From Caldisericales bacterium (GTDB lineage: Bacteria; Caldisericota; Caldisericia; JAAYUI01), in the NCBI GenBank assembly GCA_012517765.1, contig JAAYUI010000008.1, positions 1 through 64,000 on the forward strand: DNA of 64,000 bases. Direction: 5' to 3'. How positions within the stretch are numbered: position 1 is the first letter of the stretch; the number at the start of each line of letters is the position of its first letter. Under the pieces are notes generated by a model, which saw only the letters and a list, made by a program, of their open reading frames with translations, was not told the origin of the DNA and ran no database searches. Below are positions 1 through 64,000 of the stretch, one piece after another. The position numbers were made by a program, and so were the translations under genes.

Positions 1-296
1 CCGGCCAGCCTTTTTTCAAACACCCAGAAAATATTTTCCATAAGAACAATGATAATGGCGCACTGACAATACGAAACTAATTTTCACTGTTAAAGTCTGG
101 AGGCGTTTTGTGTCAACAACCCACAAAAAACGATCCCAAGCAGAAATATTTACATACAATCAATTTGCATAATGATATGATGTGTTACAGCATTGATAAG
201 GTTTCTGTCTCGCACGCTTCTGGATGAACTCCCTGTTTATGTTCACTTGAAGACTTTGAGACCAGGAGTAAACTAGAGAACCAAAGGAGGATTGGA
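1..296. other. Non-coding leader region before the beta-helix gene
   Basis: No open frame here looks like a gene: the few frames present are short, antisense and without family resemblance. The right end holds a clear ribosome binding site (AAAGGAGG at about 283-290) for the gene starting at 297. The stretch around 149-181 is AT-rich and may hold its promoter, but no pair of boxes is well enough spaced to call. Confidence 0.5.
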
Positions 297-3200
297 ATGA
301 GGAAGTTTTTTGCTCTTTTTCTTGCACTGGTTTTTGCCCTTGCGATACCCGCCGTTTATGGTCTTCCACAAGCTGGAGCGGTCCCCTTTACTGTTTTGAA
401 AAATACAATCTGGTCGGGAACAGTCATCATGCCAGAGGGTTTTTATATAGCCCCTGATGCCACATTGACACTGATGCCAGGCACAGTGGTCAAGCTGGGT
501 GGCAATATTGGCGTAAAAGGCAGGATAAAAGCCATCGGAACCCAAAACGAACCGGTCATCTTCACGTCCCTCAAGGATGACGTAAAGGAAGACTCGAACA
601 AGGATGGTAACTCATCAAGACCATCACCAGGTGACTGGGGCAACATCGAATTCCCGGACAATTGTGGCATCTGCGAGCTTTACCAGGTGCATTTCCTATA
701 CGGTGGCAAAGGCGGTTTCGGGACACTCAAATTTTCATCCGGAAAAGGCTCTGACGACAGAATAAGGATTTCCCACTGCACAATATCCAGATCGGCTTCA
801 ATGGGTGCATGGTTTGCAAATTCCACATCAGTACTCAGAGAATGCGTTATAACCGATTGCCAGGACCCAAAGACAGGCGCAGGTATCTGGATACAGGAAG
901 ATTCAAACCCATCAATCTCCGGCTGCACAGTTGAAAGGTGCACCATTGGCATCCAGATCGATCTTTCCTGCTCGCCAAAACTCCTTGGAAACATCATAAA
1001 AAACTGCGGTACAAACGGGATAAAGGTTATCACAGGTTCCCTGGACAAAGAAGTAGTCTGGGACGCCTCTATGCCCTATGTTTTTGACAAGTTTGTAATC
1101 AGCAGCAAAGGGTTCCTCAGGATACAGCCAGGCGTCATTGTAAAAAGTACCGGCCAACTCGGGGTCTCTGGTCGTCTGGAAATCAGGGGAACCGCAGAAA
1201 AACCAGTCATTTTCACATCTCTTACCGATGACAGTGTTGGCGGTGACACAAACAATGACCAGGACAAAACTGCGCCACAGCCGGGTGACTGGGGTGGAAT
1301 CGAGTTCACTGGCGAAGCCGGAGCATGCACGATAACACACACAAAATTTTCATGGGGTGGTGGCCAGGCTGAAAAAGGTGGCGGTTACGCCATCCTGAAG
1401 TTTGGTGCCGCAGGCGGCGTCGACAACAGGGTCAAACTGTACAATTGCACTGTTGAGCATTCGGAAACTGCCGGTCTTTACATGCAGGCATCAAGCCCGA
1501 GCGTCTACAACTGCAAAATAACCGACAACAAGAACGACAAGCTGGGGGCATGTGTCTGGCTCCAGAGCAGGAGCAAGCCAATCCTCTACAACTGCGAGCT
1601 CACAGATTCCGAATGGGCAATATATTGTGACGGGTACTCATACCCAAAATCGCAAAAACTCACCATCTCCGGCAACAAGTACAACAACATCTATTTTGAG
1701 AGCCCACTCCTTGAAGAAGATGCAGTCTGGGGAGCTGATCTTGTCCATTACATCCCAAAAACGGTCGGCATCAAACCAGGCGTGACACTCCACCTCCTCC
1801 CCGGCGTCATCATCAAGTACGGCGAAATGATAAGAGTTGACGGCAAGCTCATAGCAATCGGCACAAAAGACAAACCAATTTATTTCACCTCCTTGAATGA
1901 TGACAGTGTGGGTGGCGACAGCAACGGTGACAGCGGCGCCAAAGATCCGCTCCCCGGCGACAATCAGGGTATACAGCTGACCGAGTCTTTTGGCAGGTCG
2001 GTAATGAAAAATTGCGTTGTAAGGTACGGTGGCTCGGGTGGCAATGGAAACATCTACCTCGGACAGGCAACCAACACAAAAAACGAGCAGATAATTGAAG
2101 ACACCATAATCGAGAAATCGCTTGGTCAAGCAGTGAAAGTAAGGGGTGGTCAGGTCGACCTTATAAGGTGCTCCCTCCTTGACTGCATGAACAAGCAAAA
2201 TGGTTTTGCAATTATTGCAGAAGCAGGCGCAAAGATAAGACTCGTTGACTCACTCATTCAGCGCTGCAGACACCTCTTCAGTATCACCCCTGAAGTCGAG
2301 CTGAAAACGCAAGGCAACACGGCAAAAAACATTGGTGTCGAGCTGGAAGAGAGTTTTGCCGGGATCCACATCTACAAGGGTAGGCTAAGGGAAGACAAGG
2401 TCTGGGATTCTGAATTCCCGTACATCATCGAGGACGACTTCACGATAGACAAGGGGGCCAACCTCACTGTTGCGGCCGGAAACGTCATCAAGGTCGTTAA
2501 GGGCGCCTTCTATGTGAACGGTTCGATGTCCTGCAAGGGAACGCAAAACAATCCTGTCTACATAACATCATTCTCCGACGACACCATTGCTGGTGACACA
2601 AACAACAACGGGCAACTGACAAAACCAATGCCTGGCGATTTTGACGAGATCGAGTTTGAAGGGTCAGTAACGGCATGCACCTTCGAGCACACTGTCATCA
2701 GGTACAGCGGAGGAAAAACCAGGCGCATGGGCTCGGTCAAATTTGGTGCATTCGCCGGTGTTGACGGAAGGGTAAAATTCATCAACTGCACCATAGAAAA
2801 CAGTAACAGTGCCGGCCTCTACATGATAAATTCTTCACCCTACATAAAAGACTGCATCATCAGGAATTGCAAAACCACCGACAGGGGCCATGGCATCTAC
2901 CTCACCGGCAAATGCAACCCGGAGATTCAGGGTGTCACATTCCAGGACTGCGACTATGCAGTCTACAACAACATGCAGGGAACAGAGGTTGTTCTCGGAA
3001 ACTGCTACTTTGGCGATGTGTCAGGACCAAAAGATGAAACAGGCAACCCGAATGGAAACGGTCTAAAGGTGTTTGGTCCAGTCAATTACAACCCGTTCGC
3101 ACAGGAGCCAAACCCGACAGGCGGAGCAGGCGGAAAGGGTGGAGAACTGCCACCGTACAAGAGGCCGGAAGTCAGCTTCCCGTCGCCAACAGGTGCTGCA

Positions 3201-4349
3201 GTCCTTCTTTCCGTTGATCCCACTTTTGTAGAGCTAAATGTTGGCGAAACTTTCGAGATAACAGCCAGCGATGGAACTGCACCCTACAAATTCGTCTCGA
3301 TGGACGAGAAGGTCTGCAAGATGGTTTCCCAGAATTTCAACAAAGCCACATTCACCTTGACAGGGCCTGAGGCAACAACCATAAGGGTAATGGACAATGG
3401 CGACCAGGAAGTGCAAGTCTGGGTCGTCTCGAAGAACTTCCAGCTGCCAAAACTGCCACTTATTGTCAATCCTGCGGCGCTCCCCATAAAGGTTGGCACA
3501 ACAGGGACAATCCTTGCCAGCACCGATGAAACCATAAAAGCAACACTGACACCAGGTAAATCGGCAATCGTCAAAAATATTGATGACAATGAGGTTTTGG
3601 TCTACGCATTTGCACGCGGTGAAGAATTGTTGACAATCACCTCGCCATCAGGCGAAACTGCGACCTGCAAACTGTTCTGTTTTGCCGATGATGGACCAGA
3701 GTCCCAGTCAATTTACGATTTCCATGCAATACCCGGAACAAAATCTGCAAGGCTGGTCTGGAAACTTCCAAATGTCCAGCGTGACTCTTTCAAAGGACTT
3801 TCAGTAACTCTGGATGGAAAAAAACTCACCGAGCTTGGCCCCGATGCTGCATCACTGCAGGTAACAGGTCTTGCAACTGGCGTAACATACAAATTCGAGA
3901 TTGTCCCGCAAGGGGGCCAGAAGGTTGCGGCATCATGCACGACTGGCCCACTGGATGTCAAGCTCGAGCTCTGGATTGGAAAAACCGATGCCTACATAAA
4001 TGGCAAAAAAACCAAACTGGCCGTCCCTCCGCAAATCCTTTCAAACAGCACCTATGTGCCGTTCCGCTTCCTGGGAGAGGCATTCGGAGCCGATGTTGGC
4101 TGGGACAACTCAAAAAGGGAGGCCTCATTCTGGACACCAAATGCCTTCCTGCAAATGACTGTGGGTTCCAAAGTAGGCTACAATTTTGGCGCGCAAGTGA
4201 CGATAAATCCTCCGCCACAAAACATATCCGGAAGAGTGGTTATCCCACTCAGAGCGGCATCCGAGCTCCTGGGTGCAAAAGTGGCCTACGAAGCAAAAAC
4301 AAAAAAGATTACAATCAACTACAGGAAACCATGGCATCTCTGGTGGTAA
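297..4349 (+). CDS. Secreted right-handed beta-helix protein with C-terminal stalk domain
   Basis: A 1350-residue exported protein with an N-terminal signal peptide (MRKFF followed by a hydrophobic run ending near residue 22). The body is four tandem modules of about 220 residues, beginning near residues 40, 250, 490 and 710. Each opens with a W-x(n)-P-Y-like linker and a GVTLTLLPGVxIK-like strand, then a GTxxxPVxFTSLxDD motif with an Asp/Asn-rich GGDTNxD loop and PGDW. The Cys-rich parallel beta-helix rungs (NCTIExS type) follow. After a Pro/Gly linker (about 955) come Ig-like segments and a fibronectin-III-like segment (about 1140-1230). A copper-amine-oxidase-N-like stalk domain (VPFRFLGEAFGADVGWD, then IPLRAASELLGAKV) forms the end. 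The role is probably a surface or extracellular carbohydrate-binding or adhesive protein; the Asp loops may bind calcium (inference). The start is fixed by AAAGGAGG six bases upstream. Confidence 0.88.
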   Translation: MRKFFALFLALVFALAIPAVYGLPQAGAVPFTVLKNTIWSGTVIMPEGFYIAPDATLTLMPGTVVKLGGNIGVKGRIKAIGTQNEPVIFTSLKDDVKEDSNKDGNSSRPSPGDWGNIEFPDNCGICELYQVHFLYGGKGGFGTLKFSSGKGSDDRIRISHCTISRSASMGAWFANSTSVLRECVITDCQDPKTGAGIWIQEDSNPSISGCTVERCTIGIQIDLSCSPKLLGNIIKNCGTNGIKVITGSLDKEVVWDASMPYVFDKFVISSKGFLRIQPGVIVKSTGQLGVSGRLEIRGTAEKPVIFTSLTDDSVGGDTNNDQDKTAPQPGDWGGIEFTGEAGACTITHTKFSWGGGQAEKGGGYAILKFGAAGGVDNRVKLYNCTVEHSETAGLYMQASSPSVYNCKITDNKNDKLGACVWLQSRSKPILYNCELTDSEWAIYCDGYSYPKSQKLTISGNKYNNIYFESPLLEEDAVWGADLVHYIPKTVGIKPGVTLHLLPGVIIKYGEMIRVDGKLIAIGTKDKPIYFTSLNDDSVGGDSNGDSGAKDPLPGDNQGIQLTESFGRSVMKNCVVRYGGSGGNGNIYLGQATNTKNEQIIEDTIIEKSLGQAVKVRGGQVDLIRCSLLDCMNKQNGFAIIAEAGAKIRLVDSLIQRCRHLFSITPEVELKTQGNTAKNIGVELEESFAGIHIYKGRLREDKVWDSEFPYIIEDDFTIDKGANLTVAAGNVIKVVKGAFYVNGSMSCKGTQNNPVYITSFSDDTIAGDTNNNGQLTKPMPGDFDEIEFEGSVTACTFEHTVIRYSGGKTRRMGSVKFGAFAGVDGRVKFINCTIENSNSAGLYMINSSPYIKDCIIRNCKTTDRGHGIYLTGKCNPEIQGVTFQDCDYAVYNNMQGTEVVLGNCYFGDVSGPKDETGNPNGNGLKVFGPVNYNPFAQEPNPTGGAGGKGGELPPYKRPEVSFPSPTGAAVLLSVDPTFVELNVGETFEITASDGTAPYKFVSMDEKVCKMVSQNFNKATFTLTGPEATTIRVMDNGDQEVQVWVVSKNFQLPKLPLIVNPAALPIKVGTTGTILASTDETIKATLTPGKSAIVKNIDDNEVLVYAFARGEELLTITSPSGETATCKLFCFADDGPESQSIYDFHAIPGTKSARLVWKLPNVQRDSFKGLSVTLDGKKLTELGPDAASLQVTGLATGVTYKFEIVPQGGQKVAASCTTGPLDVKLELWIGKTDAYINGKKTKLAVPPQILSNSTYVPFRFLGEAFGADVGWDNSKREASFWTPNAFLQMTVGSKVGYNFGAQVTINPPPQNISGRVVIPLRAASELLGAKVAYEAKTKKITINYRKPWHLWW

Positions 4350-4370
4350 ATACACTATAAGGAGGCAAAA

Positions 4371-5039
4371 ATGCTGCTGGGCAAAGGCCAGATTATGGTC
4401 ATCGACGACTCAAAACCGATACTTGAAGTCGTCACGGCGATGCTTGAGGGTGCAGGATATGAAGTAAGGCAATTCCTCAGGGCAAGGGATGCACTCATGG
4501 ACCTTATCAATGGCAATCCCGACCTCATTATTTGCGACATACTCATGCCAGAGATGGACGGTTTTGAATTCAGGAGGGCGCTCGTCGAAGACCAGCGCAC
4601 CTCGCACATTCCATTTCTTCTTTTGACAGGGAAGGATGACCTTATGCTGATGATCGAAGGTCTCTCGGCTGGAATCCAGGACTACATCATGAAGCCGATA
4701 CAGCCCAAAGAGTTCCTGACCCATGTTGGAAGGATAATGGACAACATCTACGAAGCCAGGTTCAAACTGCTGGACAGGGTCCTCATTGAGGGAACGCTCG
4801 ACAACATCGAATTTGAAAAAATAGAAAAAGTGCTTGATGCAATAAAATTCACCGGGAAGCTGGTTCTTGGCTCGGAAACAAGAGAGCCACTTAACATTGC
4901 ATACAAAAGGGGCAGGGCGATAGCTGCAGAGGGTGGCCCGATGGCCGCAAAAGGGCACGAGGCATACAGGACCGCTCCGACAATGTCCGGTGAATTCGAG
5001 ATAATAGCAGAACCTGTAGACAAAAAACCTGAATTCTGA
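4371..5039 (+). CDS. Response regulator with C-terminal DUF4388-like domain
   Basis: A 222-residue cytoplasmic protein. Residues 4-125 are a CheY-like receiver: the acidic pair is in MVIDDS, the phospho-acceptor Asp lies in IICDILMPEMDGF (about residue 56) and the Lys in IMKPIQP. The C-terminal 85 residues (GTLDNIEFEKIEKVLDAI, a GKLVL strand, then a YKRGRAIAAEGG segment) resemble DUF4388 (PatA-N-like), a domain linked to gliding, twitching and signalling proteins rather than DNA binding. It follows the beta-helix gene by 21 bases with its own AAGGAGG site and precedes a terminator, so the two are probably one transcript. No cognate kinase is adjacent. Receiver assignment is firm; the C-terminal domain is by pattern only. 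Confidence 0.85.
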   Translation: MLLGKGQIMVIDDSKPILEVVTAMLEGAGYEVRQFLRARDALMDLINGNPDLIICDILMPEMDGFEFRRALVEDQRTSHIPFLLLTGKDDLMLMIEGLSAGIQDYIMKPIQPKEFLTHVGRIMDNIYEARFKLLDRVLIEGTLDNIEFEKIEKVLDAIKFTGKLVLGSETREPLNIAYKRGRAIAAEGGPMAAKGHEAYRTAPTMSGEFEIIAEPVDKKPEF

Positions 5040-5060
5040 TCAAGATTTTAATAGAAGCCA

Positions 5061-5090
5061 AAAAGCCCCGATTTATCGGGGCTTTTTTTA
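5061..5090. terminator. Bidirectional intrinsic terminator
   Basis: Perfect stem GCCCCGA/TCGGGGC (5065-5071 and 5076-5082, loop ttta) flanked by A-run and T-run. It can terminate the response regulator gene on the plus strand and copA on the minus strand. Confidence 0.9.
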
Positions 5091-7385
5091 TTTTGCAGTT
5101 GTGATTTTGAACAGTTTTAGTCTTAGCGCATTCATGACAACAGTTATTGATGAAGCGGCCATGGCCGCTGAGGCAATCATGGGATTTAGCTGTATCCCGA
5201 CGGGATAGAGAACGCCCGCTGCAACAGGAATGGCAAGTGTGTTGTAGATAAAGGCCCAGAAGAGGTTCCACTGGATATTTTTCTTCGTCGCCCTGGCCAG
5301 TCTCACAGTCTGGGGAACAAGCAGTAAATTCTCGTTCATTATGGTTACATCAGCGGTGTCCAGCGCCATGCCCGTTCCCTGCCTTGGTGCAAATGATGCA
5401 TCGGCCATTGCCAGCGCAGCAGCATCATTGACGCCGTCACCCATCATGGCCACAAAACCATCGGCCCTCAGCGCTTCAACGATCTGTACCTTTTCCTCTG
5501 GGAGAGTTTGCGAATAAACCCTCTTTATGCCTAACTGGGACGCCACAGACTCACAAACTTCTTTACGGTCTCCAGAAACCAGAACAGGTTCAATACCTAA
5601 ATCAATCAGCTCTTTCATGGCCTGGAAGGCCTCCGGTCTCAAGGGATCAGAAAGTCCAAAACCACCAATTATCTTGTTGTCCAGCGACACATAAAATGCG
5701 GCTTCTTCAGGCCTAAATGTACCCAATAATACAAGTGGAATTTTCAGCCCAAGTTTTTCCACCATCCTTGGCCCGCCAACAACCAGCTCGCGGCCGGCAA
5801 AGGTCGCCTTTACACCAAGTCCAGGCACAGCCTCAAAGCTTTGCGGGCTTTCTATTGGGATGCTCCTTGAAATAGCAAGATTTTTTATGGCCTGGGCAAG
5901 TGTATGCTCGGAGCCAGATTCGGCCATTGCTGTCAATTTTATTAGTTCGTTCTCAGAGACCGATTCCGAATGGATAGATGTCACTTCCGGTCTGCCGGCT
6001 GTCAGGGTGCCTGTTTTGTCAAAAACAAACGTTTTGACCTCTTCAAGCGCCTCTAGCGACCTGGCATTTTTAATGAGCATCCCGGATTTTGCCGAGATAC
6101 CCAAAGCTATGGAAATTGATGTGGGAGTGGCAAGCCCAAGCGCACATGGGCAAGAAATGACAAGCACAGAAATTGCAGAATTGATGCCAATATTTGTGAA
6201 ACCAAGGAGAAACCACACTACAAAAGCTGTGACTGAAATTGTTATCGAGGTAGGCACAAAAACAGAGGCAATCCTGTCAACAAGCCCCTGTATTTTTGGC
6301 TTTGTCTGTATCGCGGCCCCAATTAGTTCGATGACCCTTGAAAGGACAGTGCTCTCGCCAACCTTGTCACACTTTGCTTCCACAAGCCCGAACCCGTTGA
6401 TTGCTCCAGCATAAACACTGTCACCAGCGCTAACCGGCACAGGCATGCTCTCTCCAGTTATATGGGCATTGTTGAATTCGGATGTACCCCTCACAATAGT
6501 GCAATCTGCAGGTGCTCTTTCAGTGGCCTTGATTTGCACGATGTCGCCTGCTGCAAGCTCTGATATTGGAACATCCTCCACAACGCCATCTTTGATTCTG
6601 TGGGCCTTTTCGGGAAGAAGGGATGCAACATCAAATATCTCCTTCATGGCCGACAATTCAGCTCTGCCCCTGAGGTAGTTTCCAAGCAGAACAAGCATCA
6701 CAATGACAACAGAGCCATCCAGATAGAGCTGGTGCTCACCAATTCCGGGATAAAGGATGGCGACTATCGAATAGACAAAAGAGGCCAGCACTCCAAGTGC
6801 GACAAGCGTGTTCATGTCTGTTTGCCTGTGGAGGGCAATCTTCCAGGCAGAAATGAAGAAATGCCAGCCAGTCCAGAACATTACAGGAACAGCGGCTACA
6901 ACAAGGGTCCATACAAACCACATCGGAAAGTGGTAGAACATCATGAGCATTGTCCCGACTGTGACATAAATGGCAAAAGGAAGCCCGACAAGCAAATTTT
7001 TTCTAATCTTTCTTACATCAGATTCTTTTGCCTGTCTTGCCTGCTTGAGTGCAGAGGCCTGATCGGTGGCCAGTCTTGCACCATATCCGATGTCCGAGAC
7101 TGATTTGACTATGTCACCAATGGCAACTTTCGATGGATCATAGGCGACATCGGCAAGCCCCGTTGAAAAATTGACTCCGATGTTTTTTGTGCCTTCCAAG
7201 TCCTTGAGAGTATTCTCAATATTCAGGGCACAACCAGTGCAATGCATCCCCGTTATTACAAGCTTGGTGCGGACTTCTCCACCCTTTTCCTGGCCACCAG
7301 GGCGAAGCTTTTTGGGAGCAAAAAATATCCACAGCAATACGAGGAAGACGAGTGAAATAACGACAACAAGGACCTGTTGCACCAT
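5088..7385 (-). CDS. copA: Copper-exporting P1B-type ATPase
   Basis: A 765-residue inner-membrane pump that exports Cu(I) using ATP. It has an N-terminal membrane anchor (VVVISLVFLVLLWIFFAPKK) ahead of one heavy-metal-associated domain (GMHCTGC), six to seven further membrane segments, the CPC transport motif (SCPCALGLATP), the phosphorylation site DKTGTLT and the hinge GDGVNDAAAL. The last two helices carry YN and MAASS, the Cu(I) P1B-1 signature. The nucleotide-domain motif is SEHTLAQAI, with Thr replacing the usual Pro of the HP motif. The frame extends upstream to 7652, but AAGGAGGT sits just before ATG at 7385, so that start is chosen. It converges with the response regulator and diverges from an MFS exporter. 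No CopZ or CsoR gene is adjacent. Confidence 0.95.
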   Translation of the reverse strand: MVQQVLVVVISLVFLVLLWIFFAPKKLRPGGQEKGGEVRTKLVITGMHCTGCALNIENTLKDLEGTKNIGVNFSTGLADVAYDPSKVAIGDIVKSVSDIGYGARLATDQASALKQARQAKESDVRKIRKNLLVGLPFAIYVTVGTMLMMFYHFPMWFVWTLVVAAVPVMFWTGWHFFISAWKIALHRQTDMNTLVALGVLASFVYSIVAILYPGIGEHQLYLDGSVVIVMLVLLGNYLRGRAELSAMKEIFDVASLLPEKAHRIKDGVVEDVPISELAAGDIVQIKATERAPADCTIVRGTSEFNNAHITGESMPVPVSAGDSVYAGAINGFGLVEAKCDKVGESTVLSRVIELIGAAIQTKPKIQGLVDRIASVFVPTSITISVTAFVVWFLLGFTNIGINSAISVLVISCPCALGLATPTSISIALGISAKSGMLIKNARSLEALEEVKTFVFDKTGTLTAGRPEVTSIHSESVSENELIKLTAMAESGSEHTLAQAIKNLAISRSIPIESPQSFEAVPGLGVKATFAGRELVVGGPRMVEKLGLKIPLVLLGTFRPEEAAFYVSLDNKIIGGFGLSDPLRPEAFQAMKELIDLGIEPVLVSGDRKEVCESVASQLGIKRVYSQTLPEEKVQIVEALRADGFVAMMGDGVNDAAALAMADASFAPRQGTGMALDTADVTIMNENLLLVPQTVRLARATKKNIQWNLFWAFIYNTLAIPVAAGVLYPVGIQLNPMIASAAMAASSITVVMNALRLKLFKITTAK

Positions 7386-7548
7386 CATGACCTCCTTGAG
7401 ACATTTTACAATGTAACTTTCAAACCACAATGGCCGGATGAAACCAAAATGCGGCAATTGCGAATCATTCCCGAACATAAAAACAAAACGGACCAATACC
7501 ACTGATTTAATATGATTAATTGGCCTGATTTCTTGACGTTCCCCAGCC

Positions 7549-8829
7549 TTGGGGATATTCATTCTTGTTGTGGAAAATGCCCCCAGTCGTCCGGAAAAAG
7601 CTGGACCAAGAATTCCAAAGGTCAATCTTGGCGAAACATTTGGTGCGCTCAAACACAGGAATTACAGGCTTTTTTTCTTTGGACAACTGGTATCGCTTGT
7701 TGGAACATGGATGCAAAATGTTGCCCAAAGCTGGCTTATATACGACATTACAAATTCGAAGGCATACCTTGGCTATGTGAGTTTTGCGTCATCCATCCCG
7801 ATATTCCTGGTCTCGCTTTGGGCAGGCGTACTCCTGGACAGGCTCCCCAAACGCAAGGTCATCATCTTCACACAGGTTGCATCAATGGTGCTGGCGTTCG
7901 TACTGGCCCTTGACGTGTTCCTCAAGACAATCCAGCCATGGCACATTATTGTCATGTCTTTCCTCCTGGGGTGCGTCAATGCCGTAGATATGCCAGCAAG
8001 ACAATCGTTTGTTATAGAAATGGTCAGCAGGGAAGACCTTATGAATGCAATAGCTCTCAATTCCACGATCTTCAATGCTGCAAGGATAGTTGGCCCTTCA
8101 CTGGCCGGTGTGGCCCTGGCCTGGCTTGGCGCCGGATGGTGCTTTGCACTGAATGGGTTTAGTTTTATAGCTGTAATACTTGCCCTGATGGCCATGAAGA
8201 TCGAGGACCGCATCGCTGAGCCAACAAGAGCTCACCCATTCAAACAGGTGGCCGAAGGACTCGCCTATGTGAAATCAAACAAAACAATAAGAATGCTGAT
8301 TCTGGTTGTAGCAGTGTCCAACCTTTTTGCCTTCTCCTACTCTGCCCTGATGCCATCATTTGCAAAAGATGTCCTTGGAGCAGGAGAAATGGGTTTTGGA
8401 CTTCTACAGAGTTTTGTGGGTATCGGAGCACTGACAGGCGCGCTGTTGATAGCATCAGCAAAATCTACAAACAAAGGTTTCATGCTCACACTTGGCAATA
8501 TTGGCTTCCCGCTGGCGGCACTGCTTTTCTCGCTGTCAAGGTCCCTTCCTGTTTCAGCTTTCCTCTTGATAATCGTCGGAATGGGATTCATGGTACAAAA
8601 CGCAACTGTAAACACCCTCATCCAGCTCAATTCGGAGGACTCAAAAAGAGGGAGGGTGATGAGCATTTATACGCTTGTATTTCAAGGGTTTTTCCCTGTT
8701 GGCTCCTTGCTCACTACATCATTTGCCGAAGTTGTTGGAACGCCAATAGCTTCAATGACAGGTGAAGCCATAGCCCTGTTCTTCGGAATTATATGGTTCC
8801 TGAAGGCACCTTTTGTAAGGAAACTCTGA
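7549..8829 (+). CDS. MFS transporter (drug/siderophore exporter type)
   Basis: A protein of about 426 residues with twelve predicted membrane segments and an N-terminal stretch ALKHRNYRLFFFGQ typical of the MFS_3/EntS-like exporter group. A conserved loop (WAGVLLDRLPKRKVI) between helices 2 and 3 matches the MFS signature. The substrate cannot be told from sequence. The start is doubtful: the longest frame begins with TTG at 7549 without a ribosome binding site, and GTG at 7570 is an alternative. A TTGACG box lies at 7533-7538, immediately upstream. The gene converges with the lipoprotein gene ending at 8833, only 3 bases away. Confidence 0.85.
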   Translation: MGIFILVVENAPSRPEKAGPRIPKVNLGETFGALKHRNYRLFFFGQLVSLVGTWMQNVAQSWLIYDITNSKAYLGYVSFASSIPIFLVSLWAGVLLDRLPKRKVIIFTQVASMVLAFVLALDVFLKTIQPWHIIVMSFLLGCVNAVDMPARQSFVIEMVSREDLMNAIALNSTIFNAARIVGPSLAGVALAWLGAGWCFALNGFSFIAVILALMAMKIEDRIAEPTRAHPFKQVAEGLAYVKSNKTIRMLILVVAVSNLFAFSYSALMPSFAKDVLGAGEMGFGLLQSFVGIGALTGALLIASAKSTNKGFMLTLGNIGFPLAALLFSLSRSLPVSAFLLIIVGMGFMVQNATVNTLIQLNSEDSKRGRVMSIYTLVFQGFFPVGSLLTTSFAEVVGTPIASMTGEAIALFFGIIWFLKAPFVRKL

Positions 8830-8832
8830 CCA

Positions 8833-9999
8833 TTATTTGTTCATTTCTTCCTGCGTAAGCGGTTCACCACCCTGGTCCATGCGACGCAAAATGCCGCTCT
8901 CTGAAACGGCAAAGAGGTGAGTGTCCAGTATTGCCGCACCAACAACTGGTGACTTGAAATTGTTGTGCCACTGCCAATTGCCATTCTTCACATCGACAAC
9001 ATAGAGCTTCCCGTCATCTGCGGCCACAAAGGCCGATTCCCTGGCAATTATTGTGCTTGATGTTACCGGTCTGTTAGTACCAAAACCCCACACTGGCTTA
9101 AGGTCTATCTGTCTGATGGCAACAACCATGTTGTTGCTCAGTCCAACTGTAACCATGCTCACATAAACAGATGGAGGAGATACTATATCTACCTTGTATT
9201 TTTTGTCCTTTGAGCCTGTATCGAATTCATAGGAGTCAGCGATTTCACCATTGATTGCATTTATTTTAAGTAGTTTTCCACTGGTCACCAGCAGCTCGTC
9301 TCTCACGCACACAGTAGGCCCAATTACTGGAAATTCAAGCTTTTTCCGCCATACTTCCTTGCCATCTTCGGGAACAACGGCGATGATGGTATCAGAAGCA
9401 ACCAGGTTGACATGTCTCTGAAGTGAAGGTGCTTGGGTCAGCTGGATTCCATAACTTTTTTTGAAAATTTCGGTTCCCTGGGTTTCTTCAAGGCAATACA
9501 GATCATCTCGTGTCGCAACCCAGACCCTGTCGCCATCAATGGCAGGCCAGCCAACAACGGGCGAAGAAAGTGTTTTTGACCAGGCAATCCTACCATCTGC
9601 AAGATTTAATGAATAAAAAGCCCCGCTTTGGTCTCCAAGCAAAACTCTTCCTTTGGAAATGACAGGATTTATCTGGCCAACATAAAACTGCTTTTCCCAG
9701 ACATTTTTTCCGTTTTCGCCATCAATACAGTAAACGATCCCCTTGTCATCCGAGAGAACGACCATTCCACCTGCGGCTACAGGATTGCAATGGGTCTGGT
9801 TCGGGATTTTTGTTTCCCAGACAACCTTGAGCGGCTGTTTCGGGGCAAGCATTGTTCCACAATTATTGTAGAACCCTCCCCTTGGCGATTTCCAGCCCGG
9901 TGTTGTTTCAGTATCAATTAAGGCGACGCTCTGGCAACCACAAAATAAAATCAATGTGGTCGTCAGTATGGTCATGGACATAATTTTTATAGATTTCAT
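8833..9999 (-). CDS. PQQ-like beta-propeller lipoprotein
   Basis: A 388-residue protein with a lipoprotein signal peptide (basic start, hydrophobic run, lipobox LFCGC near residue 22). The remainder is a chain of WD/PQQ-like propeller blades: VYCIDGENGKNVWEKQF, FYSLNLADGRIAWSKTL, LYCLEETQGTEIFKK, LYVVDVKNGNWQWHN. These resemble BamB or other PQQ_2 repeat proteins that act as scaffolds. No dehydrogenase catalytic residues can be recognised. GGAGGT lies upstream of the ATG at 9999, and the preceding aminotransferase gene ends three bases away, so the two are co-transcribed. The functional link between them is not clear. Confidence 0.82.
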   Translation of the reverse strand: MKSIKIMSMTILTTTLILFCGCQSVALIDTETTPGWKSPRGGFYNNCGTMLAPKQPLKVVWETKIPNQTHCNPVAAGGMVVLSDDKGIVYCIDGENGKNVWEKQFYVGQINPVISKGRVLLGDQSGAFYSLNLADGRIAWSKTLSSPVVGWPAIDGDRVWVATRDDLYCLEETQGTEIFKKSYGIQLTQAPSLQRHVNLVASDTIIAVVPEDGKEVWRKKLEFPVIGPTVCVRDELLVTSGKLLKINAINGEIADSYEFDTGSKDKKYKVDIVSPPSVYVSMVTVGLSNNMVVAIRQIDLKPVWGFGTNRPVTSSTIIARESAFVAADDGKLYVVDVKNGNWQWHNNFKSPVVGAAILDTHLFAVSESGILRRMDQGGEPLTQEEMNK

Positions 10000-10002
10000 G
10001 GA

Positions 10003-11115
10003 TCAACCTCCAACTATCCTGGCAAGTGAGGTGGCAAGACACTCTACATCAGATATGGTGTTGAAATATCCGACCGATGCCCTGAGTGCTCCTTGTGGGA
10101 AGAAATTGAGCGCCCTCATGGCACTCTCATTTGAAAAAAGACCATTTCCAACAATCATTCCATACCTTTCTTCCAGCAACCTCGCCGTAGTATTGACAGG
10201 AAGATCGCCTGCAGAGAAAGATACAATGCCTATGCCGTCAAGTGTTTCAGGTGCAATCACTCTTATTTTCTTGACCATTTCAAGTGACCCTACAAGATTT
10301 TCCCTCAAAGACCTGTTGTGCTGCCTTATCCTGTCAATGCCTTCCATGCCGACAAATCTGGCACCTGCCAGCAGTCCATACAACCCTGCCATATTAGGTG
10401 TTCCGATTTCCAGTATCTGGTGCGCAGAAAGGCCTGTCTTTGACAATTTCGTCAATCTCTCTGAAAGCCTCTGTGAAACATAGACACCCGCAGTTCCAGT
10501 TGGGCCATAAAGTCCCTTGTGGCCCGAGAAAATTATCGCATCTGCTTTTATGTGTTTCAGATCAATCGGACAGACACCAATGGTATGGGAAGCATCGAGT
10601 ACAAGCATCGAGTCAGTTTCGTGACAGACATTTGATATCTCGTCCATTGGCGCAATAGTACCAGTGATGTTTGATACATGGGAAACAAAAACGGCCCTTA
10701 CCTTCTGTGCAACCTTTGCAAGATGCCTGGGGTTTATGAAAAGCTCATTGTCAAAAGGAAGCCTGGCAACACTTGTACCCCTCTGCTCCAGTTCTCTTGC
10801 CGGGGCCTGGATGGGCCAAGGATCACCATCACTTATGGCTATCTTGTCACCAACCTCCAGCATGCCGCGCATGATTGTGGAAATGGCTTCGCTTGCCGAC
10901 TTGCAAAGATATATCTGCTCCGGAGCTGATCCTGCAATGAGCCTGGACAGGGCAGATCTGCACTCGTTTACAACTTCCATTGCATTGGCTTGTGGCTTGC
11001 ACGCATACCCTGCTGTTGGCACGCCACCCACATTTTTCATGTAGTTGACCACATGGTCCGTCACTTCTTTCGGCTTTGGAAAGCTTGTTGAAGCGTTGTC
11101 AAGATAAATTGGCAC
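10003..11115 (-). CDS. Class V aminotransferase (cysteine desulfurase-like)
   Basis: A 370-residue PLP-dependent enzyme beginning PIYLDNASTSFPKP, the signature of class V aminotransferases related to NifS/Csd. The PLP Lys lies in IIFSGHKGLYGPTGTAG, the cofactor Asp in VLDASHTIGV and an HVSNITGTI motif forms part of the active site. A catalytic Cys-containing loop like that of IscS is not evident, and no IscU or other Fe-S scaffold gene is adjacent, so sulfur donation is only one option. The frame runs on to 11166, but AAGGAGGGG ends about five bases before the GTG at 11115, which gives the family's usual N-terminus; this start is preferred. Confidence 0.87.
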   Translation of the reverse strand: MPIYLDNASTSFPKPKEVTDHVVNYMKNVGGVPTAGYACKPQANAMEVVNECRSALSRLIAGSAPEQIYLCKSASEAISTIMRGMLEVGDKIAISDGDPWPIQAPARELEQRGTSVARLPFDNELFINPRHLAKVAQKVRAVFVSHVSNITGTIAPMDEISNVCHETDSMLVLDASHTIGVCPIDLKHIKADAIIFSGHKGLYGPTGTAGVYVSQRLSERLTKLSKTGLSAHQILEIGTPNMAGLYGLLAGARFVGMEGIDRIRQHNRSLRENLVGSLEMVKKIRVIAPETLDGIGIVSFSAGDLPVNTTARLLEERYGMIVGNGLFSNESAMRALNFFPQGALRASVGYFNTISDVECLATSLARIVGG

Positions 11116-11245
11116 TGCTCCCCTCCTTGAGGATAACAGAATGGACGGTGAAAATGTTTGTTCCAAACACGCCTAGATCGTACCAAAACTGCCAAACCTA
11201 ATCAAGCATTGATTGAAAGGCGGCCAGGCCCTAAAATGCTTTCTG

Positions 11246-14200
11246 ATGTCCATAAAATCGGTAAGAATAAAAGGGTTCAAGACCTTTGCCGAAGGCGTTG
11301 AGATAAGGCTTTCCCACAGATTGACTGCTGTTGTTGGCCCAAACGGTTCTGGCAAAAGCAACCTTGTCGATGCGGTCAGATGGGGAATAGGAGAACACAC
11401 GGCAAGGCTGTTGAGGATATCAAATCCTACCGACATAATTTTTGCTGGTTTCGGAGCAAGAAAGCCCCTCGGTATGGCCGAAGTTGCAATATCGCTTGAT
11501 AACAGGGAAGGAAAATATCCGATTGAACAATCACTCGTCCAGATAATCAGAAGGTGCTACAGGGACGGGGAAAACGAGTATCTGATAAATGACACAAAAT
11601 GCAGGCTGAAAGACATTGAAGACCTCTTCAGGGGAACCGGACTGGGAAAACAGACCTACTCGGTCGTTGGCCAGGGAGAAGTCGAGCAGGTAATTTCAGC
11701 AACACCTGCCGAAAGGCTGAAAGTGCTCGAGGAACTCGCCGGAGTTGATGTCCTCAGGACGACAAAACGCTCTGTCGAATCAAAACTGGACCAGGCCAAA
11801 ATCCAGATGGAGAAAATCTCTGCCCATGCAAGCGAATCGGAGTACCAATACGAAAACCTTGCCCGCCAGGCGGAGGTGCTGGAAAAATACCAGGTTCTAA
11901 CAGACAGGCTGAGCCACCTCAAACTCCAGCTCCATCTTGTCGACCTTAGAGAAAATGTCTTTGAATCAAACTCGCTTGAGTCTAAATCAAAGGTGCTGGA
12001 GCTGAAACGCAAGGAGACCCAGGCCGAGATAGACAAACTTGAGGAAGTTGAGGATTTTTCTGCAAAACTAGATGAACTCGAGAAGGAAAGGTCTGCGGCG
12101 CTGGCAACAAGGGAAAGTGCCATCGTCAATTCAACCAGGGCAACAGCCCAGCTGGAACATATGAGGGCAAGCCTTGCCACAGCGCAGGAGACATTGCGCA
12201 ATTCCACCCTCGAAGAAGAATCGCTGAAAAGGCGTGAAAAGCAACTCACTTATGACCTTTCACAACTTGAGGAGGAAATCGAAAAACGCTCCACCTACCT
12301 CGCAAAATGCGAAAAAGAACTGGAAGAGACCGAAAAAGCCAGGCCAGAACTGACAGATTTTAAAAAGGAACGCCAGAACATTCAGACAAAACTTGACCAG
12401 TCAAAAAGGCAAGCCGACGATGCAAGATCAAGGCTTCAGGAGATGCAATCAAAACTGGTACTGTTCACCGAACGCAAGAGGCAGGCACAATCAAGAACAA
12501 GGGAGCTTGAAGAAACAACCTTCCCGCAGACGCAAGATGACAGAAACCTTGACAGGGAGCTTGAAGAAACAAGAATTTCAAGATCAAGGCTGGAGGGCCA
12601 GCTTGCATCATTCGTTGATAATGCCCAAAAAATACAGGGTGAACTGATGTCTGTGCAGGCTGAAAAAACCCAGACAGCCAAAGAAGTTGAGAAATTAAGA
12701 AAAATACTTGACGGGATGGCCTTCAAACCATCAAAAATTGGAAAATCCATTCTTTCCAAAACAGCAGATTTCTCCGGACTTTCAAAGGAGGAAGCAGACC
12801 TCGCAAGGTCCCAGCTGGACTGGATCATCGCCAGCAAGGACGATTTGTTTGAAGTGGCAAAAAAACTGCCACCAAATTCCGGGGCAACAATAGCCATCAA
12901 CAACAAAACAATTTCAGTTTCAGAAAATGTCTTGGGTGCATTGGAAAAGGATTCCGACATCGTGGTCTCAAAAGACGGGTTTATATGTCTTGGAGGCACA
13001 TACTTCCTGCAATTCAGCGAAAAGACCGGCGAAGCACAGATTGAGACGCAGGTGCAATTCTCAGCTGAAAATCTGGACAGACTCACAGAAAAGGAAACGG
13101 CACTGGAAACCAGCCTCAAGGAGGCCAGGGAAAAACAGAAACTTGCCCAGCAGGAAATGGCCGGATTGTCCAAGAAAGAGCTGGAGCTGTCCAGCCAGAT
13201 GGCAGCACTCAGGGCAAAAAAAGAGGTCGAGGCAAGGCAGGCCGAGGCAAGGGCTTCCGAGCTTGCAAAACTGGCAGAGTCCCTCACCCAGTACGAAAAA
13301 GAAATGGCCACATGCGAAAAAGACAAGGAGGATTTTGCCGAAAGACTCAGGGCCTGCGTCGAGGAGACAAGGGCCAACGGTGCAAAACTCTCCGAGTTTG
13401 ACGCAACAAGACTCAGGACTCAGGAAGAACAGGTTGAATTTGAAAGAAGGCTTGCCGGGGTAAGGGAAACCAAAATGCAGGCCCAAAAGAACCTTGAAGA
13501 CTCCCAGAGAGAAAAAGAAAAACTGGTATCAGAATTTGATCAAGGAAAAACAAGGCTGCTCAAGCTTTCAGAATCCACCACCCAGGCAGAAAAAGATGCA
13601 AGGGAGCTGGAGACTGGAATAATCGAGGCTGAAAGGGAACTCAACACCGCAAAAATGACCATCCTGCACACAGAAAGTATTGAAAAACAGATACAAAAAT
13701 CAAAAAGTGAGATACTTGAAGAGCAGGAAAAAAGGCAAAACCAGACAAAAAATGTCAGGGCAAGACTGGCAAGATACAACAACGACCTTCACCAGATAGA
13801 GCTCTCACAGGTGGAGCTGAAAGTAAGAAGGGAAGACCTCCTCTCAAAAATAGCCGAGTTGGGTGGAAAACCATCTAATCCAATTGATGACTGCGATATT
13901 GAAGAAACCAAAACCGAGTTGTCAGTGACAGCACAAAAACTCGCCCAGTACGGCGCCGTGAACATGGCCGCCAAGGACGAGGCGGTGAAAGCCAAAGAAA
14001 GACTGGATTTTCTGAACGGCCAGCTCTCCGATCTCGCACATACCGAAGCAAACCTGAGATCATCGCTATCCGAAGTGGAAACGAGGATAAAAAAAACTTT
14101 TGAAGAAACCTACCGCTCGGTGGAGAGCCATTTCAGGACGCTTGCAGACGTACTCTTTGCCGGTGCAATAGGCAATCTGCGCAGGATCACTGGGGAAAAT

Positions 14201-14557
14201 GGACAGACCGAGGGGATTGAGGTCGAATTTATCCTGCCAGGCAGAAAGCTCAAGACACTCCACGCCCTTTCAGGGGGTGAGAAAACCCTGGCCGCCCTTG
14301 CATTGCTGTTTGCCTTCTTCAAGACAAAAAGCTCGCCGTTTTGCGTCCTGGACGAGGTGGATGCGGCCCTTGATGACAGCAACATAGAAAGATTTACGAG
14401 GTTGCTCCGGAATGAGGCAGAGCAAACGCAGTTCGTTGTCATAACACACAACAAGGAAACCATGCGCTGGTGCGATGCTCTTTACGGCATAACGCTTGAC
14501 ACTACCGGGACCTCCAGGGTAGTTTCAGTTAAGCTTGATGGTGTCGAAAACAGCTGA
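11246..14557 (+). CDS. smc: Chromosome segregation protein SMC
   Basis: A 1103-residue SMC ATPase that compacts and segregates the chromosome, normally with ScpA/ScpB (not in this window). The N-terminal head has Walker A GPNGSGKSN near residue 32 and the LVDAVRWGIGE helix. Long charged coiled coils fill about 170-485 and 605-960. The C-terminal head has the signature LSGGEKTLAALAL (about 1008) and Walker B FCVLDEVDAALDD (about 1032). The central hinge (about 490-600) is short and lacks the usual glycine-rich hinge motifs. The protein is somewhat shorter than typical SMCs (about 1170-1190). Start ATG 11246 gives the canonical MSIKSVRIKGFKTF; no strong ribosome binding site precedes it. A TTG at 11213 is an alternative. 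Confidence 0.94.
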   Translation: MSIKSVRIKGFKTFAEGVEIRLSHRLTAVVGPNGSGKSNLVDAVRWGIGEHTARLLRISNPTDIIFAGFGARKPLGMAEVAISLDNREGKYPIEQSLVQIIRRCYRDGENEYLINDTKCRLKDIEDLFRGTGLGKQTYSVVGQGEVEQVISATPAERLKVLEELAGVDVLRTTKRSVESKLDQAKIQMEKISAHASESEYQYENLARQAEVLEKYQVLTDRLSHLKLQLHLVDLRENVFESNSLESKSKVLELKRKETQAEIDKLEEVEDFSAKLDELEKERSAALATRESAIVNSTRATAQLEHMRASLATAQETLRNSTLEEESLKRREKQLTYDLSQLEEEIEKRSTYLAKCEKELEETEKARPELTDFKKERQNIQTKLDQSKRQADDARSRLQEMQSKLVLFTERKRQAQSRTRELEETTFPQTQDDRNLDRELEETRISRSRLEGQLASFVDNAQKIQGELMSVQAEKTQTAKEVEKLRKILDGMAFKPSKIGKSILSKTADFSGLSKEEADLARSQLDWIIASKDDLFEVAKKLPPNSGATIAINNKTISVSENVLGALEKDSDIVVSKDGFICLGGTYFLQFSEKTGEAQIETQVQFSAENLDRLTEKETALETSLKEAREKQKLAQQEMAGLSKKELELSSQMAALRAKKEVEARQAEARASELAKLAESLTQYEKEMATCEKDKEDFAERLRACVEETRANGAKLSEFDATRLRTQEEQVEFERRLAGVRETKMQAQKNLEDSQREKEKLVSEFDQGKTRLLKLSESTTQAEKDARELETGIIEAERELNTAKMTILHTESIEKQIQKSKSEILEEQEKRQNQTKNVRARLARYNNDLHQIELSQVELKVRREDLLSKIAELGGKPSNPIDDCDIEETKTELSVTAQKLAQYGAVNMAAKDEAVKAKERLDFLNGQLSDLAHTEANLRSSLSEVETRIKKTFEETYRSVESHFRTLADVLFAGAIGNLRRITGENGQTEGIEVEFILPGRKLKTLHALSGGEKTLAALALLFAFFKTKSSPFCVLDEVDAALDDSNIERFTRLLRNEAEQTQFVVITHNKETMRWCDALYGITLDTTGTSRVVSVKLDGVENS

Positions 14558-14607
14558 TCACAGTTTGCTGGCTTGCAAAAAGCCAAAAGATGCTATCATT
14601 TGACTTG

Positions 14608-15435
14608 ATGAAGTCGATAAAAAGGGAAGGGCTCGTTGATCTGGTTGCCAGTCTGTGCATCAAAGCGAATCTCGTGCTCCCAAAATACCAAAAAGAAAAA
14701 CTCGAATGGGCACTTGAGAATGAAACATCCCCGCTTGGGAAAAAACTCATATCGCAGATAATCGAAAACTATAAGATCGCTGAAAAAACCGGGCTGGCAA
14801 TCTGCCAGGACTGTGGACTTGCAGTTGTTTTTCTTGAGGCAGGCAGAGATGTTCACCTTGATTTTGACATCTATGAGGCAATAAACGAGGGTGTTGCCAA
14901 AGGGTACAGCGAAGGCCATTTGAGACCTTCTGTCCTACATTCGTGCGTTGACCGGACAAATACAAAAACCAACACACCGGCAATAATCCACACACAAATT
15001 ATTGATGGTGACAAGATAAAACTCACTGTCGCACCCAAAGGTGGCGGCTCCGAGAATGCAAGCAGGCTGGCAATGCTCAAACCATACGAAGGATGGCAGG
15101 GCATCGTCGATTTTGTTGTCAAAACAGTCAGGGAGAATGGTCCTTCAGCTTGTCCACCAGTAACAGTCGGGATAGGTCTCGGTGGAACAATGGAAGAGTG
15201 CGCCTTGCTGGCAAAAAAAGCCCTGCTGGCAGACAACCAGTCTGAAGAATTGGGCGACATGGAGAAGGAGATACTGGAATTATGTAATAATCTTGGTTTC
15301 GGCCCGGCAGGGCTTGGCGGTAAAATTTCAGTCCTGGATGTGCACATGCTATCAACAGGCTGTCATATTGCGACAATGCCTGTTGCAGTCAATATCCAGT
15401 GTCATGCTGCAAGAAAGGCAACGGGTGAGATGTGA
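14608..15435 (+). CDS. Class I fumarate hydratase, alpha (N-terminal) subunit
   Basis: About 275 residues homologous to the N-terminal half of the [4Fe-4S] class I fumarases and L-tartrate dehydratases. Conserved cluster cysteines appear in AICQDCGLAVVF, in LHSCVDRTNTKTNTPA and in the STGCHIATMPV segment. With the beta subunit encoded next it would interconvert fumarate and malate in the cytoplasm; the enzyme class is oxygen-sensitive. The stop overlaps the beta ATG by one base (TGATG), showing translational coupling. ATG at 14590 is an alternative start; 14608 better matches the family N-terminus. Tartrate dehydratase cannot be excluded from sequence alone. Confidence 0.9.
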   Translation: MKSIKREGLVDLVASLCIKANLVLPKYQKEKLEWALENETSPLGKKLISQIIENYKIAEKTGLAICQDCGLAVVFLEAGRDVHLDFDIYEAINEGVAKGYSEGHLRPSVLHSCVDRTNTKTNTPAIIHTQIIDGDKIKLTVAPKGGGSENASRLAMLKPYEGWQGIVDFVVKTVRENGPSACPPVTVGIGLGGTMEECALLAKKALLADNQSEELGDMEKEILELCNNLGFGPAGLGGKISVLDVHMLSTGCHIATMPVAVNIQCHAARKATGEM

Positions 15436-15962
15436 TGGAGCACAAGTTGACGACGCCTGTCTCAAAAGAGACTCTTGCCAATCTTGCCTGTGGTGATGAA
15501 GTTCTGATCACTGGAACAATCTACACAGCCAGAGATGCGGCCCACAAGGCCATGTTGAAAATGGTGCAAGAAGGGGAAAGACTCCCATTTGACCCAAGAG
15601 GGGCAATAATCTACTTTGCAGGCCCGTCACCAGCACCACCCGGTTTTCCAATTGGGTCCTGCGGGCCGACAACATCTTCAAGGATGGACCCTTTCACAAG
15701 GACAATGTTCGAGCTTGGCATTGCAGCACAGCTCGGGAAGGGGCCAAGGGGACAAGAGGTCACAAAAACCCTTGTTGATTTCGGCGGTGTTTACCTTGTG
15801 GCACTTGGAGGGGCAGGGGCACTGCTTGCAGAAAAGGTGAAGAAAGCGAAACTGCTTGCATTTCCAGAGCTTGGCCCAGAGGCAGTTTATGAACTGGAAG
15901 TAGAGGATTTTCCAGCCATTGTTGCAATAGACAGCAAAGGAAACAATATTTTCAAAAGATAA
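15435..15962 (+). CDS. Class I fumarate hydratase, beta (C-terminal) subunit
   Basis: A 175-residue partner of the preceding subunit, carrying the substrate-binding half of the class I hydratase. Recognisable are AGDEVLITGTIYTARDAAHK-like residues near 24-45 and IYFAGPSPAPPG followed by GSCGPTTSSRMDPF, the typical beta-subunit fingerprint. VALGGAGALLAEKVK and FPELGPEAVYELEVEDFP near the C-terminus are also conserved. GGGTGAG precedes the ATG at 15435. The gene ends just before a strong bidirectional terminator, so the two fumarase genes form a unit, possibly read through from smc 50 bases upstream. Confidence 0.9.
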   Translation: MEHKLTTPVSKETLANLACGDEVLITGTIYTARDAAHKAMLKMVQEGERLPFDPRGAIIYFAGPSPAPPGFPIGSCGPTTSSRMDPFTRTMFELGIAAQLGKGPRGQEVTKTLVDFGGVYLVALGGAGALLAEKVKKAKLLAFPELGPEAVYELEVEDFPAIVAIDSKGNNIFKR

Positions 15963-15973
15963 TATTTCCTCCA

Positions 15974-16014
15974 AAATAAAATGGGCCAGTTTTGTGCTGG
16001 CCCATTTTATTTTT
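15974..16014. terminator. Bidirectional intrinsic terminator
   Basis: Long perfect stem (15974-15990 with 15998-16014; core ATGGGCCAG/CTGGCCCAT, seven-base loop) flanked by A and T tracts. It lies between the convergent fumarase and etfBA units. Confidence 0.92.
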
Positions 16015-16032
16015 TACTGGTTCTTTTATTTG

Positions 16033-16998
16033 CTACTTGCCAAGTTGCTCAATCAGCTGCGTAAGGGTCTCAACGCAGTCTCCGACAATGCCATAGGAGG
16101 CCACCTTGAAGATTGGTGCATCCGGATCGCGGTTTATTGCAACAATGACGTCAGATGTCCTCATTCCGGCGAGATGCTGGTCAGCACCTGATATTCCACA
16201 TGCAATGTAGAGCCTTGGAGAGACAACCTTGCCGGTCAGGCCGACCTGGTGGGATGAATCCACCCACCCGGAATCGACAACTGCCCTGGAAGCACCATAT
16301 GCAGCACCAAGTTTTTTGGCAAGTTCTTTTATCAGCTTAAAATTCTCCGGAGACCCCATACCCCTGCCACCTGAAACAATGACTGGTGAGTCAACAAGCA
16401 CTGGCCCTTCTGAAGAGAGAGGTTCTACTTTCTCAATAACCTTCTTGATATCAGCTTTTGATGTCGCGGCTTCAAGCCTTTCGAGTGTTGCTGTTATGTC
16501 AGCTGGTCTTGGTTGCCTGAATATTCTTTTGTGGACTGTCATCACACATTCCGGAGGAAGATTTATTGTTGCCTTGTGTTGACCACCAAAAGAAAGTCTT
16601 TCAACAACTATCCTGTCCTCTGTGGCATCAAGACCGACCACATCAGTTACAAGTGGATAATTCAATCTTGCTGCTATTCTTGCTGCAACATCAGAGCCCC
16701 AGACAGTACAAGGCAAGGCAATTATTGATGGTTTCCTATTTATTGCCAGATCAGCAACCTCCCTGGCAACAATTCCGGGCTCAAGATCGGCAAGATCGTC
16801 TGATTCTATGAGTATCGTAAGCGGTTGGCCAAGCCTCCCGAAAACAGGGCTGTGCAAAAGAAGATTGGAGCCAGCCAGAACAAGGCTGGACTCTGCAAGC
16901 TGGCTGTCCTGGATCGGTGAAAGACAACCCAGAACCTCGGCAGTTGTCTCGGACAGGACTCCATTCTCAAATTCGCCTATTGTCCACATGTACTTCAC
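16033..16998 (-). CDS. etfA: Electron transfer flavoprotein, alpha subunit
   Basis: A 321-residue FAD-binding subunit of ETF. The C-terminal domain holds the FAD fingerprint: VIVSGGRGMGSPENF, then GASRAVVDSGW, HQVGLTGKVVSPRLYIACG, ISGADQHLAGM and IVAINRDPDAPIF. The first 180 residues are the variable N-terminal domain. It forms a heterodimer with EtfB and shuttles electrons between flavin dehydrogenases and other carriers; in anaerobes such pairs often take part in electron bifurcation (inference here). The start overlaps the etfB stop by four bases. No acyl-CoA dehydrogenase gene or FixC/FixX pair is adjacent, so the partner dehydrogenase is unknown. Confidence 0.95.
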   Translation of the reverse strand: MKYMWTIGEFENGVLSETTAEVLGCLSPIQDSQLAESSLVLAGSNLLLHSPVFGRLGQPLTILIESDDLADLEPGIVAREVADLAINRKPSIIALPCTVWGSDVAARIAARLNYPLVTDVVGLDATEDRIVVERLSFGGQHKATINLPPECVMTVHKRIFRQPRPADITATLERLEAATSKADIKKVIEKVEPLSSEGPVLVDSPVIVSGGRGMGSPENFKLIKELAKKLGAAYGASRAVVDSGWVDSSHQVGLTGKVVSPRLYIACGISGADQHLAGMRTSDVIVAINRDPDAPIFKVASYGIVGDCVETLTQLIEQLGK

Positions 16999-17780
16999 TG
17001 GATCAGCCCCTTTTCCCTGAGAGACATTAAAAGCGCAGCAGCTTTTACCTGTGGCGTTTCACCTTCCATGATTGCAGTTGCCACTTCCCTGGCAATCTGT
17101 TTCGAATCCAGCATGTTGGCAGGCTGCAATCTTCCTTCAGGCAAATTCCCTATTCCAATGTCCTGCAAACCATATGTTGCTATTTCAGTCTGCATGGCCC
17201 TGGTCATCCCCCTCAACGAAGGCAGTCTTGGTGTGTTGATGTTTTTTGTAACAGACAAAACACATGGGAGCTCTATCTTCCAGACTACCATTCCAAGGTC
17301 ACCTGGCTGGCTGGCAAAAATTTTCCCGTCAACAAATTCGACCTTTTCACATCCAGTCAGGGAAGGGGATCCAAGGATTTCAGCAACCATGGAAGGAATA
17401 GAAGCATTTCCTGCATCAGTGGATTGTTTACCACAAATAATCATATCAAAAGGGCCTCTCTTTTTGATTGTCGCAGAAAGAACAACGGCAGTCGTAAGCA
17501 GATCGGCCCCTTCAAGTGCCCGGTCCACGACATGAACAGCCGAGGATGCACCGATTGCAAGCATTTCCCTCAATGCTTCCTTGGCATTTTCCGGGCCCAT
17601 GGTGATTACTTCAACAGGATCCTGGCCAGACAACTGAAGGGCAAGCTCAAGAGCATTCTTGTCAACCGGGTTGGCAGTCTTTGGATATGAGTCTCTCGAA
17701 AGTCTCCAGTCTTTCCCAAAAGAGCCTACCGAGAATTTTTCAGGATCGGGAACCTGCTTTACGCAAACTGCAATCTTCAT
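16995..17780 (-). CDS. etfB: Electron transfer flavoprotein, beta subunit
   Basis: A 261-residue protein starting MKIAVCVKQVPD, the standard EtfB N-terminus. The nucleotide-binding loop and the family signature near residues 115-135 (DMIICGKQSTDAGNASIPSM) are present, followed by SVTKNINTPRLPSLRGMTRA. GGAGG lies four bases before the ATG at 17780, which fixes the start although the frame extends further upstream. It is transcribed with etfA and diverges from a stalk-domain gene across about 50 bases. Confidence 0.95.
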   Translation of the reverse strand: MKIAVCVKQVPDPEKFSVGSFGKDWRLSRDSYPKTANPVDKNALELALQLSGQDPVEVITMGPENAKEALREMLAIGASSAVHVVDRALEGADLLTTAVVLSATIKKRGPFDMIICGKQSTDAGNASIPSMVAEILGSPSLTGCEKVEFVDGKIFASQPGDLGMVVWKIELPCVLSVTKNINTPRLPSLRGMTRAMQTEIATYGLQDIGIGNLPEGRLQPANMLDSKQIAREVATAIMEGETPQVKAAALLMSLREKGLIQ

Positions 17781-17832
17781 GGAGCCTCCAAAAAAACTTT
17801 GTGTTGACCACAATGGCGCCGGGGTGTATAAA

Positions 17833-19317
17833 ATGTTAGCGGTGAGCAAGGAACCAAAGAGATTTCATTTGGCCACGGCACTTATCATTGCTGTGTTGTC
17901 AACCAATGTTGCCATGGCAAACACTTCGCCTGATGGCAGCATAGCTATTAATATTGACAAAATTGACCATACTTTTCAAGACCTTTTGAATGCCATGGTC
18001 ACAAAATGCACCTATTGCATACACCCTGACCTTGATTTCACAAATCCCCAGTCCCAGACATTTATAATACAGGCAAGAACCAGTGAAAAAGACCCTCCAC
18101 TGTGCACAATCAAGCTATCAATCGACGGGGCAACCATAACACCCACAACTGCAAACACTGGGAAAGGAACTTTCAGGGTTGCCTTTGATAAAAACAATGT
18201 CCCGCCTGGCAAATCCATAATAAGGGCGCAGGCAATAAATGATTCTGGACAGACAGTCGGCGAGGCCGAGCTGTACGTCAAGAAAAATCGGTACTACATG
18301 TCGGTGGAAAAAATTGTCCAGGAATGTGACACATGCAATAAATTGACAACCAGTCCTCTCCTGGCAGACTTTGGAAATGTTCCGCCATCATCACAGGCAA
18401 CTATCAACACTATTGCAACAAACAACACCAGGTCTGATTTATTCTTCACCGCAAGCTCCAGCCAGCCATGGGTGGTCATACAGAATGGGCCCCAGTTCTA
18501 TCTTCAGGCAGGGGAATCAACAACTATCAGGTTCGGCATAAACTGGAACTTTGCAAAACCAAACCAGGTCGTCCAGTCCAGAATAACACTGTATGGGAGG
18601 GAGATCAAACACGAGTTCCCTATTGGAGCTACAATCCTGGCCGACCTACCTGTTTGCGCAAAATCCTCACCGCAAAACATTGATTTTGGATATGTCCCAA
18701 GAGGGACTTCTTCCACGAAAAAAATAGTCTTCCTCGGTTCGCCAAAATTTGAAATGGCATGCAATGATGGCTGGTTAAGATTTGATCCAAAATCTGCAGA
18801 GGAGGGAAGGGACATTATGGTAACAGTCAACGCAAGCCTGCTACCATACGGCAATTCCCATGAAACAATCCTGGTTGCACTTCCCAGGGGCGCCTGTCAG
18901 CTTGTTTTTGTCCCTGTGACCATAAAAACTGATCCTGGCATTTCGGTGTCGCTGATTGCCGGATCGAAACAGGCAACAATAAACTCAAAAATATTTCAGC
19001 TTGATTCGCCGGCAAGGATAATAAGCTCCAGGATCATGGTTCCGCTCAGGTTCATTTCTGATGCTTTCGGGGCCAATACCATTTGGGAGCAAAAAACAAA
19101 AACCATAACCATAACAAGGATCTCAAAGACAATCATCATGAAGCTTGGAGATGATACGGCAATGGTTGATGGCAAACAGGTAAGTCTTGATGTGATGCCG
19201 ACCATTTCAGACGGAAGGACACTCATCCCGATAAGGGCAATATCTGATTTCTTTGGCGCAACAACCAGCTGGAACAGTCAGACAAGGACCGCCAGGATTG
19301 ACTGGGACCCGGACTGA
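17833..19317 (+). CDS. Secreted protein with C-terminal stalk (copper amine oxidase N-like) domain
   Basis: A 494-residue exported protein. The signal peptide is basic then hydrophobic (KRFHLATALIIAVLSTNVAMA). The middle part contains Ig-like beta domains, including an ASH/choice-of-anchor-like segment (FGNVPPSSQATI, later FGYVPRGTSSTKKIVF). The last 130 residues hold two stalk repeats (SSRIMVPLRFISDAFGANTI and SDGRTLIPIRAISDFFGATT). No enzyme motif is seen, so a cell-surface structural role is likely. The assigned ATG at 17833 has only a weak GGGGTG site; the frame is open further upstream into etfB, which is certainly antisense. Confidence 0.82.
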   Translation: MLAVSKEPKRFHLATALIIAVLSTNVAMANTSPDGSIAINIDKIDHTFQDLLNAMVTKCTYCIHPDLDFTNPQSQTFIIQARTSEKDPPLCTIKLSIDGATITPTTANTGKGTFRVAFDKNNVPPGKSIIRAQAINDSGQTVGEAELYVKKNRYYMSVEKIVQECDTCNKLTTSPLLADFGNVPPSSQATINTIATNNTRSDLFFTASSSQPWVVIQNGPQFYLQAGESTTIRFGINWNFAKPNQVVQSRITLYGREIKHEFPIGATILADLPVCAKSSPQNIDFGYVPRGTSSTKKIVFLGSPKFEMACNDGWLRFDPKSAEEGRDIMVTVNASLLPYGNSHETILVALPRGACQLVFVPVTIKTDPGISVSLIAGSKQATINSKIFQLDSPARIISSRIMVPLRFISDAFGANTIWEQKTKTITITRISKTIIMKLGDDTAMVDGKQVSLDVMPTISDGRTLIPIRAISDFFGATTSWNSQTRTARIDWDPD

Positions 19318-19604
19318 CCACTACCTGAGCGCTTCCAACATGTTTTTTTCAGTTTTCATTGGGCAACAACTTTAAAAAGCGATTAAAACGATTTTCACAA
19401 GTTTATTTGTGTCGTAGTTCCCAAACTCAGGCAATAAACATTCTATAATTTGTTTTCAAATTCACAAATTCAAACATTCACGATGGCACACAAACATTTA
19501 TTTTTGTCAATACCCATAAAACATTTATTATAGTACTCTACATCGCGTGCGTGATTTTTTATTGAAACAATGCAAAAAAGCACTTTTACAAACAAAAAAA
19601 GGCC

Positions 19605-19632
19605 TTGACTCTTTCGGCTATTGGGCTAATAA
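19605..19632 (+). promoter_or_regulatory. Sigma-70-like promoter of gdhA
   Basis: TTGACT (19605-19610), 16-base spacer, TAATAA (19627-19632). It lies about 70 bases before the gdhA start codon in the right orientation. Confidence 0.6.
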
Positions 19633-19657
19633 AGGTTCGGGTTTAAAAGGTACCATT

Positions 19658-19679
19658 GCCCCCAAAGAGACGAGGGGGC
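19658..19679 (+). promoter_or_regulatory. GC-rich leader hairpin upstream of gdhA
   Basis: GCCCCC (19658-19663) pairs with GGGGGC (19674-19679) across a ten-base loop, just ahead of an A-rich stretch and the AAGGAG ribosome binding site. No U-run follows, so it may stabilise the mRNA 5' end rather than terminate transcription. Confidence 0.45.
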
Positions 19680-19702
19680 TAAAATAAAAAAGGAGTTGTG
19701 AA

Positions 19703-20989
19703 ATGTCAGAGAAGGGTTTCAACGCGTTCAAGATGGCCCAGGAGCAGTTTGACAAGGTAGCCGACATGCTTGATCTGGATGAAGGTACCAGGCAGCTTCT
19801 CCGCTTCCCGCAAAGGGAGTATCATGTCCGCATCCCGGTCCGCATGGACGACGGAACAGTAAAAGTTTTCCAAGGTTACAGGGTACAGCACAATGATGCC
19901 CGCGGACCATGCAAGGGCGGAATTCGCTTCCATCCACAAGAAACTGCAGACACAGTAAGGGCACTTGCCACATGGATGACCTGGAAGTGTTCAGTTGTAG
20001 ACATCCCCCTTGGTGGTGGAAAAGGTGGAGTCATCTGCGATCCACACAACCTAAGCATGAGGGAACAGGAACAGATTTGCAGGGGTTGGGTTCGCCAACT
20101 TGCATCAAACATCGGGCCGCTCCAGGATGTCCCGGCACCAGACGTAATGACTAATGGCCAGCACATGCTCTGGATGATGGATGAATATGAGAGGATAGCT
20201 GGAGCCAAATATCCTGGCGTAATCACCGGAAAACCAGTTGGCATGGGCGGATCAAAGGGCAGGACCGAGGCAACAGGTTATGGCGTTGTATACACAATTA
20301 GGGAAGCCCTCAAGCTCATGGGAATTGACCCAAAGAACACGACAGCAGCAGTGCAAGGCTTTGGGAATGTTGCCCAGTATGCTGTTGATCTCTACACTAA
20401 GCTCGGTGGAACAGTCATCTGTGTTTCATGTTGGAACCAGGAAGACCAGACTTCATACACCTTCAAGAAGCCGACAGGCATCAGCCTTGACGAGCTCATG
20501 AAGATCACTGACAGGTTCGGCGGAATCGACAAGAAGAAAGCACAGGACCTCGGTTACCAGGTGCTCCCGGGTGATGCATGGATCGAGCAGGAAGTTGACA
20601 TTCTCCTCCCGGCAGCCATTGAAAACCAGATCACCGGCGAGAACGTAAACAGGATTTCAAAGAAAGTAAAAATCATCGGCGAAGGTGCCAATGGCCCGAC
20701 CACCCCAGAAGCAGACAAGGTCATCCACGAGCGCGGCATTTTCGTGATTCCGGACTTCCTTGCCAACGCCGGCGGAGTCACCTGCTCCTATTTCGAACAA
20801 GTCCAGTGCAACATGAACTACTTCTGGGAGAAAGACGAAGTTCTAAGCAAGCTTGACACCAAGATGACCAGCGCATTCCACGAGGTAGCCTCGCTTGCTT
20901 CCAAGAAGAAAATTTACATGAGGGACGCAGCTTACATGATAGCCATCTCGAGAGTTGCAGAAGCCTGCAGACTCCGTGGCTGGGTGTGA
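19703..20989 (+). CDS. gdhA: Glutamate dehydrogenase
   Basis: A 428-residue hexameric-type Glu/Leu/Phe/Val dehydrogenase that converts glutamate and NAD(P)+ to 2-oxoglutarate and ammonium, or the reverse. The substrate site is clear: GPCKGGIRFHP and IPLGGGKGGVICDP with its catalytic Lys, then PAPDVMTNGQHMLWMMDEY. The dinucleotide-binding fold has the GFGNVAQ glycine loop near residue 215 and IGEGANGPTTPEA later. Length is normal for the family. AAGGAG lies upstream of ATG 19703, with its own promoter and terminator, so it is monocistronic. Coenzyme preference cannot be decided with confidence from the sequence. Confidence 0.96.
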   Translation: MSEKGFNAFKMAQEQFDKVADMLDLDEGTRQLLRFPQREYHVRIPVRMDDGTVKVFQGYRVQHNDARGPCKGGIRFHPQETADTVRALATWMTWKCSVVDIPLGGGKGGVICDPHNLSMREQEQICRGWVRQLASNIGPLQDVPAPDVMTNGQHMLWMMDEYERIAGAKYPGVITGKPVGMGGSKGRTEATGYGVVYTIREALKLMGIDPKNTTAAVQGFGNVAQYAVDLYTKLGGTVICVSCWNQEDQTSYTFKKPTGISLDELMKITDRFGGIDKKKAQDLGYQVLPGDAWIEQEVDILLPAAIENQITGENVNRISKKVKIIGEGANGPTTPEADKVIHERGIFVIPDFLANAGGVTCSYFEQVQCNMNYFWEKDEVLSKLDTKMTSAFHEVASLASKKKIYMRDAAYMIAISRVAEACRLRGWV

Positions 20990-21021
20990 TAGCCTCTCGC
21001 AAACAAGACTCTTTAAGCAGC

Positions 21022-21052
21022 AAAAAGCCGCTCCATCACGGAGCGGCTTTTT
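21022..21052. terminator. Bidirectional intrinsic terminator
   Basis: Perfect 13-base arms (21022-21034 and 21040-21052; core GCCGCTCC/GGAGCGGC, loop atcac) with A and T tails. It serves gdhA on the plus strand and the radical SAM operon on the minus strand. Confidence 0.93.
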
Positions 21053-21066
21053 GATTTCCCAATTTA

Positions 21067-22617
21067 TCAAATGCCTGTGTTGTATTCTGGTGGATCTTTT
21101 ATGTCGCAGATTTTTTTAAGTAACTCTGGGTTTTCCTCATGAAATTTATGGAAGAAAACAATGGCCAGTTCTGTAAGTTTCTTTGATAATTCGCATTCAA
21201 AATGGTGTGGTGTAAATATATCACCGGTGGAAACGAGGTTATGATGAAAACACCCACCAGCACAACTCATTCTTATCCAGCATTTTTTGCATGGCCCTTC
21301 CCTATTTCCACTCCTCTCAATTATCTTCCTGTACATGTCTTCGCTGTATGAACCATCAAGCAAGTTGCCTGCGCTATTTTTCTTGTCACCAACAAACCTG
21401 TGGCACAAATACACGGTTCCCTCAGGAGATATGTCGACATAGCTCCTTCCGGCCCCACAAGGCCATGGGTTGACTTGCCGGCTGTAAAGCATTTGCAGGG
21501 ATTTTATAAACATATTGCTTCTTGGAAGGAGTTGAATACCAGATTCACCATCATAATCGATGTTCTTGGACATCTCTCCCAAGATATTTGTGTAATATGA
21601 ATACAAATCATTAAAACCCTCAACCAGTTTTTGGCAACCTTCCTCTGTGAGAAAATGCTCTCCCATCGTTCCAGTTGCAGGGCTGAGCAGAACATTCCAA
21701 AAACCAGCCTTGTATAAATCCCTGGAAAGCCCCACAAGATCGTAAGATAAAAATGTTGCCCTAGAAGTCATTCTCCTGTTGTATGTCTTCGTCAGCCTCA
21801 TCACTCCATTAATGGTTGCATCATAAGATGGACGGCCATCAGCAAATGGTCTTTGGGTATTCTGCACACCAGGAGGGCCATCGATACTCACCATTGGGTT
21901 GACCCCTAACTCAAAAAGTTTGGCAGCAATTTCTTCTGTCACAAGGGAAGCGTTGGTGGTCATTCCAAAATCAACATTCAGGCCATTTGCCTGGGCAACT
22001 TTCTTTGCATACTCGACAACCTTTGGAATCAAGGCAAAATTCGCCAGTGGCTCTCCACCAAAAAAAGTTATTCCAAAATCTTTATAGCCAGCCCCCATAA
22101 CCCTTTCAATTTGCCAGTCAATGGCCGCTTTTGCGACATCAAACGGCATGTCCATGTCCGGGGTGCCAAAGGAACCACCATCGCCATAGCAATAAATGCA
22201 GTTCAGGTTGCATTTATGGGTGATATTAAGTGCCATAAATTTTGGCGTGAGCTTATCGGGAAGCTTTTTGCTTTTGCTTTGCCAGTCAGGCTCTGCTTCA
22301 GGCTTTTCAGCAGGCAACAGCAATCTGAAACGGGCCATTTCCGTCAAAACCTCAAAGACCGCTTCTTGTCCATACTTGCCCTGAAAAACCTGTTTTATGT
22401 CGCTTACTGTTGTGCCAGCTTTTTCCTTCAGGTAAGATACAACTTCAAGGGTGGGTTCGTCTGCTCCAAAAATAATCTGGGTGCCAACATCAAAAAGCAA
22501 TTTCGACTTCCCGTTTTCCACCAGGTGGGTTTCGGAGGCCCTGACTGACCTGCCCTCAAAATCAGATGGGGGCCAGTTTTGGCCCCCATCATTTACATTT
22601 TGCCCATTCTTGATCAT
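21067..22617 (-). CDS. Radical SAM/SPASM peptide maturase (putative thioether-forming)
   Basis: A 516-residue cytoplasmic enzyme. Residues 30-103 form a small alpha/beta domain like the leader-recognition (RRE/PqqD-like) regions of peptide maturases. The radical SAM triad is C136-x3-C140-x2-C143 in HKCNLNCIYC, with the GGEP motif at 187-190. A complete SPASM set follows: C387, G400-x4-C405, then C443-x2-C446-x5-C452-x3-C456 and C475. This order is the one found in SCIFF/ranthipeptide, QhpD-like and anSME-like maturases. The start overlaps the stop of a Cys-rich peptide gene (ATGA), and a second Cys-rich peptide lies before that, so the likely job is to install Cys thioether bonds in them. Substrate assignment is inference from context. 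A perfect inverted repeat lies in codons 10-18. Confidence 0.9.
   Translation of the reverse strand: MIKNGQNVNDGGQNWPPSDFEGRSVRASETHLVENGKSKLLFDVGTQIIFGADEPTLEVVSYLKEKAGTTVSDIKQVFQGKYGQEAVFEVLTEMARFRLLLPAEKPEAEPDWQSKSKKLPDKLTPKFMALNITHKCNLNCIYCYGDGGSFGTPDMDMPFDVAKAAIDWQIERVMGAGYKDFGITFFGGEPLANFALIPKVVEYAKKVAQANGLNVDFGMTTNASLVTEEIAAKLFELGVNPMVSIDGPPGVQNTQRPFADGRPSYDATINGVMRLTKTYNRRMTSRATFLSYDLVGLSRDLYKAGFWNVLLSPATGTMGEHFLTEEGCQKLVEGFNDLYSYYTNILGEMSKNIDYDGESGIQLLPRSNMFIKSLQMLYSRQVNPWPCGAGRSYVDISPEGTVYLCHRFVGDKKNSAGNLLDGSYSEDMYRKIIERSGNREGPCKKCWIRMSCAGGCFHHNLVSTGDIFTPHHFECELSKKLTELAIVFFHKFHEENPELLKKICDIKDPPEYNTGI
22565..22590 (-). promoter_or_regulatory. Perfect inverted repeat in the first codons of the radical SAM gene
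   Basis: GATGGGGGCCA (22565-22575) and TGGCCCCCATC (22580-22590) are perfect 11-base arms around a four-base loop. On the transcribed strand the hairpin is followed by TGATTTTGAG, a short U-rich stretch. It could act as an attenuator or block ribosomes, lowering maturase relative to peptide expression. Confidence 0.5.
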
Positions 22618-22988
22618 ATAGCTGTGATATCATCGACCCTTGTCGGGAATGGGCCACAAAAAGACGCATCAGAAACAAGATTGTTCCCAGAGGTACGGCA
22701 TGCAATGTCGTTGAATTGGGAGCAAGGGATATCAGATTTTATATTACTGCATCCTTCAAGGTCAGCTCCACCACCTGCTTTTGTGTCACGACAGACACAC
22801 ATGTCAAAAGTAAGATTACAACCACTACTGTCATTAAAGCGGCAGTAATCATTCCTGAGGCAATAGTGATCACTCATTAGAGTATCCTTAAATCCATCAA
22901 TACCGCACCAGTCGATAATGCAACTGTTAAATAACATCTCAGCATATGAAGTAAAGATATTCAACGGCTTTATATGTTTATTTTGCAC
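22614..22988 (-). CDS. Cys/Asp-rich candidate precursor peptide B
   Basis: A 124-residue protein with 11 cysteines and no membrane segment or signal peptide. Chosen start is GTG at 22988 because GGAGGT ends four bases before it; the frame is open to ATG codons at 23000 and 23024. From this start it reads M-Q-N then KHIKPLNIF, matching the M-KHIVPLNLI start of peptide A. In both, ten residues separate PLN from N-x-C, the first cysteine. Three D-x-C motifs occur: CIIDWC, CLRNDYC (a C-x3-D unit) and CNLTFDMC, plus CSNIKSDIPC, which mirrors CSGTSVDKPC in peptide A. It is the likely substrate of the radical SAM gene that overlaps it by four bases. A metal-binding protein is the main alternative. 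Confidence 0.75.
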   Translation of the reverse strand: MQNKHIKPLNIFTSYAEMLFNSCIIDWCGIDGFKDTLMSDHYCLRNDYCRFNDSSGCNLTFDMCVCRDTKAGGGADLEGCSNIKSDIPCSQFNDIACRTSGNNLVSDASFCGPFPTRVDDITAI

Positions 22989-23013
22989 GTTTACCTCCAT
23001 TGTTATTTTGGGG

Positions 23014-23403
23014 TCAATCTGCATATTCGGTTATTCCGATCTTAACATGGCAAGCTTCTTTATTGGTGCACCCACCAGGACAATCACCTGCATCAAATTG
23101 CTTGCATTGATCTTTTTGGAAGCAATCTGAGATATCAATACTTTCACAATAATCCATAGAATAACAAGGTTTGTCCACTGATGTGCCAGAGCACCAGTCC
23201 ATACCTGCAGCATTACACGTGTCTATATCACAGCTCCATTGCGATGTGTCACTGCATTTGCAGGCAAAGCAGTCGCCACTGCCCATAGTAGAAAACAGAA
23301 CTGGGCAACCATCCATTTTGCATGGATCATCAAGTGCCCCGCACATGTTTGGGGACACCCCGCCTGAAAAACCAATCAGGTTTAAAGGCACTATGTGTTT
23401 CAT
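23014..23403 (-). CDS. Cys/Asp-rich candidate precursor peptide A
   Basis: A 129-residue protein with 16 cysteines (positions 21, 28, 33, 45, 48, 50, 58, 63, 71, 80, 86, 94, 100, 108, 112, 118), all after a 20-residue Cys-free leader beginning MKHIVPLN. Six D-x-C motifs occur (D26, D31, D61, D69, D84, D98), among them the C-x3-D units CYSMD and CFQKD. Such Cys-to-Asp spacings are known thioether sites in QhpD- and PapB-type chemistry, so the peptide is probably multiply crosslinked; this is inference. A strong GGAGGG site lies seven bases before ATG 23403. It follows the propeller gene by 18 bases and overlaps the upstream part of the peptide B frame. It lacks ferredoxin or zinc-ribbon spacing. 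Confidence 0.78.
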   Translation of the reverse strand: MKHIVPLNLIGFSGGVSPNMCGALDDPCKMDGCPVLFSTMGSGDCFACKCSDTSQWSCDIDTCNAAGMDWCSGTSVDKPCYSMDYCESIDISDCFQKDQCKQFDAGDCPGGCTNKEACHVKIGITEYAD

Positions 23404-23421
23404 TTAATCCCCCTCCCCTTT

Positions 23422-24696
23422 TTATGGATTCAGCTTGGCGCCGGCCACCTCGTCATAATTGTTGCGGTAATCGTCCCATACGGCAATATTGCCTTTGATA
23501 ACGGGAAGGACCTGGTCACCACTCTGATTGCACAAGACAAACTCGGAGCTCCCGGAAATGGAGTAGCCATATATGTCAATCGCTGTTGTTGACGCATTTC
23601 TCTCGTCTTGCCACACCACCCAGTTGCCATTGATTTGGGGCGGGCCCTTTATCGAGATTTGGGTGTCTATGTACGAGCCATTGCAAGGCACAAGCGGAGG
23701 GGAAGGCGGCATTGGATATAAACCTATCCTTGCTGGTGCCATAAGGTTTGAGCAAACACTGGCATGGCATACGGCATAGAGCCCGCTTATCCTTGGATAT
23801 ATCGTCGTTACTCCAACCTGGTTATCAACAATCACCTCTGACGAAGTTGGAATGTAGTAACCATAAATATCCCCCTTGTCGTGGTCAGTATCGGAGTTTT
23901 CATAATCATTGCGGTGTTCTTCCCACACAATGTAATTTCCATCGACGTCAGGATAGTATTGCTCCGCCTGGTTTGTGCATACCGCAAAACCTGTACTAGT
24001 TGAAAGGTTGAAGGCATATATGTCCGGATTGTTGTTTCTGAAATCAACCCAAACCACCATTTGGCCATCACTTTCAGGCACGCCAAAAACCTGTGAGTTG
24101 AGCGAGCCATCTCTTACAGTGATGGTCTGGGAGGTTGTAAGGTTGTAGGCATAGATTGCATCGGTGCCAGGATTGTGCTCTTTCCAGATGACATAATTGC
24201 CGGCAATTTTGGGCATTACCTCCAGGCCTTGCCTGTTTGATATGGTTGATGATGTTTGTGTCTGGCGATTGTAAAGGACTATGTCCCAGGAATCAATGGA
24301 AGCGATGGATTTATTTGCAAAAACAATATAATTGTCGTTTATGTCTGGATAGCACTCTGTTTTATTCGCATCAGACGAAATTGTGCTCGTGGTGCTGGCA
24401 TCAACATCATACATTTTTATATCATTATTTGTGTCATCACCGCTCGCCCGCGTTGAAAAAACAACCTTGTTGCCAGCTATACTGGGATAAAATTCTTTGT
24501 ATGTGTCGCTCAATATAAAGGGTGTAACTGTAGTTGTTTTTAAATCAGGCTTTATTTCATCAACATCCTGGAATTTGGCCACTGCCGCCGAGGTGGTATT
24601 CTTCGGGCCAAAAACTATTCCGGTTACAAGAGCAATCGCAATTACAGGCAAAATCAGCAGTATCAACAAAAGATATTTCTTTTTGTATCTCTCCAT
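23422..24696 (-). CDS. Membrane-anchored TolB-like beta-propeller protein
   Basis: A 424-residue protein with one N-terminal membrane segment (basic MERYKKKY then a hydrophobic run to about residue 29) and no cleavage-type lipobox, so it is probably anchored with the rest outside the cytoplasm. Seven to eight blades repeat the pattern YPxIxGNxVVWxDxRN-x(n)-DIYxYxL, as in TolB/DUF5050-like propellers: EFYPSIAGNKVVF, ECYPDINDNYIVF, YYPDVDGNYIVWEEHR, PPQINGNWVVWQDERN. It is the first gene of the radical SAM operon, with GAGGAGGAG before its ATG. It may bind or display the modified peptides; quinohemoprotein amine dehydrogenase also pairs a propeller subunit with a thioether-crosslinked small subunit, an analogy only. 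Confidence 0.8.
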   Translation of the reverse strand: MERYKKKYLLLILLILPVIAIALVTGIVFGPKNTTSAAVAKFQDVDEIKPDLKTTTVTPFILSDTYKEFYPSIAGNKVVFSTRASGDDTNNDIKMYDVDASTTSTISSDANKTECYPDINDNYIVFANKSIASIDSWDIVLYNRQTQTSSTISNRQGLEVMPKIAGNYVIWKEHNPGTDAIYAYNLTTSQTITVRDGSLNSQVFGVPESDGQMVVWVDFRNNNPDIYAFNLSTSTGFAVCTNQAEQYYPDVDGNYIVWEEHRNDYENSDTDHDKGDIYGYYIPTSSEVIVDNQVGVTTIYPRISGLYAVCHASVCSNLMAPARIGLYPMPPSPPLVPCNGSYIDTQISIKGPPQINGNWVVWQDERNASTTAIDIYGYSISGSSEFVLCNQSGDQVLPVIKGNIAVWDDYRNNYDEVAGAKLNP

Positions 24697-24725
24697 ATCT
24701 CCTCCTCAAATTGAATTGTGTCTTG

Positions 24726-24756
24726 ATAATAATCAATTCCCCCCCCCTATTGTCAA
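24726..24756 (-). promoter_or_regulatory. Promoter of the radical SAM/Cys-peptide operon with a nine-G spacer tract
   Basis: On the minus strand TTGACA (24751-24756) is followed by a 19-base spacer containing nine consecutive G (24739-24747) and then TATTAT (24726-24731), about 30 bases before the propeller start codon. GATTAT at 24729-24734 gives an alternative 16-base spacing. Homopolymer tracts between promoter boxes are the classic basis of phase variation. Confidence 0.65.
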
Positions 24757-24923
24757 CTGGGCAAACTGAAAAACCAAACCGTCTAAAATATTGATGGTTT
24801 AACAAGAAAATGGGAGTCACCCAACTCATTAAATATAATTATATTGTCATATTTTTTCGGGTTTTTTTCATATACCTCATGGGAATCATTGCCAAAAAAA
24901 GACAAAAAAGATAAAATGTCTCC

Positions 24924-27266
24924 ATGCCGGAAAGAAAACCAGAGTGGCAGGTAATCATTGACCTCCTGAGGGCAACGGACTCAAGGGAGCTCAATCGCAT
25001 CTCAAGGAAGCTGCTCAACAGGCTGGTGAGGATGGAAGCCAGTGGAGCAACCGATTTGCTGGAGCGTTTTGACCAGGCTTACATGAACACAAGGGGCGAC
25101 GAGAACCAGCCATCGCAAAAAACAAACCTCAGGGAAATTGAGGCAATCTTTGAAGAGACATTCAAAATAGCCAAGACATGCCTTAGCGAAGACGAGCTTT
25201 CATCGCTCATCATGAAATGGGTGTCAGAGGGGAGAACAAGGTTCCTGACCCTTGCAACAGAAAAACAGGGTATCTCGCTCTTTGAAATAACTGAAAACCT
25301 CAATCGTTTCTGCATGTTGCCAGAAAACGAAAGGCTGCTTTCCGAAGCCGAGGAAAATGGCATAAGGGTTTCACTGATCAGGAGATTCCTGACAGATAGC
25401 CCCCAATTCATCAACGTTGCAAAAAGATATATCAGGATTGGCGACATTTCAAAGATGATCCAGAAGTCCATCGGCCCGGCCGGCGGAACTGGGAGGCTGG
25501 GAGGTAAAGGCGCAGGCCTTTTCCTTGCACAAAGAATAATAGAAGAAGCGCAGAAGAAATATCCAGTCCTGCAAAATGTCAGGGTACCCAAAACATGGTA
25601 TCTCCTATCTGATGGGATACTTGATTTTCTGCACTACAACGCGCTTGAAGAAATCATAAACCTCAAATACAGGACACTTGACGAAATCAGGCAGGAGTAC
25701 TCCTATTTCCAGCAGGTCTTCAAACAGTCACAGTTTTCATCCGAAATCATGCAGGGTCTTAGCCTGGCACTTGACGATCTGGAGGGAAAACCGATAATAG
25801 TGCGCTCCTCAAGCCTTCTTGAGGACAGTTTTGGGGCAGCATTCTCAGGCAAATACAAGAGCCTTTTCCTTGCCAACAAGGGGACCAAAAGACAGAGAAT
25901 GGAGGCCCTCATGGATGCGGTCGCCGAGGTCTATGCTTCCACCTTCAGCCCGGATGCCATCCAGTACCGTATCGAGCGCGATTTGCTGGACTTCCAGGAG
26001 CAGATGGGCTGCCTGATACAGGAGGTGGTCGGGGCCGAGGTTGATGCAAGATTTTACATGCCAACTTTTGCCGGTGTGGCCTTCTCAAACAATGAATTTA
26101 GGTGGTCTCCAAGGATAAAAAGAAGAGACGGTGTCATAAGGCTGGTGGCTGGGCTCGGGACAAGGGCAGTAGACAGGGTTGGCGATGATTATCCGATGCT
26201 CATTGCGCCAGGACAGCCAAATCTCAGGGTCAACACAAATCCCGAGGACATTCTTAGATACAGCCAGAAACACATTGATGTCATAGATCTCCACGAGCTT
26301 AATTTCAAGACGCTTGTGTTCAACGAGCTCCTGCACGAACATGGCAATGAATACCCGGGTTTGACAAGGCTTGTACAGGTCTATGATCATGGCCAGCTCC
26401 TTCCGCCTTCGGTGGCAAGCTTTGATCCAAAAAAATCAGACCTGCTGATAACTTTCGACAACCTTCTAACCAGAACACCTTTTGTGGAGCAAATAAGGTT
26501 GCTCCTGCAAATACTCTCCGAAGCGCTTTGCGTCCCTGTGGATATAGAATTTGCTTCAAACGGACTGCATCTCTATGTCCTCCAGTGCAGGCCGCAGGCA
26601 CAACCAAGAGACAGGGCGAATATCAGCATTCCAGATGATGTGCCCGATGAAAGCAAGATCTTTACAGCCCACAAGTATGTCAGTGATGGCTTTGTGGAGG
26701 CAAAATACATCGTATATGTCGATCCTGCCGAGTACGATGCCCTTGAAACCGCCGAGGAAATGACAGATATTGCAAGGGTCATCAGCGCAATAAATTCAAC
26801 CCTGCCAAAAAACAGCTTCATCTTGATGGGGCCAGGGCGATGGGGAAGCAGGGGGGACATAAAGCTTGGCGTCAGAGTGACATACAGCGATATCAACAGG
26901 TCATCGGCACTTATCGAGATCGCAAGAAACAAGGGTGGGTATGTACCGGAAGTGAGCTTTGGAACACACTTCTTCCAGGACCTTGTCGAAACAGGCATTT
27001 ATTACCTCCCATTGTACCCTGACGACAAAAGTGTCATATTCAATGAGGAATTCCTGAAGACCAGCCCCAACATGCTCCCAAAATACGTCTCCTGGGCCGA
27101 AAAATATGAAAGGGTCGTGCGCCTGATTGATGTCTCAGAAATCACAGGGGGCAAAATCATAAGGCTGATAATGGACGGTGATGCAGGGAAAGCCCTGGCG
27201 TACCTTTACAATCCGGACGAAGTGCCAGGCGAGGAAGAATGGGAAGCGCCACCATGCAAGAAATAG
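24924..27266 (+). CDS. PEP synthase-like ATP-grasp (PPDK N-terminal domain) protein
   Basis: A 780-residue protein. The first 170 residues are helical and unassigned. The rest matches the nucleotide-binding N-terminal domain of pyruvate phosphate dikinase/PEP synthase: LGGKGAGLFLAQRI near residue 191, IIVRSSSLLEDSFG with AAFSGKYKSLF near 291-311, and MGCLIQEVVG. The swivelling phospho-His domain and the C-terminal PEP-binding barrel of true PEP synthase are absent, so it is not a complete PEP synthase and probably phosphorylates or binds another partner. A C-terminal region (ILMGPGRWGSRG near residue 633) is shared with other such stand-alone proteins. No ribosome binding site is obvious at ATG 24924. 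Confidence 0.8.
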   Translation: MPERKPEWQVIIDLLRATDSRELNRISRKLLNRLVRMEASGATDLLERFDQAYMNTRGDENQPSQKTNLREIEAIFEETFKIAKTCLSEDELSSLIMKWVSEGRTRFLTLATEKQGISLFEITENLNRFCMLPENERLLSEAEENGIRVSLIRRFLTDSPQFINVAKRYIRIGDISKMIQKSIGPAGGTGRLGGKGAGLFLAQRIIEEAQKKYPVLQNVRVPKTWYLLSDGILDFLHYNALEEIINLKYRTLDEIRQEYSYFQQVFKQSQFSSEIMQGLSLALDDLEGKPIIVRSSSLLEDSFGAAFSGKYKSLFLANKGTKRQRMEALMDAVAEVYASTFSPDAIQYRIERDLLDFQEQMGCLIQEVVGAEVDARFYMPTFAGVAFSNNEFRWSPRIKRRDGVIRLVAGLGTRAVDRVGDDYPMLIAPGQPNLRVNTNPEDILRYSQKHIDVIDLHELNFKTLVFNELLHEHGNEYPGLTRLVQVYDHGQLLPPSVASFDPKKSDLLITFDNLLTRTPFVEQIRLLLQILSEALCVPVDIEFASNGLHLYVLQCRPQAQPRDRANISIPDDVPDESKIFTAHKYVSDGFVEAKYIVYVDPAEYDALETAEEMTDIARVISAINSTLPKNSFILMGPGRWGSRGDIKLGVRVTYSDINRSSALIEIARNKGGYVPEVSFGTHFFQDLVETGIYYLPLYPDDKSVIFNEEFLKTSPNMLPKYVSWAEKYERVVRLIDVSEITGGKIIRLIMDGDAGKALAYLYNPDEVPGEEEWEAPPCKK

Positions 27267-27313
27267 TTCCTCTTTAACCGCAAAACTGGAAAACCCAAAT
27301 ACACTTTGCCACA

Positions 27314-28195
27314 ATGACGCGCAAAGAGACTAAGCTCGATGGCAAGGGCAAATACTACGCCTTCCTGGCGCTTGGCGTGCTGTCAATGTCATCTGCAGCA
27401 CCCCTGGTAAAAATAGCATCGGTAGATACTGGTCCATTCTCAATGGCTTTCTGGAGGCTCCTGATTGCCTCTATGATCATAGTCCCGTTTGGCGCGCCGT
27501 GGAAAATGTTCCGTGACAAAAAAGCCCTGCTCTGGTCAGTGCTGTCTGGGCTTTTCCTGGCGATGCATTTTGCCGTTTGGATAAGTTCCTTCCGCTACAT
27601 ATCGGTATCGGCAACAGTGGTCCTCGTGACCACGGCGCCAATATTCATCGCAATGCTCGAATACCTAGTCTGGAGGAAAAAACCAACCCCCTTTGCAATC
27701 CTCGGCATTTTTCTGGCAATAAGCGGTGCGGCAGTGATTGCACTCTGGGGAACAAAGATGGAAGGAACAATGCTTGGCGTTGTCCTGTCTCTGCTTGGTG
27801 CACTGTTCGGCTCGTGCTACCTGATCACATCAAAGATAGCCCAGGAAAGGGCGCCTCTTCTGCAGACAGTTTCTGTCTCTTATCCAGTCGCAAGCCTGCT
27901 CCTGCTTGCGGGCGCTCTCCTGACAGGCGAACAGCTCTGGGGCTATTCTGGAGCATCCTGGCTCTCCATCGCCGGCATGGCGCTTTTCCCGCAGGTGATT
28001 GGCCACACCGCGCTGAATATGGGTGTCAAATATCTGACGCCGATCATCACGACAACCACAAACCTCTTTGAGCCAGTCGGGGCGTCGATCATCGCCTGGG
28101 CATTCCTTGGCGACCCAATAGGGCTGAACGTGCTTGTCGGTGGGTTGTTGATTTTTGCCGGGGTAGTGGTGACGGGGTTAAAATCCAAAACCTAG
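27314..28195 (+). CDS. EamA/DMT family transporter
   Basis: A 293-residue inner-membrane protein with ten predicted membrane segments in two EamA repeats of five. Typical family features are the start of repeat 1 (LGVLSMSSAAPLVKIA), FWRLLIASMIIVPF, WISSFRYISVSATVVLVTTAPIF at the end of repeat 1, and in repeat 2 a TTTNLFEPVGASIIAW segment. Substrates of this superfamily include amino acids, nucleosides and metabolites; nothing here tells which. It follows the ATP-grasp gene by 47 bases and may be co-transcribed. Confidence 0.88.
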   Translation: MTRKETKLDGKGKYYAFLALGVLSMSSAAPLVKIASVDTGPFSMAFWRLLIASMIIVPFGAPWKMFRDKKALLWSVLSGLFLAMHFAVWISSFRYISVSATVVLVTTAPIFIAMLEYLVWRKKPTPFAILGIFLAISGAAVIALWGTKMEGTMLGVVLSLLGALFGSCYLITSKIAQERAPLLQTVSVSYPVASLLLLAGALLTGEQLWGYSGASWLSIAGMALFPQVIGHTALNMGVKYLTPIITTTTNLFEPVGASIIAWAFLGDPIGLNVLVGGLLIFAGVVVTGLKSKT

Positions 28196-28198
28196 AGA

Positions 28199-28226
28199 AA
28201 ATTTAGATAATATAACTAAATTTTTT
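28199..28226 (+). terminator. Possible AU-rich terminator after the EamA gene
   Basis: AAATTTAG (28199-28206) pairs with CTAAATTT (28216-28223), loop of nine, followed by more T. The stem has little GC, so function is uncertain. It marks the start of an AT-rich segment. Confidence 0.35.
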
Positions 28227-28291
28227 GAACATATTTACAAAATTTTATCAAAACTATTATAATGTAAGCATGCTTCAACGAAGGGATTAAA

Positions 28292-28927
28292 ATGACTGAT
28301 AAAGAAAAAGTATTGCATTTTATCAAATGCGTTGAAGGGTTAGAAAAAGAACCCTACTCAAAAATAATTCATAAACAAACAACTTTCAGAATTACAATTG
28401 ACAATCAAATTACTACTGTAAACTCAAACAAATCTAACATGATCATTGAAAATGATTTTCCATATGGGGCAGAGCTCAATTCATTTATAAGCAAATTTCG
28501 TGATTTTTTCAATAGTGGAGATTATAATTCACAAAAAATAATCGAAATTCTAAGTAAACATATTATATATGATGTATATCTTATAAGTGAATTGAACAGG
28601 ATTAATGATATTTGGAGAGATTCTAAAAAAGATCTGTTGCCAAAAGATATCAAAGTAATAAATCGCTACAAAAATGAAGAAGAGATTGTTTATAAATATA
28701 ATGATGCTGAAAAGATCTATAACGAATTTTTATATGCTTACTACCTTCATCAAGACAGGAACAAACAGATAAAATTGGAGAAACTTGGATTATTGAAAGG
28801 ATTTACGGAACAGATATTCTTCGGTTTTATTGAACATGGTTTCAGGTATTTATTGGCTCTGAAGGGATTAATTAATCTTGCACTTTTTAAAGGTTATTTA
28901 TCTGATAAAATTCAAAACAATCAATAG
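28292..28927 (+). CDS. Hypothetical AT-rich orphan protein
   Basis: A 211-residue protein I do not recognise. It is predicted soluble, rich in Lys, Ile, Asn and Tyr, with no signal peptide or clear membrane helix; the C-terminal 50 residues (after LGLLKGFTEQIFFGFIEHGF) are more hydrophobic. AAGGG lies before ATG 28292. Its base composition is markedly more AT-rich than the neighbours and uses AT-ending codons, pointing to recent acquisition. It sits alone between two convergent or unrelated units. No toxin, antitoxin or defence motif was seen. Confidence 0.6.
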   Translation: MTDKEKVLHFIKCVEGLEKEPYSKIIHKQTTFRITIDNQITTVNSNKSNMIIENDFPYGAELNSFISKFRDFFNSGDYNSQKIIEILSKHIIYDVYLISELNRINDIWRDSKKDLLPKDIKVINRYKNEEEIVYKYNDAEKIYNEFLYAYYLHQDRNKQIKLEKLGLLKGFTEQIFFGFIEHGFRYLLALKGLINLALFKGYLSDKIQNNQ

Positions 28928-28928
28928 G

Positions 28929-30161
28929 CTATGATGTCATATCTCTTGCTAGCCTCACAAAATTGTTTATCCTGACGACATCGCCCTGCGGGCCGCGGCC
29001 CCTTGGGAAATCGGCCTGATTGCCGGCCTTCGGGTCACTGCGCTGGGCACCGGCCCCGTGTACATCCACACACCTGTAGTTGCCAGACCCTGGCGGCATC
29101 TCCATAAAGCCCATCGCCCTGCCAAAACAGACATAAACAGCGCCCATATTGTCCAGGTGGGTGGTGCCTGTCCAGTAGAACGGGTAGTCCCTGTCACCCT
29201 TTTCATTTTTGATCTGCGCGCATTCAAAGAATGGGGCAATCGAAGGCGAGTCCGTCCTGTCCGGGCACCTTGAATAATCTACAATGCTCTGGAGTTCCTT
29301 TGCGTTGGGAAGCCGCCAGTCGTCATGACCCAGATATTTTTCGGTGTTCTTTTTCTGCACCCATTTGAGGGCCTGTTCCCAATTCATCCCTGTGCCACTG
29401 TCACCCTTTGACCACATAAGGCCAGTTGCCCTGTCTGCCACTGTGCCATCACCGTTGTCGATGAAATCATTCTTGCCATATCCGGGGTTTCCACGGACAT
29501 ATCTGGCATAGAGCCTGTTGTCACCAGCACCTTCCCGTCTGCGCACCTGCTTTGGATAGCCCTTGATGCGGCCATCTGCAAAATTGACACCAAAAACCGA
29601 GGCGTCGTTGTTCATTGTTGTGGAAAGATATTCGGTTGCAGACCAGTCTTGACAGTCGATCAGGCGTTCATTGCCCGTCCCGCTGCCATATTTGAAGCCA
29701 AAATATTTGGTGTCGATGTAGGGCACTGATTCAGATTCTGTTCTGGCCTGTCGCCCTGTGAAATTCATCAACGAGTACAATTCCTTGATTGTTGGCATGC
29801 GCCAGTCGGTGTACCCGCCAATCCGGCAGGCAGGAGCACCAGAAATTGCATCTTTCCAAGTTACTTTCTTGCCCCTTTCCCTGACCCACATCAGGCCGGT
29901 GTTCAGGTCTGTGACTGTCCCGTCGCCATTGTCCCTGTAGCTGGGCTTGTTGCCTTTGTTTTGCACATCCTGGCCATAGAATGGATCGTCTCTGGATGGC
30001 TCCCTGATTTCCCTGCTATTGTCGTAGCATTTCTCCTGGCCAGTGTCCACGATGCAATATTTGGGGTCCTGCTGGTCTTCAATGCTTATTGCAAGGCAGG
30101 GCGAAATGGCAACAAGCGAAAGAACAAAAATAAGTGCTAGATTAATTTTGTTTCCAGTCAC
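28929..30161 (-). CDS. Secreted DUF1566 (Lcl C-terminal-like) protein
   Basis: A 410-residue exported protein. The signal peptide is TGNKINLALIFVLSLVAI and ends near CLA. Two DUF1566 repeats are obvious: DNGDGTVTDLNTGLMWVRE then GYTDWRMPTIKELYSLMN, and DNGDGTVADRATGLMWSKG then HDDWRLPNAKELQSIVDYSR. A final FYWTGTTHLD segment belongs to the same fold. DUF1566 resembles C-type-lectin-like surface domains; the ligand is unknown. The start is GTG 30161, preceded by GGAGGT about six bases away, rather than the earlier in-frame codon at 30188. Confidence 0.85.
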   Translation of the reverse strand: MTGNKINLALIFVLSLVAISPCLAISIEDQQDPKYCIVDTGQEKCYDNSREIREPSRDDPFYGQDVQNKGNKPSYRDNGDGTVTDLNTGLMWVRERGKKVTWKDAISGAPACRIGGYTDWRMPTIKELYSLMNFTGRQARTESESVPYIDTKYFGFKYGSGTGNERLIDCQDWSATEYLSTTMNNDASVFGVNFADGRIKGYPKQVRRREGAGDNRLYARYVRGNPGYGKNDFIDNGDGTVADRATGLMWSKGDSGTGMNWEQALKWVQKKNTEKYLGHDDWRLPNAKELQSIVDYSRCPDRTDSPSIAPFFECAQIKNEKGDRDYPFYWTGTTHLDNMGAVYVCFGRAMGFMEMPPGSGNYRCVDVHGAGAQRSDPKAGNQADFPRGRGPQGDVVRINNFVRLARDMTS

Positions 30162-30233
30162 CTTATGACCTCCGGACAAAAAATCCATTTGGCTAATTGT
30201 ACGAAGAAAGTTGTATTTTGGTCAGCTATCTTC

Positions 30234-30273
30234 AAAAAAATAAAAAAGCCTGCCTGGGGAAAACAAGGCAGGC
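30234..30273 (-). terminator. Intrinsic terminator
   Basis: GCCTGCCT (30248-30255) pairs with AGGCAGGC (30266-30273); on the minus strand the stem is followed by a long T-rich run. It ends the gene at 30288-30752. Confidence 0.8.
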
Positions 30274-30287
30274 CTTTTGCGATTTTG

Positions 30288-30752
30288 TCAGGACAATTTG
30301 GCTTTTTCCGGGAAAAGCGCAAGCCCTGTCAAAAGCATTGCAATGGCCATCATCACCATGAAAAGTCCGATGCCTATCATTGAGAGTGAAACGCCAAGGG
30401 AGAGCATTCCAACATAGAGGTAGTTTTCAAGGTTGATTGCCTGGGCGTATGTGGCGTGCTTTGGATTTGTGGGGTCAAATTTGCCAGTTCCGAGGAGTTC
30501 CTCATAGGTCTTTGCAATACCCCTTCGGTGCTCCCTGATTGTGTCTGCAGCCTTTTGCATCTCCGACATGGTGTCAACAACATCACTATTTTTAATTTGA
30601 TCCTCAGTCATTCCAATCTGGACTTTTTCTTCAGCAGCCATGCTGGTTATCTGGCGGTATTTTGAAGCACCCTGCCAGATGTAGATTGCACCAACAACAA
30701 GGCTCATTACCGAGAAGACGATCAGGACCACCGCTGAAAATTTCTTTATCAT
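30288..30752 (-). CDS. Small two-helix membrane protein, function unknown
   Basis: A 154-residue protein with two membrane segments, VVLIVFSVMSLVVGAIYIW near the N-terminus and a longer one at about 115-147. They flank a soluble middle part of about 85 residues (about 28-113) containing KTYEELL and HATYAQAINLENYL. This arrangement resembles a family of small membrane proteins often mislabelled as ring-opening dioxygenase LigA, but I only recognise it loosely. AAAGGAGG precedes the ATG at 30752, and a terminator follows the stop, so it is a single-gene unit. Confidence 0.65.
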   Translation of the reverse strand: MIKKFSAVVLIVFSVMSLVVGAIYIWQGASKYRQITSMAAEEKVQIGMTEDQIKNSDVVDTMSEMQKAADTIREHRRGIAKTYEELLGTGKFDPTNPKHATYAQAINLENYLYVGMLSLGVSLSMIGIGLFMVMMAIAMLLTGLALFPEKAKLS

Positions 30753-30851
30753 TTACCCTTTTCCTCCTTTGGCACCTTCGGTGCGTGTTGTGAAAATGAT
30801 AACTATTTAGGAGGTCAAAGCAATAGTCCAAAACAAGCCAGTCGAATAATT

Positions 30852-31658
30852 TTACTCTTCTCTGTCTCTTATCTGGCGCCTTCTAGCCCAGATCTTGTTG
30901 AGTTTCCCGTCCCTTGCAGCGCGAAGGAGTGGCGGCAGATCAATCCCCTTGATAATATGGGTGGCAAGAACAGCAAACCCTGTCGGATTTGCATTTCCAT
31001 TCACACCTGTTGAGTCGAGCCTTTCAAGAAAATATTGCTCTCCTGGTGGTGGAGTTGTAGCGGACCAAACCAAGGCTTCTTCCCAGCTTGCAAGCACGCC
31101 TTCTTCATAAAGACTTGACTGCAGATACTTCAAAGACCTGTTCTGGAGCTGCCTTACCCGTTCTCTCGTAAGGTTCATGATATCTGCAATTTCCTGGAGC
31201 GTCCTTATCTGGGTGCGTCTCAGGCCAATTCTCTCTGATACAACAAAAACTCCCCTCGGAGGGAGTTTTGTCAAATAAAAACAGATACTCGCCCGGCCAT
31301 GGCCCTCTTCCTGAAATGATGATATAACTTCCTGTAAAAATTCATCCGGGCCCTCAAGCCTCATCCTCATGCATTCCATGATATCTTCTGGAGGACGACC
31401 TTCCTCCATCACACATTGGTTCAGGGCTTCAAGCCTTCTTTTAAGTTCAAATAATGATTTCTGGCCGAAATGGTATATTGAAAGAAGATCAGATTCTGTA
31501 AGGCCAGCCAGTTGCTCAAGACGAAAAACACCAAGGGATTTGAGTCTGATCATGGCCCTGTGCGGAACATCAAGTATTTCTACCGGGTAAGAATAAAGCT
31601 TTTGGGAAACAAAAATCCTTTCCATACACAAAATGGCCGGCGCCCGCAAAAGAAGCAC
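30852..31658 (-). CDS. Alpha-CTD-like / sigma region 4-like transcription regulator
   Basis: A 268-residue soluble protein combining two RNA-polymerase-type folds. Residues 24-75 resemble the alpha-subunit C-terminal domain (IRLKSLGVFRLEQLAGLTES, then FGQKSLFELKRRL). Residues about 145-178 resemble the sigma-70 region 4 helix-turn-helix (LQEIADIMNLTRERVRQLQN). The rest is not recognised. A GTG start at 31658 is well supported by AGGAGGT six bases upstream, giving a VLLLRAPAIL start; ATG 31625 is weaker. It lies 20 bases after hsp20 on the same strand, so it is probably co-expressed with the chaperone and may adjust transcription under stress (inference). Confidence 0.7.
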   Translation of the reverse strand: MLLLRAPAILCMERIFVSQKLYSYPVEILDVPHRAMIRLKSLGVFRLEQLAGLTESDLLSIYHFGQKSLFELKRRLEALNQCVMEEGRPPEDIMECMRMRLEGPDEFLQEVISSFQEEGHGRASICFYLTKLPPRGVFVVSERIGLRRTQIRTLQEIADIMNLTRERVRQLQNRSLKYLQSSLYEEGVLASWEEALVWSATTPPPGEQYFLERLDSTGVNGNANPTGFAVLATHIIKGIDLPPLLRAARDGKLNKIWARRRQIRDREE

Positions 31659-31678
31659 CGGCCCACCTCCTGACAGAT

Positions 31679-32116
31679 TTACTTTTCAATCTCGATCTTC
31701 TTCGGTTTTACCTTTTCACTCTTTGGAAGGGACACCTTGAGGACCCCGTCCTCAAACTTCGCCTTCACCTTGTCTGGATCAACAGAAACGGGCAACCTGA
31801 CAGACCTCATGAATTTGCCATACGAAACTTCTTTTATGTGCACGTTCTCTTTTTCCGAGGTTCTCTCTTCCCTTCTCTCACCAGACACTGTTACCGTGTC
31901 ATCATGAACTTCGACATTCACATCCTCAGGCCTTATGCCTGGCAAATCAGCCCTGACGGTGTAAGCATCAGGCGTCTCTGAAAGGTCAATGGGTGGCGCC
32001 CAAAATTCACCCGTCTCACCCATCTTCTCCATCTCGCCCCTCATCATCTTTCTGAATTCTTTGCCAAAATCATCCCAAAACATTTCCCTCATTGGGTTCC
32101 ATCTGATTATCGCCAT
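31679..32116 (-). CDS. Hsp20/alpha-crystallin small heat shock protein
   Basis: A 145-residue holdase chaperone that binds unfolding proteins in the cytoplasm. The N-terminus MAIIRWNPMREM and the alpha-crystallin domain (PPIDLSETPDAYTVRADLPG through VSGERREERTSE) are typical. The C-terminal GVLKVSLPKSEKVKPKKIEI ends the domain; the usual I-x-I tail motif appears as IEIEK. Length is normal. AGGAGG lies 14 bases before the ATG, a wider spacing than usual. A sigma-70-like promoter overlapped by an inverted repeat lies 45-75 bases upstream. No CIRCE element was seen. Confidence 0.93.
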   Translation of the reverse strand: MAIIRWNPMREMFWDDFGKEFRKMMRGEMEKMGETGEFWAPPIDLSETPDAYTVRADLPGIRPEDVNVEVHDDTVTVSGERREERTSEKENVHIKEVSYGKFMRSVRLPVSVDPDKVKAKFEDGVLKVSLPKSEKVKPKKIEIEK

Positions 32117-32160
32117 ACTGTTATCTTGGTCCTCCTTTCCCTTTTTTATCGTACAGCAAA

Positions 32161-32190
32161 CTTATACATCCTCTTGACAAAAATTTCAAG
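32161..32190 (-). promoter_or_regulatory. hsp20 promoter with overlapping inverted repeat
   Basis: On the minus strand TTGAAA (32184-32189), a 17-base spacer and TATAAG (32161-32166) form a good sigma-70 promoter about 45 bases before the hsp20 start. CTTGA (32173-32177) and TCAAG (32186-32190) form an inverted repeat over the -35 box and spacer, a possible operator. The spacing differs from HAIR and the sequence differs from CIRCE. Confidence 0.55.
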
Positions 32191-32254
32191 TACCAGGTTT
32201 TTAAATAATAAACAAGAATGATTTGTTGAACTATGGGAATTTTTGTAAAGAGGG

Positions 32255-33166
32255 CTATCTGTTGATGAGTTTAAGTGAAAGCATCCTCTTCTTTTCAGCA
32301 TCCGAAAGGTTGGAAAACGTCCTGAAAACAAAGCCCATGTCCTTGAGCCCCTTTATCACTTCAGGAAGAGCGCTTGCAGTAAGTCCCTTTCCGGCAGAAT
32401 CATGCATGAGGACGACAATAAAACTGTTTGCTTTCGCCTTGAGCAGCACATTTTCGATCATGTAGTTTTTGGTGTGCTTCCTGAATGTCGAATCATCCAT
32501 GCTGGCATTCCATTCAACATAACTGATGCCACGATTTAAAAGCCCTTTTTTGCACTCGTCAAAAGGTTTTTTCCTCGGGTATTGATTATTGGCACCACCA
32601 GGCAGTCTGACATAGGATGGGGGTTTTTCACTAGTGGCTTTCATTATCGAAGCCATCGATCTGTCGATGTCTTCAAAAAACTTTGGAGGGTCATTGTAAA
32701 GGTCGTATCTGTGGCTGTAGCCATGGGAGAGGACACAATGCCCCTCCTTCAAGGTCCTTCTGACAATTGATGGCATATCATCAACCTGCAGGCCAAGCGT
32801 AAAAAAAGTTGCTTTAACGCCATTTGCTTTTAGGACATCCAGTATTCTGGGTGTTGTGCCTGACGGACCATCATCAAACGTCAGGAAGACTGTCTTGCTT
32901 GAAAGTGGCCTTAAATCCAGCGTTCTCTTTGAGAGCCAGAGAAAATCCTTTGCGCTTTTTGATTCACGCTGTTTTGCCAGCCAGTCAATCTTTTCCTGGA
33001 GTCTCAGCCAGTACCTGTCAAAAACTTCAATGCGTTTCGGAGGTTCTTCTTTTACACTTGGAAAAAGGAGCAACTTTCCAGAAATAACCAATAAAATACA
33101 TGCGCAGACAAAGAGAGAAAGGGCGACAATCCTCCTCAATCTTCTTGCCGTCTTTTTTTTCAACAC
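32255..33166 (-). CDS. Polysaccharide deacetylase, membrane-anchored
   Basis: About 303 residues: a short basic start (KKKTARRLRR), one membrane helix (VALSLFVCACILLVISG), then a NodB-homology domain from about residue 90. The metal and catalytic signatures are FLTFDDGPSG (motif 1), LSHGYSHRYD (motif 2, metal His pair) and RLPGGANNQYPR (motif 3), with VLMHDS near the end. It likely removes N-acetyl groups from peptidoglycan or another amino-sugar polymer outside the membrane. The start is uncertain: the frame opens at TTG 33202, while GTG 33166 or TTG 33163 gives a classical signal-anchor start. Confidence 0.87.
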   Translation of the reverse strand: MLKKKTARRLRRIVALSLFVCACILLVISGKLLLFPSVKEEPPKRIEVFDRYWLRLQEKIDWLAKQRESKSAKDFLWLSKRTLDLRPLSSKTVFLTFDDGPSGTTPRILDVLKANGVKATFFTLGLQVDDMPSIVRRTLKEGHCVLSHGYSHRYDLYNDPPKFFEDIDRSMASIMKATSEKPPSYVRLPGGANNQYPRKKPFDECKKGLLNRGISYVEWNASMDDSTFRKHTKNYMIENVLLKAKANSFIVVLMHDSAGKGLTASALPEVIKGLKDMGFVFRTFSNLSDAEKKRMLSLKLINR

Positions 33167-33234
33167 GACCCCAATCTTACCCAGCCAGGCAACAATAATC
33201 AATAATTTTGAGCGTTGCCCTGGCCGATTTTTTA

Positions 33235-33708
33235 TCAGCCTAGCACTTTTGCTGCAAGATCATTCACATACTGGACCAGTTTTGCCCTCACAGTTTCATC
33301 GGAAAGAGCTACTATCCTGGCAGCAAAAACAGCAGCATTTATCGCACCTGCGGTTCCAATGGTCATTGCGGCAACCGGAATCCCGGACGGCATCTGCTGG
33401 GCCAGCAGGGCATCAAGGCCATTGAGCGGAGAGCCGGAAAGCGGAACTCCAATGACAGGGAGATTGGTAATCGCAGCAACAACGCCTGGCAAATGTGCCG
33501 CATAACCGGCCATGCAAATAATGACCTTATGGCCCTTTCCCATTGCTTCTTTTGCTATCTGGACCGTTCTCTCCGGAGTTCTGTGGGCAGATGAAACGAC
33601 CTGTTCCCACGTCACACCAAGCTTGTCAAGTGTTTTCGTTGCCTCAGATGCCACCTCTAGGTCTGATTTTGAGCCTAAGATCAACAATACTTGTCCTGCC
33701 TCTGGCAT
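33235..33708 (-). CDS. purE: N5-carboxyaminoimidazole ribonucleotide mutase
   Basis: A 157-residue PurE, which converts N5-CAIR (or AIR plus CO2, class II) to CAIR in purine synthesis. The N-terminal [10 protein letters not shown], the [10 protein letters not shown] loop, [13 protein letters not shown] and [14 protein letters not shown] are the family's active-site segments. The usual AGGAAHLPG reads AGYAAHLPG here. AGGAGG lies six bases before ATG 33708, inside the last part of purD, so the two genes overlap by 65 bases. Confidence 0.95.
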
Positions 33709-34957
33709 ATCTTCCTCCTATGTCACCTCTAAACTGTTTTCCCTTAAAATCTACAACACCAGCAAGCGAATATGCCCTTCCAAGTGCCATTCTGAGGGTG
33801 TTGCCAAGCCCGACACATGAAACAACCCTTCCACCAGAAGTTAATAGCTTGCCAGGCTCTCCGCCAATCCCAGCCGCAAAAGTCAGAACGTTCTCTATGG
33901 TTTGTGCCTTGTTGAAACCACCAACAGGTAATCCAACTACCGGCTTGCCCGGATAACCTTCGGAAGCCAGCACAACACACGCGGCAAAACCTTTCTTTGC
34001 AACAATTGGCAGACGTTCGAGCTCACCCTCCTTTACGGCTTCGACAACTGCCGAAAGCGGGGTTTGAAGCATCGGCAAAACAACCTGGGCCTCCGGGTCG
34101 CCAAACCTGCAATTGTATTCAAGAACTTTTGGCCCCTGCTGGGTAAGCATGAGGCCACAATAGATAACGCCTTTATAATCAATGCTCTCTTTTTGAAGTC
34201 CGGCAAGTGTTTTTTCAACAATATCTGTTTTTATTTTTTCAAGAAGCCCGGGGTCAGCGTCCGGGACAGGGCAATAAGACCCCATCCCCCCGGTCATTGG
34301 TCCCTTGTCACCATCTTCAAGCCTTTTGTGGTCCCTTGAAGGTGGGAGCATTTTTATAACCTTGCCATCAGTGAAGGCCATCACAGTCAGTTCCTTGCCA
34401 ACAAGAAATTCCTCAATAACAATCACCCTGCCGGACTCTCCATATGTTTTCTCGGAGAGTATTGCTTTTATCGCGATCTCGGCTTCTCTCAGGTCTTCGA
34501 CAATATGGACGCCTTTTCCGGAGGCCAAACCATCGACCTTTATAACTAGGGGGAATGGGTGCTTCGACACAAAATCCATCGCCTCTTTCTCATTGTCAAA
34601 GGTCTGATGATCAGCACAGGGGATGCCATTTCTCTTCATGAAATCTTTTGCAAAAGCCTTTGAGCCCTCAAGCATTGCGCCCTTTCTGGACGGGCCAAAA
34701 ACAAAAATCCCCTCACTTGCAAGGGCATCTGCTATTCCTTCAACCAAAGGGAGTTCAGCGCCAGCAAAAACGGCAGAACAGGAAAGTTTTTTTGCGACAC
34801 TGGCCACCTCCCCAAAATTAATTGGGTTACCTGGAACAATGTCAGCGTCAAGAACCATCCCAGGGTTGCCAGGCATCACATGCACATCCGAGTTTTTTGA
34901 TAGTGCCCAGCATATTGCATGTTCCCTTGCCCCATTTCCCAGCACGAGATAGCTCAT
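33644..34957 (-). CDS. purD: Phosphoribosylamine-glycine ligase
   Basis: A 437-residue ATP-grasp enzyme that joins glycine to phosphoribosylamine in purine synthesis. It begins YLVLGNGAREHAICW and shows the ATP-grasp lysine region VIKVDGLASGKGV, then SRDHKRLEDGDKGPMTGGMG and LEYNCRFGDPEAQ. The family normally ends soon after the QFRGDIG-like segment; here some 20 further residues (from about GRYARG) run into the start of purE. The start overlaps the stop of the PLD gene by four bases, with AAGGAGG ahead, so PLD-purD-purE form one unit. Confidence 0.95.
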   Translation of the reverse strand: MSYLVLGNGAREHAICWALSKNSDVHVMPGNPGMVLDADIVPGNPINFGEVASVAKKLSCSAVFAGAELPLVEGIADALASEGIFVFGPSRKGAMLEGSKAFAKDFMKRNGIPCADHQTFDNEKEAMDFVSKHPFPLVIKVDGLASGKGVHIVEDLREAEIAIKAILSEKTYGESGRVIVIEEFLVGKELTVMAFTDGKVIKMLPPSRDHKRLEDGDKGPMTGGMGSYCPVPDADPGLLEKIKTDIVEKTLAGLQKESIDYKGVIYCGLMLTQQGPKVLEYNCRFGDPEAQVVLPMLQTPLSAVVEAVKEGELERLPIVAKKGFAACVVLASEGYPGKPVVGLPVGGFNKAQTIENVLTFAAGIGGEPGKLLTSGGRVVSCVGLGNTLRMALGRAYSLAGVVDFKGKQFRGDIGGRYARGRTSIVDLRLKIRPRGGI

Positions 34958-35463
34958 TTAGGCCTCCTTTTCGCTTTTGCCCAATCCTGTTCGAACTGTC
35001 TAACAAGATTATAAGCATGGTCAGGGGATGACATCAACAAGTCGACCTCTGCATTCTTTCCAAAACCACTGTAGGTCCAGTTTGTTGACCCTATCCATAT
35101 CCATTGTTCATCCACAATCGCAAGCTTACGGTGGAACATTCTTGGCGTTCCCTCAAATCTGACATCAAACCCGGCCTTGGCAAGGGCTTCGTTTTCCGGG
35201 TTGTCATCAACAATGACCCTGACATCAAGCCCTGCCCTCTTTTTTGCCTCAAGTTCTTTTATCACATCACCGTGGGTGAAAGAGTACATTTCGACAAGGA
35301 TTTGTTTCTTTGATGTCCTTATAAGGCCAATTACCTGTTGCAAAGCGTTCTTGTCAAAAAAGAAACTTGACGAGTCAAACTGTTTTGGAACATACAAGAA
35401 AGTGCTTAAACCAACGATTACGAATGTTATTATTAAGAGCAGGGCCTTGGCCGGGGTCTTCAT
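34954..35463 (-). CDS. Phospholipase D-like nuclease domain protein, membrane-anchored
   Basis: A 169-residue protein with an N-terminal signal anchor (ALLLIITFVIVGLSTFLYV) and a single HKD motif, HRKLAIVDEQWIWIGSTNW, as in the Nuc/EDTA-resistant nuclease group that works as a dimer. Such proteins act on nucleic acid or phospholipid outside the membrane; which one cannot be told. The ATG at 35463 and a GTG at 35469 are both possible starts. It heads an operon with purD and purE, an unusual partnership with no obvious functional reason. Confidence 0.83.
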   Translation of the reverse strand: MKTPAKALLLIITFVIVGLSTFLYVPKQFDSSSFFFDKNALQQVIGLIRTSKKQILVEMYSFTHGDVIKELEAKKRAGLDVRVIVDDNPENEALAKAGFDVRFEGTPRMFHRKLAIVDEQWIWIGSTNWTYSGFGKNAEVDLLMSSPDHAYNLVRQFEQDWAKAKRRPK

Positions 35464-35509
35464 TCTCACTCATGGATTGTACCTGATACAGAGCAACAAC
35501 ATGGTTAAG

Positions 35510-35537
35510 TTGACATATTGTATTGTTGTATTACTAT
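35510..35537 (+). promoter_or_regulatory. Sigma-70-like promoter of the small HTH gene
   Basis: TTGACA (35510-35515), 16-base spacer and TACTAT (35532-35537), followed within 20 bases by AAGGAGG and ATG 35556. Confidence 0.6.
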
Positions 35538-35555
35538 TTTCACAAGGAGGGTGGA

Positions 35556-35915
35556 ATGGCATCAGCAAAAGTACTTTATAATCTTGAAAAGACGATGAAT
35601 ACTTATAAGGAGCTCAAGAAAAAATTGGAAATGTTGTCGATGTCCATTATCAAGATAAGACCCATGGATGGAAACAATAATAGTAAAATTACAATACTTG
35701 ACAAGCTCCTGGAAATGGACGACATGCTTGACGGACTTGACGAAAAAGAGGAAATGCTTTTGAGGCTTGTTTATCTGGAGGGGACAACCTTCGAAAAGGC
35801 ATCCTCGACAATAGGGGTCTCACGGGCAACTGCTTTCAGGATGCGCGACAGGGCGGCGACAAAAATTTATGAAATGAAAGGAAGAATTTATGTATCTATG
35901 CCAGGATGCGTGTAA
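35556..35915 (+). CDS. Small sigma-region-4-like helix-turn-helix protein
   Basis: A 119-residue protein with a coiled-coil-like start (YNLEKTMNTYKELKKKLEML) and a C-terminal helix-turn-helix (EEMLLRLVYLEGTTFEKASS, then IGVSRATAFRMRDRA) like sigma-70 region 4 or phage ArpU-type activators. It lacks region 2, so it is not a complete sigma factor. Its own promoter and an AAGGAGG site support the start at 35556. It converges with the GTPase gene, overlapping its 3' end by 20 bases. The targets are unknown; a phage-derived regulator is possible. Confidence 0.7.
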   Translation: MASAKVLYNLEKTMNTYKELKKKLEMLSMSIIKIRPMDGNNNSKITILDKLLEMDDMLDGLDEKEEMLLRLVYLEGTTFEKASSTIGVSRATAFRMRDRAATKIYEMKGRIYVSMPGCV

Positions 35916-36414
35916 GAACTTCTTCCAAAACCTTCCTGGCGGAGTTCCTGTTTTTACCGGCAGCCTCTACAAAACCGACTGATGGATCTGCATCAATGTA
36001 AGCATGGATGAATTCGACTGGAAGAATATCCTTAAGATCTGACTTGTTTGCAACCACAACCATTGGCACCGAGGTTCTGGAAGCATAAAAATCAACGAAT
36101 TTCTTTGTCTGCATTACGGAGCGCCAGTCTGATCTGTCCAAAAGGATTATCACACCATGAGAACCTTTTACCATATCTTCCCAGATGAAATCAAAGCGAT
36201 CCTGGCCAGGAGTCCCAAAAAGATAAATCTGGACATCATCATCGACCTGAATTCTCCCAAAATCAAGACCAACAGTTGTTGTTTGCTTGATTTTTGCATC
36301 CTCACCCCAGACTTTTTCCTCTGTCTGTACAGTAATTATGTCAGAAAGCGCATTTATAAATGTTGTTTTACCAGACGAAAAAGGCCCTGTAACAAGGATT
36401 TTTAGTTTTGTCAT
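35896..36414 (-). CDS. Small Ras-like GTPase (MglA/Arf-like)
   Basis: A 172-residue GTPase. It shows P-loop GPFSSGKTTF, the switch I Thr in TTTVGLDFG, switch II FGTPGQDRF and the base-specificity motif VVANKSDL. FGTPGQ in place of the classical D-x-x-G is typical of the bacterial roadblock-linked small GTPase group. Such proteins govern polarity, motility or signalling. ATG 36414 overlaps the stop of the preceding DUF4388 gene (ATGA), so the two proteins are translationally coupled and probably partners. A longer frame to 36537 exists but is not supported. Confidence 0.87.
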   Translation of the reverse strand: MTKLKILVTGPFSSGKTTFINALSDIITVQTEEKVWGEDAKIKQTTTVGLDFGRIQVDDDVQIYLFGTPGQDRFDFIWEDMVKGSHGVIILLDRSDWRSVMQTKKFVDFYASRTSVPMVVVANKSDLKDILPVEFIHAYIDADPSVGFVEAAGKNRNSARKVLEEVLTRILA

Positions 36415-37019
36415 GAACCTTTCAGGATACCTATCAACCTCTTTAAAGCTTCCGTTACAGCATTTTGCCCCATTCTTTCTCTTTGCGGTCTCTTTCTCTT
36501 TATGAGCCCGCATTGTTCTAGAGAGTAAAGCATCCACTGCAACCTGGCAATGTCCATTTTTAATCTTTCAGAAAGTTCCATTAAAGTTTTTGATTCAGAA
36601 AGTGCGGCTATTATTCTCCATTCTTCAACACTGAATGTCAACCTTCCGAGATCGGAAACGGGCTTGAGCTCAAACAACATGCCTGGCTCATACAGTTTGG
36701 GGTCCGAGGGTTCACTTCTCAATCTGGCAAGCTCCAGAAGAAATTCTGAAACATCCTGTCTGACATCAATAATTTCATTATCGTTTAATGCATGACCTTC
36801 TTCCAGGCTAAAATATCCGTCCTTAAGGCCAGCAATATAGGTTTTGTAATGGTTTCTAACTTCAAATGGAACAGCAACACCAGTGATCTGGCCCGAAGAC
36901 AATAAAATCTTGGCCGATCTTCTGCCGGTTATGACAAGCACTCCGCTTTTTTTCATCATGGTTATGAATCTGATGAAATCAATCAGATCAAAATCGTCGA
37001 GATAGCCTGTAAATATCAC
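36411..37019 (-). CDS. DUF4388 domain protein
   Basis: A 202-residue soluble protein whose first 100 residues match DUF4388: FTGYLDDFDLIDFIRFITMM, a KKSGVLVITG strand, ILLSSGQITGVAVP and DGYFSLEEG. The C-terminal 70 residues (VEEWRIIAALSESKTLMELS, LERLKMD-type helices, then CGLIKRKRP) look like a winged helix. It starts at GTG 37019 with no clear ribosome binding site. Coupling to the GTPase gene suggests it is an effector or regulator of that GTPase, as DUF4388 proteins in gliding and type IV pilus systems are. No pilus genes are in the window. Confidence 0.75.
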   Translation of the reverse strand: MIFTGYLDDFDLIDFIRFITMMKKSGVLVITGRRSAKILLSSGQITGVAVPFEVRNHYKTYIAGLKDGYFSLEEGHALNDNEIIDVRQDVSEFLLELARLRSEPSDPKLYEPGMLFELKPVSDLGRLTFSVEEWRIIAALSESKTLMELSERLKMDIARLQWMLYSLEQCGLIKRKRPQRERMGQNAVTEALKRLIGILKGS

Positions 37020-37127
37020 TTCAATTATTTTACATTTCTATAATATTTGTGTCAATATTTGTTAATATTTCCAATAAATGCCATTCGTTACTTGCAAAAA
37101 AGCGCTTGAACAATTATTATCAAACTC

Positions 37128-38057
37128 ATGAAGAAATCAATATGTTTACTATCAGTTCTTTTAATTTGTTCATGCGGTTCGCCTAATATTAATGATGGCA
37201 AGACGGATGTTCCAGTTAAAAACGAGGTTAAAGATTCTCTACCATACCAGTATATGGTCCCACAATCAAAACAGGACGAGTTTGGTTTTGGCATCAGCAT
37301 AACTGATGAATTTGTGCTGAGCAAAAGCGATTACGCTGCATCTGGAAATATAATTGCCGAATCAAAAGACAGAGCCTCGAGGATATCCATGGAATGGAAG
37401 AATATCAAAGGGAACTCTGATGCAAAGACTTTTCTCGAACTGGAAATGATCAGGAACACCATGAGCGGATTCAAAACCAGCGAGATTGAATCAGTTGAGC
37501 CCTGGTCGACCCCATTCCCGACAGAAGAAGACGTTACCCCTTGTCAGGCAACATTTGCCAGTGTCAGATACAAGAGGGAACAGGATGGAGAAACATTTGA
37601 GGGCAAAGTAATGGTCTGGTGGTACGATGTTTCTGAGGAAAATGGCAAATCTGCAGGTCTGGTTGTGGTAGAAGAATCAACAATGGGCCAGTTTGAAAAT
37701 GCCTTGCCAAAGCTTGAACAGATAAGGAGAAGTTATCTTAGACTTCCATCCTGCAATGAGATGGCAAAAAAAGCACAAAGGGCAAAAGTGGAACCAGAAA
37801 AATTCGATTTCCTTGGGAAAGCGGATGTTGAAGAAAGATTGCTTCAATACAGCGGAGGTGCACAACCAGGACCAGCTTTTGATACTCTCTTGAAAGACTT
37901 TACTCCAGCGTATGACGAGGAAACCGGGGGGAACTACCTGGTCAAAAGACAAGAAACACCTTCAGGCCTGCTTCCTAATCCAGAACGCCCCGGGATGACA
38001 GTCAAACCTGGCATTCCAGGAAAGGTTTTTTCCTACCTCATGATGAAAAAACCTTAA
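37128..38057 (+). CDS. Hypothetical lipoprotein
   Basis: A 309-residue protein with a lipoprotein signal peptide (MKKSICLLSVLLICSCGS; lipid-modified Cys probably residue 16). The mature part has no recognised domain: it is acidic with scattered Pro-rich linkers, FGFGISITDEF near 55 and a VMVWWYDVSEENG strand near 160 that could belong to a PsbP/DUF-type beta sandwich. A Pro-rich C-terminus (SGLLPNPERPGMTV) suggests a flexible tail. Its 3' end overlaps the convergent MocR gene by four bases. No ribosome binding site is obvious. Confidence 0.72.
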   Translation: MKKSICLLSVLLICSCGSPNINDGKTDVPVKNEVKDSLPYQYMVPQSKQDEFGFGISITDEFVLSKSDYAASGNIIAESKDRASRISMEWKNIKGNSDAKTFLELEMIRNTMSGFKTSEIESVEPWSTPFPTEEDVTPCQATFASVRYKREQDGETFEGKVMVWWYDVSEENGKSAGLVVVEESTMGQFENALPKLEQIRRSYLRLPSCNEMAKKAQRAKVEPEKFDFLGKADVEERLLQYSGGAQPGPAFDTLLKDFTPAYDEETGGNYLVKRQETPSGLLPNPERPGMTVKPGIPGKVFSYLMMKKP

Positions 38058-39529
38058 AGGCTGTCATAGCTGTTTTTCTTTTCTGGTGAATTCAATATCT
38101 TTCCCAATATTGACACAGACTCGGAAATGCCATCCGCATCTTCGTCCATCAGCGATATCCTGATTGCCTGAAAACCAGTCCCCTCTGGTACAAAAAAAGA
38201 CCCAGGGGCAACAAGGAGGCCCATCGACGCTGCCCTTGCAGCAACCTCATCACCAAGAATACCAGGGGTTTCCATCCAGACGGTCGCACCAGCCGGATTC
38301 TTCCAGATCTTGACCTTCTGCTTGAGGTGTTTTGATGCAGCAGCAAAAAAAGCTGCCTGTCTTTCCGTGAGCATTCTTTTCATAACATTTATGCTTTTGT
38401 CGAGCTGACCTGATTCAATGTATTCGTAAAGGCCCATCTGAGAAACAAACATCGGAGGGCCAACAAGTATTCTGTGGAGGTTTTCAAGCTGGACCGTGAC
38501 CCTTTTGGGGGCACAGACAAAACCAAGCCTTAAACCTTGCCAGATGACCTTTGAAAAGCTCGAGGTTGTTATTACCAGGCCACTATGGTCAAGTGCAGAA
38601 AGCAGTGGTGGTTTCGGGGAGCCAATGTGCAGTCCATACTGGTAATCGTCCTCCAGTATGGGAACCCTGTATTTTGATGCAATTGAAATGAGCTCTTTCC
38701 TGTGTGCCTCGGAAGTTGTGACACCTGTAGGATTGTGCGAAGAAGGGATTGTATAAATCAATTTTGGTTTTCCAGTCTGGAGGGCAATTTTTAATGCCTC
38801 CAGGTCCATCCCGTCTTCCCTCATTGGGATTTCTACAAGCCTGCACCTTGCCCAGACAAGCCACCTGAGCGCAGCAAAATGTGTAGGGCGCTCGACAATA
38901 ACCGTATCGCCCTCCTCAAGCAGGAGGGAGAAGACAAGAGTATTTGCAATGCTGGAGCCTGGCGTAACAACAAGGCCGCGTGGCCCCATATCCACACCTT
39001 CAAGTGAGAGCCTGCGGCCAATTTCCTCCACAAGTGGCGGAAAACCGCTGACTTTTTTGAATCCAACGGTTGAAAGGCCTTTTCTCCTGGTGATCCTGGC
39101 AATCGACTTGATGATTGGCTCGGCAAAAAGCTCCGGCGGAGGGTAATTATTGATCATGTTGTAGTGCCTGCCTAGGGACTGCGGAAGATGGGGTATCTGG
39201 AAGTGGACTCCAGCCTGAGGGTTTCTAACAAACTTCTCTCCCCACGGAAAGAAGAACTCGCTCATCCTGTTTTTTCTTGTCTCCACACCATGATCTGAAA
39301 TAATCACTGTCCCCTGGCCAACTTGCGAAACGATATATCCTTCTTGGGAGAGCAGTTCATAAGCTGCAACTACTGTATTCCTGTTGACTTTCAGTGTCCT
39401 TGCAAGATCTCTCGTGGATGGGAGTCTGGAACCCTTGCGTAAGTCGCCAGAAGCAATGAGATTTGTTATCCCCTGTTTTATCTGCTGTACCAGGCTAGTT
39501 TTTCCGTTTCGCTCAAGAGGGACGAGCAT
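38054..39529 (-). CDS. MocR/PdxR-type GntR regulator with aminotransferase domain
   Basis: A 491-residue fusion of a GntR winged helix (residues 1-75: DLRKGSRLPSTRDLARTLKV, NRNTVVAAYELLSQEGYI) to a class I aminotransferase-fold domain. The PLP lysine is in TTSSFSKVIWQGLRLGF, and IPSSHNPTGVT and LEDDYQY line the cofactor pocket. Proteins of this family sense PLP or amino compounds and control genes for vitamin B6 or amino-acid metabolism. No pdxST genes are near, so its regulon is unknown. The start overlaps the pentapeptide gene by 17 bases, so it appears to end a five-gene operon. Confidence 0.9.
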   Translation of the reverse strand: MLVPLERNGKTSLVQQIKQGITNLIASGDLRKGSRLPSTRDLARTLKVNRNTVVAAYELLSQEGYIVSQVGQGTVIISDHGVETRKNRMSEFFFPWGEKFVRNPQAGVHFQIPHLPQSLGRHYNMINNYPPPELFAEPIIKSIARITRRKGLSTVGFKKVSGFPPLVEEIGRRLSLEGVDMGPRGLVVTPGSSIANTLVFSLLLEEGDTVIVERPTHFAALRWLVWARCRLVEIPMREDGMDLEALKIALQTGKPKLIYTIPSSHNPTGVTTSEAHRKELISIASKYRVPILEDDYQYGLHIGSPKPPLLSALDHSGLVITTSSFSKVIWQGLRLGFVCAPKRVTVQLENLHRILVGPPMFVSQMGLYEYIESGQLDKSINVMKRMLTERQAAFFAAASKHLKQKVKIWKNPAGATVWMETPGILGDEVAARAASMGLLVAPGSFFVPEGTGFQAIRISLMDEDADGISESVSILGKILNSPEKKNSYDSL

Positions 39530-40472
39530 CGGATCTTTTTCTCCTGCCCAAAATCACAACCATCGTCAGGACAACGGTAAGTGCGACAAGAACAAGACCA
39601 ACAACAAGAGAAATATGAGGACCTGATTGTTTTTTATCGTTATTGGCCCCTAGGACCTCGAGCTGACGCTGGCAAAAAATCTTTCTCTCCGAAAATTTGT
39701 CTGCAAAATCTTTTTTACCCATGCCATCATACAACGCCGCAAGATCATCATAGCATTGTATTGCCTCGCCGTAAGAGCCTATTATTTCGGTGCCAACCTT
39801 GAAATCACCCCAGTTTACGGCCTCCATCCCCATCGCTTTCGCAAACTGGCCTGGCATAAAAAATATATGCTCGAATTTGGCCCCGCTGAAATCTGTGCCA
39901 TCAAGCCTTGCTGATACAAAGTATGTTTCCTTGCAGACAGCTCCCTTGAAGCTCGAGCCTTCAAGCCAGGCACCAACCATATTGCACTTTTCCAGATTGG
40001 TGCCGTTAAAATTTGCGTTGTAAGCAAACGAGTAACCAAAATCGGATTTCTCAAGGTTTGCTTCACTGAAATTGCACCCAAGCAAGACTTTTGATGAAAG
40101 CATGGCATAGGAAAGGTTTGCTTTTGTGAAATCAGATTTCGACCAGATCATTGAATGGAGCGTATAATAGCTCAGATTGACCCCGCGAAGGTAGCATCCT
40201 ATCATTGGAGAGTTAAGCGAATCCTCGTTTTTTACAAGAGTCAACTCATAATTTTTCTTTCCGTCTGTATGAGAATGCAACGGGCAATAATCACCGTCCC
40301 GGACAGCCCTCTGGCATTTGTAATCAACCACTGATGTCTTTCCAAACTGATCCATAGACATATAGTCGGATTCATAAATGCAGATCTTTGGAAGAGCAAA
40401 TGCAAACTGGGCAAGGTTGACAGAAACAACTACAAAAATGGCAGCAAATACGGCTAAAAATTTGGTTTTCAA
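39513..40472 (-). CDS. Exported pentapeptide-repeat protein with C-terminal membrane anchor
   Basis: A 319-residue protein with a signal peptide (FLAVFAAIFVVVSVNLAQFAFA) and a stretch of A(D/N)Lxx-type pentapeptide repeats at about 100-200: FTKANLSYAMLSSKVLLGCN, FSEANLEKSDF, FNGTNLEKCNM, FKGAVCKETYF, FSGAKFE. These form a right-handed quadrilateral beta-helix. A C-terminal membrane helix (SLVVGLVLVALTVVLTMVVI) followed by basic residues anchors it. It lies one base from the upstream membrane-protein gene and overlaps the MocR gene. Function unknown; a structural surface protein is likely. Confidence 0.83.
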   Translation of the reverse strand: MKTKFLAVFAAIFVVVSVNLAQFAFALPKICIYESDYMSMDQFGKTSVVDYKCQRAVRDGDYCPLHSHTDGKKNYELTLVKNEDSLNSPMIGCYLRGVNLSYYTLHSMIWSKSDFTKANLSYAMLSSKVLLGCNFSEANLEKSDFGYSFAYNANFNGTNLEKCNMVGAWLEGSSFKGAVCKETYFVSARLDGTDFSGAKFEHIFFMPGQFAKAMGMEAVNWGDFKVGTEIIGSYGEAIQCYDDLAALYDGMGKKDFADKFSERKIFCQRQLEVLGANNDKKQSGPHISLVVGLVLVALTVVLTMVVILGRRKRSDARPS

Positions 40473-40473
40473 A

Positions 40474-41088
40474 TTATTGCTCCTTAAAGATGCTAGATTC
40501 GCAACTCATTGTACATCCCGCACACCCAACATCATTCGACCGTCTCTGCCTCCACCAGGCAAGAAGGGGTATCGCTATCAGAAGTATCCAACTCCAGGAA
40601 AGGGCCGTCATGAATTTTTCAAAAAACTTGGATGGCTCCCAGACAGCCAGTACGGCTATCATTGCGCCATAAGAAAAAACGCTGGCTATGGTAGTAACCA
40701 GCCATGCCTGCATGTATCTTCTAAGGGAAGAATAGACGACCACAAAAACAAAAGCCGCAGGTATGCCTATGAAACTGTTGAGACATGGAATGAAGAAAAA
40801 ATAAAAGGCCGATGCAATAAGGCTTATTAGCAAAAGCTCCCAGGCGGCATAGTGCCTGACGCCAGACAAAAAAACACCCACGGCTATGGTCCTGAGAACA
40901 CAGCCAACGTACGGGATAATATTATCAACGAAAGGGCCTGTGAATATGTAAACCACCGTTACGGCGGCAGTCACAACGCCAAGTTCGGCTATTCTCTCGG
41001 TCGAGATCCTTCTCCTCTTTTTGGCCATTCTCGCAATTGATGGGACCTGCACTGTCTGCTGGTCTGGCTGTTCTGGGACCTTCTCCAT
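40474..41088 (-). CDS. Multi-pass membrane protein with Cys-rich tail
   Basis: A protein of about 204 residues with five predicted membrane segments, including GVVTAAVTVVYIFTGPF and a YFFFIPCLNSFIGIPAAFVF region. Its C-terminal tail has the cysteine cluster CAGCTMSC, which could bind a metal or an Fe-S cluster (inference). I do not recognise the family. ATG 41088 is one base from the rhodanese-like gene's stop; an in-frame start at 41115 would overlap it. Membership of the same operon suggests a shared redox or sulfur-related role, but evidence is thin. Confidence 0.7.
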   Translation of the reverse strand: MEKVPEQPDQQTVQVPSIARMAKKRRRISTERIAELGVVTAAVTVVYIFTGPFVDNIIPYVGCVLRTIAVGVFLSGVRHYAAWELLLISLIASAFYFFFIPCLNSFIGIPAAFVFVVVYSSLRRYMQAWLVTTIASVFSYGAMIAVLAVWEPSKFFEKFMTALSWSWILLIAIPLLAWWRQRRSNDVGCAGCTMSCESSIFKEQ

Positions 41089-41089
41089 T

Positions 41090-41698
41090 TTATTTTTCCA
41101 CCTCGATGTCCCCATCCCAGACTTTCATTCCGCCAACAAGATAGCCTGCATTATAAAACTTCCATTTTTCAACAATATCATCGCCGATCTTCCGGTAATC
41201 CTCATTGCCATTGCCAACGATGATGATCGGGGTTTTCCTGTTCACAGACCATATATCTTCCTTCAATGTTGGAAGTGGCATTGGCAATGCCCCTGGAATG
41301 TGCCCTTTCTCGTATTCATCAACAGACCTTATGTCTACAACCATTGGCCCAAGGTCGGTTTTTCTGAGCAATGACTTGATGTCTTTCGGATCATACCTGT
41401 GGAAATAGCGGTTTATGACAGCGGCACAAACATCGCACTGGGTACAGGCTATTGCGACCCTTGCTCCTGCAGGTGTATCATCGAAACCGAGAATCTGCAG
41501 GACTGTGTCCCACTTGTCACCCCAGTTTTCAGTGAGTGATCTCCACATCTCTCTGAATGCAAAATTGATTTGCCACTTTACCCTGTTTGGAGCCAGGAAC
41601 CATGCCCCAACCATGAATATGGCTAGGGCCAGAAAGGCGGCCACAAATGGCCGCCATATGGCCCAAAGATTCTTCTTTTGTACTGGTGGTTGTTCCAT
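41090..41698 (-). CDS. Membrane-anchored rhodanese-like protein lacking the catalytic Cys
   Basis: A 202-residue protein with an N-terminal membrane helix (FVAAFLALAIFMVGAWFL), an extracytoplasmic CTQCDVC motif and a C-terminal rhodanese fold (VVDIRSVDEYEKGHIPGALP, later YLVGGMKVWDG). The active-site loop reads IIIVGNGNEDYRKIG, with Gly where active rhodaneses have Cys, so sulfurtransferase activity is unlikely. The upstream CTQC/CDVC cysteines may instead be functional. It begins with ATG 41698 immediately after the NHL gene's stop and lies in the same operon. Confidence 0.82.
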   Translation of the reverse strand: MEQPPVQKKNLWAIWRPFVAAFLALAIFMVGAWFLAPNRVKWQINFAFREMWRSLTENWGDKWDTVLQILGFDDTPAGARVAIACTQCDVCAAVINRYFHRYDPKDIKSLLRKTDLGPMVVDIRSVDEYEKGHIPGALPMPLPTLKEDIWSVNRKTPIIIVGNGNEDYRKIGDDIVEKWKFYNAGYLVGGMKVWDGDIEVEK

Positions 41699-41702
41699 CA
41701 AG

Positions 41703-43280
41703 CTATTTTATCCCGTAGGCCTCTTTTACCTTTATTGTGCTTGGCATAAGGAATATGACTTCGTCATTAGGGGTCTTTGGCATTTCGTTCTTGGTCTTAA
41801 ACCTGACCTCGGCGCCAAAAGCTTCAGCAATGAAGCGCGCCGGGACCATCGTCCTGTCATTGATATTGTCCGGTTTTACCTTCGGGTTTGTCGAATCAAT
41901 CGGTGTCGGTTTCCCATTGACTGTGCCAACCGGATTGCCAAGGCAAACCGTAACAACTGTTTTTGGATAGACAAGCTTGTCGGAGAAAACAATCTTGTCC
42001 AGTGTAAATGTTGCACACCTGGTCTTCTCGTTCCATTCAACCTTGCATTCGTAGGTCACACCCTTTTTCGGGTCCTTGTTTGTGAGAACGTTCTCAGCGA
42101 TCCAGCGAAGCGGGACCATTGTCCTGCCATTGATTATCTGGGAGTATGGCTTTATCGAGACCTTTGTTTCATCGACAGAGGCAAAGTATTTCTTTAGCTG
42201 GTTCCTGATTACATGAATGAATACTGGCGGTGGATTCATTGGATCCTTGATTGTGAGAAGGAGCTGGTATTTCTTTGGTGAATCAACGCCAGCAAGCTTG
42301 TACACATACTGGCCATCTTCTGCGGCATCTGCCACCCAGATGTTGAAATCCATGTCGATTGCGCAGGCAACAATGTTTTTGAAAAGCGGTTTTCCATCAA
42401 TCATCGGCTTGATGGTGTCGAGGTATTTGCCATACTCATCAAACACCTGGATCCTGTTGTTGCCCTGGTCACAGATGTAATACCTGTTTGGTGAATCATC
42501 ATTGTAATCAGGAATGATGTAGACCGGTTTGTTGAACTGGTTTGGGCCGTCGCCTTTCTCGCCCCATTTCATTACAAACTCGCCTGACCTTCTAAATTTC
42601 TGGATTCTGTTGTTTCCAGTATCGGCCACAAGGACATATCCCCTGCGGTCAACAGCGATGCCTTCCGGGCTGTTGAATTTTCCGTCACCACTGCCGGCCG
42701 GAGCGCCACCGCTCTTGTAGCCATCTGGAACAGAAAATCTCATCCTGCCATAAACATCACACTCAACTGCCTGCTTGTCAAAATCGATGGCCGGCGGGTC
42801 GAACCTGCAGAACTTGTTTCCATCCTTGTCGATAACATAGTTTCCAATGTCATCGGCAACTTCGGTCTCAGATGCGTGCCATGGATTGAGCAGCTCATTT
42901 TTGGAGGGATCGCCAATCGGGTGGTGAGGTACAGAGTCCGGATTGAATGTGAAGCATTTTTTGAGAACATGGTCGGTCACAGCAAAAACGTCGGTAACAC
43001 GGCACACTGAAACTGCTATGAGACCTTTATAGTCCCAGTTCGGGCATGGGCCCTTTTTGTCTGTCTTGATGAAATCGGCAAGGTAGTTGCCCATCAGATC
43101 GTACTTTATGACCCTGTTGTGGATCGAATCGGCAACATATATGTAGTAGCCAAAGCTGTTTGATGCGACGCCGAATATTTCGACATTTTCGGCCTTTGAT
43201 GGCCTTGCAACAACAGCACCAGAGGCCAGAATGGCAAGGGCCAGCATGGCAAGAAGCACTTTTTTAAAATTTGTCCTCAT
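41703..43280 (-). CDS. Secreted NHL-repeat protein with stalk domain
   Basis: A 525-residue exported protein. The signal peptide is KKVLLAMLALAILASGAVVA. NHL-type propeller blades follow: YIYVADSIHNRVIKYDLMGN, FNSPEGIAVDRRGYVLVADT with GNNRIQKFRRSGEFV, and YYICDQGNNRIQVFDEYGKY. The C-terminal 170 residues contain two copper-amine-oxidase-N-like stalk repeats (NGRTMVPLRWIAENV and NDRTMVPARFIAEAFGAEV). It heads a compact operon with the rhodanese-like, membrane, pentapeptide and MocR genes. The ribosome binding site AAGGAGGT precedes ATG 43280. It is probably a surface-displayed scaffold; no enzyme motif is seen. Confidence 0.87.
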   Translation of the reverse strand: MRTNFKKVLLAMLALAILASGAVVARPSKAENVEIFGVASNSFGYYIYVADSIHNRVIKYDLMGNYLADFIKTDKKGPCPNWDYKGLIAVSVCRVTDVFAVTDHVLKKCFTFNPDSVPHHPIGDPSKNELLNPWHASETEVADDIGNYVIDKDGNKFCRFDPPAIDFDKQAVECDVYGRMRFSVPDGYKSGGAPAGSGDGKFNSPEGIAVDRRGYVLVADTGNNRIQKFRRSGEFVMKWGEKGDGPNQFNKPVYIIPDYNDDSPNRYYICDQGNNRIQVFDEYGKYLDTIKPMIDGKPLFKNIVACAIDMDFNIWVADAAEDGQYVYKLAGVDSPKKYQLLLTIKDPMNPPPVFIHVIRNQLKKYFASVDETKVSIKPYSQIINGRTMVPLRWIAENVLTNKDPKKGVTYECKVEWNEKTRCATFTLDKIVFSDKLVYPKTVVTVCLGNPVGTVNGKPTPIDSTNPKVKPDNINDRTMVPARFIAEAFGAEVRFKTKNEMPKTPNDEVIFLMPSTIKVKEAYGIK

Positions 43281-43387
43281 AACAACCTCCTTGAAGGATT
43301 CAAATTTAGTCTAGTTTGCGCAATGATTAAAATCAATTAGGTTACTGCAAAAAAACACCTTCGGGTAGAATGTGTCTAATTGTGCCT

Positions 43388-43407
43388 CCCCAGGTTTTAC
43401 CCTGGGG
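43388..43407 (+). promoter_or_regulatory. Leader hairpin before the paralogue array
   Basis: CCCCAGG (43388-43394) pairs perfectly with CCTGGGG (43401-43407), loop ttttac, and directly precedes the AAAGGAG ribosome binding site. No T-run follows, so it is more likely a leader structure than a terminator. Confidence 0.4.
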
Positions 43408-43422
43408 GAAAGGAGATTGTTT

Positions 43423-43923
43423 ATGGTACTTTATGAAGAGAAATACACGGTAAAAACTATTGTCTGGACATCAATAATAGCAGGACTTGTCATTACCACA
43501 TCGAGTATTGCTGTTTTGTCCAGCGTTCCAAAAACAGAAACTCTCTGGCCAATCATCCTTATAGATGCACTGGTCATTTTGCCTGTAATATTTCTTCTTG
43601 CAATAATGACAAGGTTTGAGGTAAAGATTGACGAGAAAACCCTTTCATTTGGCTATCCACCCATCATTGTCAGGATACCGCTTGAACAAATAGACAACGT
43701 AACATTCACAAAAGTCGGTTTCCTGTCATCAGGCGGAATAGGCATAAGGCTCTCCTCGGGTGGCGGATGGAACTATGTAACATTCTGGGGCGATCTGGCA
43801 AGAGTTGAATGGAGCAATGGAAGGAGGCATGGATTCTCGGTGAAAAACCCCGAAGAAGTAAAGAGAATCCTGGGTAAGTTGCTTGGAAAAGACAAGATTT
43901 TGGAGGACTATTCAAAAAGATAG
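43423..43923 (+). CDS. Small membrane protein with PH-like domain, paralogue 1
   Basis: A 166-residue protein, first of four tandem paralogues. It starts MVLYEEKYTVK, has two membrane helices (SIIAGLVITTSSIAVLSS and IILIDALVILPVIFLLAI) and a C-terminal beta-rich cytoplasmic domain. That domain contains FEVKIDEKTLSFGYPPIIVR and IPLEQIDNVTF, and ends FSVKNPEEVKRILGKLLG. The arrangement resembles bacterial PH-like (bPH) membrane proteins. AAAGGAG precedes ATG 43423. Function unknown. Confidence 0.78.
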   Translation: MVLYEEKYTVKTIVWTSIIAGLVITTSSIAVLSSVPKTETLWPIILIDALVILPVIFLLAIMTRFEVKIDEKTLSFGYPPIIVRIPLEQIDNVTFTKVGFLSSGGIGIRLSSGGGWNYVTFWGDLARVEWSNGRRHGFSVKNPEEVKRILGKLLGKDKILEDYSKR

Positions 43924-43967
43924 TTTTTCGTAATAATAAAAAGAAAAAATTACGGGAGGAGGCCAAC

Positions 43968-44468
43968 ATGGTGCTTTATGAAGAAAAAAATTATGTGGAG
44001 TTAAGTTTAGCTCTCTTTATAATAATATTATTGGTAAGTGTTTTTTTTAATATTGAAATCTTTACCAATATTTCTTTATTTTTATATAATCCAGTACTTT
44101 GGATTTTTATTGATTTTCTAATGATTTTTATCGTGTTGCTATTTTTAGCACAAACCAGATTCATACTCAGGATTGATGAAGACAAACTTTCATTTGGTTT
44201 TCCACCGTTCATGCCCAAAATCCCGCTCAAGGAAATCGAGAAGATATCGTTTATTGGCGATGGCATCAAGCTCCCCGTAAGGGCGGGCATATCATGGTCA
44301 TTCTATGGCGGCATCAGCTACCTCACAGGCCAGGGCGATGTAGTAAAAGTGAAAAGTCAGGGAAGAGATGTTTATTTTTTCTCGGTAAAGAACCCGCAAG
44401 AAGTCGAGAGGATATTGTCTAGGCTCATTGGAAAGAACAAGGTTTATTCTGACTCTTCACAAAAGTAA
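43968..44468 (+). CDS. Small membrane protein with PH-like domain, paralogue 2
   Basis: A 166-residue paralogue beginning MVLYEEKNYVE with two membrane helices and the same C-terminal plan: FILRIDEDKLSFGFPPFMPK, IPLKEIEKISF and FFSVKNPQEVERIL. GGAGG lies five bases before ATG 43968, 44 bases after paralogue 1. The membrane part is strongly AT-rich and diverges most from its siblings, while the PH-like part is conserved. Confidence 0.77.
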   Translation: MVLYEEKNYVELSLALFIIILLVSVFFNIEIFTNISLFLYNPVLWIFIDFLMIFIVLLFLAQTRFILRIDEDKLSFGFPPFMPKIPLKEIEKISFIGDGIKLPVRAGISWSFYGGISYLTGQGDVVKVKSQGRDVYFFSVKNPQEVERILSRLIGKNKVYSDSSQK

Positions 44469-44520
44469 GATTTTGTAATAAACATGACTGGTTATAGATG
44501 CAACTTAAGGGGGTGTTTGC

Positions 44521-45003
44521 ATGGTTTTGTTTGAAGAAAAATATTTCGCCGAGAAAAATGTCCTGTATCTGATACCTTCAATATTTATATTTGTTCTTTC
44601 TAGCTACATGTTTTACTTGGACATTTTCTGGATTCAAGAGAACGTGTTTCTCAGTATAGTGGTTGAATTATTGGCTCTCTTTATGCTGTTCCTGGCGGCA
44701 ATACACATATGGTACACTGTAAAAATTGATGAAGAAACACTCTCATTCGGTTTCATCCTGTCCATGGGGAAAGTTCCACTAAAAGAAATCAAACAGGTTT
44801 TGTTCATTACCGATGGATCAATCCTGAAGCCTTGGGGACACAATTGGAGGCAGATGGTTAACGGGACTTGTTTTCTTACAGGTTACGATGATATGGCAAA
44901 AGTGGAAAACAACAATGGTGAGTCAAAATATTTCTCCATAAAAAACACCGAGGAGGCCGGAAAAGTCCTGACAAGTCTGCTGGGCAAGGAAAAAGTGGCC
45001 TAG
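44521..45003 (+). CDS. Small membrane protein with PH-like domain, paralogue 3
   Basis: A 160-residue paralogue beginning MVLFEEKYFAE. Two membrane helices (FIFVLSSYMFYL and IVVELLALFMLFLAAIHIW) precede YTVKIDEETLSFGFILSMGK, VPLKEIKQVLF and FSIKNTEEAGKVLTSLLGKE. Ribosome binding site AAGGGGG precedes ATG 44521. The family ending SxKNxEE-x(n)-LxGKxKV is kept. Confidence 0.77.
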   Translation: MVLFEEKYFAEKNVLYLIPSIFIFVLSSYMFYLDIFWIQENVFLSIVVELLALFMLFLAAIHIWYTVKIDEETLSFGFILSMGKVPLKEIKQVLFITDGSILKPWGHNWRQMVNGTCFLTGYDDMAKVENNNGESKYFSIKNTEEAGKVLTSLLGKEKVA

Positions 45004-45073
45004 GGTTGTTGACTAAATGGCAAACACAATGTAATTTCTTTCACAGAATATTCTGGAGCAAAAGGAGGGGGGA

Positions 45074-45601
45074 ATGTTTTTTATAGAAGATCATAGGATA
45101 AAAACATGGTGGCTCTTGTGTCTTCTATTCATTCTGTCAATGTCTACGGGGCAAAGTGGCATAATAACAACATTAAAAATATCTTTCTGGGTATTCCAAA
45201 GCCATCTCCCTGCTACCGCAAAAATCCAGCTTTCTCTTGTTATCTTGGTTCCGCTGCTTCTCCTTTTATTGTGGCTTATCATTACCGTCTATAACCTTTC
45301 AAAATATGTCATCAGGGTTAGCAATAAAAACCTCTGCTTCGGCTACTCTTCATTCATCACAGAAGTTCCCATCAGTTCCATCCAGAAAGTGACCTTTGAA
45401 AAAATGGGTTTCTGGAGATCAATAGGCATGATGCTGTACATCAATCAGGGCATAAGACTAAACCAGGCTGTTTCTTTTGGCACCGGTGTCAAAATTGACT
45501 GCGAAAACGGGAAAAAATATTTCTTCTCAGTGAAAAACCCGGAGGAAATCAGAAAAATTCTCATAAATCTGCTTGGCGAAGAAAAAGTCCTGACAGCCTA
45601 A
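45074..45601 (+). CDS. Small membrane protein with PH-like domain, paralogue 4
   Basis: A 175-residue, most divergent paralogue starting MFFIEDHRIKTWW. It has two membrane regions (LLCLLFILSMSTG and LVILVPLLLLLLWLIITVY), then YVIRVSNKNLCFGYSSFITE, VPISSIQKVTF and FFSVKNPEEIRKILINLLGE. AAAGGAGGGGGG precedes ATG 45074. Together with the three preceding genes it forms a tandem array produced by duplication. Confidence 0.75.
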   Translation: MFFIEDHRIKTWWLLCLLFILSMSTGQSGIITTLKISFWVFQSHLPATAKIQLSLVILVPLLLLLLWLIITVYNLSKYVIRVSNKNLCFGYSSFITEVPISSIQKVTFEKMGFWRSIGMMLYINQGIRLNQAVSFGTGVKIDCENGKKYFFSVKNPEEIRKILINLLGEEKVLTA

Positions 45602-45765
45602 AAAACCAAAAATCTGCCCCGGCTTCACAATAATTTCACACCTGCCCTAAAATCCTTATTCAAAAATTTTCCTGTCGTGGTACAATGAAATGGAATAGGC
45701 AGGGAAATACCCCTTGCAGGTATAATGGCACAAGGCTTCTTTATGCCAAGTAATTTTAATAGTTT

Positions 45766-45816
45766 AACTAAAGGGTAGTTGAAGGATGCCTTCTATTGAC
45801 TAAAATTTTTTGTCAA
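45766..45816 (+). promoter_or_regulatory. Three consecutive inverted repeats in the leader of the PDO gene
   Basis: AACTA-5-TAGTT (45766-45780), GAAGG-3-CCTTC (45781-45793) and TTGAC-11-GTCAA (45796-45816) follow one another directly and end at the AAGGAG ribosome binding site. They could fold as three hairpins in the mRNA leader. A TATAAT box at 45721-45726, behind no clear -35 box, may be the promoter. The remainder of 45602-45825 shows nothing else. Confidence 0.35.
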
Positions 45817-45825
45817 GGAGAAAGA

Positions 45826-46446
45826 ATGGACGCTCAGGAAGAAAAAATCAAACTGGAACTGGCAAAAGCGTTTAAGAACACCCTCACCAGGGATGTCGAG
45901 CTGACGCTGCTTCCAGACAAGGATTTTGGTGAGGAATCCACCGACCTCAAAGAGTTTCTTGAGCAGATAGCTTCCCTCTCACCAAAGCTCTCGGTTCACA
46001 TCGGGGACAAAACCACTGAGGTGGGGCCAATCCTGAAGGTAGGCGAAAACCTCGGCTACCACTTGGAGTTTTGGGGCGCACCCTCAGGGCTGGAAGTGCA
46101 ATCGCTGATAAAGGCGATAGTCCTTGCAAGCCAGGGGCCAGAGGCAATCCTTGAAAACATCGCAAAGGGCGCCGGGGAATTCCCAAAACCAGTCGAACTC
46201 ACGCTTTTTGCCACCCCAACCTGCCCATACTGCCCTTCTTCGGCCTTTTTCCTGATCTCTTTTGCGGTGGCCTCAAAAGAAAAGGTGCATTCAAAAATTG
46301 TCATGACCAGCTCTTTCCCGGAACTTACAAAATCATTTGTGATCCAGAGCGTTCCGGCGCTGGTCATGGACGGAAAGAAAGAAACACTCAAGACCGGGGT
46401 AATGCCCCTTCCTGAGTTGATTTCATACATTAAAAGCTCTATCTAG
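45826..46446 (+). CDS. Glutaredoxin-like protein disulfide oxidoreductase (two thioredoxin folds)
   Basis: A 206-residue protein of two thioredoxin folds, like the N-terminal domain of AhpF and archaeal/thermophile PDO. The first fold (about 1-110) has no C-x-x-C. The second has the active site FATPTCPYCPSSA near residue 130 and the cis-Pro loop IQSVPALVMDGKKE. It likely passes electrons in a disulfide relay together with the thioredoxin encoded 20 bases downstream. AAGGAG precedes ATG 45826; the frame extends ten codons further upstream without support. Confidence 0.87.
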   Translation: MDAQEEKIKLELAKAFKNTLTRDVELTLLPDKDFGEESTDLKEFLEQIASLSPKLSVHIGDKTTEVGPILKVGENLGYHLEFWGAPSGLEVQSLIKAIVLASQGPEAILENIAKGAGEFPKPVELTLFATPTCPYCPSSAFFLISFAVASKEKVHSKIVMTSSFPELTKSFVIQSVPALVMDGKKETLKTGVMPLPELISYIKSSI

Positions 46447-46466
46447 AACAGGTATAGGAGGAAACA

Positions 46467-46793
46467 ATGGCAGTACAGCACATCAACGATGACGAGTATG
46501 ACAAGCTGGTCAAGGAAGGCAAACCCCTCGTGGTGGACTTCTGGGCACCCTGGTGCGGCCCATGCCGCATGATCGGCCCGATCTTTGAGGAGATTTCAAA
46601 CACCCTGGGCGACAAGGTCACCTTCGCCAAGATCAACGTGGACGAAAACCAGAAGGCGGCCTCGCAAAACGGCGTGACCTCGATCCCGTCGATCATCTTC
46701 TTCAAAGATGGCAAGAGGATTGACACCCTGATTGGCGCGGTCCCAAAACCCATGCTCGAGCAGAAGATAAAGGCCGTTTTCGCAATTCAATAA
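46467..46793 (+). CDS. trxA: Thioredoxin
   Basis: A 108-residue classical thioredoxin: VVDFWAPWCGPCRMIGP carries the redox pair, INVDENQKAA and SIPSIIFFKDGK with its cis-Pro complete the fold. AGGAGG precedes the start. It follows the PDO-like gene by 20 bases and precedes a terminator, so the pair is an operon. No thioredoxin reductase gene is in the window. Confidence 0.96.
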   Translation: MAVQHINDDEYDKLVKEGKPLVVDFWAPWCGPCRMIGPIFEEISNTLGDKVTFAKINVDENQKAASQNGVTSIPSIIFFKDGKRIDTLIGAVPKPMLEQKIKAVFAIQ

Positions 46794-46820
46794 ATCTCTA
46801 AGCAATCTCCCCTAAACATA

Positions 46821-46848
46821 AAGCCGGAGGCTTCCCCTCCGGCTTTTG
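46821..46848 (+). terminator. Intrinsic terminator after trxA
   Basis: Perfect ten-base arms AAGCCGGAGG/CCTCCGGCTT (46821-46830 and 46836-46845), loop cttcc, followed by TT. Beyond it, up to 46929, lies AT-rich sequence with AGGCA-type site GGGAGG before the nuclease gene. Confidence 0.85.
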
Positions 46849-46929
46849 AATTTGAAATCCAAACCTATTGCATATCCCTCATTCTTAAGCTAACAATATC
46901 CCTAAGAAACCATCTTTTGGGAGGCACTC

Positions 46930-48729
46930 ATGAAGCTGAAGAAAATGAGAGTAAGAAACTTCAGGGGTATAGAGGATCTAGAATTAGAGTTCCAAAACTA
47001 CTCGCTTTTAATCGGCCCCAATAATAGTGGCAAAAGTACAGTCTTGAACGCTATTAGGGCATTTTATGGTGATTTAAAAATCGATGAAAGTAAGGATTTG
47101 CCAAAGTTTTACAAAAAAGAGGACGCAAAAGAATCATCAGTTGAGCTGTCTTTTGAATTGAATGAAAATGAGATTTCTTCACTCGGACCACAACATGTAC
47201 ATTCAAATGAAGAGTCAAAAAATAAAGAGTTAAAGCTAAAAAAATACTTAATAAAAAATGGATCTATGGATCCAAAAGAGATATACTACCTTGATAAAAA
47301 TACCAATGAATTTGTAATTTTCATGAATGCAAAAACTAGGGGCGACTATATTGGAAACCTGATCTACATCCCAGCGATAAGTAATGTCGAAGATCAAACA
47401 AAAATGACAGGCCCTTCTCCGCTCCGTGACTCTATTCTAAATATTGTAAAATTAGTGATAGAGAAGTATGAAGAATATGAGAATTTAAAAAAGCAAGTTG
47501 GGGATTTTTCCAAAGGAATAAAAAAATCTCCAACACCAGATTCTTTTTCTCTAGACACGCTCCAAAAGGAATTAAATGATGAAATTAAAGATTGGAACTC
47601 TTCTTTTGAATTAGATTTTTGTGTCCCTAACTCAGATGAAATGGTCAAATACTTTCTTAAATGGGAGATTTTTGACAACGCTTATGAAGATGCTATTGAT
47701 ATAAAAAATTGTGGTTCAGGATTTCAAAGGTACCTAATATATAAGCTAATTTCTATAGCTGGGAAATATATAGCTTGTGGCAAACAAAAACCTAAAAAAG
47801 AACAAAATCCTCAATTGAATCTTATTCTTTTTGAAGAACCTGAAGCATTTTTACATCCTCCACAACAATTAAAGCTCGCCAGAGAACTAAATAAATTTTC
47901 TAAGGAATGCAATTGGCAAATAATATGTTCATCCCATTCTCCACATTTTATAAGTAGAAACACAGATGAATTATTATCATTGATCAAAATGAAGAAGGGT
48001 GGATATGAGTCCAAGATACAAAAATTTCAGCTAACACAATCACAACTTCAAAATATCCTCAATAAGTCATCATTTTTTAGTGAATCGATTGATAAAGCAG
48101 CGTCTGGATATACAAATCAACAATTTGAACAAGATAATAAAGATAATGAGTTTTATGAAGAGGAGATGGCATCAATAAAATATTTTATATGGCTTGATTA
48201 TAATCGAAGCTCAGCATTTTTTGCCGATAAAGTATTATTAGTTGAAGGACCATCTGAAGTTGCTCTTATAAGGAAGCTAATTGAGGAAGAAAAACTTAAG
48301 TTAAACGGTGATATTTTTATAATGGACACTTTAGGTAAATACCCTATGCCTTCATTTATGGAATTATTTTCAAACTTTGGCGTCAACCACGCCGTATTAT
48401 ATGATGACGATTATCCTGATAGTTATGAGAAATCAAAAGAAAGTAGACAAAAAATATTTGAAAAAATGAGCAAAGAAGCTGAAAAGCTAATCAGCAGTCA
48501 TAAAAATGATTATACACTAAATGTAGGATATATAAAAAATGATCTGGAAACATTTTTAGATATCCAGAAACCTGACCGTTCTCATAGAAAACCTCAATCT
48601 ATCATGTATAAATATCTTGTTAGAAAAGAGATAAAAAAAGAAAAAATAAAACTATTATGCGAAAAAATAACCTTTTTGCTTAGTGATGAAAAACAGCCCG
48701 ATATAATATCTTTTTGTGATGAAGATTAA
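46930..48729 (+). CDS. OLD-family ATP-dependent endonuclease (AAA ATPase plus TOPRIM)
   Basis: A 599-residue protein. The N-terminal ABC/SMC-like ATPase has KMRVRNFRGIEDLELEFQ, Walker A IGPNNSGKSTVLNAIR (about residue 33) and Walker B ILFEEPEAFLHPPQQ (about 298), followed by ICSSHSPHFISR. The TOPRIM nuclease begins KVLLVEGPSEVALI (about 434) with its acidic site in YDDDYPDS. This is the class 1/2 OLD or GajA arrangement, known in anti-phage defence. No UvrD-like GajB gene follows, so Gabija is not supported and a stand-alone OLD nuclease is likeliest. The gene is far more AT-rich than its flanks, a sign of horizontal transfer. Its 3' end overlaps convergent hydE by four bases. Confidence 0.85.
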   Translation: MKLKKMRVRNFRGIEDLELEFQNYSLLIGPNNSGKSTVLNAIRAFYGDLKIDESKDLPKFYKKEDAKESSVELSFELNENEISSLGPQHVHSNEESKNKELKLKKYLIKNGSMDPKEIYYLDKNTNEFVIFMNAKTRGDYIGNLIYIPAISNVEDQTKMTGPSPLRDSILNIVKLVIEKYEEYENLKKQVGDFSKGIKKSPTPDSFSLDTLQKELNDEIKDWNSSFELDFCVPNSDEMVKYFLKWEIFDNAYEDAIDIKNCGSGFQRYLIYKLISIAGKYIACGKQKPKKEQNPQLNLILFEEPEAFLHPPQQLKLARELNKFSKECNWQIICSSHSPHFISRNTDELLSLIKMKKGGYESKIQKFQLTQSQLQNILNKSSFFSESIDKAASGYTNQQFEQDNKDNEFYEEEMASIKYFIWLDYNRSSAFFADKVLLVEGPSEVALIRKLIEEEKLKLNGDIFIMDTLGKYPMPSFMELFSNFGVNHAVLYDDDYPDSYEKSKESRQKIFEKMSKEAEKLISSHKNDYTLNVGYIKNDLETFLDIQKPDRSHRKPQSIMYKYLVRKEIKKEKIKLLCEKITFLLSDEKQPDIISFCDED

Positions 48730-49781
48730 TTCCTTCTCCTCCCGCCAGGCCCTGAGCCGATCTGGCGGCCAATGGCCTCAACGCGCTGTTTCAGGCAAAG
48801 ATTGCACTGCTCTGCAGTCTCGTTGGCGCAGGCCTTGTCAGGATAAATCTCATACAGCACCCTGTATTTTGGCGGTGTCAGGTTGGGCATCACAATGTTT
48901 GCGCCCCTCATCAGTCCAAGCTCCCTGCCAGATTCCTTGTTGATGGTGGCAAGCGCCGTTGTCGACGGGATGTTTGAATACGGGCAGGCCAGTCTTGTGA
49001 GCGCCACGGTTTTTAGCGTCATCAGTTCGTCATTTGGCACTTGTGCGCCTTTCGGGACAGGCTTTAGAGACCCGTCGCCAAGCGGCGTGCATGGGTGGGG
49101 GATGTAAGGGCCAACTCCAATCATGTCAAGATCGAGCCCCCGGAATGTCATGATGTCATTTGCGAGTGTCTCGTAGTCCTGCCCGGGGATGCCGACCATG
49201 ACGCCACTGCCAACCTCATAACCCAGCCTGGCCAATGTTTTTAGCTGTTCGATCCTGTCGGAGACCTTCCACGGGAGCGAAGGATGGATGAGCCTGAAGA
49301 GTTCTTCATTTGAGGTCTCGAATCTCAGCAAATACCTGTCAGCACCTGTCTCTTTCCACAACCTCAACTCGTTTTCTGGCCTTTCACCAAGGCTGAGCGT
49401 CACCGCCAGGTTCGTCTCATTTTTTATTTCCCTGACGACAAAGGCAATCCAGTCCGGGGAGATTGATATGTCCTCTCCACCTTGCAAAACAACCGTCCCA
49501 TAACCAAGCTTTCTGGCCATTCTGGCGCACTCGACAATCTCGAATGCCGACATCTTGTATCTGACAACGTTGCTGTTTGGCGCCCTGATGCCGCAGTATG
49601 CGCATTCCCTTGAGCAAATGTTTGTTATCTCTATGAGCCCGCGGAGGTGGACATCGTCGCCGACGCATTCATGCCTTGTCCTGTCGGCCTCTGTCCAAAG
49701 CTCTTCCAGCTTTTTTGGGTCCTCCTCAATGAGCCAGGAAAGGACGTCTTCAAAACCCATATTGCGGGCAATTCTTGCCAT
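48726..49781 (-). CDS. hydE: [FeFe]-hydrogenase H-cluster maturase HydE
   Basis: A 351-residue radical SAM enzyme that helps build the dithiomethylamine-bearing diiron subcluster. The triad is ICSRECAYCGIRA (C-x3-C-x2-C). GGEDISISPDW follows, and the barrel residues YLLRFETSNEELF and PGQDYETLANDI are family-typical. The C-terminal CNLC with an earlier Cys (KACANETAEQCNLC) can hold the auxiliary cluster. It directly abuts hydF (no gap) and is the last gene of the hydrogenase operon. Confidence 0.95.
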   Translation of the reverse strand: MARIARNMGFEDVLSWLIEEDPKKLEELWTEADRTRHECVGDDVHLRGLIEITNICSRECAYCGIRAPNSNVVRYKMSAFEIVECARMARKLGYGTVVLQGGEDISISPDWIAFVVREIKNETNLAVTLSLGERPENELRLWKETGADRYLLRFETSNEELFRLIHPSLPWKVSDRIEQLKTLARLGYEVGSGVMVGIPGQDYETLANDIMTFRGLDLDMIGVGPYIPHPCTPLGDGSLKPVPKGAQVPNDELMTLKTVALTRLACPYSNIPSTTALATINKESGRELGLMRGANIVMPNLTPPKYRVLYEIYPDKACANETAEQCNLCLKQRVEAIGRQIGSGPGGRRRN

Positions 49782-51029
49782 TTATCTGCCTTTGTTCTCC
49801 AGATAGTCAGTGTACACCTGATGCGCTGAGGGGAAAGGCCTTAACGCTCTCTCAAAGATGCCAAGACTGAAGGCTATTGTCAGGCCATAGTTCGTGACCG
49901 GAACATTTTGCCTCTTGCAATGAAGGATGCGGTTCAGGGTCTCCCTTCTGCCAAACATGCACCCGCCACAAAGTATTACAAGTTTGTAGGGGGAAAGGTC
50001 TTCCGGAAAATCGTGGCCCTGGGTATTTTTGAATTCCAGATTTGCCCCAACATATTTTGTGAGCCATTTGGGGATTTTGACAGTGCCTATGTCCTCATCT
50101 ATCGGGTGGTGCGAACACGCCTCGGCGATGAGCACCCTGTCCCCGCCTTTCAGCCTGTCTATAGCAAGCGCACCCTGCACCTGGGTCAAAAGGTCGCCCT
50201 TATGCCTGGAAAAAAGGATTGAAAAGCTCGTCATCGGGACGTCATCCGGCGTTTCGGCGGCCACTTTGAGAAAAGCCTGCGAGTCGGTTATCACAATGTC
50301 AGGCTTTGTCGTGAAGTTTTCCAGGGTCTGCTTCAGCTCGCTCTCTTTTGCCACAACAGCCACGGCATTGTGGTCCAGCAGGTCCCTGATTGTCTGCACC
50401 TGTGGCAGTATAATCCTACCTTTTGGAGCCTCTTTGTCTATTGGAACAACAAGGACCGCGACCTCGCCTGGTCCAACAAGGTCACCTGCAATTGACGGAT
50501 TGTTGACAAAATCGTCTGGCGCACTGTCCAGAATTGCCTGCCTGAGCTCTGGAACTCCCTGCCCTGAGGTGGCAGAGGTCAGAATAAGTCTGGTGTTATT
50601 TGTCTCGGCAAATTCAATTGCAGTCTGCGACGGCTCTCCCTGGTCGGTTTTGTTGAAAACAAATATTGCAGGGACATCCCTGGACTTCAGCTCCTCAAAA
50701 AGCCCAATCTCGAAACCACCAAACGACTCGCCGTCAAAAACTATGATGCCAAGATCCACCCTGTCCAGAATGGCCCTGGTCTTTTTTATCCTTAACTCGC
50801 CAAGCGCACCTTCATCATCGATGCCGGCAGTGTCAATGAAAAGGACTGGCCCAAGTGGCAACAGCTCCATTGGCTTTTCAACGGGGTCTGTTGTCGTTCC
50901 GGCCTGACTTGAAACAATCGAGACCGACTGTCTGGTGATGGCGTTGAGCAGTGAGGACTTCCCAACGTTTCTCCTGCCAAAAATGCCAATCCCAAGACGT
51001 ATTCCTCTGGGTGAAGTAAGCACTTTCAA
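49782..51029 (-). CDS. hydF: [FeFe]-hydrogenase maturation GTPase HydF
   Basis: A 415-residue scaffold and carrier that assembles the diiron subcluster and transfers it to HydA. The N-terminal GTPase has P-loop FGRRNVGKSSLLNAI, switch residues QAGTTTDPVEKP and the DTAGIDDEG motif, with NKTD for base recognition. The C-terminal cluster domain has ACSHHP and, about 50 residues later, ILCGGCMFGR, giving the C-x-H...C-x-x-C ligand set. The His that often precedes the C-x-x-C is Leu here, as in a minority of family members. AAGGAG precedes ATG 51029. Confidence 0.95.
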   Translation of the reverse strand: MKVLTSPRGIRLGIGIFGRRNVGKSSLLNAITRQSVSIVSSQAGTTTDPVEKPMELLPLGPVLFIDTAGIDDEGALGELRIKKTRAILDRVDLGIIVFDGESFGGFEIGLFEELKSRDVPAIFVFNKTDQGEPSQTAIEFAETNNTRLILTSATSGQGVPELRQAILDSAPDDFVNNPSIAGDLVGPGEVAVLVVPIDKEAPKGRIILPQVQTIRDLLDHNAVAVVAKESELKQTLENFTTKPDIVITDSQAFLKVAAETPDDVPMTSFSILFSRHKGDLLTQVQGALAIDRLKGGDRVLIAEACSHHPIDEDIGTVKIPKWLTKYVGANLEFKNTQGHDFPEDLSPYKLVILCGGCMFGRRETLNRILHCKRQNVPVTNYGLTIAFSLGIFERALRPFPSAHQVYTDYLENKGR

Positions 51030-51087
51030 ACTCCTTAAAAATTTCTTTTGTACAGGTCAGGTCGCCCTGATATGGCTACTACCCCTG

Positions 51088-51345
51088 TCAGCACTCAAAA
51101 ACCATTTTCTGGACAACAACTCCATCAATGGCTTTCAGGGTTTCTTCCATTTTCAGGATGTCCTGCTCCTTGCCATAGAGTTCAAGAAGGATGAGTCCGG
51201 ATGGTGAGCAAACTTTGTCATCAACTTCATGAAGGCCAATCCTTGTACGGATATTGCACCCGTAGTCGGTCAATATTTTTTGAACCTGGCCTGCATTTTT
51301 CGCCCTGTTAGTGACCTGTATCCCAAACACCATTCTCTTGTTCAT
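51088..51345 (-). CDS. TM1266-family iron-only hydrogenase system regulator
   Basis: An 85-residue small protein with an ACT/NikR-C-like fold, commonly encoded among [FeFe]-hydrogenase maturation genes. It begins MNKRMVFGIQVTNRAKNA and contains YGCNIRTRIGLHEV and LILLELYGKEQDIL. A regulatory role is only inferred from gene neighbourhood in this family. AAGGAGGT lies before ATG 51345; the frame extends ten codons further upstream without support. It sits between hydG and hydF. Confidence 0.87.
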   Translation of the reverse strand: MNKRMVFGIQVTNRAKNAGQVQKILTDYGCNIRTRIGLHEVDDKVCSPSGLILLELYGKEQDILKMEETLKAIDGVVVQKMVFEC

Positions 51346-51380
51346 TGCTACCTCCTTGGGACATATTCTACACAAAGAGT

Positions 51381-52769
51381 TTAGATATAACAGTCCCTCT
51401 TGCCAGTTTTTACCTTTTCAATGAGAGACTGAGAAACGATTTTCTCTCTTTCACCCATTCCTTCAAGCGTTTCTTTGACAAGTTTCTCGCCAACTTCTCT
51501 GGTTTCATTCGAGGCATAGTCTTCAAGGTATTCGGTAAAGGTTGAAAGAGCATTCGGATCGCAATGCTTCTTTATCTCACCTGGCTTTGCAAGATCCATG
51601 AAATCCTGACCCGTTCTGCCAAGCCTGTAACAGCCAGTGCAAAATGATGGGATATAGCCAAGCATTGCAATGTCCCTGACGACCTCGTCAAGAGACCTGT
51701 GGTCGCCAAGCGAGAACTGTGAGCTGTCAAACTCTTCATCTTCACAATACCCTCCAGGGTTCGTCCTGGAACCTGCGGAGATCTGCGAAACCCCAAGCGC
51801 AAACGCCTCTCTCCTGATATTCGGGGTCTCCCTTGTGGACATGATTATGCCAGTGTATGGGATGGCAAGCCTCAGGATTGCCACAATCTTCCTGAAATCG
51901 ATATCGGAGACTGGTTTTGGAGGGTGCGATGACATGTCAGATCCTGACGCCGGCTCGAGCCTCGGTACGCTGATCGTGTGGGGGCCAACACCAAACTTCA
52001 TCTCCAGGTGCCTTATGTGCTGGAGGGTGGCCATAAGTTCAAACCGCCAGTCCGAGAGGCCAAACAAAACACCAATGCCAACATCGTCAATCCCGGCTTC
52101 CATGGCCCTGTCCATTGCGGTGACACGCCAGTCATAGTCCGATTTTTTGCCTGCAAGATGGACGGCATGGTATGTCTCGTGGTTGTAGGTTTCCTGGAAA
52201 AGTTGGTATGTTCCTATCTTTGCGGCCTTGAGGTCGCGGAACTCTTCCAGCATGAGCGGCGCAACATTGACATTGACTCTCCTGATTTCACCACTTTTTC
52301 CAGATTTTTGGGCATAGATGGTCGCTATTGAATCAAGTACATACTTGAAACCCTGTTTTGGATATGATTCACCAGCAACAAGAAGTATCCTCTTGTGGCC
52401 CTGGTCGATGAGTTGCCTTGTCTCGTGGGCTATCTCTTCCTGAGTCAGGACACGCCTCTTGAGCTCAGTATTCTTTGCCCTGAAAGCGCAATAAAGACAC
52501 TCATTTGTGCAAAGATTGGAGATATAAAGTGGGGCAAACAGAACAAGCCTCTTGCCGTAAATGGTCTCTTTTGCCTTCTTTGCGGTGTTAAAAAGTTCGG
52601 CAAGCAATTCTGGGTCGGAAATCGACGAGAGGATGGCTATGTCCTTGTAATCCAATCCTTTCAAGTCAAGTGCTTTTGAAAACGTTTCCTTGATAGCCTC
52701 CCTGCTTGGGCGTTTTGATTCTTCAAGTGTTTTCCATATTTCTGGTTCCCTGATGAAGCCAGCTTCCAT
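51381..52769 (-). CDS. hydG: [FeFe]-hydrogenase H-cluster maturase HydG (tyrosine lyase)
   Basis: A 462-residue radical SAM enzyme that cleaves tyrosine to give the CO and CN ligands of the H-cluster. The SAM triad is NLCTNECLYCAFRAKN (C-x3-C-x2-C). The segment FQETYNHETYHAVHLAGKKS and the C-terminal auxiliary-cluster ligands FCTGCYRLGRTG with a later CDPNAL Cys are diagnostic of HydG rather than ThiH. Length is normal. It follows the receiver-kinase gene by 12 bases. Confidence 0.96.
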   Translation of the reverse strand: MEAGFIREPEIWKTLEESKRPSREAIKETFSKALDLKGLDYKDIAILSSISDPELLAELFNTAKKAKETIYGKRLVLFAPLYISNLCTNECLYCAFRAKNTELKRRVLTQEEIAHETRQLIDQGHKRILLVAGESYPKQGFKYVLDSIATIYAQKSGKSGEIRRVNVNVAPLMLEEFRDLKAAKIGTYQLFQETYNHETYHAVHLAGKKSDYDWRVTAMDRAMEAGIDDVGIGVLFGLSDWRFELMATLQHIRHLEMKFGVGPHTISVPRLEPASGSDMSSHPPKPVSDIDFRKIVAILRLAIPYTGIIMSTRETPNIRREAFALGVSQISAGSRTNPGGYCEDEEFDSSQFSLGDHRSLDEVVRDIAMLGYIPSFCTGCYRLGRTGQDFMDLAKPGEIKKHCDPNALSTFTEYLEDYASNETREVGEKLVKETLEGMGEREKIVSQSLIEKVKTGKRDCYI

Positions 52770-52781
52770 AAAAAACCTCCT

Positions 52782-53924
52782 TTATGAAGCCTGCTGTGGC
52801 CCCTGGGCTTCCATGAGGACAACGTTGAATGTAGAGCCAACATCAACATGGCTCTCGACGGTAACGTCTCCTCCATAGAGCAGTGCAAGCTTTTTGACGA
52901 TGGAAAGGCCGAGACCTGTTCCAAGTATGTTCTTCGTCTTGACGTTCTTTATTCTTACAAATTCTCCAAAAAGCTTGCCCACTTCTTCATCTGTCATGCC
53001 TATTCCAGTGTCAGCCACAGAGATTTTAAAACCACCGGGAATTTGTGCGATTGTTATAATGATTCTTCCATCGTCCCTGTTGTACTTGACGGCATTCGAA
53101 ACAAGATTGTTGAAGATTATCTCTATTTCACCACGATCGGCTGTCATGCGGGCAGATTCTGGTACCACAAGCTCTATTTTTATGCCCCTTGCAGAAGCGC
53201 TGGAAGACATCGTTTCCATGGATTGCCTGGCGATCTCGACAAGGTCAAGGTCGACAAACTCCCTGATCTTGTTGCCAGACTCAATTCTTGTGAAATCAAG
53301 AAGGTCGGTGACCATTTTTCTCATCCCTGTGAGCCTTAGGAGGCATCTTTCAACCATCTGGTGTTGTGCAGCAGGATCAGTGACAAGCCCGTCATTCATG
53401 ATGTTGAGATAGCCTTCTATCGCCGCAAGCGGTGCCTTGAGCTCATGCGCAACCACAGAGATAAACTGGAACCTGACCTGCCTCTTCTCTTCGGCCAGCT
53501 TTTTTGTCTGGCGCTGGAGGATGAGGTTTTTTGTCGCCTTTTTTACAACACTCCTCAATTCATCCGGCGTAAACGGCTTCGCAAGAAAATCAAATGCTCC
53601 CTGCTTGGTTGCCACAACGGCAGTTTCCAGGGAAGCATAGGCAGTTATCATAATTGCCATCGTATCGATCTTTTTTTCTGCCATTGCCGAGAGCACATCA
53701 AGGCCAGTCATTCCAGGGAGTTTGTAATCAAGAAAAACCAGGTCTTGAGGGTTTTTCTCAAGGATGTCTAGAGCTTCCTCGCCGCTTCCGGTAGTTTCAA
53801 CAATAAAGGAAATTTCGTCTTCGATGTCCGGAAGGGCAAACCTGAAGTCGGAAAGGACCCTCTGGCAGCCCTTCTGGATACCAGGCTCGTCATCAACCAC
53901 CAGGACCTTCAGGATCTCGGGCAT
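52782..53924 (-). CDS. Hybrid receiver-histidine kinase
   Basis: A 380-residue cytoplasmic protein with an N-terminal receiver domain (VLVVDDEPGIQ; phospho-Asp in LVFLDYKLPGMTG near residue 68; Lys in AKPF) and a C-terminal histidine kinase. The kinase has H-box VVAHELKAPLAAIEG, N-box NNLVSNAVKYN, G1 VADTGIGM and G2 GTGLGLSIVKK. There is no membrane segment or classical sensor domain, so it is probably switched by phosphotransfer to its receiver. It abuts the lone receiver gene without a gap and precedes hydG, which places it in a relay encoded inside the hydrogenase operon. The output partner is not obvious. Confidence 0.92.
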   Translation of the reverse strand: MPEILKVLVVDDEPGIQKGCQRVLSDFRFALPDIEDEISFIVETTGSGEEALDILEKNPQDLVFLDYKLPGMTGLDVLSAMAEKKIDTMAIMITAYASLETAVVATKQGAFDFLAKPFTPDELRSVVKKATKNLILQRQTKKLAEEKRQVRFQFISVVAHELKAPLAAIEGYLNIMNDGLVTDPAAQHQMVERCLLRLTGMRKMVTDLLDFTRIESGNKIREFVDLDLVEIARQSMETMSSSASARGIKIELVVPESARMTADRGEIEIIFNNLVSNAVKYNRDDGRIIITIAQIPGGFKISVADTGIGMTDEEVGKLFGEFVRIKNVKTKNILGTGLGLSIVKKLALLYGGDVTVESHVDVGSTFNVVLMEAQGPQQAS

Positions 53925-54317
53925 TTATTTTCCTTTCAGAAGCTTGTTGATCTCACCAAGGAGTTGCTCAAACCTGATTGGCTTGGCAAGCAGTGCATCG
54001 GCCTTTATCCAGGAATTGCCTCCACCAGCCGAAAACTCAAGGCCTGTTTCGGAGGTTACTCCTGTAACCATAATGACAGGAAGACCCGGGTACTTGGATT
54101 TTACATGATAGGCAAGAGAAAAACCTGCATCCATGTTTTCCATCATCAGATCAACTATCACAAGATCTGGTCTTTCTTCTGCAAGCATCTTCTCGCCATC
54201 CGCCTGGGTCTCGGCAGTCCTGACTTCAAATCCTGCAGATTCAAGCTGGACCCTCTGCTGAAACAGATAATCGACATCATCATCAACAATCAGTATTTTC
54301 TTCTTTGAGTTTGACAT
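53925..54317 (-). CDS. Stand-alone receiver (CheY-like) response regulator
   Basis: A 130-residue single receiver domain: ILIVDDDVDYLF, phospho-Asp in VIVDLMMENMDAG near residue 55, Thr in MVTGVTSE and Lys in LAKPIR. It has no output domain, so it probably acts by binding a partner or as a phosphorelay intermediate between the hydrogenase-domain kinase encoded 11 bases upstream and the hybrid kinase encoded directly downstream (inference). The loop after the Thr (about 15 residues, SAGGGNSW) is longer than usual. Confidence 0.9.
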   Translation of the reverse strand: MSNSKKKILIVDDDVDYLFQQRVQLESAGFEVRTAETQADGEKMLAEERPDLVIVDLMMENMDAGFSLAYHVKSKYPGLPVIMVTGVTSETGLEFSAGGGNSWIKADALLAKPIRFEQLLGEINKLLKGK

Positions 54318-54328
54318 GTTTTCTCCTT

Positions 54329-56338
54329 CTATTCCCTTCGGCCAGTCCTTGGTATTGTGACCGTGAATGTTGTGCCGGTCGGACCCCTGGACGGGTCGTC
54401 GTTTGATGTGACTTTTATGTCGCCCCTGTGCATCTTGACGATGCCATAGATGACTGCAAGACCAAGACCTGTCCCCTTGCCCATTTTTTTGGTGGTGAAG
54501 AAGGGCTGGTAAAGCTTTGGCATGTTTTCTTTCGGGATACCAATCCCTGTATCCGCAACCGAGAACCAGACATGGAAATCATTTCCGCCAGTTGCTATGG
54601 ACAACCTGCCACCATTTGGCATTGCCGCGTATGCGTTCGAGATGAGGTTTACAAGCACCTGCACAATCTGGTCCTTGTCAAGCTCGCATTGCGGGTTTTC
54701 CATCTGATCGATTGTCTCCACATCAATATTTTCAGGTTTTTCGACAATCTGGAGACCCTTTTCAACAATTTCGTTAAGATCAACGGATTCGAATGCAACC
54801 TGGTTCTGCCTGGCAAAATTGAGCAGGCCTGAAACAATTTTTTTGCACCTGTCTGCCTGCTCGACAATCATTCCAAGGTCTTCGTCCAGCTGCTTGTTGT
54901 CCTTGCACTGGTCCTTGAGCATGTGGGCATACATGAGCACCACACCAAGGGGGTTGTTTACTTCATGGGCTATTCCTGTTGCCATCTGTGCCATTGAGGC
55001 AAGGCGCTCCGATTGGACAAGCTGTTGTTGGGTTTCGGACAGCTTGCTGTTCGACTTCTGGAGCTCTTCATTGATTTGCCTCAATCTTTCAATGGTATAC
55101 GGAAGACACATCTCGTCCTCTGCCAGTCCCCTGTATATCGACATTGCATGGTCAAGGCAGGTGTCATAACCGCAGGCCCCGCAATTCAGGAAATCGCTTT
55201 CTGACTTTTTGCCCATCCTCTCCAGTATGGGTCTGAGGTCAATGTCCGGCGTTATTATTCCGACCCTCTTGTCGTCACACTCAAAAGACCTTTTCAGGTC
55301 AAGGTCGGAAAAGAACACCATGTCTTTTTCCCACTGCTCCTGGTTCCTGCATTTGAGACAGTCCCTCACATACTTGCTGATCCTGGAGCGCCTTTTGAAC
55401 TCCTGTTCCTTTGTTGTCATTCCTGCACCCATAATGCAACCCTCACAACAAAGCACTTCAAGAAGTCTCGCGTCAAGCTGGCCATTTTCAAATTCTTTTA
55501 TTGCCTCAAGAAAACGCGTTCTTCCTTCTGCTTTTACTGCCTCGCCTGAAATAAGGTTTTCACCTATTTTTGCTGATTGGAGCATTCCCCCCGATATCGG
55601 GTAAACCATCCCGATGCTTGCATGGGGTGGGTCGAAATCAGTCGGTTTGACAGCTTCAGGCTTTATCCCATGTTCATCAAACATTTCCCTGAGCTCCAAG
55701 AAAGTTATCGCGCCATCCACTTCTCCCTCAACAAGTCTTGATGTGGCCTCCACTTTCTTTGCTATGCACGGTCCTATGAAAACAACCTTCAGGTCCTGGC
55801 CATGAAGCCTCCGAAGCGCCCTTGCAGTCGCCACCATGGGAGAAACAATCGGTGCCAGGTTGGGCACCAGGTCCGGGCTGTATTTTTCTATGTAACTGGC
55901 CACTGCAGGGCATGTAGTTGCTATCCAGCGTCCTTCCTTTGTTGAGAGAAGGAGTTTTCTGTACTCTCTTGAGACCAGGTCGGCGCCAAATGCCACTTCA
56001 TTGACTAATGAGAAACCTAGCGCCCTCAGCATGCCGACAAACCTGTCATAGGTCATGTCATAAAACTCGGCGGCAAAGCTTGGGGCAACAATGGCAGCAA
56101 CCTTCTGGTTTACAGAAATTATCCTCTCAACTTCATCCTTTGTCCTGACGAGCTCCTTCGCATCCTGGCTGCAGACCCTGACACAATTACCGCAGCTGAT
56201 GCACCTTTCAGCAAGCAACTCGGCCTGGCCATCAGAAATCCTGATGGCCTTGGCCGGGCATTCCCTGACGCAGGTGTAGCAAACGCGGCAACGCTCCTTG
56301 TTGGTCGAGACAAAAGCAGAGGACTCTTTACGTTTCAT
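54329..56338 (-). CDS. Histidine kinase fused to a [FeFe]-hydrogenase-like H-cluster domain
   Basis: A 669-residue soluble protein. Residues 17-60 hold two 4Fe-4S motifs (CRVCYTCVREC and CISCGNCVRVC). About 75-370 is a [FeFe]-hydrogenase large-subunit domain. Its H-cluster loops are degenerate: L1 reads IATTCPAV, L2 FIGPCIAKK and L3 VLCCEGCIMGAG, so the four cluster cysteines remain but the catalytic surroundings differ from HydA. A further four-Cys cluster domain (NCGACGYDTC) lies near 390. From about 450 a histidine kinase follows: H-box GIAHEVNNPLG, N-box NLISNAYAAMP and G-boxes VADTGIGI, GTGLGLAVI. It is probably a cytoplasmic hydrogen or redox sensor, like the sensory HydS group. Confidence 0.88.
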   Translation of the reverse strand: MKRKESSAFVSTNKERCRVCYTCVRECPAKAIRISDGQAELLAERCISCGNCVRVCSQDAKELVRTKDEVERIISVNQKVAAIVAPSFAAEFYDMTYDRFVGMLRALGFSLVNEVAFGADLVSREYRKLLLSTKEGRWIATTCPAVASYIEKYSPDLVPNLAPIVSPMVATARALRRLHGQDLKVVFIGPCIAKKVEATSRLVEGEVDGAITFLELREMFDEHGIKPEAVKPTDFDPPHASIGMVYPISGGMLQSAKIGENLISGEAVKAEGRTRFLEAIKEFENGQLDARLLEVLCCEGCIMGAGMTTKEQEFKRRSRISKYVRDCLKCRNQEQWEKDMVFFSDLDLKRSFECDDKRVGIITPDIDLRPILERMGKKSESDFLNCGACGYDTCLDHAMSIYRGLAEDEMCLPYTIERLRQINEELQKSNSKLSETQQQLVQSERLASMAQMATGIAHEVNNPLGVVLMYAHMLKDQCKDNKQLDEDLGMIVEQADRCKKIVSGLLNFARQNQVAFESVDLNEIVEKGLQIVEKPENIDVETIDQMENPQCELDKDQIVQVLVNLISNAYAAMPNGGRLSIATGGNDFHVWFSVADTGIGIPKENMPKLYQPFFTTKKMGKGTGLGLAVIYGIVKMHRGDIKVTSNDDPSRGPTGTTFTVTIPRTGRRE

Positions 56339-56350
56339 GTTGGCCCTATT

Positions 56351-58072
56351 TTACTTTAAAACTTCCCTCTTGTGGTAGTGGGTATGGAGCAGTTCGTGGG
56401 CCTTGTGGGAGTTTGGCTCGCCAAGGAATTCATCGTAGAGCCTTTTCACTGACTTGTTGGAATGGGAAGTCCTGATGAGTTCGCCTTTATCAATGTTATA
56501 AAGCGACTGTATCCTTGCCTTGACCCTCACCGGATCAGTGCATATCGGCTGCCCGCCACCGCCAACGCAGCCGCCGGGGCAAGTCATGACCTCGATAAAC
56601 TGTAGGTCATTTCTTCCCCTTCTCAACTGTTCGAGGAGCTCCCTGGCATTTCCAAGGCCCGAGACAACCGCTACGCCAAGTTCGAGATCGCCTATCTTTA
56701 TTCTGGCTTCCTTTATGCCTTTCATGCCCCTGACCGGTTGCACCTTGAGTTCTTCAAGGTCTTCGCCAGCGATGAGGTAATAGGCGGTCCTGATGGCCGC
56801 TTCCATGACTCCACCGGTCGCACCAAATATTTTCCCGGCCCCGGATCTTCTTCCAAACGGTGTATCGGCCGTATCTGTCGGCAGAGAGTTGATATCAAGG
56901 CCGAACATCTTGATGAGTTGGGCAAGCTCTCTGGTTGTCAACACCGCGTCAACGTCCGAGATGCCGTTGGTACCGAGTTCCGGTCTTCCAGCTTCAAATT
57001 TTTTGGCGGTACATGGCATGACCGATACAACAAAGATCTTCTCAGGGTCAATATTCTCTCTCTGTGAGAAGTATGATTTGATTATTGCGCCCATCATTTC
57101 CTGCGGGCTCTTGCATGTAGACAGGTTTTCAATGAAATCAGGATAGAAAGTTTCGACAAACTTTATCCAGCCTGGCGAGCATGAGGTAAACATCGGGAGT
57201 TTCCCGCCCGTTGTTATCCTGTGGACGAGTTCGGTCGCTTCTTCCATGATTGTAAGGTCAGCGGAGAATGAAGTATCAAATACCCTGTCAAAACCCAGCA
57301 TCCTGAGTGCAGTCACCAGGACTCCGTTGATATCAACACCAGGCTTCATGTCAAACTCTTCGGCCAGCGTTACGGAAACGGCCGGAGCGTGCTGTATCAC
57401 AACAAACTTGTTCGGGTCCTTGAGTGCATCAAGCACCATTGGTATGTGGCTCTGCTCGGTGAGTGCCCCAGTCGGGCAAACAAGGATGCACTGTCCGCAA
57501 TTGATGCAGGATGATACATTAAGGCCTTTTCCGAATGCAGTTCCAACTATCGATTTGCTTCCCCTGTTCACAAAATCTATTGCGGAGACACCCTGAACCT
57601 CTTCACAAACCCTTACACATTTGCCACAAAGTATGCATTTTGCAGGGTCTCTAACGATTGAGGGGCTGGATTTGTCGATAAAATATTTGTTCTTTCCCCC
57701 AACAAACTTTCTTTCCCTGACACCAAGCTCGTGAGCCATGTTCTGGAGCTCGCAGGTGCCATTCCTGACGCAGTAGTTGCAGTCATCGGGATGGTTGGCA
57801 AGCAATAATTCCACAATGGTTTTTCTGGCCATGATGGCCCTCGGGCTGTGGGTCTTTACCTTCATGCCGTCAGAAACCGGGAAAGCACAGCTGGGCACAA
57901 GACCACGCTGGCCCTCGATTTCGACAACACAGAGCCTGCAAGCACCAGTTGGCGAGAGTCCCTCAAGATTGCAGAGTGTCGGCACATGTATGCCATTCCT
58001 GCGAAGAACCGAGAGGAGCATCTCTCCAGGCTTCGCAACAAGCTTTTTTCCGTTTACTTCAATGGTTATCAT
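56351..58072 (-). CDS. hydA: [FeFe]-hydrogenase catalytic subunit HydA (trimeric, NADH-linked type)
   Basis: A 573-residue cytoplasmic catalytic subunit. Residues 1-75 are a 2Fe-2S domain (CNLEGLSPTGACRLC). The His-Cys3 cluster (HPDDCNYCVRNGTC) and two 4Fe-4S motifs (CILCGKCVRVC, CINCGQCILVC) follow. The H-cluster motifs are intact: L1 FTSCSPGWIKF, L2 MPCTAKKFE and L3 MTCPGGCVGGGG. With HydB and HydC it forms the trimeric enzyme that couples H2 to NADH and ferredoxin, often by electron bifurcation. Start at ATG 58072 (MITIEVNGKK), 13 bases after hydB; a longer frame to 58108 is not supported. Confidence 0.96.
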   Translation of the reverse strand: MITIEVNGKKLVAKPGEMLLSVLRRNGIHVPTLCNLEGLSPTGACRLCVVEIEGQRGLVPSCAFPVSDGMKVKTHSPRAIMARKTIVELLLANHPDDCNYCVRNGTCELQNMAHELGVRERKFVGGKNKYFIDKSSPSIVRDPAKCILCGKCVRVCEEVQGVSAIDFVNRGSKSIVGTAFGKGLNVSSCINCGQCILVCPTGALTEQSHIPMVLDALKDPNKFVVIQHAPAVSVTLAEEFDMKPGVDINGVLVTALRMLGFDRVFDTSFSADLTIMEEATELVHRITTGGKLPMFTSCSPGWIKFVETFYPDFIENLSTCKSPQEMMGAIIKSYFSQRENIDPEKIFVVSVMPCTAKKFEAGRPELGTNGISDVDAVLTTRELAQLIKMFGLDINSLPTDTADTPFGRRSGAGKIFGATGGVMEAAIRTAYYLIAGEDLEELKVQPVRGMKGIKEARIKIGDLELGVAVVSGLGNARELLEQLRRGRNDLQFIEVMTCPGGCVGGGGQPICTDPVRVKARIQSLYNIDKGELIRTSHSNKSVKRLYDEFLGEPNSHKAHELLHTHYHKREVLK

Positions 58073-58085
58073 CTTCCATCCCCTT

Positions 58086-60038
58086 TCACGACTTGGAAAC
58101 GGCGCCAAACCTGCAGACCGTGAAGCAGGTGCCGCAGGATATGCACTTGTCTGTTATTATGTAGTGCGGGCTTTTTGGTGCACCCATTATGCAGGAAACT
58201 GGACAATTCTTTGCGCACAATGTACATCCTGTGCATTTGTTGGCATCGATTGAATAGACAAGAAGCTCTGAGCAAATTCCTGCTGGACACCTTCTCTCGT
58301 ATATGTGGGCCTCATATTCCGGCCTGAACCACCTGAGTGTCGAAAGGATAGGATTTGGTGAAGAATTGCCAAGACCACAAAGGCTGGTGTCCTTGATGAC
58401 TTCTGCGAGCCTCTCAAGCTGGGTTATTCCCTGGAACCTCTCGAGTGCATCGGCACCGTGCTCGCCCTTCCTGCCCTTTGTTATCATGGTAAGAATTTCA
58501 AGCATCCTTCTTGTGCCTTCCCTGCACGGAATGCACTTTCCGCAGCTTTCCCTCTGGATGAAGTCCATAAAATACTTGGCCACATCAACCATACAAGTTG
58601 CATCATCCATGACGACCATTCCACCAGAACCCATCATTGCACCTGCGGACTTGAGTGACTCATAATCAATCTCTGTGTCCAGAAGTGGGGTTGGCATGCA
58701 TCCACCGGACGGTCCGCCAATCTGGACGGCCTTGAACTGCCTGCTATTTGGAATCCCGCCACCAATTTCAAAAATGATCTTGCGAAGCATGGTTCCCATG
58801 GCCACTTCGACCAGTCCGGTATTTTTGACGTTTCCTGAAAGGGCAAAAACTTTTGTTCCCTTTGAGGTTGCAGTTCCGATTGAGCTGAACCATCCCTCCC
58901 CATTCCTTATGAGTGCCGGAACATTGGCCAGCGTTTCGACATTGTTGATAGCCGTCGGTTTGCCAAAAAGACCTTTCACGGATGGATATGGCGGCCTTGG
59001 ACGCGGCATGCCTCTCTTGCCCTCTATGGAGTGGATGAGTGCCGTTTCCTCGCCACAAACAAAGGCGCCCGCACCCATCTTTATTTTTATTTCAAGATCA
59101 AAACCTGAATCCATGATATTTTCACCAAGCAGTCCAAGCTCTTTTGCCTGTTTTATGGCCTGCTGGAGGTGCCTGATTGCAAGCGGGTATTCTGCCCTGA
59201 TGTACACATAGGCCCTGGAAGCACCAATGGCATATGCTGCTATCGCAAGCCCCTCGATCAGACGGTGGGGGTCACCCTCGATGACTGCCCTGTCCATGAA
59301 TGCGCCTGGATCGCCCTCGTCAGCATTGCAGATCATGTATTTCTGGTCAGCTTCCTGCTGGAGCGCCAGTTTCCACTTTGTTCCAGTATTGAAACCACCA
59401 CCACCTCTACCTCTCAGGCCTGACTTTTCAACCATGTCACAGACTTCCTGCCTGGTTTTGTCATAGACTGCTTTTGCAAAGGCCTTGTATCCGTCCCATG
59501 CGATGTATTCCCAGATATTGGTTGGATCTACAATTCCGCAACCTGAAAGAACCCAGCGGGTTTGTGGGGCAAAAAACGGGTGTTCATCCATGTATTTGAC
59601 ATTGTTCCAGCCTTTGAGGGTTTTGCTTCTGAACTGGAAACAGGCAATGTCTTCCGGAACACTACCAGAGAGTATGGCATCCATGAGCTGTGGTACTTTG
59701 TCTTCAGTGATTTTTCTAAAGGAAATTCTTGTCCTGCCAGGTAACTGGAAGTCAACCATCGGCTCTTCTGCACAAAGTCCAATGCAGCCAATCTGTATTA
59801 TGTCTGCACCAATGTTTTTTTCGGAAAGATAAGATTTTATAGCCTCAAGGGTCTTCCCTGCACCTGCCCCAAGACCACAGGTTCCGGTACCAATGTAGAT
59901 GGTTGGCTTTGCGACATCTTCCCTTTTGAGTCTTGAAACAAGCATTTCCACATTCTTTGCAGCTTCGCCTGAAAGCGAACCGGTAAGGTATGCCCCAAGG
60001 TTCTCTCTTGTCAATGCAAAATCAGTTCCCGCTTGCAT
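58086..60038 (-). CDS. hydB: [FeFe]-hydrogenase flavin subunit HydB (NuoF-like)
   Basis: A 650-residue NAD(H)-reacting subunit. An N-terminal thioredoxin-like 2Fe-2S domain (TGTCGLGAGAGK and IQIGCIGLCAEEP) is followed by the NuoF core: NADH/FMN site LRGRGGGGFNTGTKW and ICNADEGDPGAFMDR, the SLBB part, and the 4Fe-4S motif ESCGKCIPCREGTRRM. A C-terminal two-cluster ferredoxin domain (CTGCTLCAKNC and CISCGTCFTVC) is the trait of bifurcating HydB rather than plain NuoF. ATG 60038 overlaps the hydC end by 17 bases; GTG-type upstream starts are not supported. Confidence 0.96.
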   Translation of the reverse strand: MQAGTDFALTRENLGAYLTGSLSGEAAKNVEMLVSRLKREDVAKPTIYIGTGTCGLGAGAGKTLEAIKSYLSEKNIGADIIQIGCIGLCAEEPMVDFQLPGRTRISFRKITEDKVPQLMDAILSGSVPEDIACFQFRSKTLKGWNNVKYMDEHPFFAPQTRWVLSGCGIVDPTNIWEYIAWDGYKAFAKAVYDKTRQEVCDMVEKSGLRGRGGGGFNTGTKWKLALQQEADQKYMICNADEGDPGAFMDRAVIEGDPHRLIEGLAIAAYAIGASRAYVYIRAEYPLAIRHLQQAIKQAKELGLLGENIMDSGFDLEIKIKMGAGAFVCGEETALIHSIEGKRGMPRPRPPYPSVKGLFGKPTAINNVETLANVPALIRNGEGWFSSIGTATSKGTKVFALSGNVKNTGLVEVAMGTMLRKIIFEIGGGIPNSRQFKAVQIGGPSGGCMPTPLLDTEIDYESLKSAGAMMGSGGMVVMDDATCMVDVAKYFMDFIQRESCGKCIPCREGTRRMLEILTMITKGRKGEHGADALERFQGITQLERLAEVIKDTSLCGLGNSSPNPILSTLRWFRPEYEAHIYERRCPAGICSELLVYSIDANKCTGCTLCAKNCPVSCIMGAPKSPHYIITDKCISCGTCFTVCRFGAVSKS

Positions 60039-60507
60039 CTTTTTCCACCTTTCTGCGATACTCGGAAAGAATCTTTTTAATCTTTTCTGTTGAAACGTCT
60101 GCGTATACTTCGCCATTTACGCTCATCGCCGGCGCAAGACCACATACACCCATGCAGGCAACGATTTCAAGGCTGAAAAGGCCGTCCCTTGTTGTCTGTC
60201 CCGGATCGATCTTGAGCTCGCGCTTTAGTGCTTCAAGCACACTTGCAGAACCTTTGACGTGGCAGGCAGTTCCCCTGCATATCTGCACATGAAACTTGCC
60301 AGGCCCCTGGAACCTGAACTGGTTGTAGAACGTTGCAACACCAAAAATCTTGCTTGTGGGCAAATTGAGGAACTCGCCTATTCTTATCACTGCCTCCTGG
60401 CTCAGATAGCCATATTGTTCCTGCACCTCCTGCAGTATCGGGATCAACATGTCCCGTCCTGCGTTCTGGTGTTTTTTCAAGATTGGTTCAATGTCCTGCT
60501 TTGTCAT
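60022..60507 (-). CDS. hydC: [FeFe]-hydrogenase small subunit HydC (NuoE-like)
   Basis: A 161-residue thioredoxin-fold 2Fe-2S subunit. A helical N-terminal region (about 60 residues) is followed by KIFGVATFYNQFRF and cluster ligands CRGTACHVKG and CMGVCGLAPAM, the NuoE pattern of C-x4-C...C-x3-C. AAAGGAG lies before ATG 60507. It overlaps rex upstream (20 bases) and hydB downstream (17 bases). Confidence 0.95.
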   Translation of the reverse strand: MTKQDIEPILKKHQNAGRDMLIPILQEVQEQYGYLSQEAVIRIGEFLNLPTSKIFGVATFYNQFRFQGPGKFHVQICRGTACHVKGSASVLEALKRELKIDPGQTTRDGLFSLEIVACMGVCGLAPAMSVNGEVYADVSTEKIKKILSEYRRKVEKDASGN

Positions 60508-61174
60508 TGCTTCTCCTTTCCAAAACCTGTCCTTGTGGTTTTTGCCTTGAATAAAACGCAACTTTTTCAAGAGCCATTGTCATATCAATGTCCTCAACGT
60601 AAGTTCCGTGGGGGACTTTGATAGAAACCGGTGTGAAATTGAGAATTCCCTTGATTCCCGAGTGTGTAAGTCTGTCTGCAACCTCTTGCGAGGCCGAAAA
60701 CGGAACAGCCATTATCGCTATGGAAGCATTGTTCTCATTTATGACATCCTGCAACTGTGACATCGGGTAGCAACGGCAACCGTTGATTACCCTGCCAGTT
60801 TTTTCAGAATCATTATCAAAACATGCGATAATGGACAGCTTGGGTCTTTTACCTGCAAAATATGATAGTATAGCCCTCCCAAGATTGCCTACCCCTACAA
60901 GAACAACATTCTGGACATCAAGATCATCAAGGAACTCTCCGATACTCTTCGATAGTTCGCCAACCGAGTAGCCCCTGTTCGGGGAGCCACTGTAGCCAAG
61001 GACCATAATGTCCCTTCTGACCTGGTCGGGGGTAGCACCAGACATGTGGGCAATCTCGTGGGAGAAGGCATAGTCCCTTCCCTCCCTGGCAAGCTTGTCC
61101 ATCACCCTTCTGTAGAGTGAGAGCCTTCCTATCGTCTTTTCTGAAACTCTTTCCATTTTTCCGTTCTTTTTCAT
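60488..61174 (-). CDS. rex: Redox-sensing transcriptional repressor Rex
   Basis: A protein of about 228 residues. The N-terminal winged helix (RLSLYRRVMDKLAREG, HMSGATPDQVRRDIMVLG and a GYSV wing) binds DNA. The Rossmann domain has VVLVGVGNLGRAIL and FDNDSEKTG and senses the NADH/NAD+ ratio. Rex typically represses fermentative and hydrogenase genes until NADH rises. As the first gene of the hydrogenase operon it probably autoregulates it. Alternative starts are ATG 61156 and a longer frame to 61225; none has a strong ribosome binding site. Confidence 0.93.
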   Translation of the reverse strand: MKKNGKMERVSEKTIGRLSLYRRVMDKLAREGRDYAFSHEIAHMSGATPDQVRRDIMVLGYSGSPNRGYSVGELSKSIGEFLDDLDVQNVVLVGVGNLGRAILSYFAGKRPKLSIIACFDNDSEKTGRVINGCRCYPMSQLQDVINENNASIAIMAVPFSASQEVADRLTHSGIKGILNFTPVSIKVPHGTYVEDIDMTMALEKVAFYSRQKPQGQVLERRSNDKAGH

Positions 61175-61214
61175 ATTCGTGACATCTTTCACATTGTGTA
61201 GTCGTGCATGAGCT

Positions 61215-61251
61215 ACCTTATGCAAAGAAAAAACAAAGTCAAGTTAACTTG
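61215..61251 (-). promoter_or_regulatory. Promoter and candidate operator of the rex-hyd operon
   Basis: On the minus strand TTGACT (61237-61242), a 16-base spacer and TAAGGT (61215-61220) form a plausible promoter 40 bases before rex. A perfect 12-base palindrome CAAGTTAACTTG (61240-61251) overlaps the -35 box. It contains GTTAAC, the core of some Rex half-sites, but is not the standard TTGTGAA-N4-TTCACAA. Confidence 0.5.
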
Positions 61252-61333
61252 GCAAAGAAATTGGTAAAAATCAAATAATCATGTTCTTTGGGGCACCCAA
61301 TGAATCAATACAGGATGGGCGAAAAGGGATGGG

Positions 61334-62524
61334 TTATTTGTTCTTGAGGGTTGGAAACCAGTCCAGGAGATTCGGTGTGATTTTTTTGGTAGAGATTGCA
61401 TCCGAGAGGATTTTTGCACTTTCCGTCCAAGGGTAGAGGTCCTCTTCTAGCATCCTGTTGCCAACCTGTGAGAGGGTGGCTATCGCCAAAAGGTCCTTCA
61501 ACAGAAACTCGCCATCATCACTGAAGGACGCCGCAACACCCGACCATGAGAATGTCTTTCTCCCTGGTCTTACATCAAAAATCTTCAACAGCGAGTTTGC
61601 TGCCTCCTTGTGCAAAGGAAACAGGTCGCCCATCACATAGGCAAGCATTGACCCACATGGGGATGCGCCAAGGAAATCGGCAAAACGGGCAAGTGAAATC
61701 TTGGAGATTTCAGACCGCTCACTGATATTTAGGAGCAGACCGAAGCTTTTCCGGGCAACGCCTATATGGCGCCCATAGTATTCCCCCAGCCAAAGACACT
61801 TGGGATTGAAATCATTTACCGGATAGTTGTCCCAGACCACTACATCTCTTCCAGCCACTTTCCTGAAATCGGCAAACGACTGGTTGCCAATTTCTTCAGG
61901 GACAACATCTGGCCCGGTCCAGAAAATGGTAATTGACCTGTCCAGATTGACGAGAAAGTTGCACAGATATTCCGATTTTCTGCTCCCAAAATATTGAGTG
62001 GGGCACACAAGCAACCTGGCAAATGGATTCCTTTTTCTTATTGAAGACAAAACGGCATTTGATGCCTCGGCATGGAGTTTTCCAAGATTGCCGGAACGCA
62101 AAACTCCGATGTCATCAAAAAGCAGCGCAAAACAGTTTGGATTATAAGAAGAAAGCTGGTAAACCCTTTTCACAAGAAGAGCAATCTCCCCCTTGTGGAA
62201 TCTGCTTCCTGGCGATATTGACAGGCAAAGCTCAATACCATTTTCTTTACAAATAACGGCCAATTGAGACATTTCAGCTCTCAATGTTTCAGGCAAGTCA
62301 TCTCTCCACTTTTTGGCCAGGTGTGGTTCATTCTTTGGAGCGACCATAAAAAAGTTAAGGCCGATACTCCCCATGGTTCGAACAAGAGAAGTGCGTCTCT
62401 CAAGAGAAAGCGGCTTGCCATAATAGCCCTCAATCGCGCCAAAGTTTCTTCCTGTCTGGCCAGGCCCCGAAACACCAAAAAGGCCGACAACGAAACCAAG
62501 CAACAATGAGGTCAGTTGTTGCAT
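61334..62524 (-). CDS. GH84-like beta-N-acetylglucosaminidase (hyaluronidase/O-GlcNAcase family)
   Basis: A 396-residue protein with a hydrophobic, signal-like N-terminus (SLLLGFVVGLFG). GAIEGYYGKPLS, then LNFFMVAPKNEPHLAKKWRD and the catalytic Asp pair in FALLFDDIGVL match family GH84, whose members remove GlcNAc from glycoproteins or glycans. An Asn/Asp-rich pocket segment VVWDNYPVND follows near 210-235. Other GH84 features such as C-terminal carbohydrate-binding modules are absent. It starts one base inside the stop of the membrane-protein gene at 62524, so the two are translationally coupled. The target is probably extracytoplasmic; substrate unknown. Confidence 0.85.
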   Translation of the reverse strand: MQQLTSLLLGFVVGLFGVSGPGQTGRNFGAIEGYYGKPLSLERRTSLVRTMGSIGLNFFMVAPKNEPHLAKKWRDDLPETLRAEMSQLAVICKENGIELCLSISPGSRFHKGEIALLVKRVYQLSSYNPNCFALLFDDIGVLRSGNLGKLHAEASNAVLSSIRKRNPFARLLVCPTQYFGSRKSEYLCNFLVNLDRSITIFWTGPDVVPEEIGNQSFADFRKVAGRDVVVWDNYPVNDFNPKCLWLGEYYGRHIGVARKSFGLLLNISERSEISKISLARFADFLGASPCGSMLAYVMGDLFPLHKEAANSLLKIFDVRPGRKTFSWSGVAASFSDDGEFLLKDLLAIATLSQVGNRMLEEDLYPWTESAKILSDAISTKKITPNLLDWFPTLKNK

Positions 62525-63330
62525 CAGCTTTGCAGGGTAAGATCAATGGCCCCGACCATACCAAGGAGGAACCCGGCTATCCAGAAGAGATTTATCATGT
62601 TAAAAACGCTTATGTTGGGTGTATATGGGAACCAGACATAATACTCGTAGGCAACAATCAAAAAACCACTTGCAGCAAAAAACCTGAATGGCCTTCCTAT
62701 CTTGCTCTTTGCAAAAAGTATCGCAAGTCTCAGGACTGCGGCAAAGAAGATGACAACCAGGATAAGATACGATGACAAAATCACGGCATCATGATATCCA
62801 AATTCAGCTACAAGGCTGCCATTTTTACCCATAAAAGGGAAGAACATCATGAAAAGGGTGGCAAGAGAAAGCGCAACGATAGTGATAGTGAAAAATGTTA
62901 TTTGTTTTCTGCCCATCCTGTAACCAAGCCTTACAGGAAAAGCAAAGAAGGCCCATACTACAAGAAGAACACCACAAACATAAAACACGGAAGACATTGA
63001 CAAAATAGGGGCATCGACCCCACCAAGGTGGGCGACAAACTCCACCAAAATACCAATCCCAAGAAGAAATGTCCCGATACCAAGGAGCCTGATGGTTGAC
63101 TTAAGGCTGTCCAGGATATTACCAAAAAACCCCTGATACAGGAAACACAAAGATGCAGCAAACGGGGCCAGCATCTTTACTGCATCGGCCCATACAGCCC
63201 ATACTGCCGGCTTGTCAGGAGTACTCCACGGTGCGGGTGAGGCACCAACCTGATAATTGAACAAAAAAATGAGGGCAAATATTATGAGCCCAACAATGGC
63301 AAGAATTGTTCTGTTATTGTCCATGTTCAC
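62524..63330 (-). CDS. Eight-helix membrane protein, function unknown
   Basis: A 268-residue protein with about eight hydrophobic helices, such as ILAIVGLIIFALIFLFNYQ, LGIGTFLLGIGILVEFV, ITIVALSLATLFMMFFPF and WIAGFLLGMVGAIDL. The short loops carry few charged residues and no catalytic motif. I do not recognise the family; a 7TM-sensor-like or transporter-like fold is possible. It overlaps the GH84-like gene by one base and follows a propeller gene, so the three may work together outside or at the membrane. Confidence 0.68.
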   Translation of the reverse strand: MNMDNNRTILAIVGLIIFALIFLFNYQVGASPAPWSTPDKPAVWAVWADAVKMLAPFAASLCFLYQGFFGNILDSLKSTIRLLGIGTFLLGIGILVEFVAHLGGVDAPILSMSSVFYVCGVLLVVWAFFAFPVRLGYRMGRKQITFFTITIVALSLATLFMMFFPFMGKNGSLVAEFGYHDAVILSSYLILVVIFFAAVLRLAILFAKSKIGRPFRFFAASGFLIVAYEYYVWFPYTPNISVFNMINLFWIAGFLLGMVGAIDLTLQS

Positions 63331-63408
63331 AGATAAATATTATCACTTATTTTTTCAAACAAAAGTCTTTGCTGAAAAGAGGGATAAATCAATCCTCCAA
63401 GCAGCTGG

Positions 63409-64000
63409 CTACTTTTTCAGTGTTCTTTTTACAAAAACAGTATAGTCATCACCTGAAACAAAACAAAGATACTCGGCATTTATGAGTTTTGGGACGATCA
63501 CAGGCCATTCCCAGTACATTATCTCGTTGCCGTTTCTCACATCATAGATCGTATTGGCAGAAGCCGTTTTGGAGCTGACCCAGACACCAAAAGCCCCAAA
63601 ACGCTTCTGTTTCTCGCCAGTTCTTCCCCAAACCATCTTTCCCTTCTGGTTTACGCAAACTATGCCATTCTTGATCCTCAAGCCGGACGGGAAACATAGG
63701 CCTTCGCCCTGAACAACCTCAACCTCCGGTTTTTCAACAAGCAAACCATGGTCATAACCAGACTTGCCAGTCCTTACATCAAAAAACTCGGTGCACCCGT
63801 CACCTCTGTACAAAAACACCAGACTACCAGAAACAATAGAAATACTCGGCCCATCATCAATCTTGCATGGTTTTTCCCAAAGGGTCTTTAGTGAACCATC
63901 GACAAATGATCTGGCCAGCAGTTTTCCGTTCTGGATGGTGACAAAAACACCATCAGCCAAGAAATTATACTTGTCTGGCACTTTGTATGTTTTTCTGGTT
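63409..64000 (-). CDS. Beta-propeller-like protein, partial at window end
   Basis: The C-terminal 190 or more residues of a protein whose frame is open to the window edge, so its start lies beyond 64000. The visible part contains blade-like repeats (GVFVTIQNGKLLARSFVDGS, TEFFDVRTGKSGYDHGL, TIYDVRNGNEIMYWEW), akin to PQQ/WD-like repeats of outer-surface lipoproteins. No active-site motif is visible. It is the upstream neighbour of the membrane-protein and GH84-like genes on the same strand. Confidence 0.6.
   Translation of the reverse strand, partial: TRKTYKVPDKYNFLADGVFVTIQNGKLLARSFVDGSLKTLWEKPCKIDDGPSISIVSGSLVFLYRGDGCTEFFDVRTGKSGYDHGLLVEKPEVEVVQGEGLCFPSGLRIKNGIVCVNQKGKMVWGRTGEKQKRFGAFGVWVSSKTASANTIYDVRNGNEIMYWEWPVIVPKLINAEYLCFVSGDDYTVFVKRTLKK

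Follow-up and report, generated by a model that had tools for sequence, protein, structure and literature searches.

A candidate RiPP-like locus of a Caldisericales bacterium: a propeller protein, two Cys/Asp-rich peptides and a radical SAM/SPASM maturase

Introduction

Most of the well-known examples of thioether cross-links installed by radical SAM enzymes are small natural products. SPASM enzymes with RiPP recognition element (RRE) domains catalyse the formation of sactionine thioethers, epimerisation and the formation of cyclophanes. To our knowledge, the clear case in which radical SAM thioethers hold a protein subunit together is quinohemoprotein amine dehydrogenase (QHNDH). In that system QhpD forms Cys-Asp/Glu bonds (PMC9413430, PMC11002830), and the leader of QhpC is required for interaction with QhpD (PMC7876137). 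PapB cross-links the motif Cys-X3-Asp/Glu (PMC9413430), and QhpD, PapB and SCIFF maturases all form non-alpha thioethers (PMC11002830).

Here we describe a four-gene operon in a window of 64,000 nucleotides (the whole stretch of DNA that was analysed), encoding a membrane-anchored beta-propeller protein, two small Cys/Asp-rich proteins (peptides A and B) and a radical SAM/SPASM maturase. It resembles the QHNDH system in that the maturase falls in the QhpD group and has, as QhpD does, an RRE-like N-terminus, the putative substrates are small and Cys/Asp-rich, and a larger protein that may act as a separate partner is encoded next to them. The N-terminal KHIxPLN of the peptides may correspond to the leader KHLxPxN of QhpC. 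Unlike the QHNDH system, it has no alpha (heme) subunit and no QhpE, QhpF or QhpG, it encodes two peptides with 16 and 11 cysteines where QhpC has 4, and its propeller is of the TIGR04275 type. As in the PapA/PapB (freyrasin) system, the peptides carry Cys-X3-Asp/Glu motifs, several of them in line (C80-D104 of peptide A), but they are about 125 residues long, two in number and accompanied by a propeller, and the maturase stays below the PapB cut-off. The closest solved structure to the maturase is CteB (5wgg) of the SCIFF systems, whereas the peptides lack the SCIFF core and the tree does not place the maturase in the SCIFF clade. The Nif11 system (TIGR04064) provides both the best-scoring family and the sister of the maturase in the tree, although the peptides are not Nif11-like and match no NCBIfam family. 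No description of a propeller combined with Cys-rich peptides and a radical SAM/SPASM enzyme was found in the openly licensed papers searched.

Results

The ORF listing places the four genes on the minus strand (24696-21067) in the order propeller, peptide A, peptide B and maturase (Table 1). This is in accordance with an earlier note on this DNA, which had described such an operon and whose counts of 16 and 11 cysteines are correct. The close packing that it reported was also confirmed: the propeller and peptide A genes are 18 bp apart, peptides A and B are separated by 25 bp (measured to the GTG start of peptide B), and peptide B and the maturase share a 4-bp ATGA overlap. The ribosome-binding site AGGGGAGGGGG lies upstream of the ATG of peptide A. 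For peptide B the GTG at 22988, with GGAGG a few nucleotides upstream, is the favoured start; an alternative ATG at 23024 would give a protein of 136 residues overlapping peptide A. No transporter, protease or immunity gene is present within the four-gene cassette.

Table 1. Positions of the cassette, its flanking genes and its putative regulatory elements in the window.
Feature	Position	Strand	Remarks
Glutamate dehydrogenase (GDH) gene	19703-20989	+	Cassette flank
Bidirectional terminator hairpin between GDH and maturase	21023-21053	.	z = -4.8
Radical SAM/SPASM peptide maturase	21067-22617	-	516 aa; RRE-like N-terminal domain, about residues 24-102
Perfect 11-bp hairpin	22565-22590	-	First ~20 maturase codons, shortly after the stop codon of peptide B
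Peptide B	22614-22988	-	124 aa, 11 Cys, 14 Asp; N-terminus MQNKHIKPLN
Peptide A	23014-23403	-	129 aa, 16 Cys, 16 Asp; N-terminus MKHIVPLN
Membrane-anchored beta-propeller protein	23422-24696	-	424 aa with TIGR04275 repeats; the operon begins with this gene
Promoter-like site TTGACA-16-GATTAT	24729-24756	-	33 nt before the propeller start
PPDK_N-domain gene	24924-27266	+	Cassette flank

The earlier note had given the operon a single promoter and a single terminator. A terminator hairpin is present (Table 1), but a similar hairpin is found 3' of the GDH gene of the sister species L028, so the hairpin is likely older than the cassette and ancestral to GDH. A single promoter could not be demonstrated: promoter-like sites such as that at 24729-24756 were no more frequent than by chance (8 found, 7.9 expected). 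The perfect hairpin at the start of the maturase gene (folding z = -1.58 in a 101-nt context) is possibly an expression tuner.

Genes flanking the cassette on the contig are about 96% identical to those of genomes of the same genus; contamination was therefore rejected and the contig belongs to the genome. What lies between the terminator of GDH and the promoter of PPDK varies among sister species: G002 has a MarR-like gene there together with two genes for ABC transporters, and in G004 the interval measures about 240 bp. The cassette is found in one of the four genus members searched; a search of the three sister genomes (69-90% complete) gave no maturase. Its GC3 is lower (0.37-0.49 compared with 0.57-0.60). 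The variable interval, the low GC3 and the absence from sisters suggest that the cassette was gained by transfer, the alternative being loss in the sisters. Among the genomes, plasmids, phages and viral contigs searched the exact cassette is a singleton. None of the listed matches to the maturase in genome contigs exceeds 33% identity, no relatives were found in viral contigs, and matches in plasmids and phages are all below 60% (the best listed about 29%). A close homologue is also absent from 399 Bacillota genomes and 399 genomes of an alphaproteobacterium's phylum, where the best matches reach 32-35%. For peptide A no paralogue was found in its own genome, and plasmids gave weak transposase matches only.

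The maturase passes the cut-offs of PF04055 and PF13186. In an alignment of 33 sequences its radical SAM triad C136/C140/C143 (CX3CX2C) is invariant, as are the cysteines of the SPASM region (387, 405, 443, 446, 452, 456 and 475), a complete set, as previously claimed. It reaches no curated maturase family cut-off in NCBIfam. The best model is Nif11 (TIGR04064), with 261.5 bits or about half of the cut-off of 518.7, followed by QhpD (TIGR03906; 241.3 bits, cut-off 453), PapB (NF047865; 216 bits, cut-off 340) and SCIFF (TIGR03974; 213.4 bits, cut-off 425). The earlier note had named SCIFF/ranthipeptide maturases, QhpD and PapB as relatives. All of them do score, but Nif11 scores best and a 32-row tree places the maturase outside the SCIFF clade with support of 100/100; SCIFF membership was rejected on this score and placement. 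Most of the searched genomes of the phylum also have a SCIFF-type maturase. In the same tree the maturase is grouped with QhpD, Nif11 and PapB-like enzymes. Its sister there is Nif11, with support of 94/82, but its exact place is unsure because its branch is very long (2.54 changes per site). Identity with QHNDH was rejected as well, given the missing alpha subunit and the QhpD score. The predicted structure (pLDDT 77.6) has CteB (5wgg) as its best PDB match, with TM 0.73/0.84. Residues 24-102 are predicted to fold as strand-strand-strand-strand-helix-helix-helix-strand (pLDDT about 83-94), the phmmer alignment to CteB begins at residue 39, and the N-terminal domain is thus predicted to be of the RRE type.

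The propeller protein carries TIGR04275 repeats (134.6 bits, cut-off 85, seven stretches). It begins with a predicted membrane helix (residues 2-28), and repeated strands follow in a single-sequence model of low confidence (pLDDT 46). Several TIGR04275-like paralogues, at about 33% identity or less, are present in the genome, most of them without a radical SAM neighbour, and propellers elsewhere in the phylum have no such neighbour within the fetched flanks.

Neither peptide matches an NCBIfam or Pfam family. For these two collections the statement that the system cannot be matched to a named class therefore holds, and the domain content (propeller, precursor-like peptides and SPASM maturase) supports the RiPP-like reading proposed with it. 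Both peptides start with KHI[VK]PLN, identical at 6 of 7 positions (about 1e-5 by simulation), and are only weakly similar outside this N-terminus. QhpC leaders in several proteobacteria read MKHLTPAN, MKHLKPAN, MRHLKPLN, MKHLKPIN and MSELKPTN; the motif is identical to them at 4-5 of 7 positions, a short match (5 of 7 has a chance of about 8e-4) that lacks the K-A following in QhpC. Peptide A has seven Cys-X3-Asp/Glu motifs (C21, C48, C80, C86, C94, C100 and C112), while peptide B has Cys-X3-Asp at C43, C49 and C64. Asp/Glu thus occurs four residues after 10 of the 27 cysteines, against 4.2 expected, and 17 are without it; the enrichment is 0.0014 for the pre-named spacing and 0.06 for Asp over all 21 offsets. 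The number of cysteines alone proves nothing, because Cys-rich ORFs arise by chance in the window, mainly antisense to genes, and such antisense ORFs of 126-141 residues can have 13-14 Cys. The case for peptides A and B as real genes is their operon packing, ribosome-binding sites, shared N-terminus and Cys-X3-Asp/Glu enrichment.

At least two more cassettes of propeller, Cys-rich peptide and SPASM enzyme, with the same gene order, are present in the same genome. In the first (C217, locus L163) a propeller is followed by two tandem Cys-rich peptides and a SPASM maturase. This cassette is found with both peptides in all four genus species searched, with the order of the peptides swapped in one of them. 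Each peptide has 15 cysteines, all 30 of which are invariant across the four species, and dN is much smaller than dS for those pairs that yielded an estimate of dS. The two peptides have M[KN]WI[IV][KN]P in common, by analogy the same logic as KHIxPLN. In the second (C75, locus L155) a propeller is followed by a Cys-containing peptide of 105 residues and a radical SAM enzyme that is truncated close to the end of the contig; its missing part is probably at the end of contig C56. The C75 propeller stands without peptide or maturase at the orthologous site in G002, so a propeller of this type can exist alone. The C217 maturase is nearest to the Clo7bot/TIGR04463 models and that of C75 is TIGR04463-like; these and the Cys-every-fifth systems are the nearest models for the two enzymes, all scores being below cut-off, whereas the maturase at 21067-22617 belongs to a different group. 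We know of no propeller in the Clo7bot, TIGR04463 or Cys-every-fifth systems. Each of the three sets of Cys-rich peptide and maturase found in the genome directly follows a propeller gene of the same strand. Within this genus, propellers are thus linked to Cys-peptide/maturase sets whose maturases belong to different groups, and the pairing of propeller and peptide looks functional because the maturases come from different subfamilies. Of the homologous loci with both peptides that the earlier note had proposed to look for, the exact cassette was found nowhere else in the collections searched, and the analogous C217 peptides and their maturase co-occur in four of four species.

Discussion

We put at about even the chance that the two QhpC-like small proteins are cross-linked from Cys to Asp/Glu, in the ranthipeptide manner, and work on the cell surface as partners of the propeller. 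The RRE-like domain of the maturase would recognise the KHIxPLN N-terminus of both peptides, and the enzyme would join Cys sulfur to the beta or gamma carbon of Asp/Glu within each peptide, giving ranthipeptide- or QhpC-type thioethers, many of them at Cys-X3-Asp/Glu. The product would be the stapled proteins themselves and not a small secreted natural product. On the cell surface they would work with the membrane-anchored propeller of the same operon, comparable to quinohemoprotein amine dehydrogenase, in which a separate beta subunit accompanies the cross-linked gamma subunit. Gene order, domain content, the cluster cysteines, the N-terminal motif common to both peptides, the motif enrichment and the recurrence of the layout are observed, whereas we infer the type of bond, the removal of a leader, the route of export, the function and the association with the propeller. 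The grouping near QhpD, Nif11 and PapB-like enzymes, the CteB-like predicted structure with its RRE-like N-terminus, the KHIxPLN and Cys-X3-Asp/Glu motifs, the recurrence of the layout with maturases of other subfamilies and the conservation of the C217 peptides support this explanation. Counted against it are the 17 cysteines without Asp/Glu at +4, the moderate enrichment once all offsets are counted, the shortness of the QhpC match, the long branch of the maturase, the cassette's lack of an export system or protease and the lone propeller of G002.

The locus could also be a classical RiPP cluster, with the peptides as precursors of a signal or antimicrobial for export and the propeller as a receptor, an immunity protein or a surface-binding partner; we consider this rather unlikely. 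Two tandem precursor-like peptides with short leader-like motifs next to a SPASM maturase are typical of such clusters, and a cassette that only one of the four searched members of the genus has would fit a mobile trait. However, the peptides are about 125 residues long, have cysteines throughout and show no obvious site for cleavage, whether of the GG type or another, and the cassette has no transporter, protease or immunity gene. The analogous C217 peptides, unlike fast-diverging toxins, are strongly conserved across species. Peptide length, gene content and, by analogy, this conservation argue against a role as toxin or signal.

A different modification by the maturase (a sactionine alpha-carbon thioether, epimerisation or a cyclophane), with free cysteines binding metal or forming disulfides, appears unlikely to us. 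Although the enzyme is below the cut-off of every characterised family and several cysteines have no Asp/Glu at +4, QhpD, PapB and SCIFF, which form non-alpha thioethers (PMC11002830), are among the families with the nearest scores, and Asp is abundant in the peptides and enriched at +4 from Cys. It is very improbable that the propeller is an unrelated neighbour, one of the many surface propellers of the genus. The number of TIGR04275-like propellers without a radical SAM neighbour, in this genome and elsewhere in the phylum, and the stand-alone orthologue of the C75 propeller would favour such a coincidence. Against it, all three sets of Cys-peptide and maturase have a same-strand propeller immediately upstream, at a distance of 18 bp in the window cassette, C217 keeps its propeller in four of four species, and with about eight propellers among roughly 2,700 genes (the gene number is estimated from the genome size) three coincidences are unlikely.

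That this layout recurs, with different enzymes, both within the genome and in its sister species suggests a surface system of a kind not yet described. Tentatively, and with more doubt than for cross-linking at this locus, we propose a new cell-surface assembly of a membrane-anchored propeller and one or two stapled Cys-rich proteins, in which the module persists while enzymes from distant SPASM subfamilies replace one another in the stapling role, and the products are structural subunits, not natural products. If this is true, the locus would provide new maturases for long substrates with many Cys-X3-Asp sites, and a recurrent module of propeller and stapled protein with interchangeable maturases would be a general way to build robust extracellular proteins in anaerobes.

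Related cassettes and loci

A cassette of a propeller, two Cys-rich peptides and a Clo7bot/TIGR04463-like SPASM maturase is found genus-wide, on contig C217 of the same genome (L163) and as its orthologues L201, L203 and L204. Each of its peptides has 15 Cys, every one invariant across these four loci, and in one species the order of the two C217-type peptides is reversed. The content of the interval between the glutamate dehydrogenase (GDH) and PPDK_N-domain (PPDK) genes differs within the genus, from ABC transporters with a MarR-like gene, to empty, to the window cassette. In a third cassette, the radical SAM gene is apparently split by a contig break between C75 and C56, and the C75-equivalent site of the sister species G002 (L168) holds a propeller only.

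Coordinates of the features
Feature	Location	Strand
Propeller, two Cys-rich peptides, SPASM maturase	L163 (C217) 2365-5685	minus
GDH-PPDK interval, variable site	window 20990-24923; L028 (sister species) 1213-6241; L031 about 2930-3170	
Third cassette: propeller, Cys-containing peptide of 105 aa, radical SAM enzyme (TIGR04463-like)	L155 (C75) 4299-7010; L167 (C56) 2469-2942	
QHNDH-like locus (genes assigned by eye)	L146 (Bacillota genome G253) 1001-5213	
QhpD-group radical SAM genes	L035 3962-5308; L103 5806-7113	
Perfect 11-bp GC-rich hairpin	window 22565-22590	minus

By eye, the quinohemoprotein amine dehydrogenase (QHNDH)-like locus comprises an alpha-subunit-like gene, a YVTN-type propeller and a PapB/QhpD-like radical SAM gene, which at 316 bits falls slightly short of the 340-bit cut-off for PapB; no QhpC, the small cross-linked subunit, was recognised there. 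The QhpD-group genes of L035 and L103 have as neighbours putative LodA/GoxA-like genes and an FAD halogenase-like one.

The window hairpin lies at the start of the maturase coding sequence, within its initial ~20 codons and directly after the last peptide gene, and could reduce maturase output relative to the peptides.

Follow-up and report, generated by a model that had tools for sequence, protein, structure and literature searches.

In Neisseria meningitidis, a poly-G tract lies between the -10 and -35 elements of the porA promoter, and altered spacing abolishes transcription (PMC7864442). Among enzymes that modify peptides, PapB crosslinks Cys-X3-Asp in PapA, forming a thioether (PMC9413430). 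A search of one literature collection for phase variation in Caldisericota found no report. Here we examine a locus of an uncultured Caldisericia bacterium within a 64,000-nt stretch of DNA, analysed whole and referred to as the window, where a homopolymer of nine G (G9) lies in the spacer of a putative operon promoter, the position that a porA-type tract occupies. From its sequence, a slippery spacer with a graded effect is plausibly the most likely account of this tract, with an evolved switch as the minority reading.

Anatomy of the candidate promoter

Read directly on the minus strand, the order of elements is TTGACA-ATAGGGGGGGGGAATTGAT-TATTAT-CAAGACACAATTCAATTTGAGGAGGAGAT-ATG, and the spacer between TTGACA and TATTAT is 19 bases, nine G included. 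A preliminary description of this DNA had the positions, the count of nine G and the 19-base spacer exactly right (Table 1). It had also called the tract the most striking one between promoter boxes in the window. No other G/C run in the 64,000 nt exceeds 6. The description made no mention of a second -10-like hexamer, GATTAT, at 16 bp from the same TTGACA. A perfect TTGATnnnnATCAA palindrome covers the -10 region. An FNR-box reading of TTGATTATTATCAA was rejected, as the genome holds 11 such sites, 8 of them within ORFs, and no PF00027 (Crp/Fnr family) protein was found in any of five genomes (0/5, with controls positive in 10/14).

Table 1. Features of the candidate promoter, its operon and related peptides. 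Positions are those of the window unless a locus is named.
Feature	Position	Strand	Basis or detail
-35 hexamer TTGACA	24751..24756	-	sequence and promoter shuffles
G9 homopolymer, within spacer	24739..24747	-	sequence
Alternative -10 hexamer GATTAT	24729..24734	-	16 bp from the same TTGACA
-10 hexamer TATTAT, chosen in the preliminary description	24726..24731	-	19 bp from TTGACA
TTGATTATTATCAA palindrome over both -10 candidates	24723..24736	-	FNR-type box match
Ribosome-binding region GAGGAGGAGAT, directly 5′ of ATG	24697..24707	-	sequence
Beta-propeller repeat protein, 424 aa, first gene of operon	23422..24696	-	TIGR04275, 134.6 bits, cut-off 85
Cys-rich candidate precursor 1, 129 aa, 16 Cys, six CX3D	23014..23403	-	sequence
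Cys-rich candidate precursor 2, 136 aa, 11 Cys	22614..23024	-	sequence
Radical SAM/SPASM peptide maturase, 516 aa	21067..22617	-	domain matches
Cassette extent, replaced by other genes in congeners	21061..24882	.	alignment and ORFs
SCIFF-like peptides	L007 1076-1249; L009 1287-1451; L010 1278-1442; L021 1191-1346		by reading

The hexamers lie at the proper distance 5′ of the RBS and ATG of the operon's first gene. When G9 was held fixed and the remainder of the 227-bp intergenic region was shuffled, a tract-spanning promoter match of at least 11/12 arose by chance with P = 0.0009, and one of at least 10/12 with P = 0.013. Across the window, sigma70-like promoters matching at least 10/12 were present in 8 of 24 upstream regions, against 1.1 expected. 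No better promoter was found on the minus strand within the 227-bp intergenic region, and because the upstream neighbour is divergently oriented, simple read-through into the operon is ruled out. On this sequence evidence, the TTGACA/TATTAT promoter of the peptide operon is probably genuine. The preliminary description had put a promoter in the right place and before a real operon, while use of that promoter is a prediction.

The optimal spacer in E. coli is 17 bp. For the clade, we scanned 214 noncoding exact TTGACA sites for TANNNT downstream, using ~1.14 Mb from G000, G002 and G004 (window included), three genomes of one family. TANNNT followed at 16 bp in 38 cases, at 17 in 13, at 18 in 11 and at 19 in 9, with 2 at 15 bp and a background of ~4 at irrelevant spacings; a looser promoter set peaks likewise at 16 bp. 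TTGACA promoters of this Caldisericia family favour a 16-bp spacer, not 17, and because the family's TANNNT peak is at 16 bp, the E. coli figure is not the local optimum. The suggestion that loss of two G would bring the promoter to an optimal 17 therefore does not carry over to this clade, where GATTAT is already at 16. In silico, loss of one, two or three G places TATTAT at 18, 17 or 16, and gain of one G places GATTAT at 17. With GATTAT at the favoured distance of 16 bases from TTGACA, G9 does not appear to be a clean OFF state. The binary on/off behaviour proposed earlier gives way to an expected graded response, with GATTAT as a fallback -10 and a spacing that changes stepwise. Within the clade, -10 hexamers that begin with GA show no enrichment at 16 bp (3 sites against a background of ~4), and GATTAT may be non-functional, in which case the promoter could be nearly off.

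The peptide operon and its variable site

The four genes of the operon are tightly packed, with gaps or overlaps of <20 bases, and the gene for Cys-rich protein 2 shares a few bases with both flanking genes. By reading, the beta-propeller protein has a hydrophobic N-terminus. CX3D motifs are enriched in Cys-rich protein 1 (six motifs, shuffle P = 0.006), and Cys-rich protein 2 has three (shuffle P = 0.10). The maturase matches PF04055 (radical SAM) and PF13186 (SPASM) above cut-off, and scores 216 bits against a cut-off of 340 for NF047865 (PapB, NCBIfam) and 213 bits against 425 for TIGR03974 (SCIFF maturase). Because the maturase falls under every curated full-length cut-off shown, we designate the predicted cassette as ranthipeptide-like and no more. 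A query with the maturase against a genome collection of 84,980 species returned no match. Small Cys-rich peptides that are SCIFF-like by reading adjoin the nearest maturase homologues (~30% identity) in other Caldisericia. A second, paralogous cassette is found near a contig end at G000:C75 (L188 2299-5013), with a propeller, a Cys-rich protein of 105 aa and a radical SAM protein in identical gene order. Its promoter is TTGACA-17-TAAAAA before the propeller gene, with no G run.

The genes flanking the cassette, glutamate dehydrogenase and a PPDK-like gene, are retained in the congeners G001-G003, where the PPDK-like gene is 96% identical. The equivalent of 21061-24882 is occupied in these congeners by a hypothetical gene, another that is MarR-like and a pair of ABC-transporter genes (names by reading; L045-L048). 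One of these genes was compared with the window's genome, where it has no ortholog (best 44%). In G004, from another genus of the family, the glutamate dehydrogenase and PPDK-like genes are directly adjacent and the site is empty. From these alignments, the lineage-specific radical-SAM cassette appears to have been inserted, or to have replaced other genes, at a site that varies. Since the congeners carry an unrelated cassette here, they offer no orthologous tract position at which lengths could be compared.

Readings of the G9 tract

Loss of MutS and MutL increases the rate of indels in homopolymers. In a family search of 31 Caldisericia genomes, neither MutS_I (PF01624) nor the MutL domain PF01119 was found (0/31 for each), with 11/14 control genomes positive in both cases. 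A MutS_V match was present once per genome in 5/5 genomes searched, in a protein of 787 aa that has a Smr-like C-terminus (by reading) and is without MutS_I in these genomes; the only MutS-like protein thus appears to be MutS2. Because canonical MutS/MutL went undetected, slippage at G9 is likely, and it would probably be left unrepaired.

We hypothesize, with about even confidence, that G9 is the spacer of a genuine housekeeping-sigma promoter and that it probably slips, making it an accidental rheostat and not a selected switch. Nine G would give a sub-optimal promoter, with a good TATTAT at 19 bp and only the weak GATTAT at the favoured 16, and expression in this state is probably low to moderate. 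The tract would probably slip because the lineage is without MutS/MutL, and every G lost, down to six, should lift expression stepwise, so that the response would be graded as opposed to binary. Promoter use, slippage and the graded effect are all parts that we infer.

Another reading is that the tract is an evolved, porA-type phase-variable switch, which selection keeps and whose slippage turns the operon on or off in some cells. The anatomy is that of porA (PMC7864442), canonical mismatch repair was not found in the 31 Caldisericia genomes, and the operon belongs to a cassette that is variable and lineage-specific, all of which suit a switch. The frequency of such tracts argues the other way. 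The window has two overlapping G8 words against 2.5 expected from shuffles, and G9 is one of three runs that reach at least 9 in the 2.79 Mb assembly; another G9 tract is at G000:C19:108288. From the decay of run lengths in 407 kb of the same genome (27 runs of six and 5 of seven), we estimate that ~2 runs of at least 9 would occur genome-wide by chance, leaving no surplus of tracts. As a bare run, location aside, G9 is not above chance. With G9+ tracts no more frequent than chance (3 in 2.8 Mb) and absent from the congeners G002 and G003, with neither of the genome's other two between good promoter boxes, with an overlapping -10 pair that would buffer instead of switching, and with a paralogous cassette that lacks the tract, we regard an evolved switch as unlikely.

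A static spacer is a further reading, where G-rich spacers are tolerated or provide stiff DNA in Caldisericota and the nine G hardly vary. A loose G-rich-spacer pattern, searched in 61 genomes, gave 13 matches where its reversed control gave 2, which favours this view. So do its convincing matches, spacers of G6-G8 before housekeeping-like genes, which are poor candidates for phase variation: TTGACA-16-TATAAT with G7 lies 5′ of an AdoMet-decarboxylase-like (speD) gene in G004 (L208 1501-1528), TTGACA-17-TAAAAT with G8 lies 5′ of a leuS-like (leucyl-tRNA synthetase) gene in G051 (L210 1501-1529), and a G6 spacer, conserved in two species, precedes a csp-like (cold-shock) gene (L213 1501-1526, L214 36-61). 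These names were assigned by reading translated starts, not by family search. Because housekeeping-like genes have them, G-rich spacers do not in themselves point to phase variation or to a product at the cell surface, and the earlier idea of a surface or antagonistic product finds no support in the tract. Among 100 family promoters with an ORF start downstream, 7 had a G run of at least 4 and 2 had such a run of C, so that any general preference for G runs in the spacers of this family is weak. Given this, and the expectation that nine G would slip where MutS/MutL are lacking, a static tract has a low probability. Fortuitous hexamers, with the operon's transcription starting at another place, are very unlikely, since despite the 19-bp spacing of the 11/12 promoter, unfavourable in the clade, such a match has P = 0.0009, the 227-bp intergenic region holds no better minus-strand promoter and the divergent upstream gene precludes simple read-through.

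We return to the slipping, graded spacer as our preferred reading. It is quite doubtful that an environmental anaerobe without detectable MutS/MutL has here a contingency promoter, at which spontaneous change in tract length sets how far some of the cells express the ranthipeptide-like cassette. If tract length varies, control of expression by a spacer tract would extend beyond host-associated pathogens to a lineage without MutS/MutL, and would drive a peptide-modification operon. If tract length is constant, what remains of use is the rule of 16-bp spacing in the clade, together with the interval from glutamate dehydrogenase to the PPDK-like gene as a variable cassette site.

Comparison with porA, PapB and SCIFF systems

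The maturase resembles that of SCIFF systems in that its nearest Caldisericia homologues (~30% identity) adjoin SCIFF-like peptides, however, it scores 213 bits against the 425 cut-off and its own neighbours are not SCIFF-like peptides. It is similar to PapB in being a radical SAM/SPASM protein that adjoins a Cys-rich protein with six CX3D motifs, as PapB acts on PapA. The locus differs in having two long Cys-rich proteins and a beta-propeller, and in a maturase score of 216 against 340 bits. The promoter shares with porA a homopolymeric G tract in a sigma70-type spacer, where tract length fixes spacer length (PMC7864442). Measurements on porA cover both the variation in tract length and the transcriptional consequence, whereas the Caldisericia tract is read from the DNA of one assembly. 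Unlike porA, the Caldisericia promoter has a second -10 at the spacing that its clade favours, and it is found in a genome that is not rich in such tracts.
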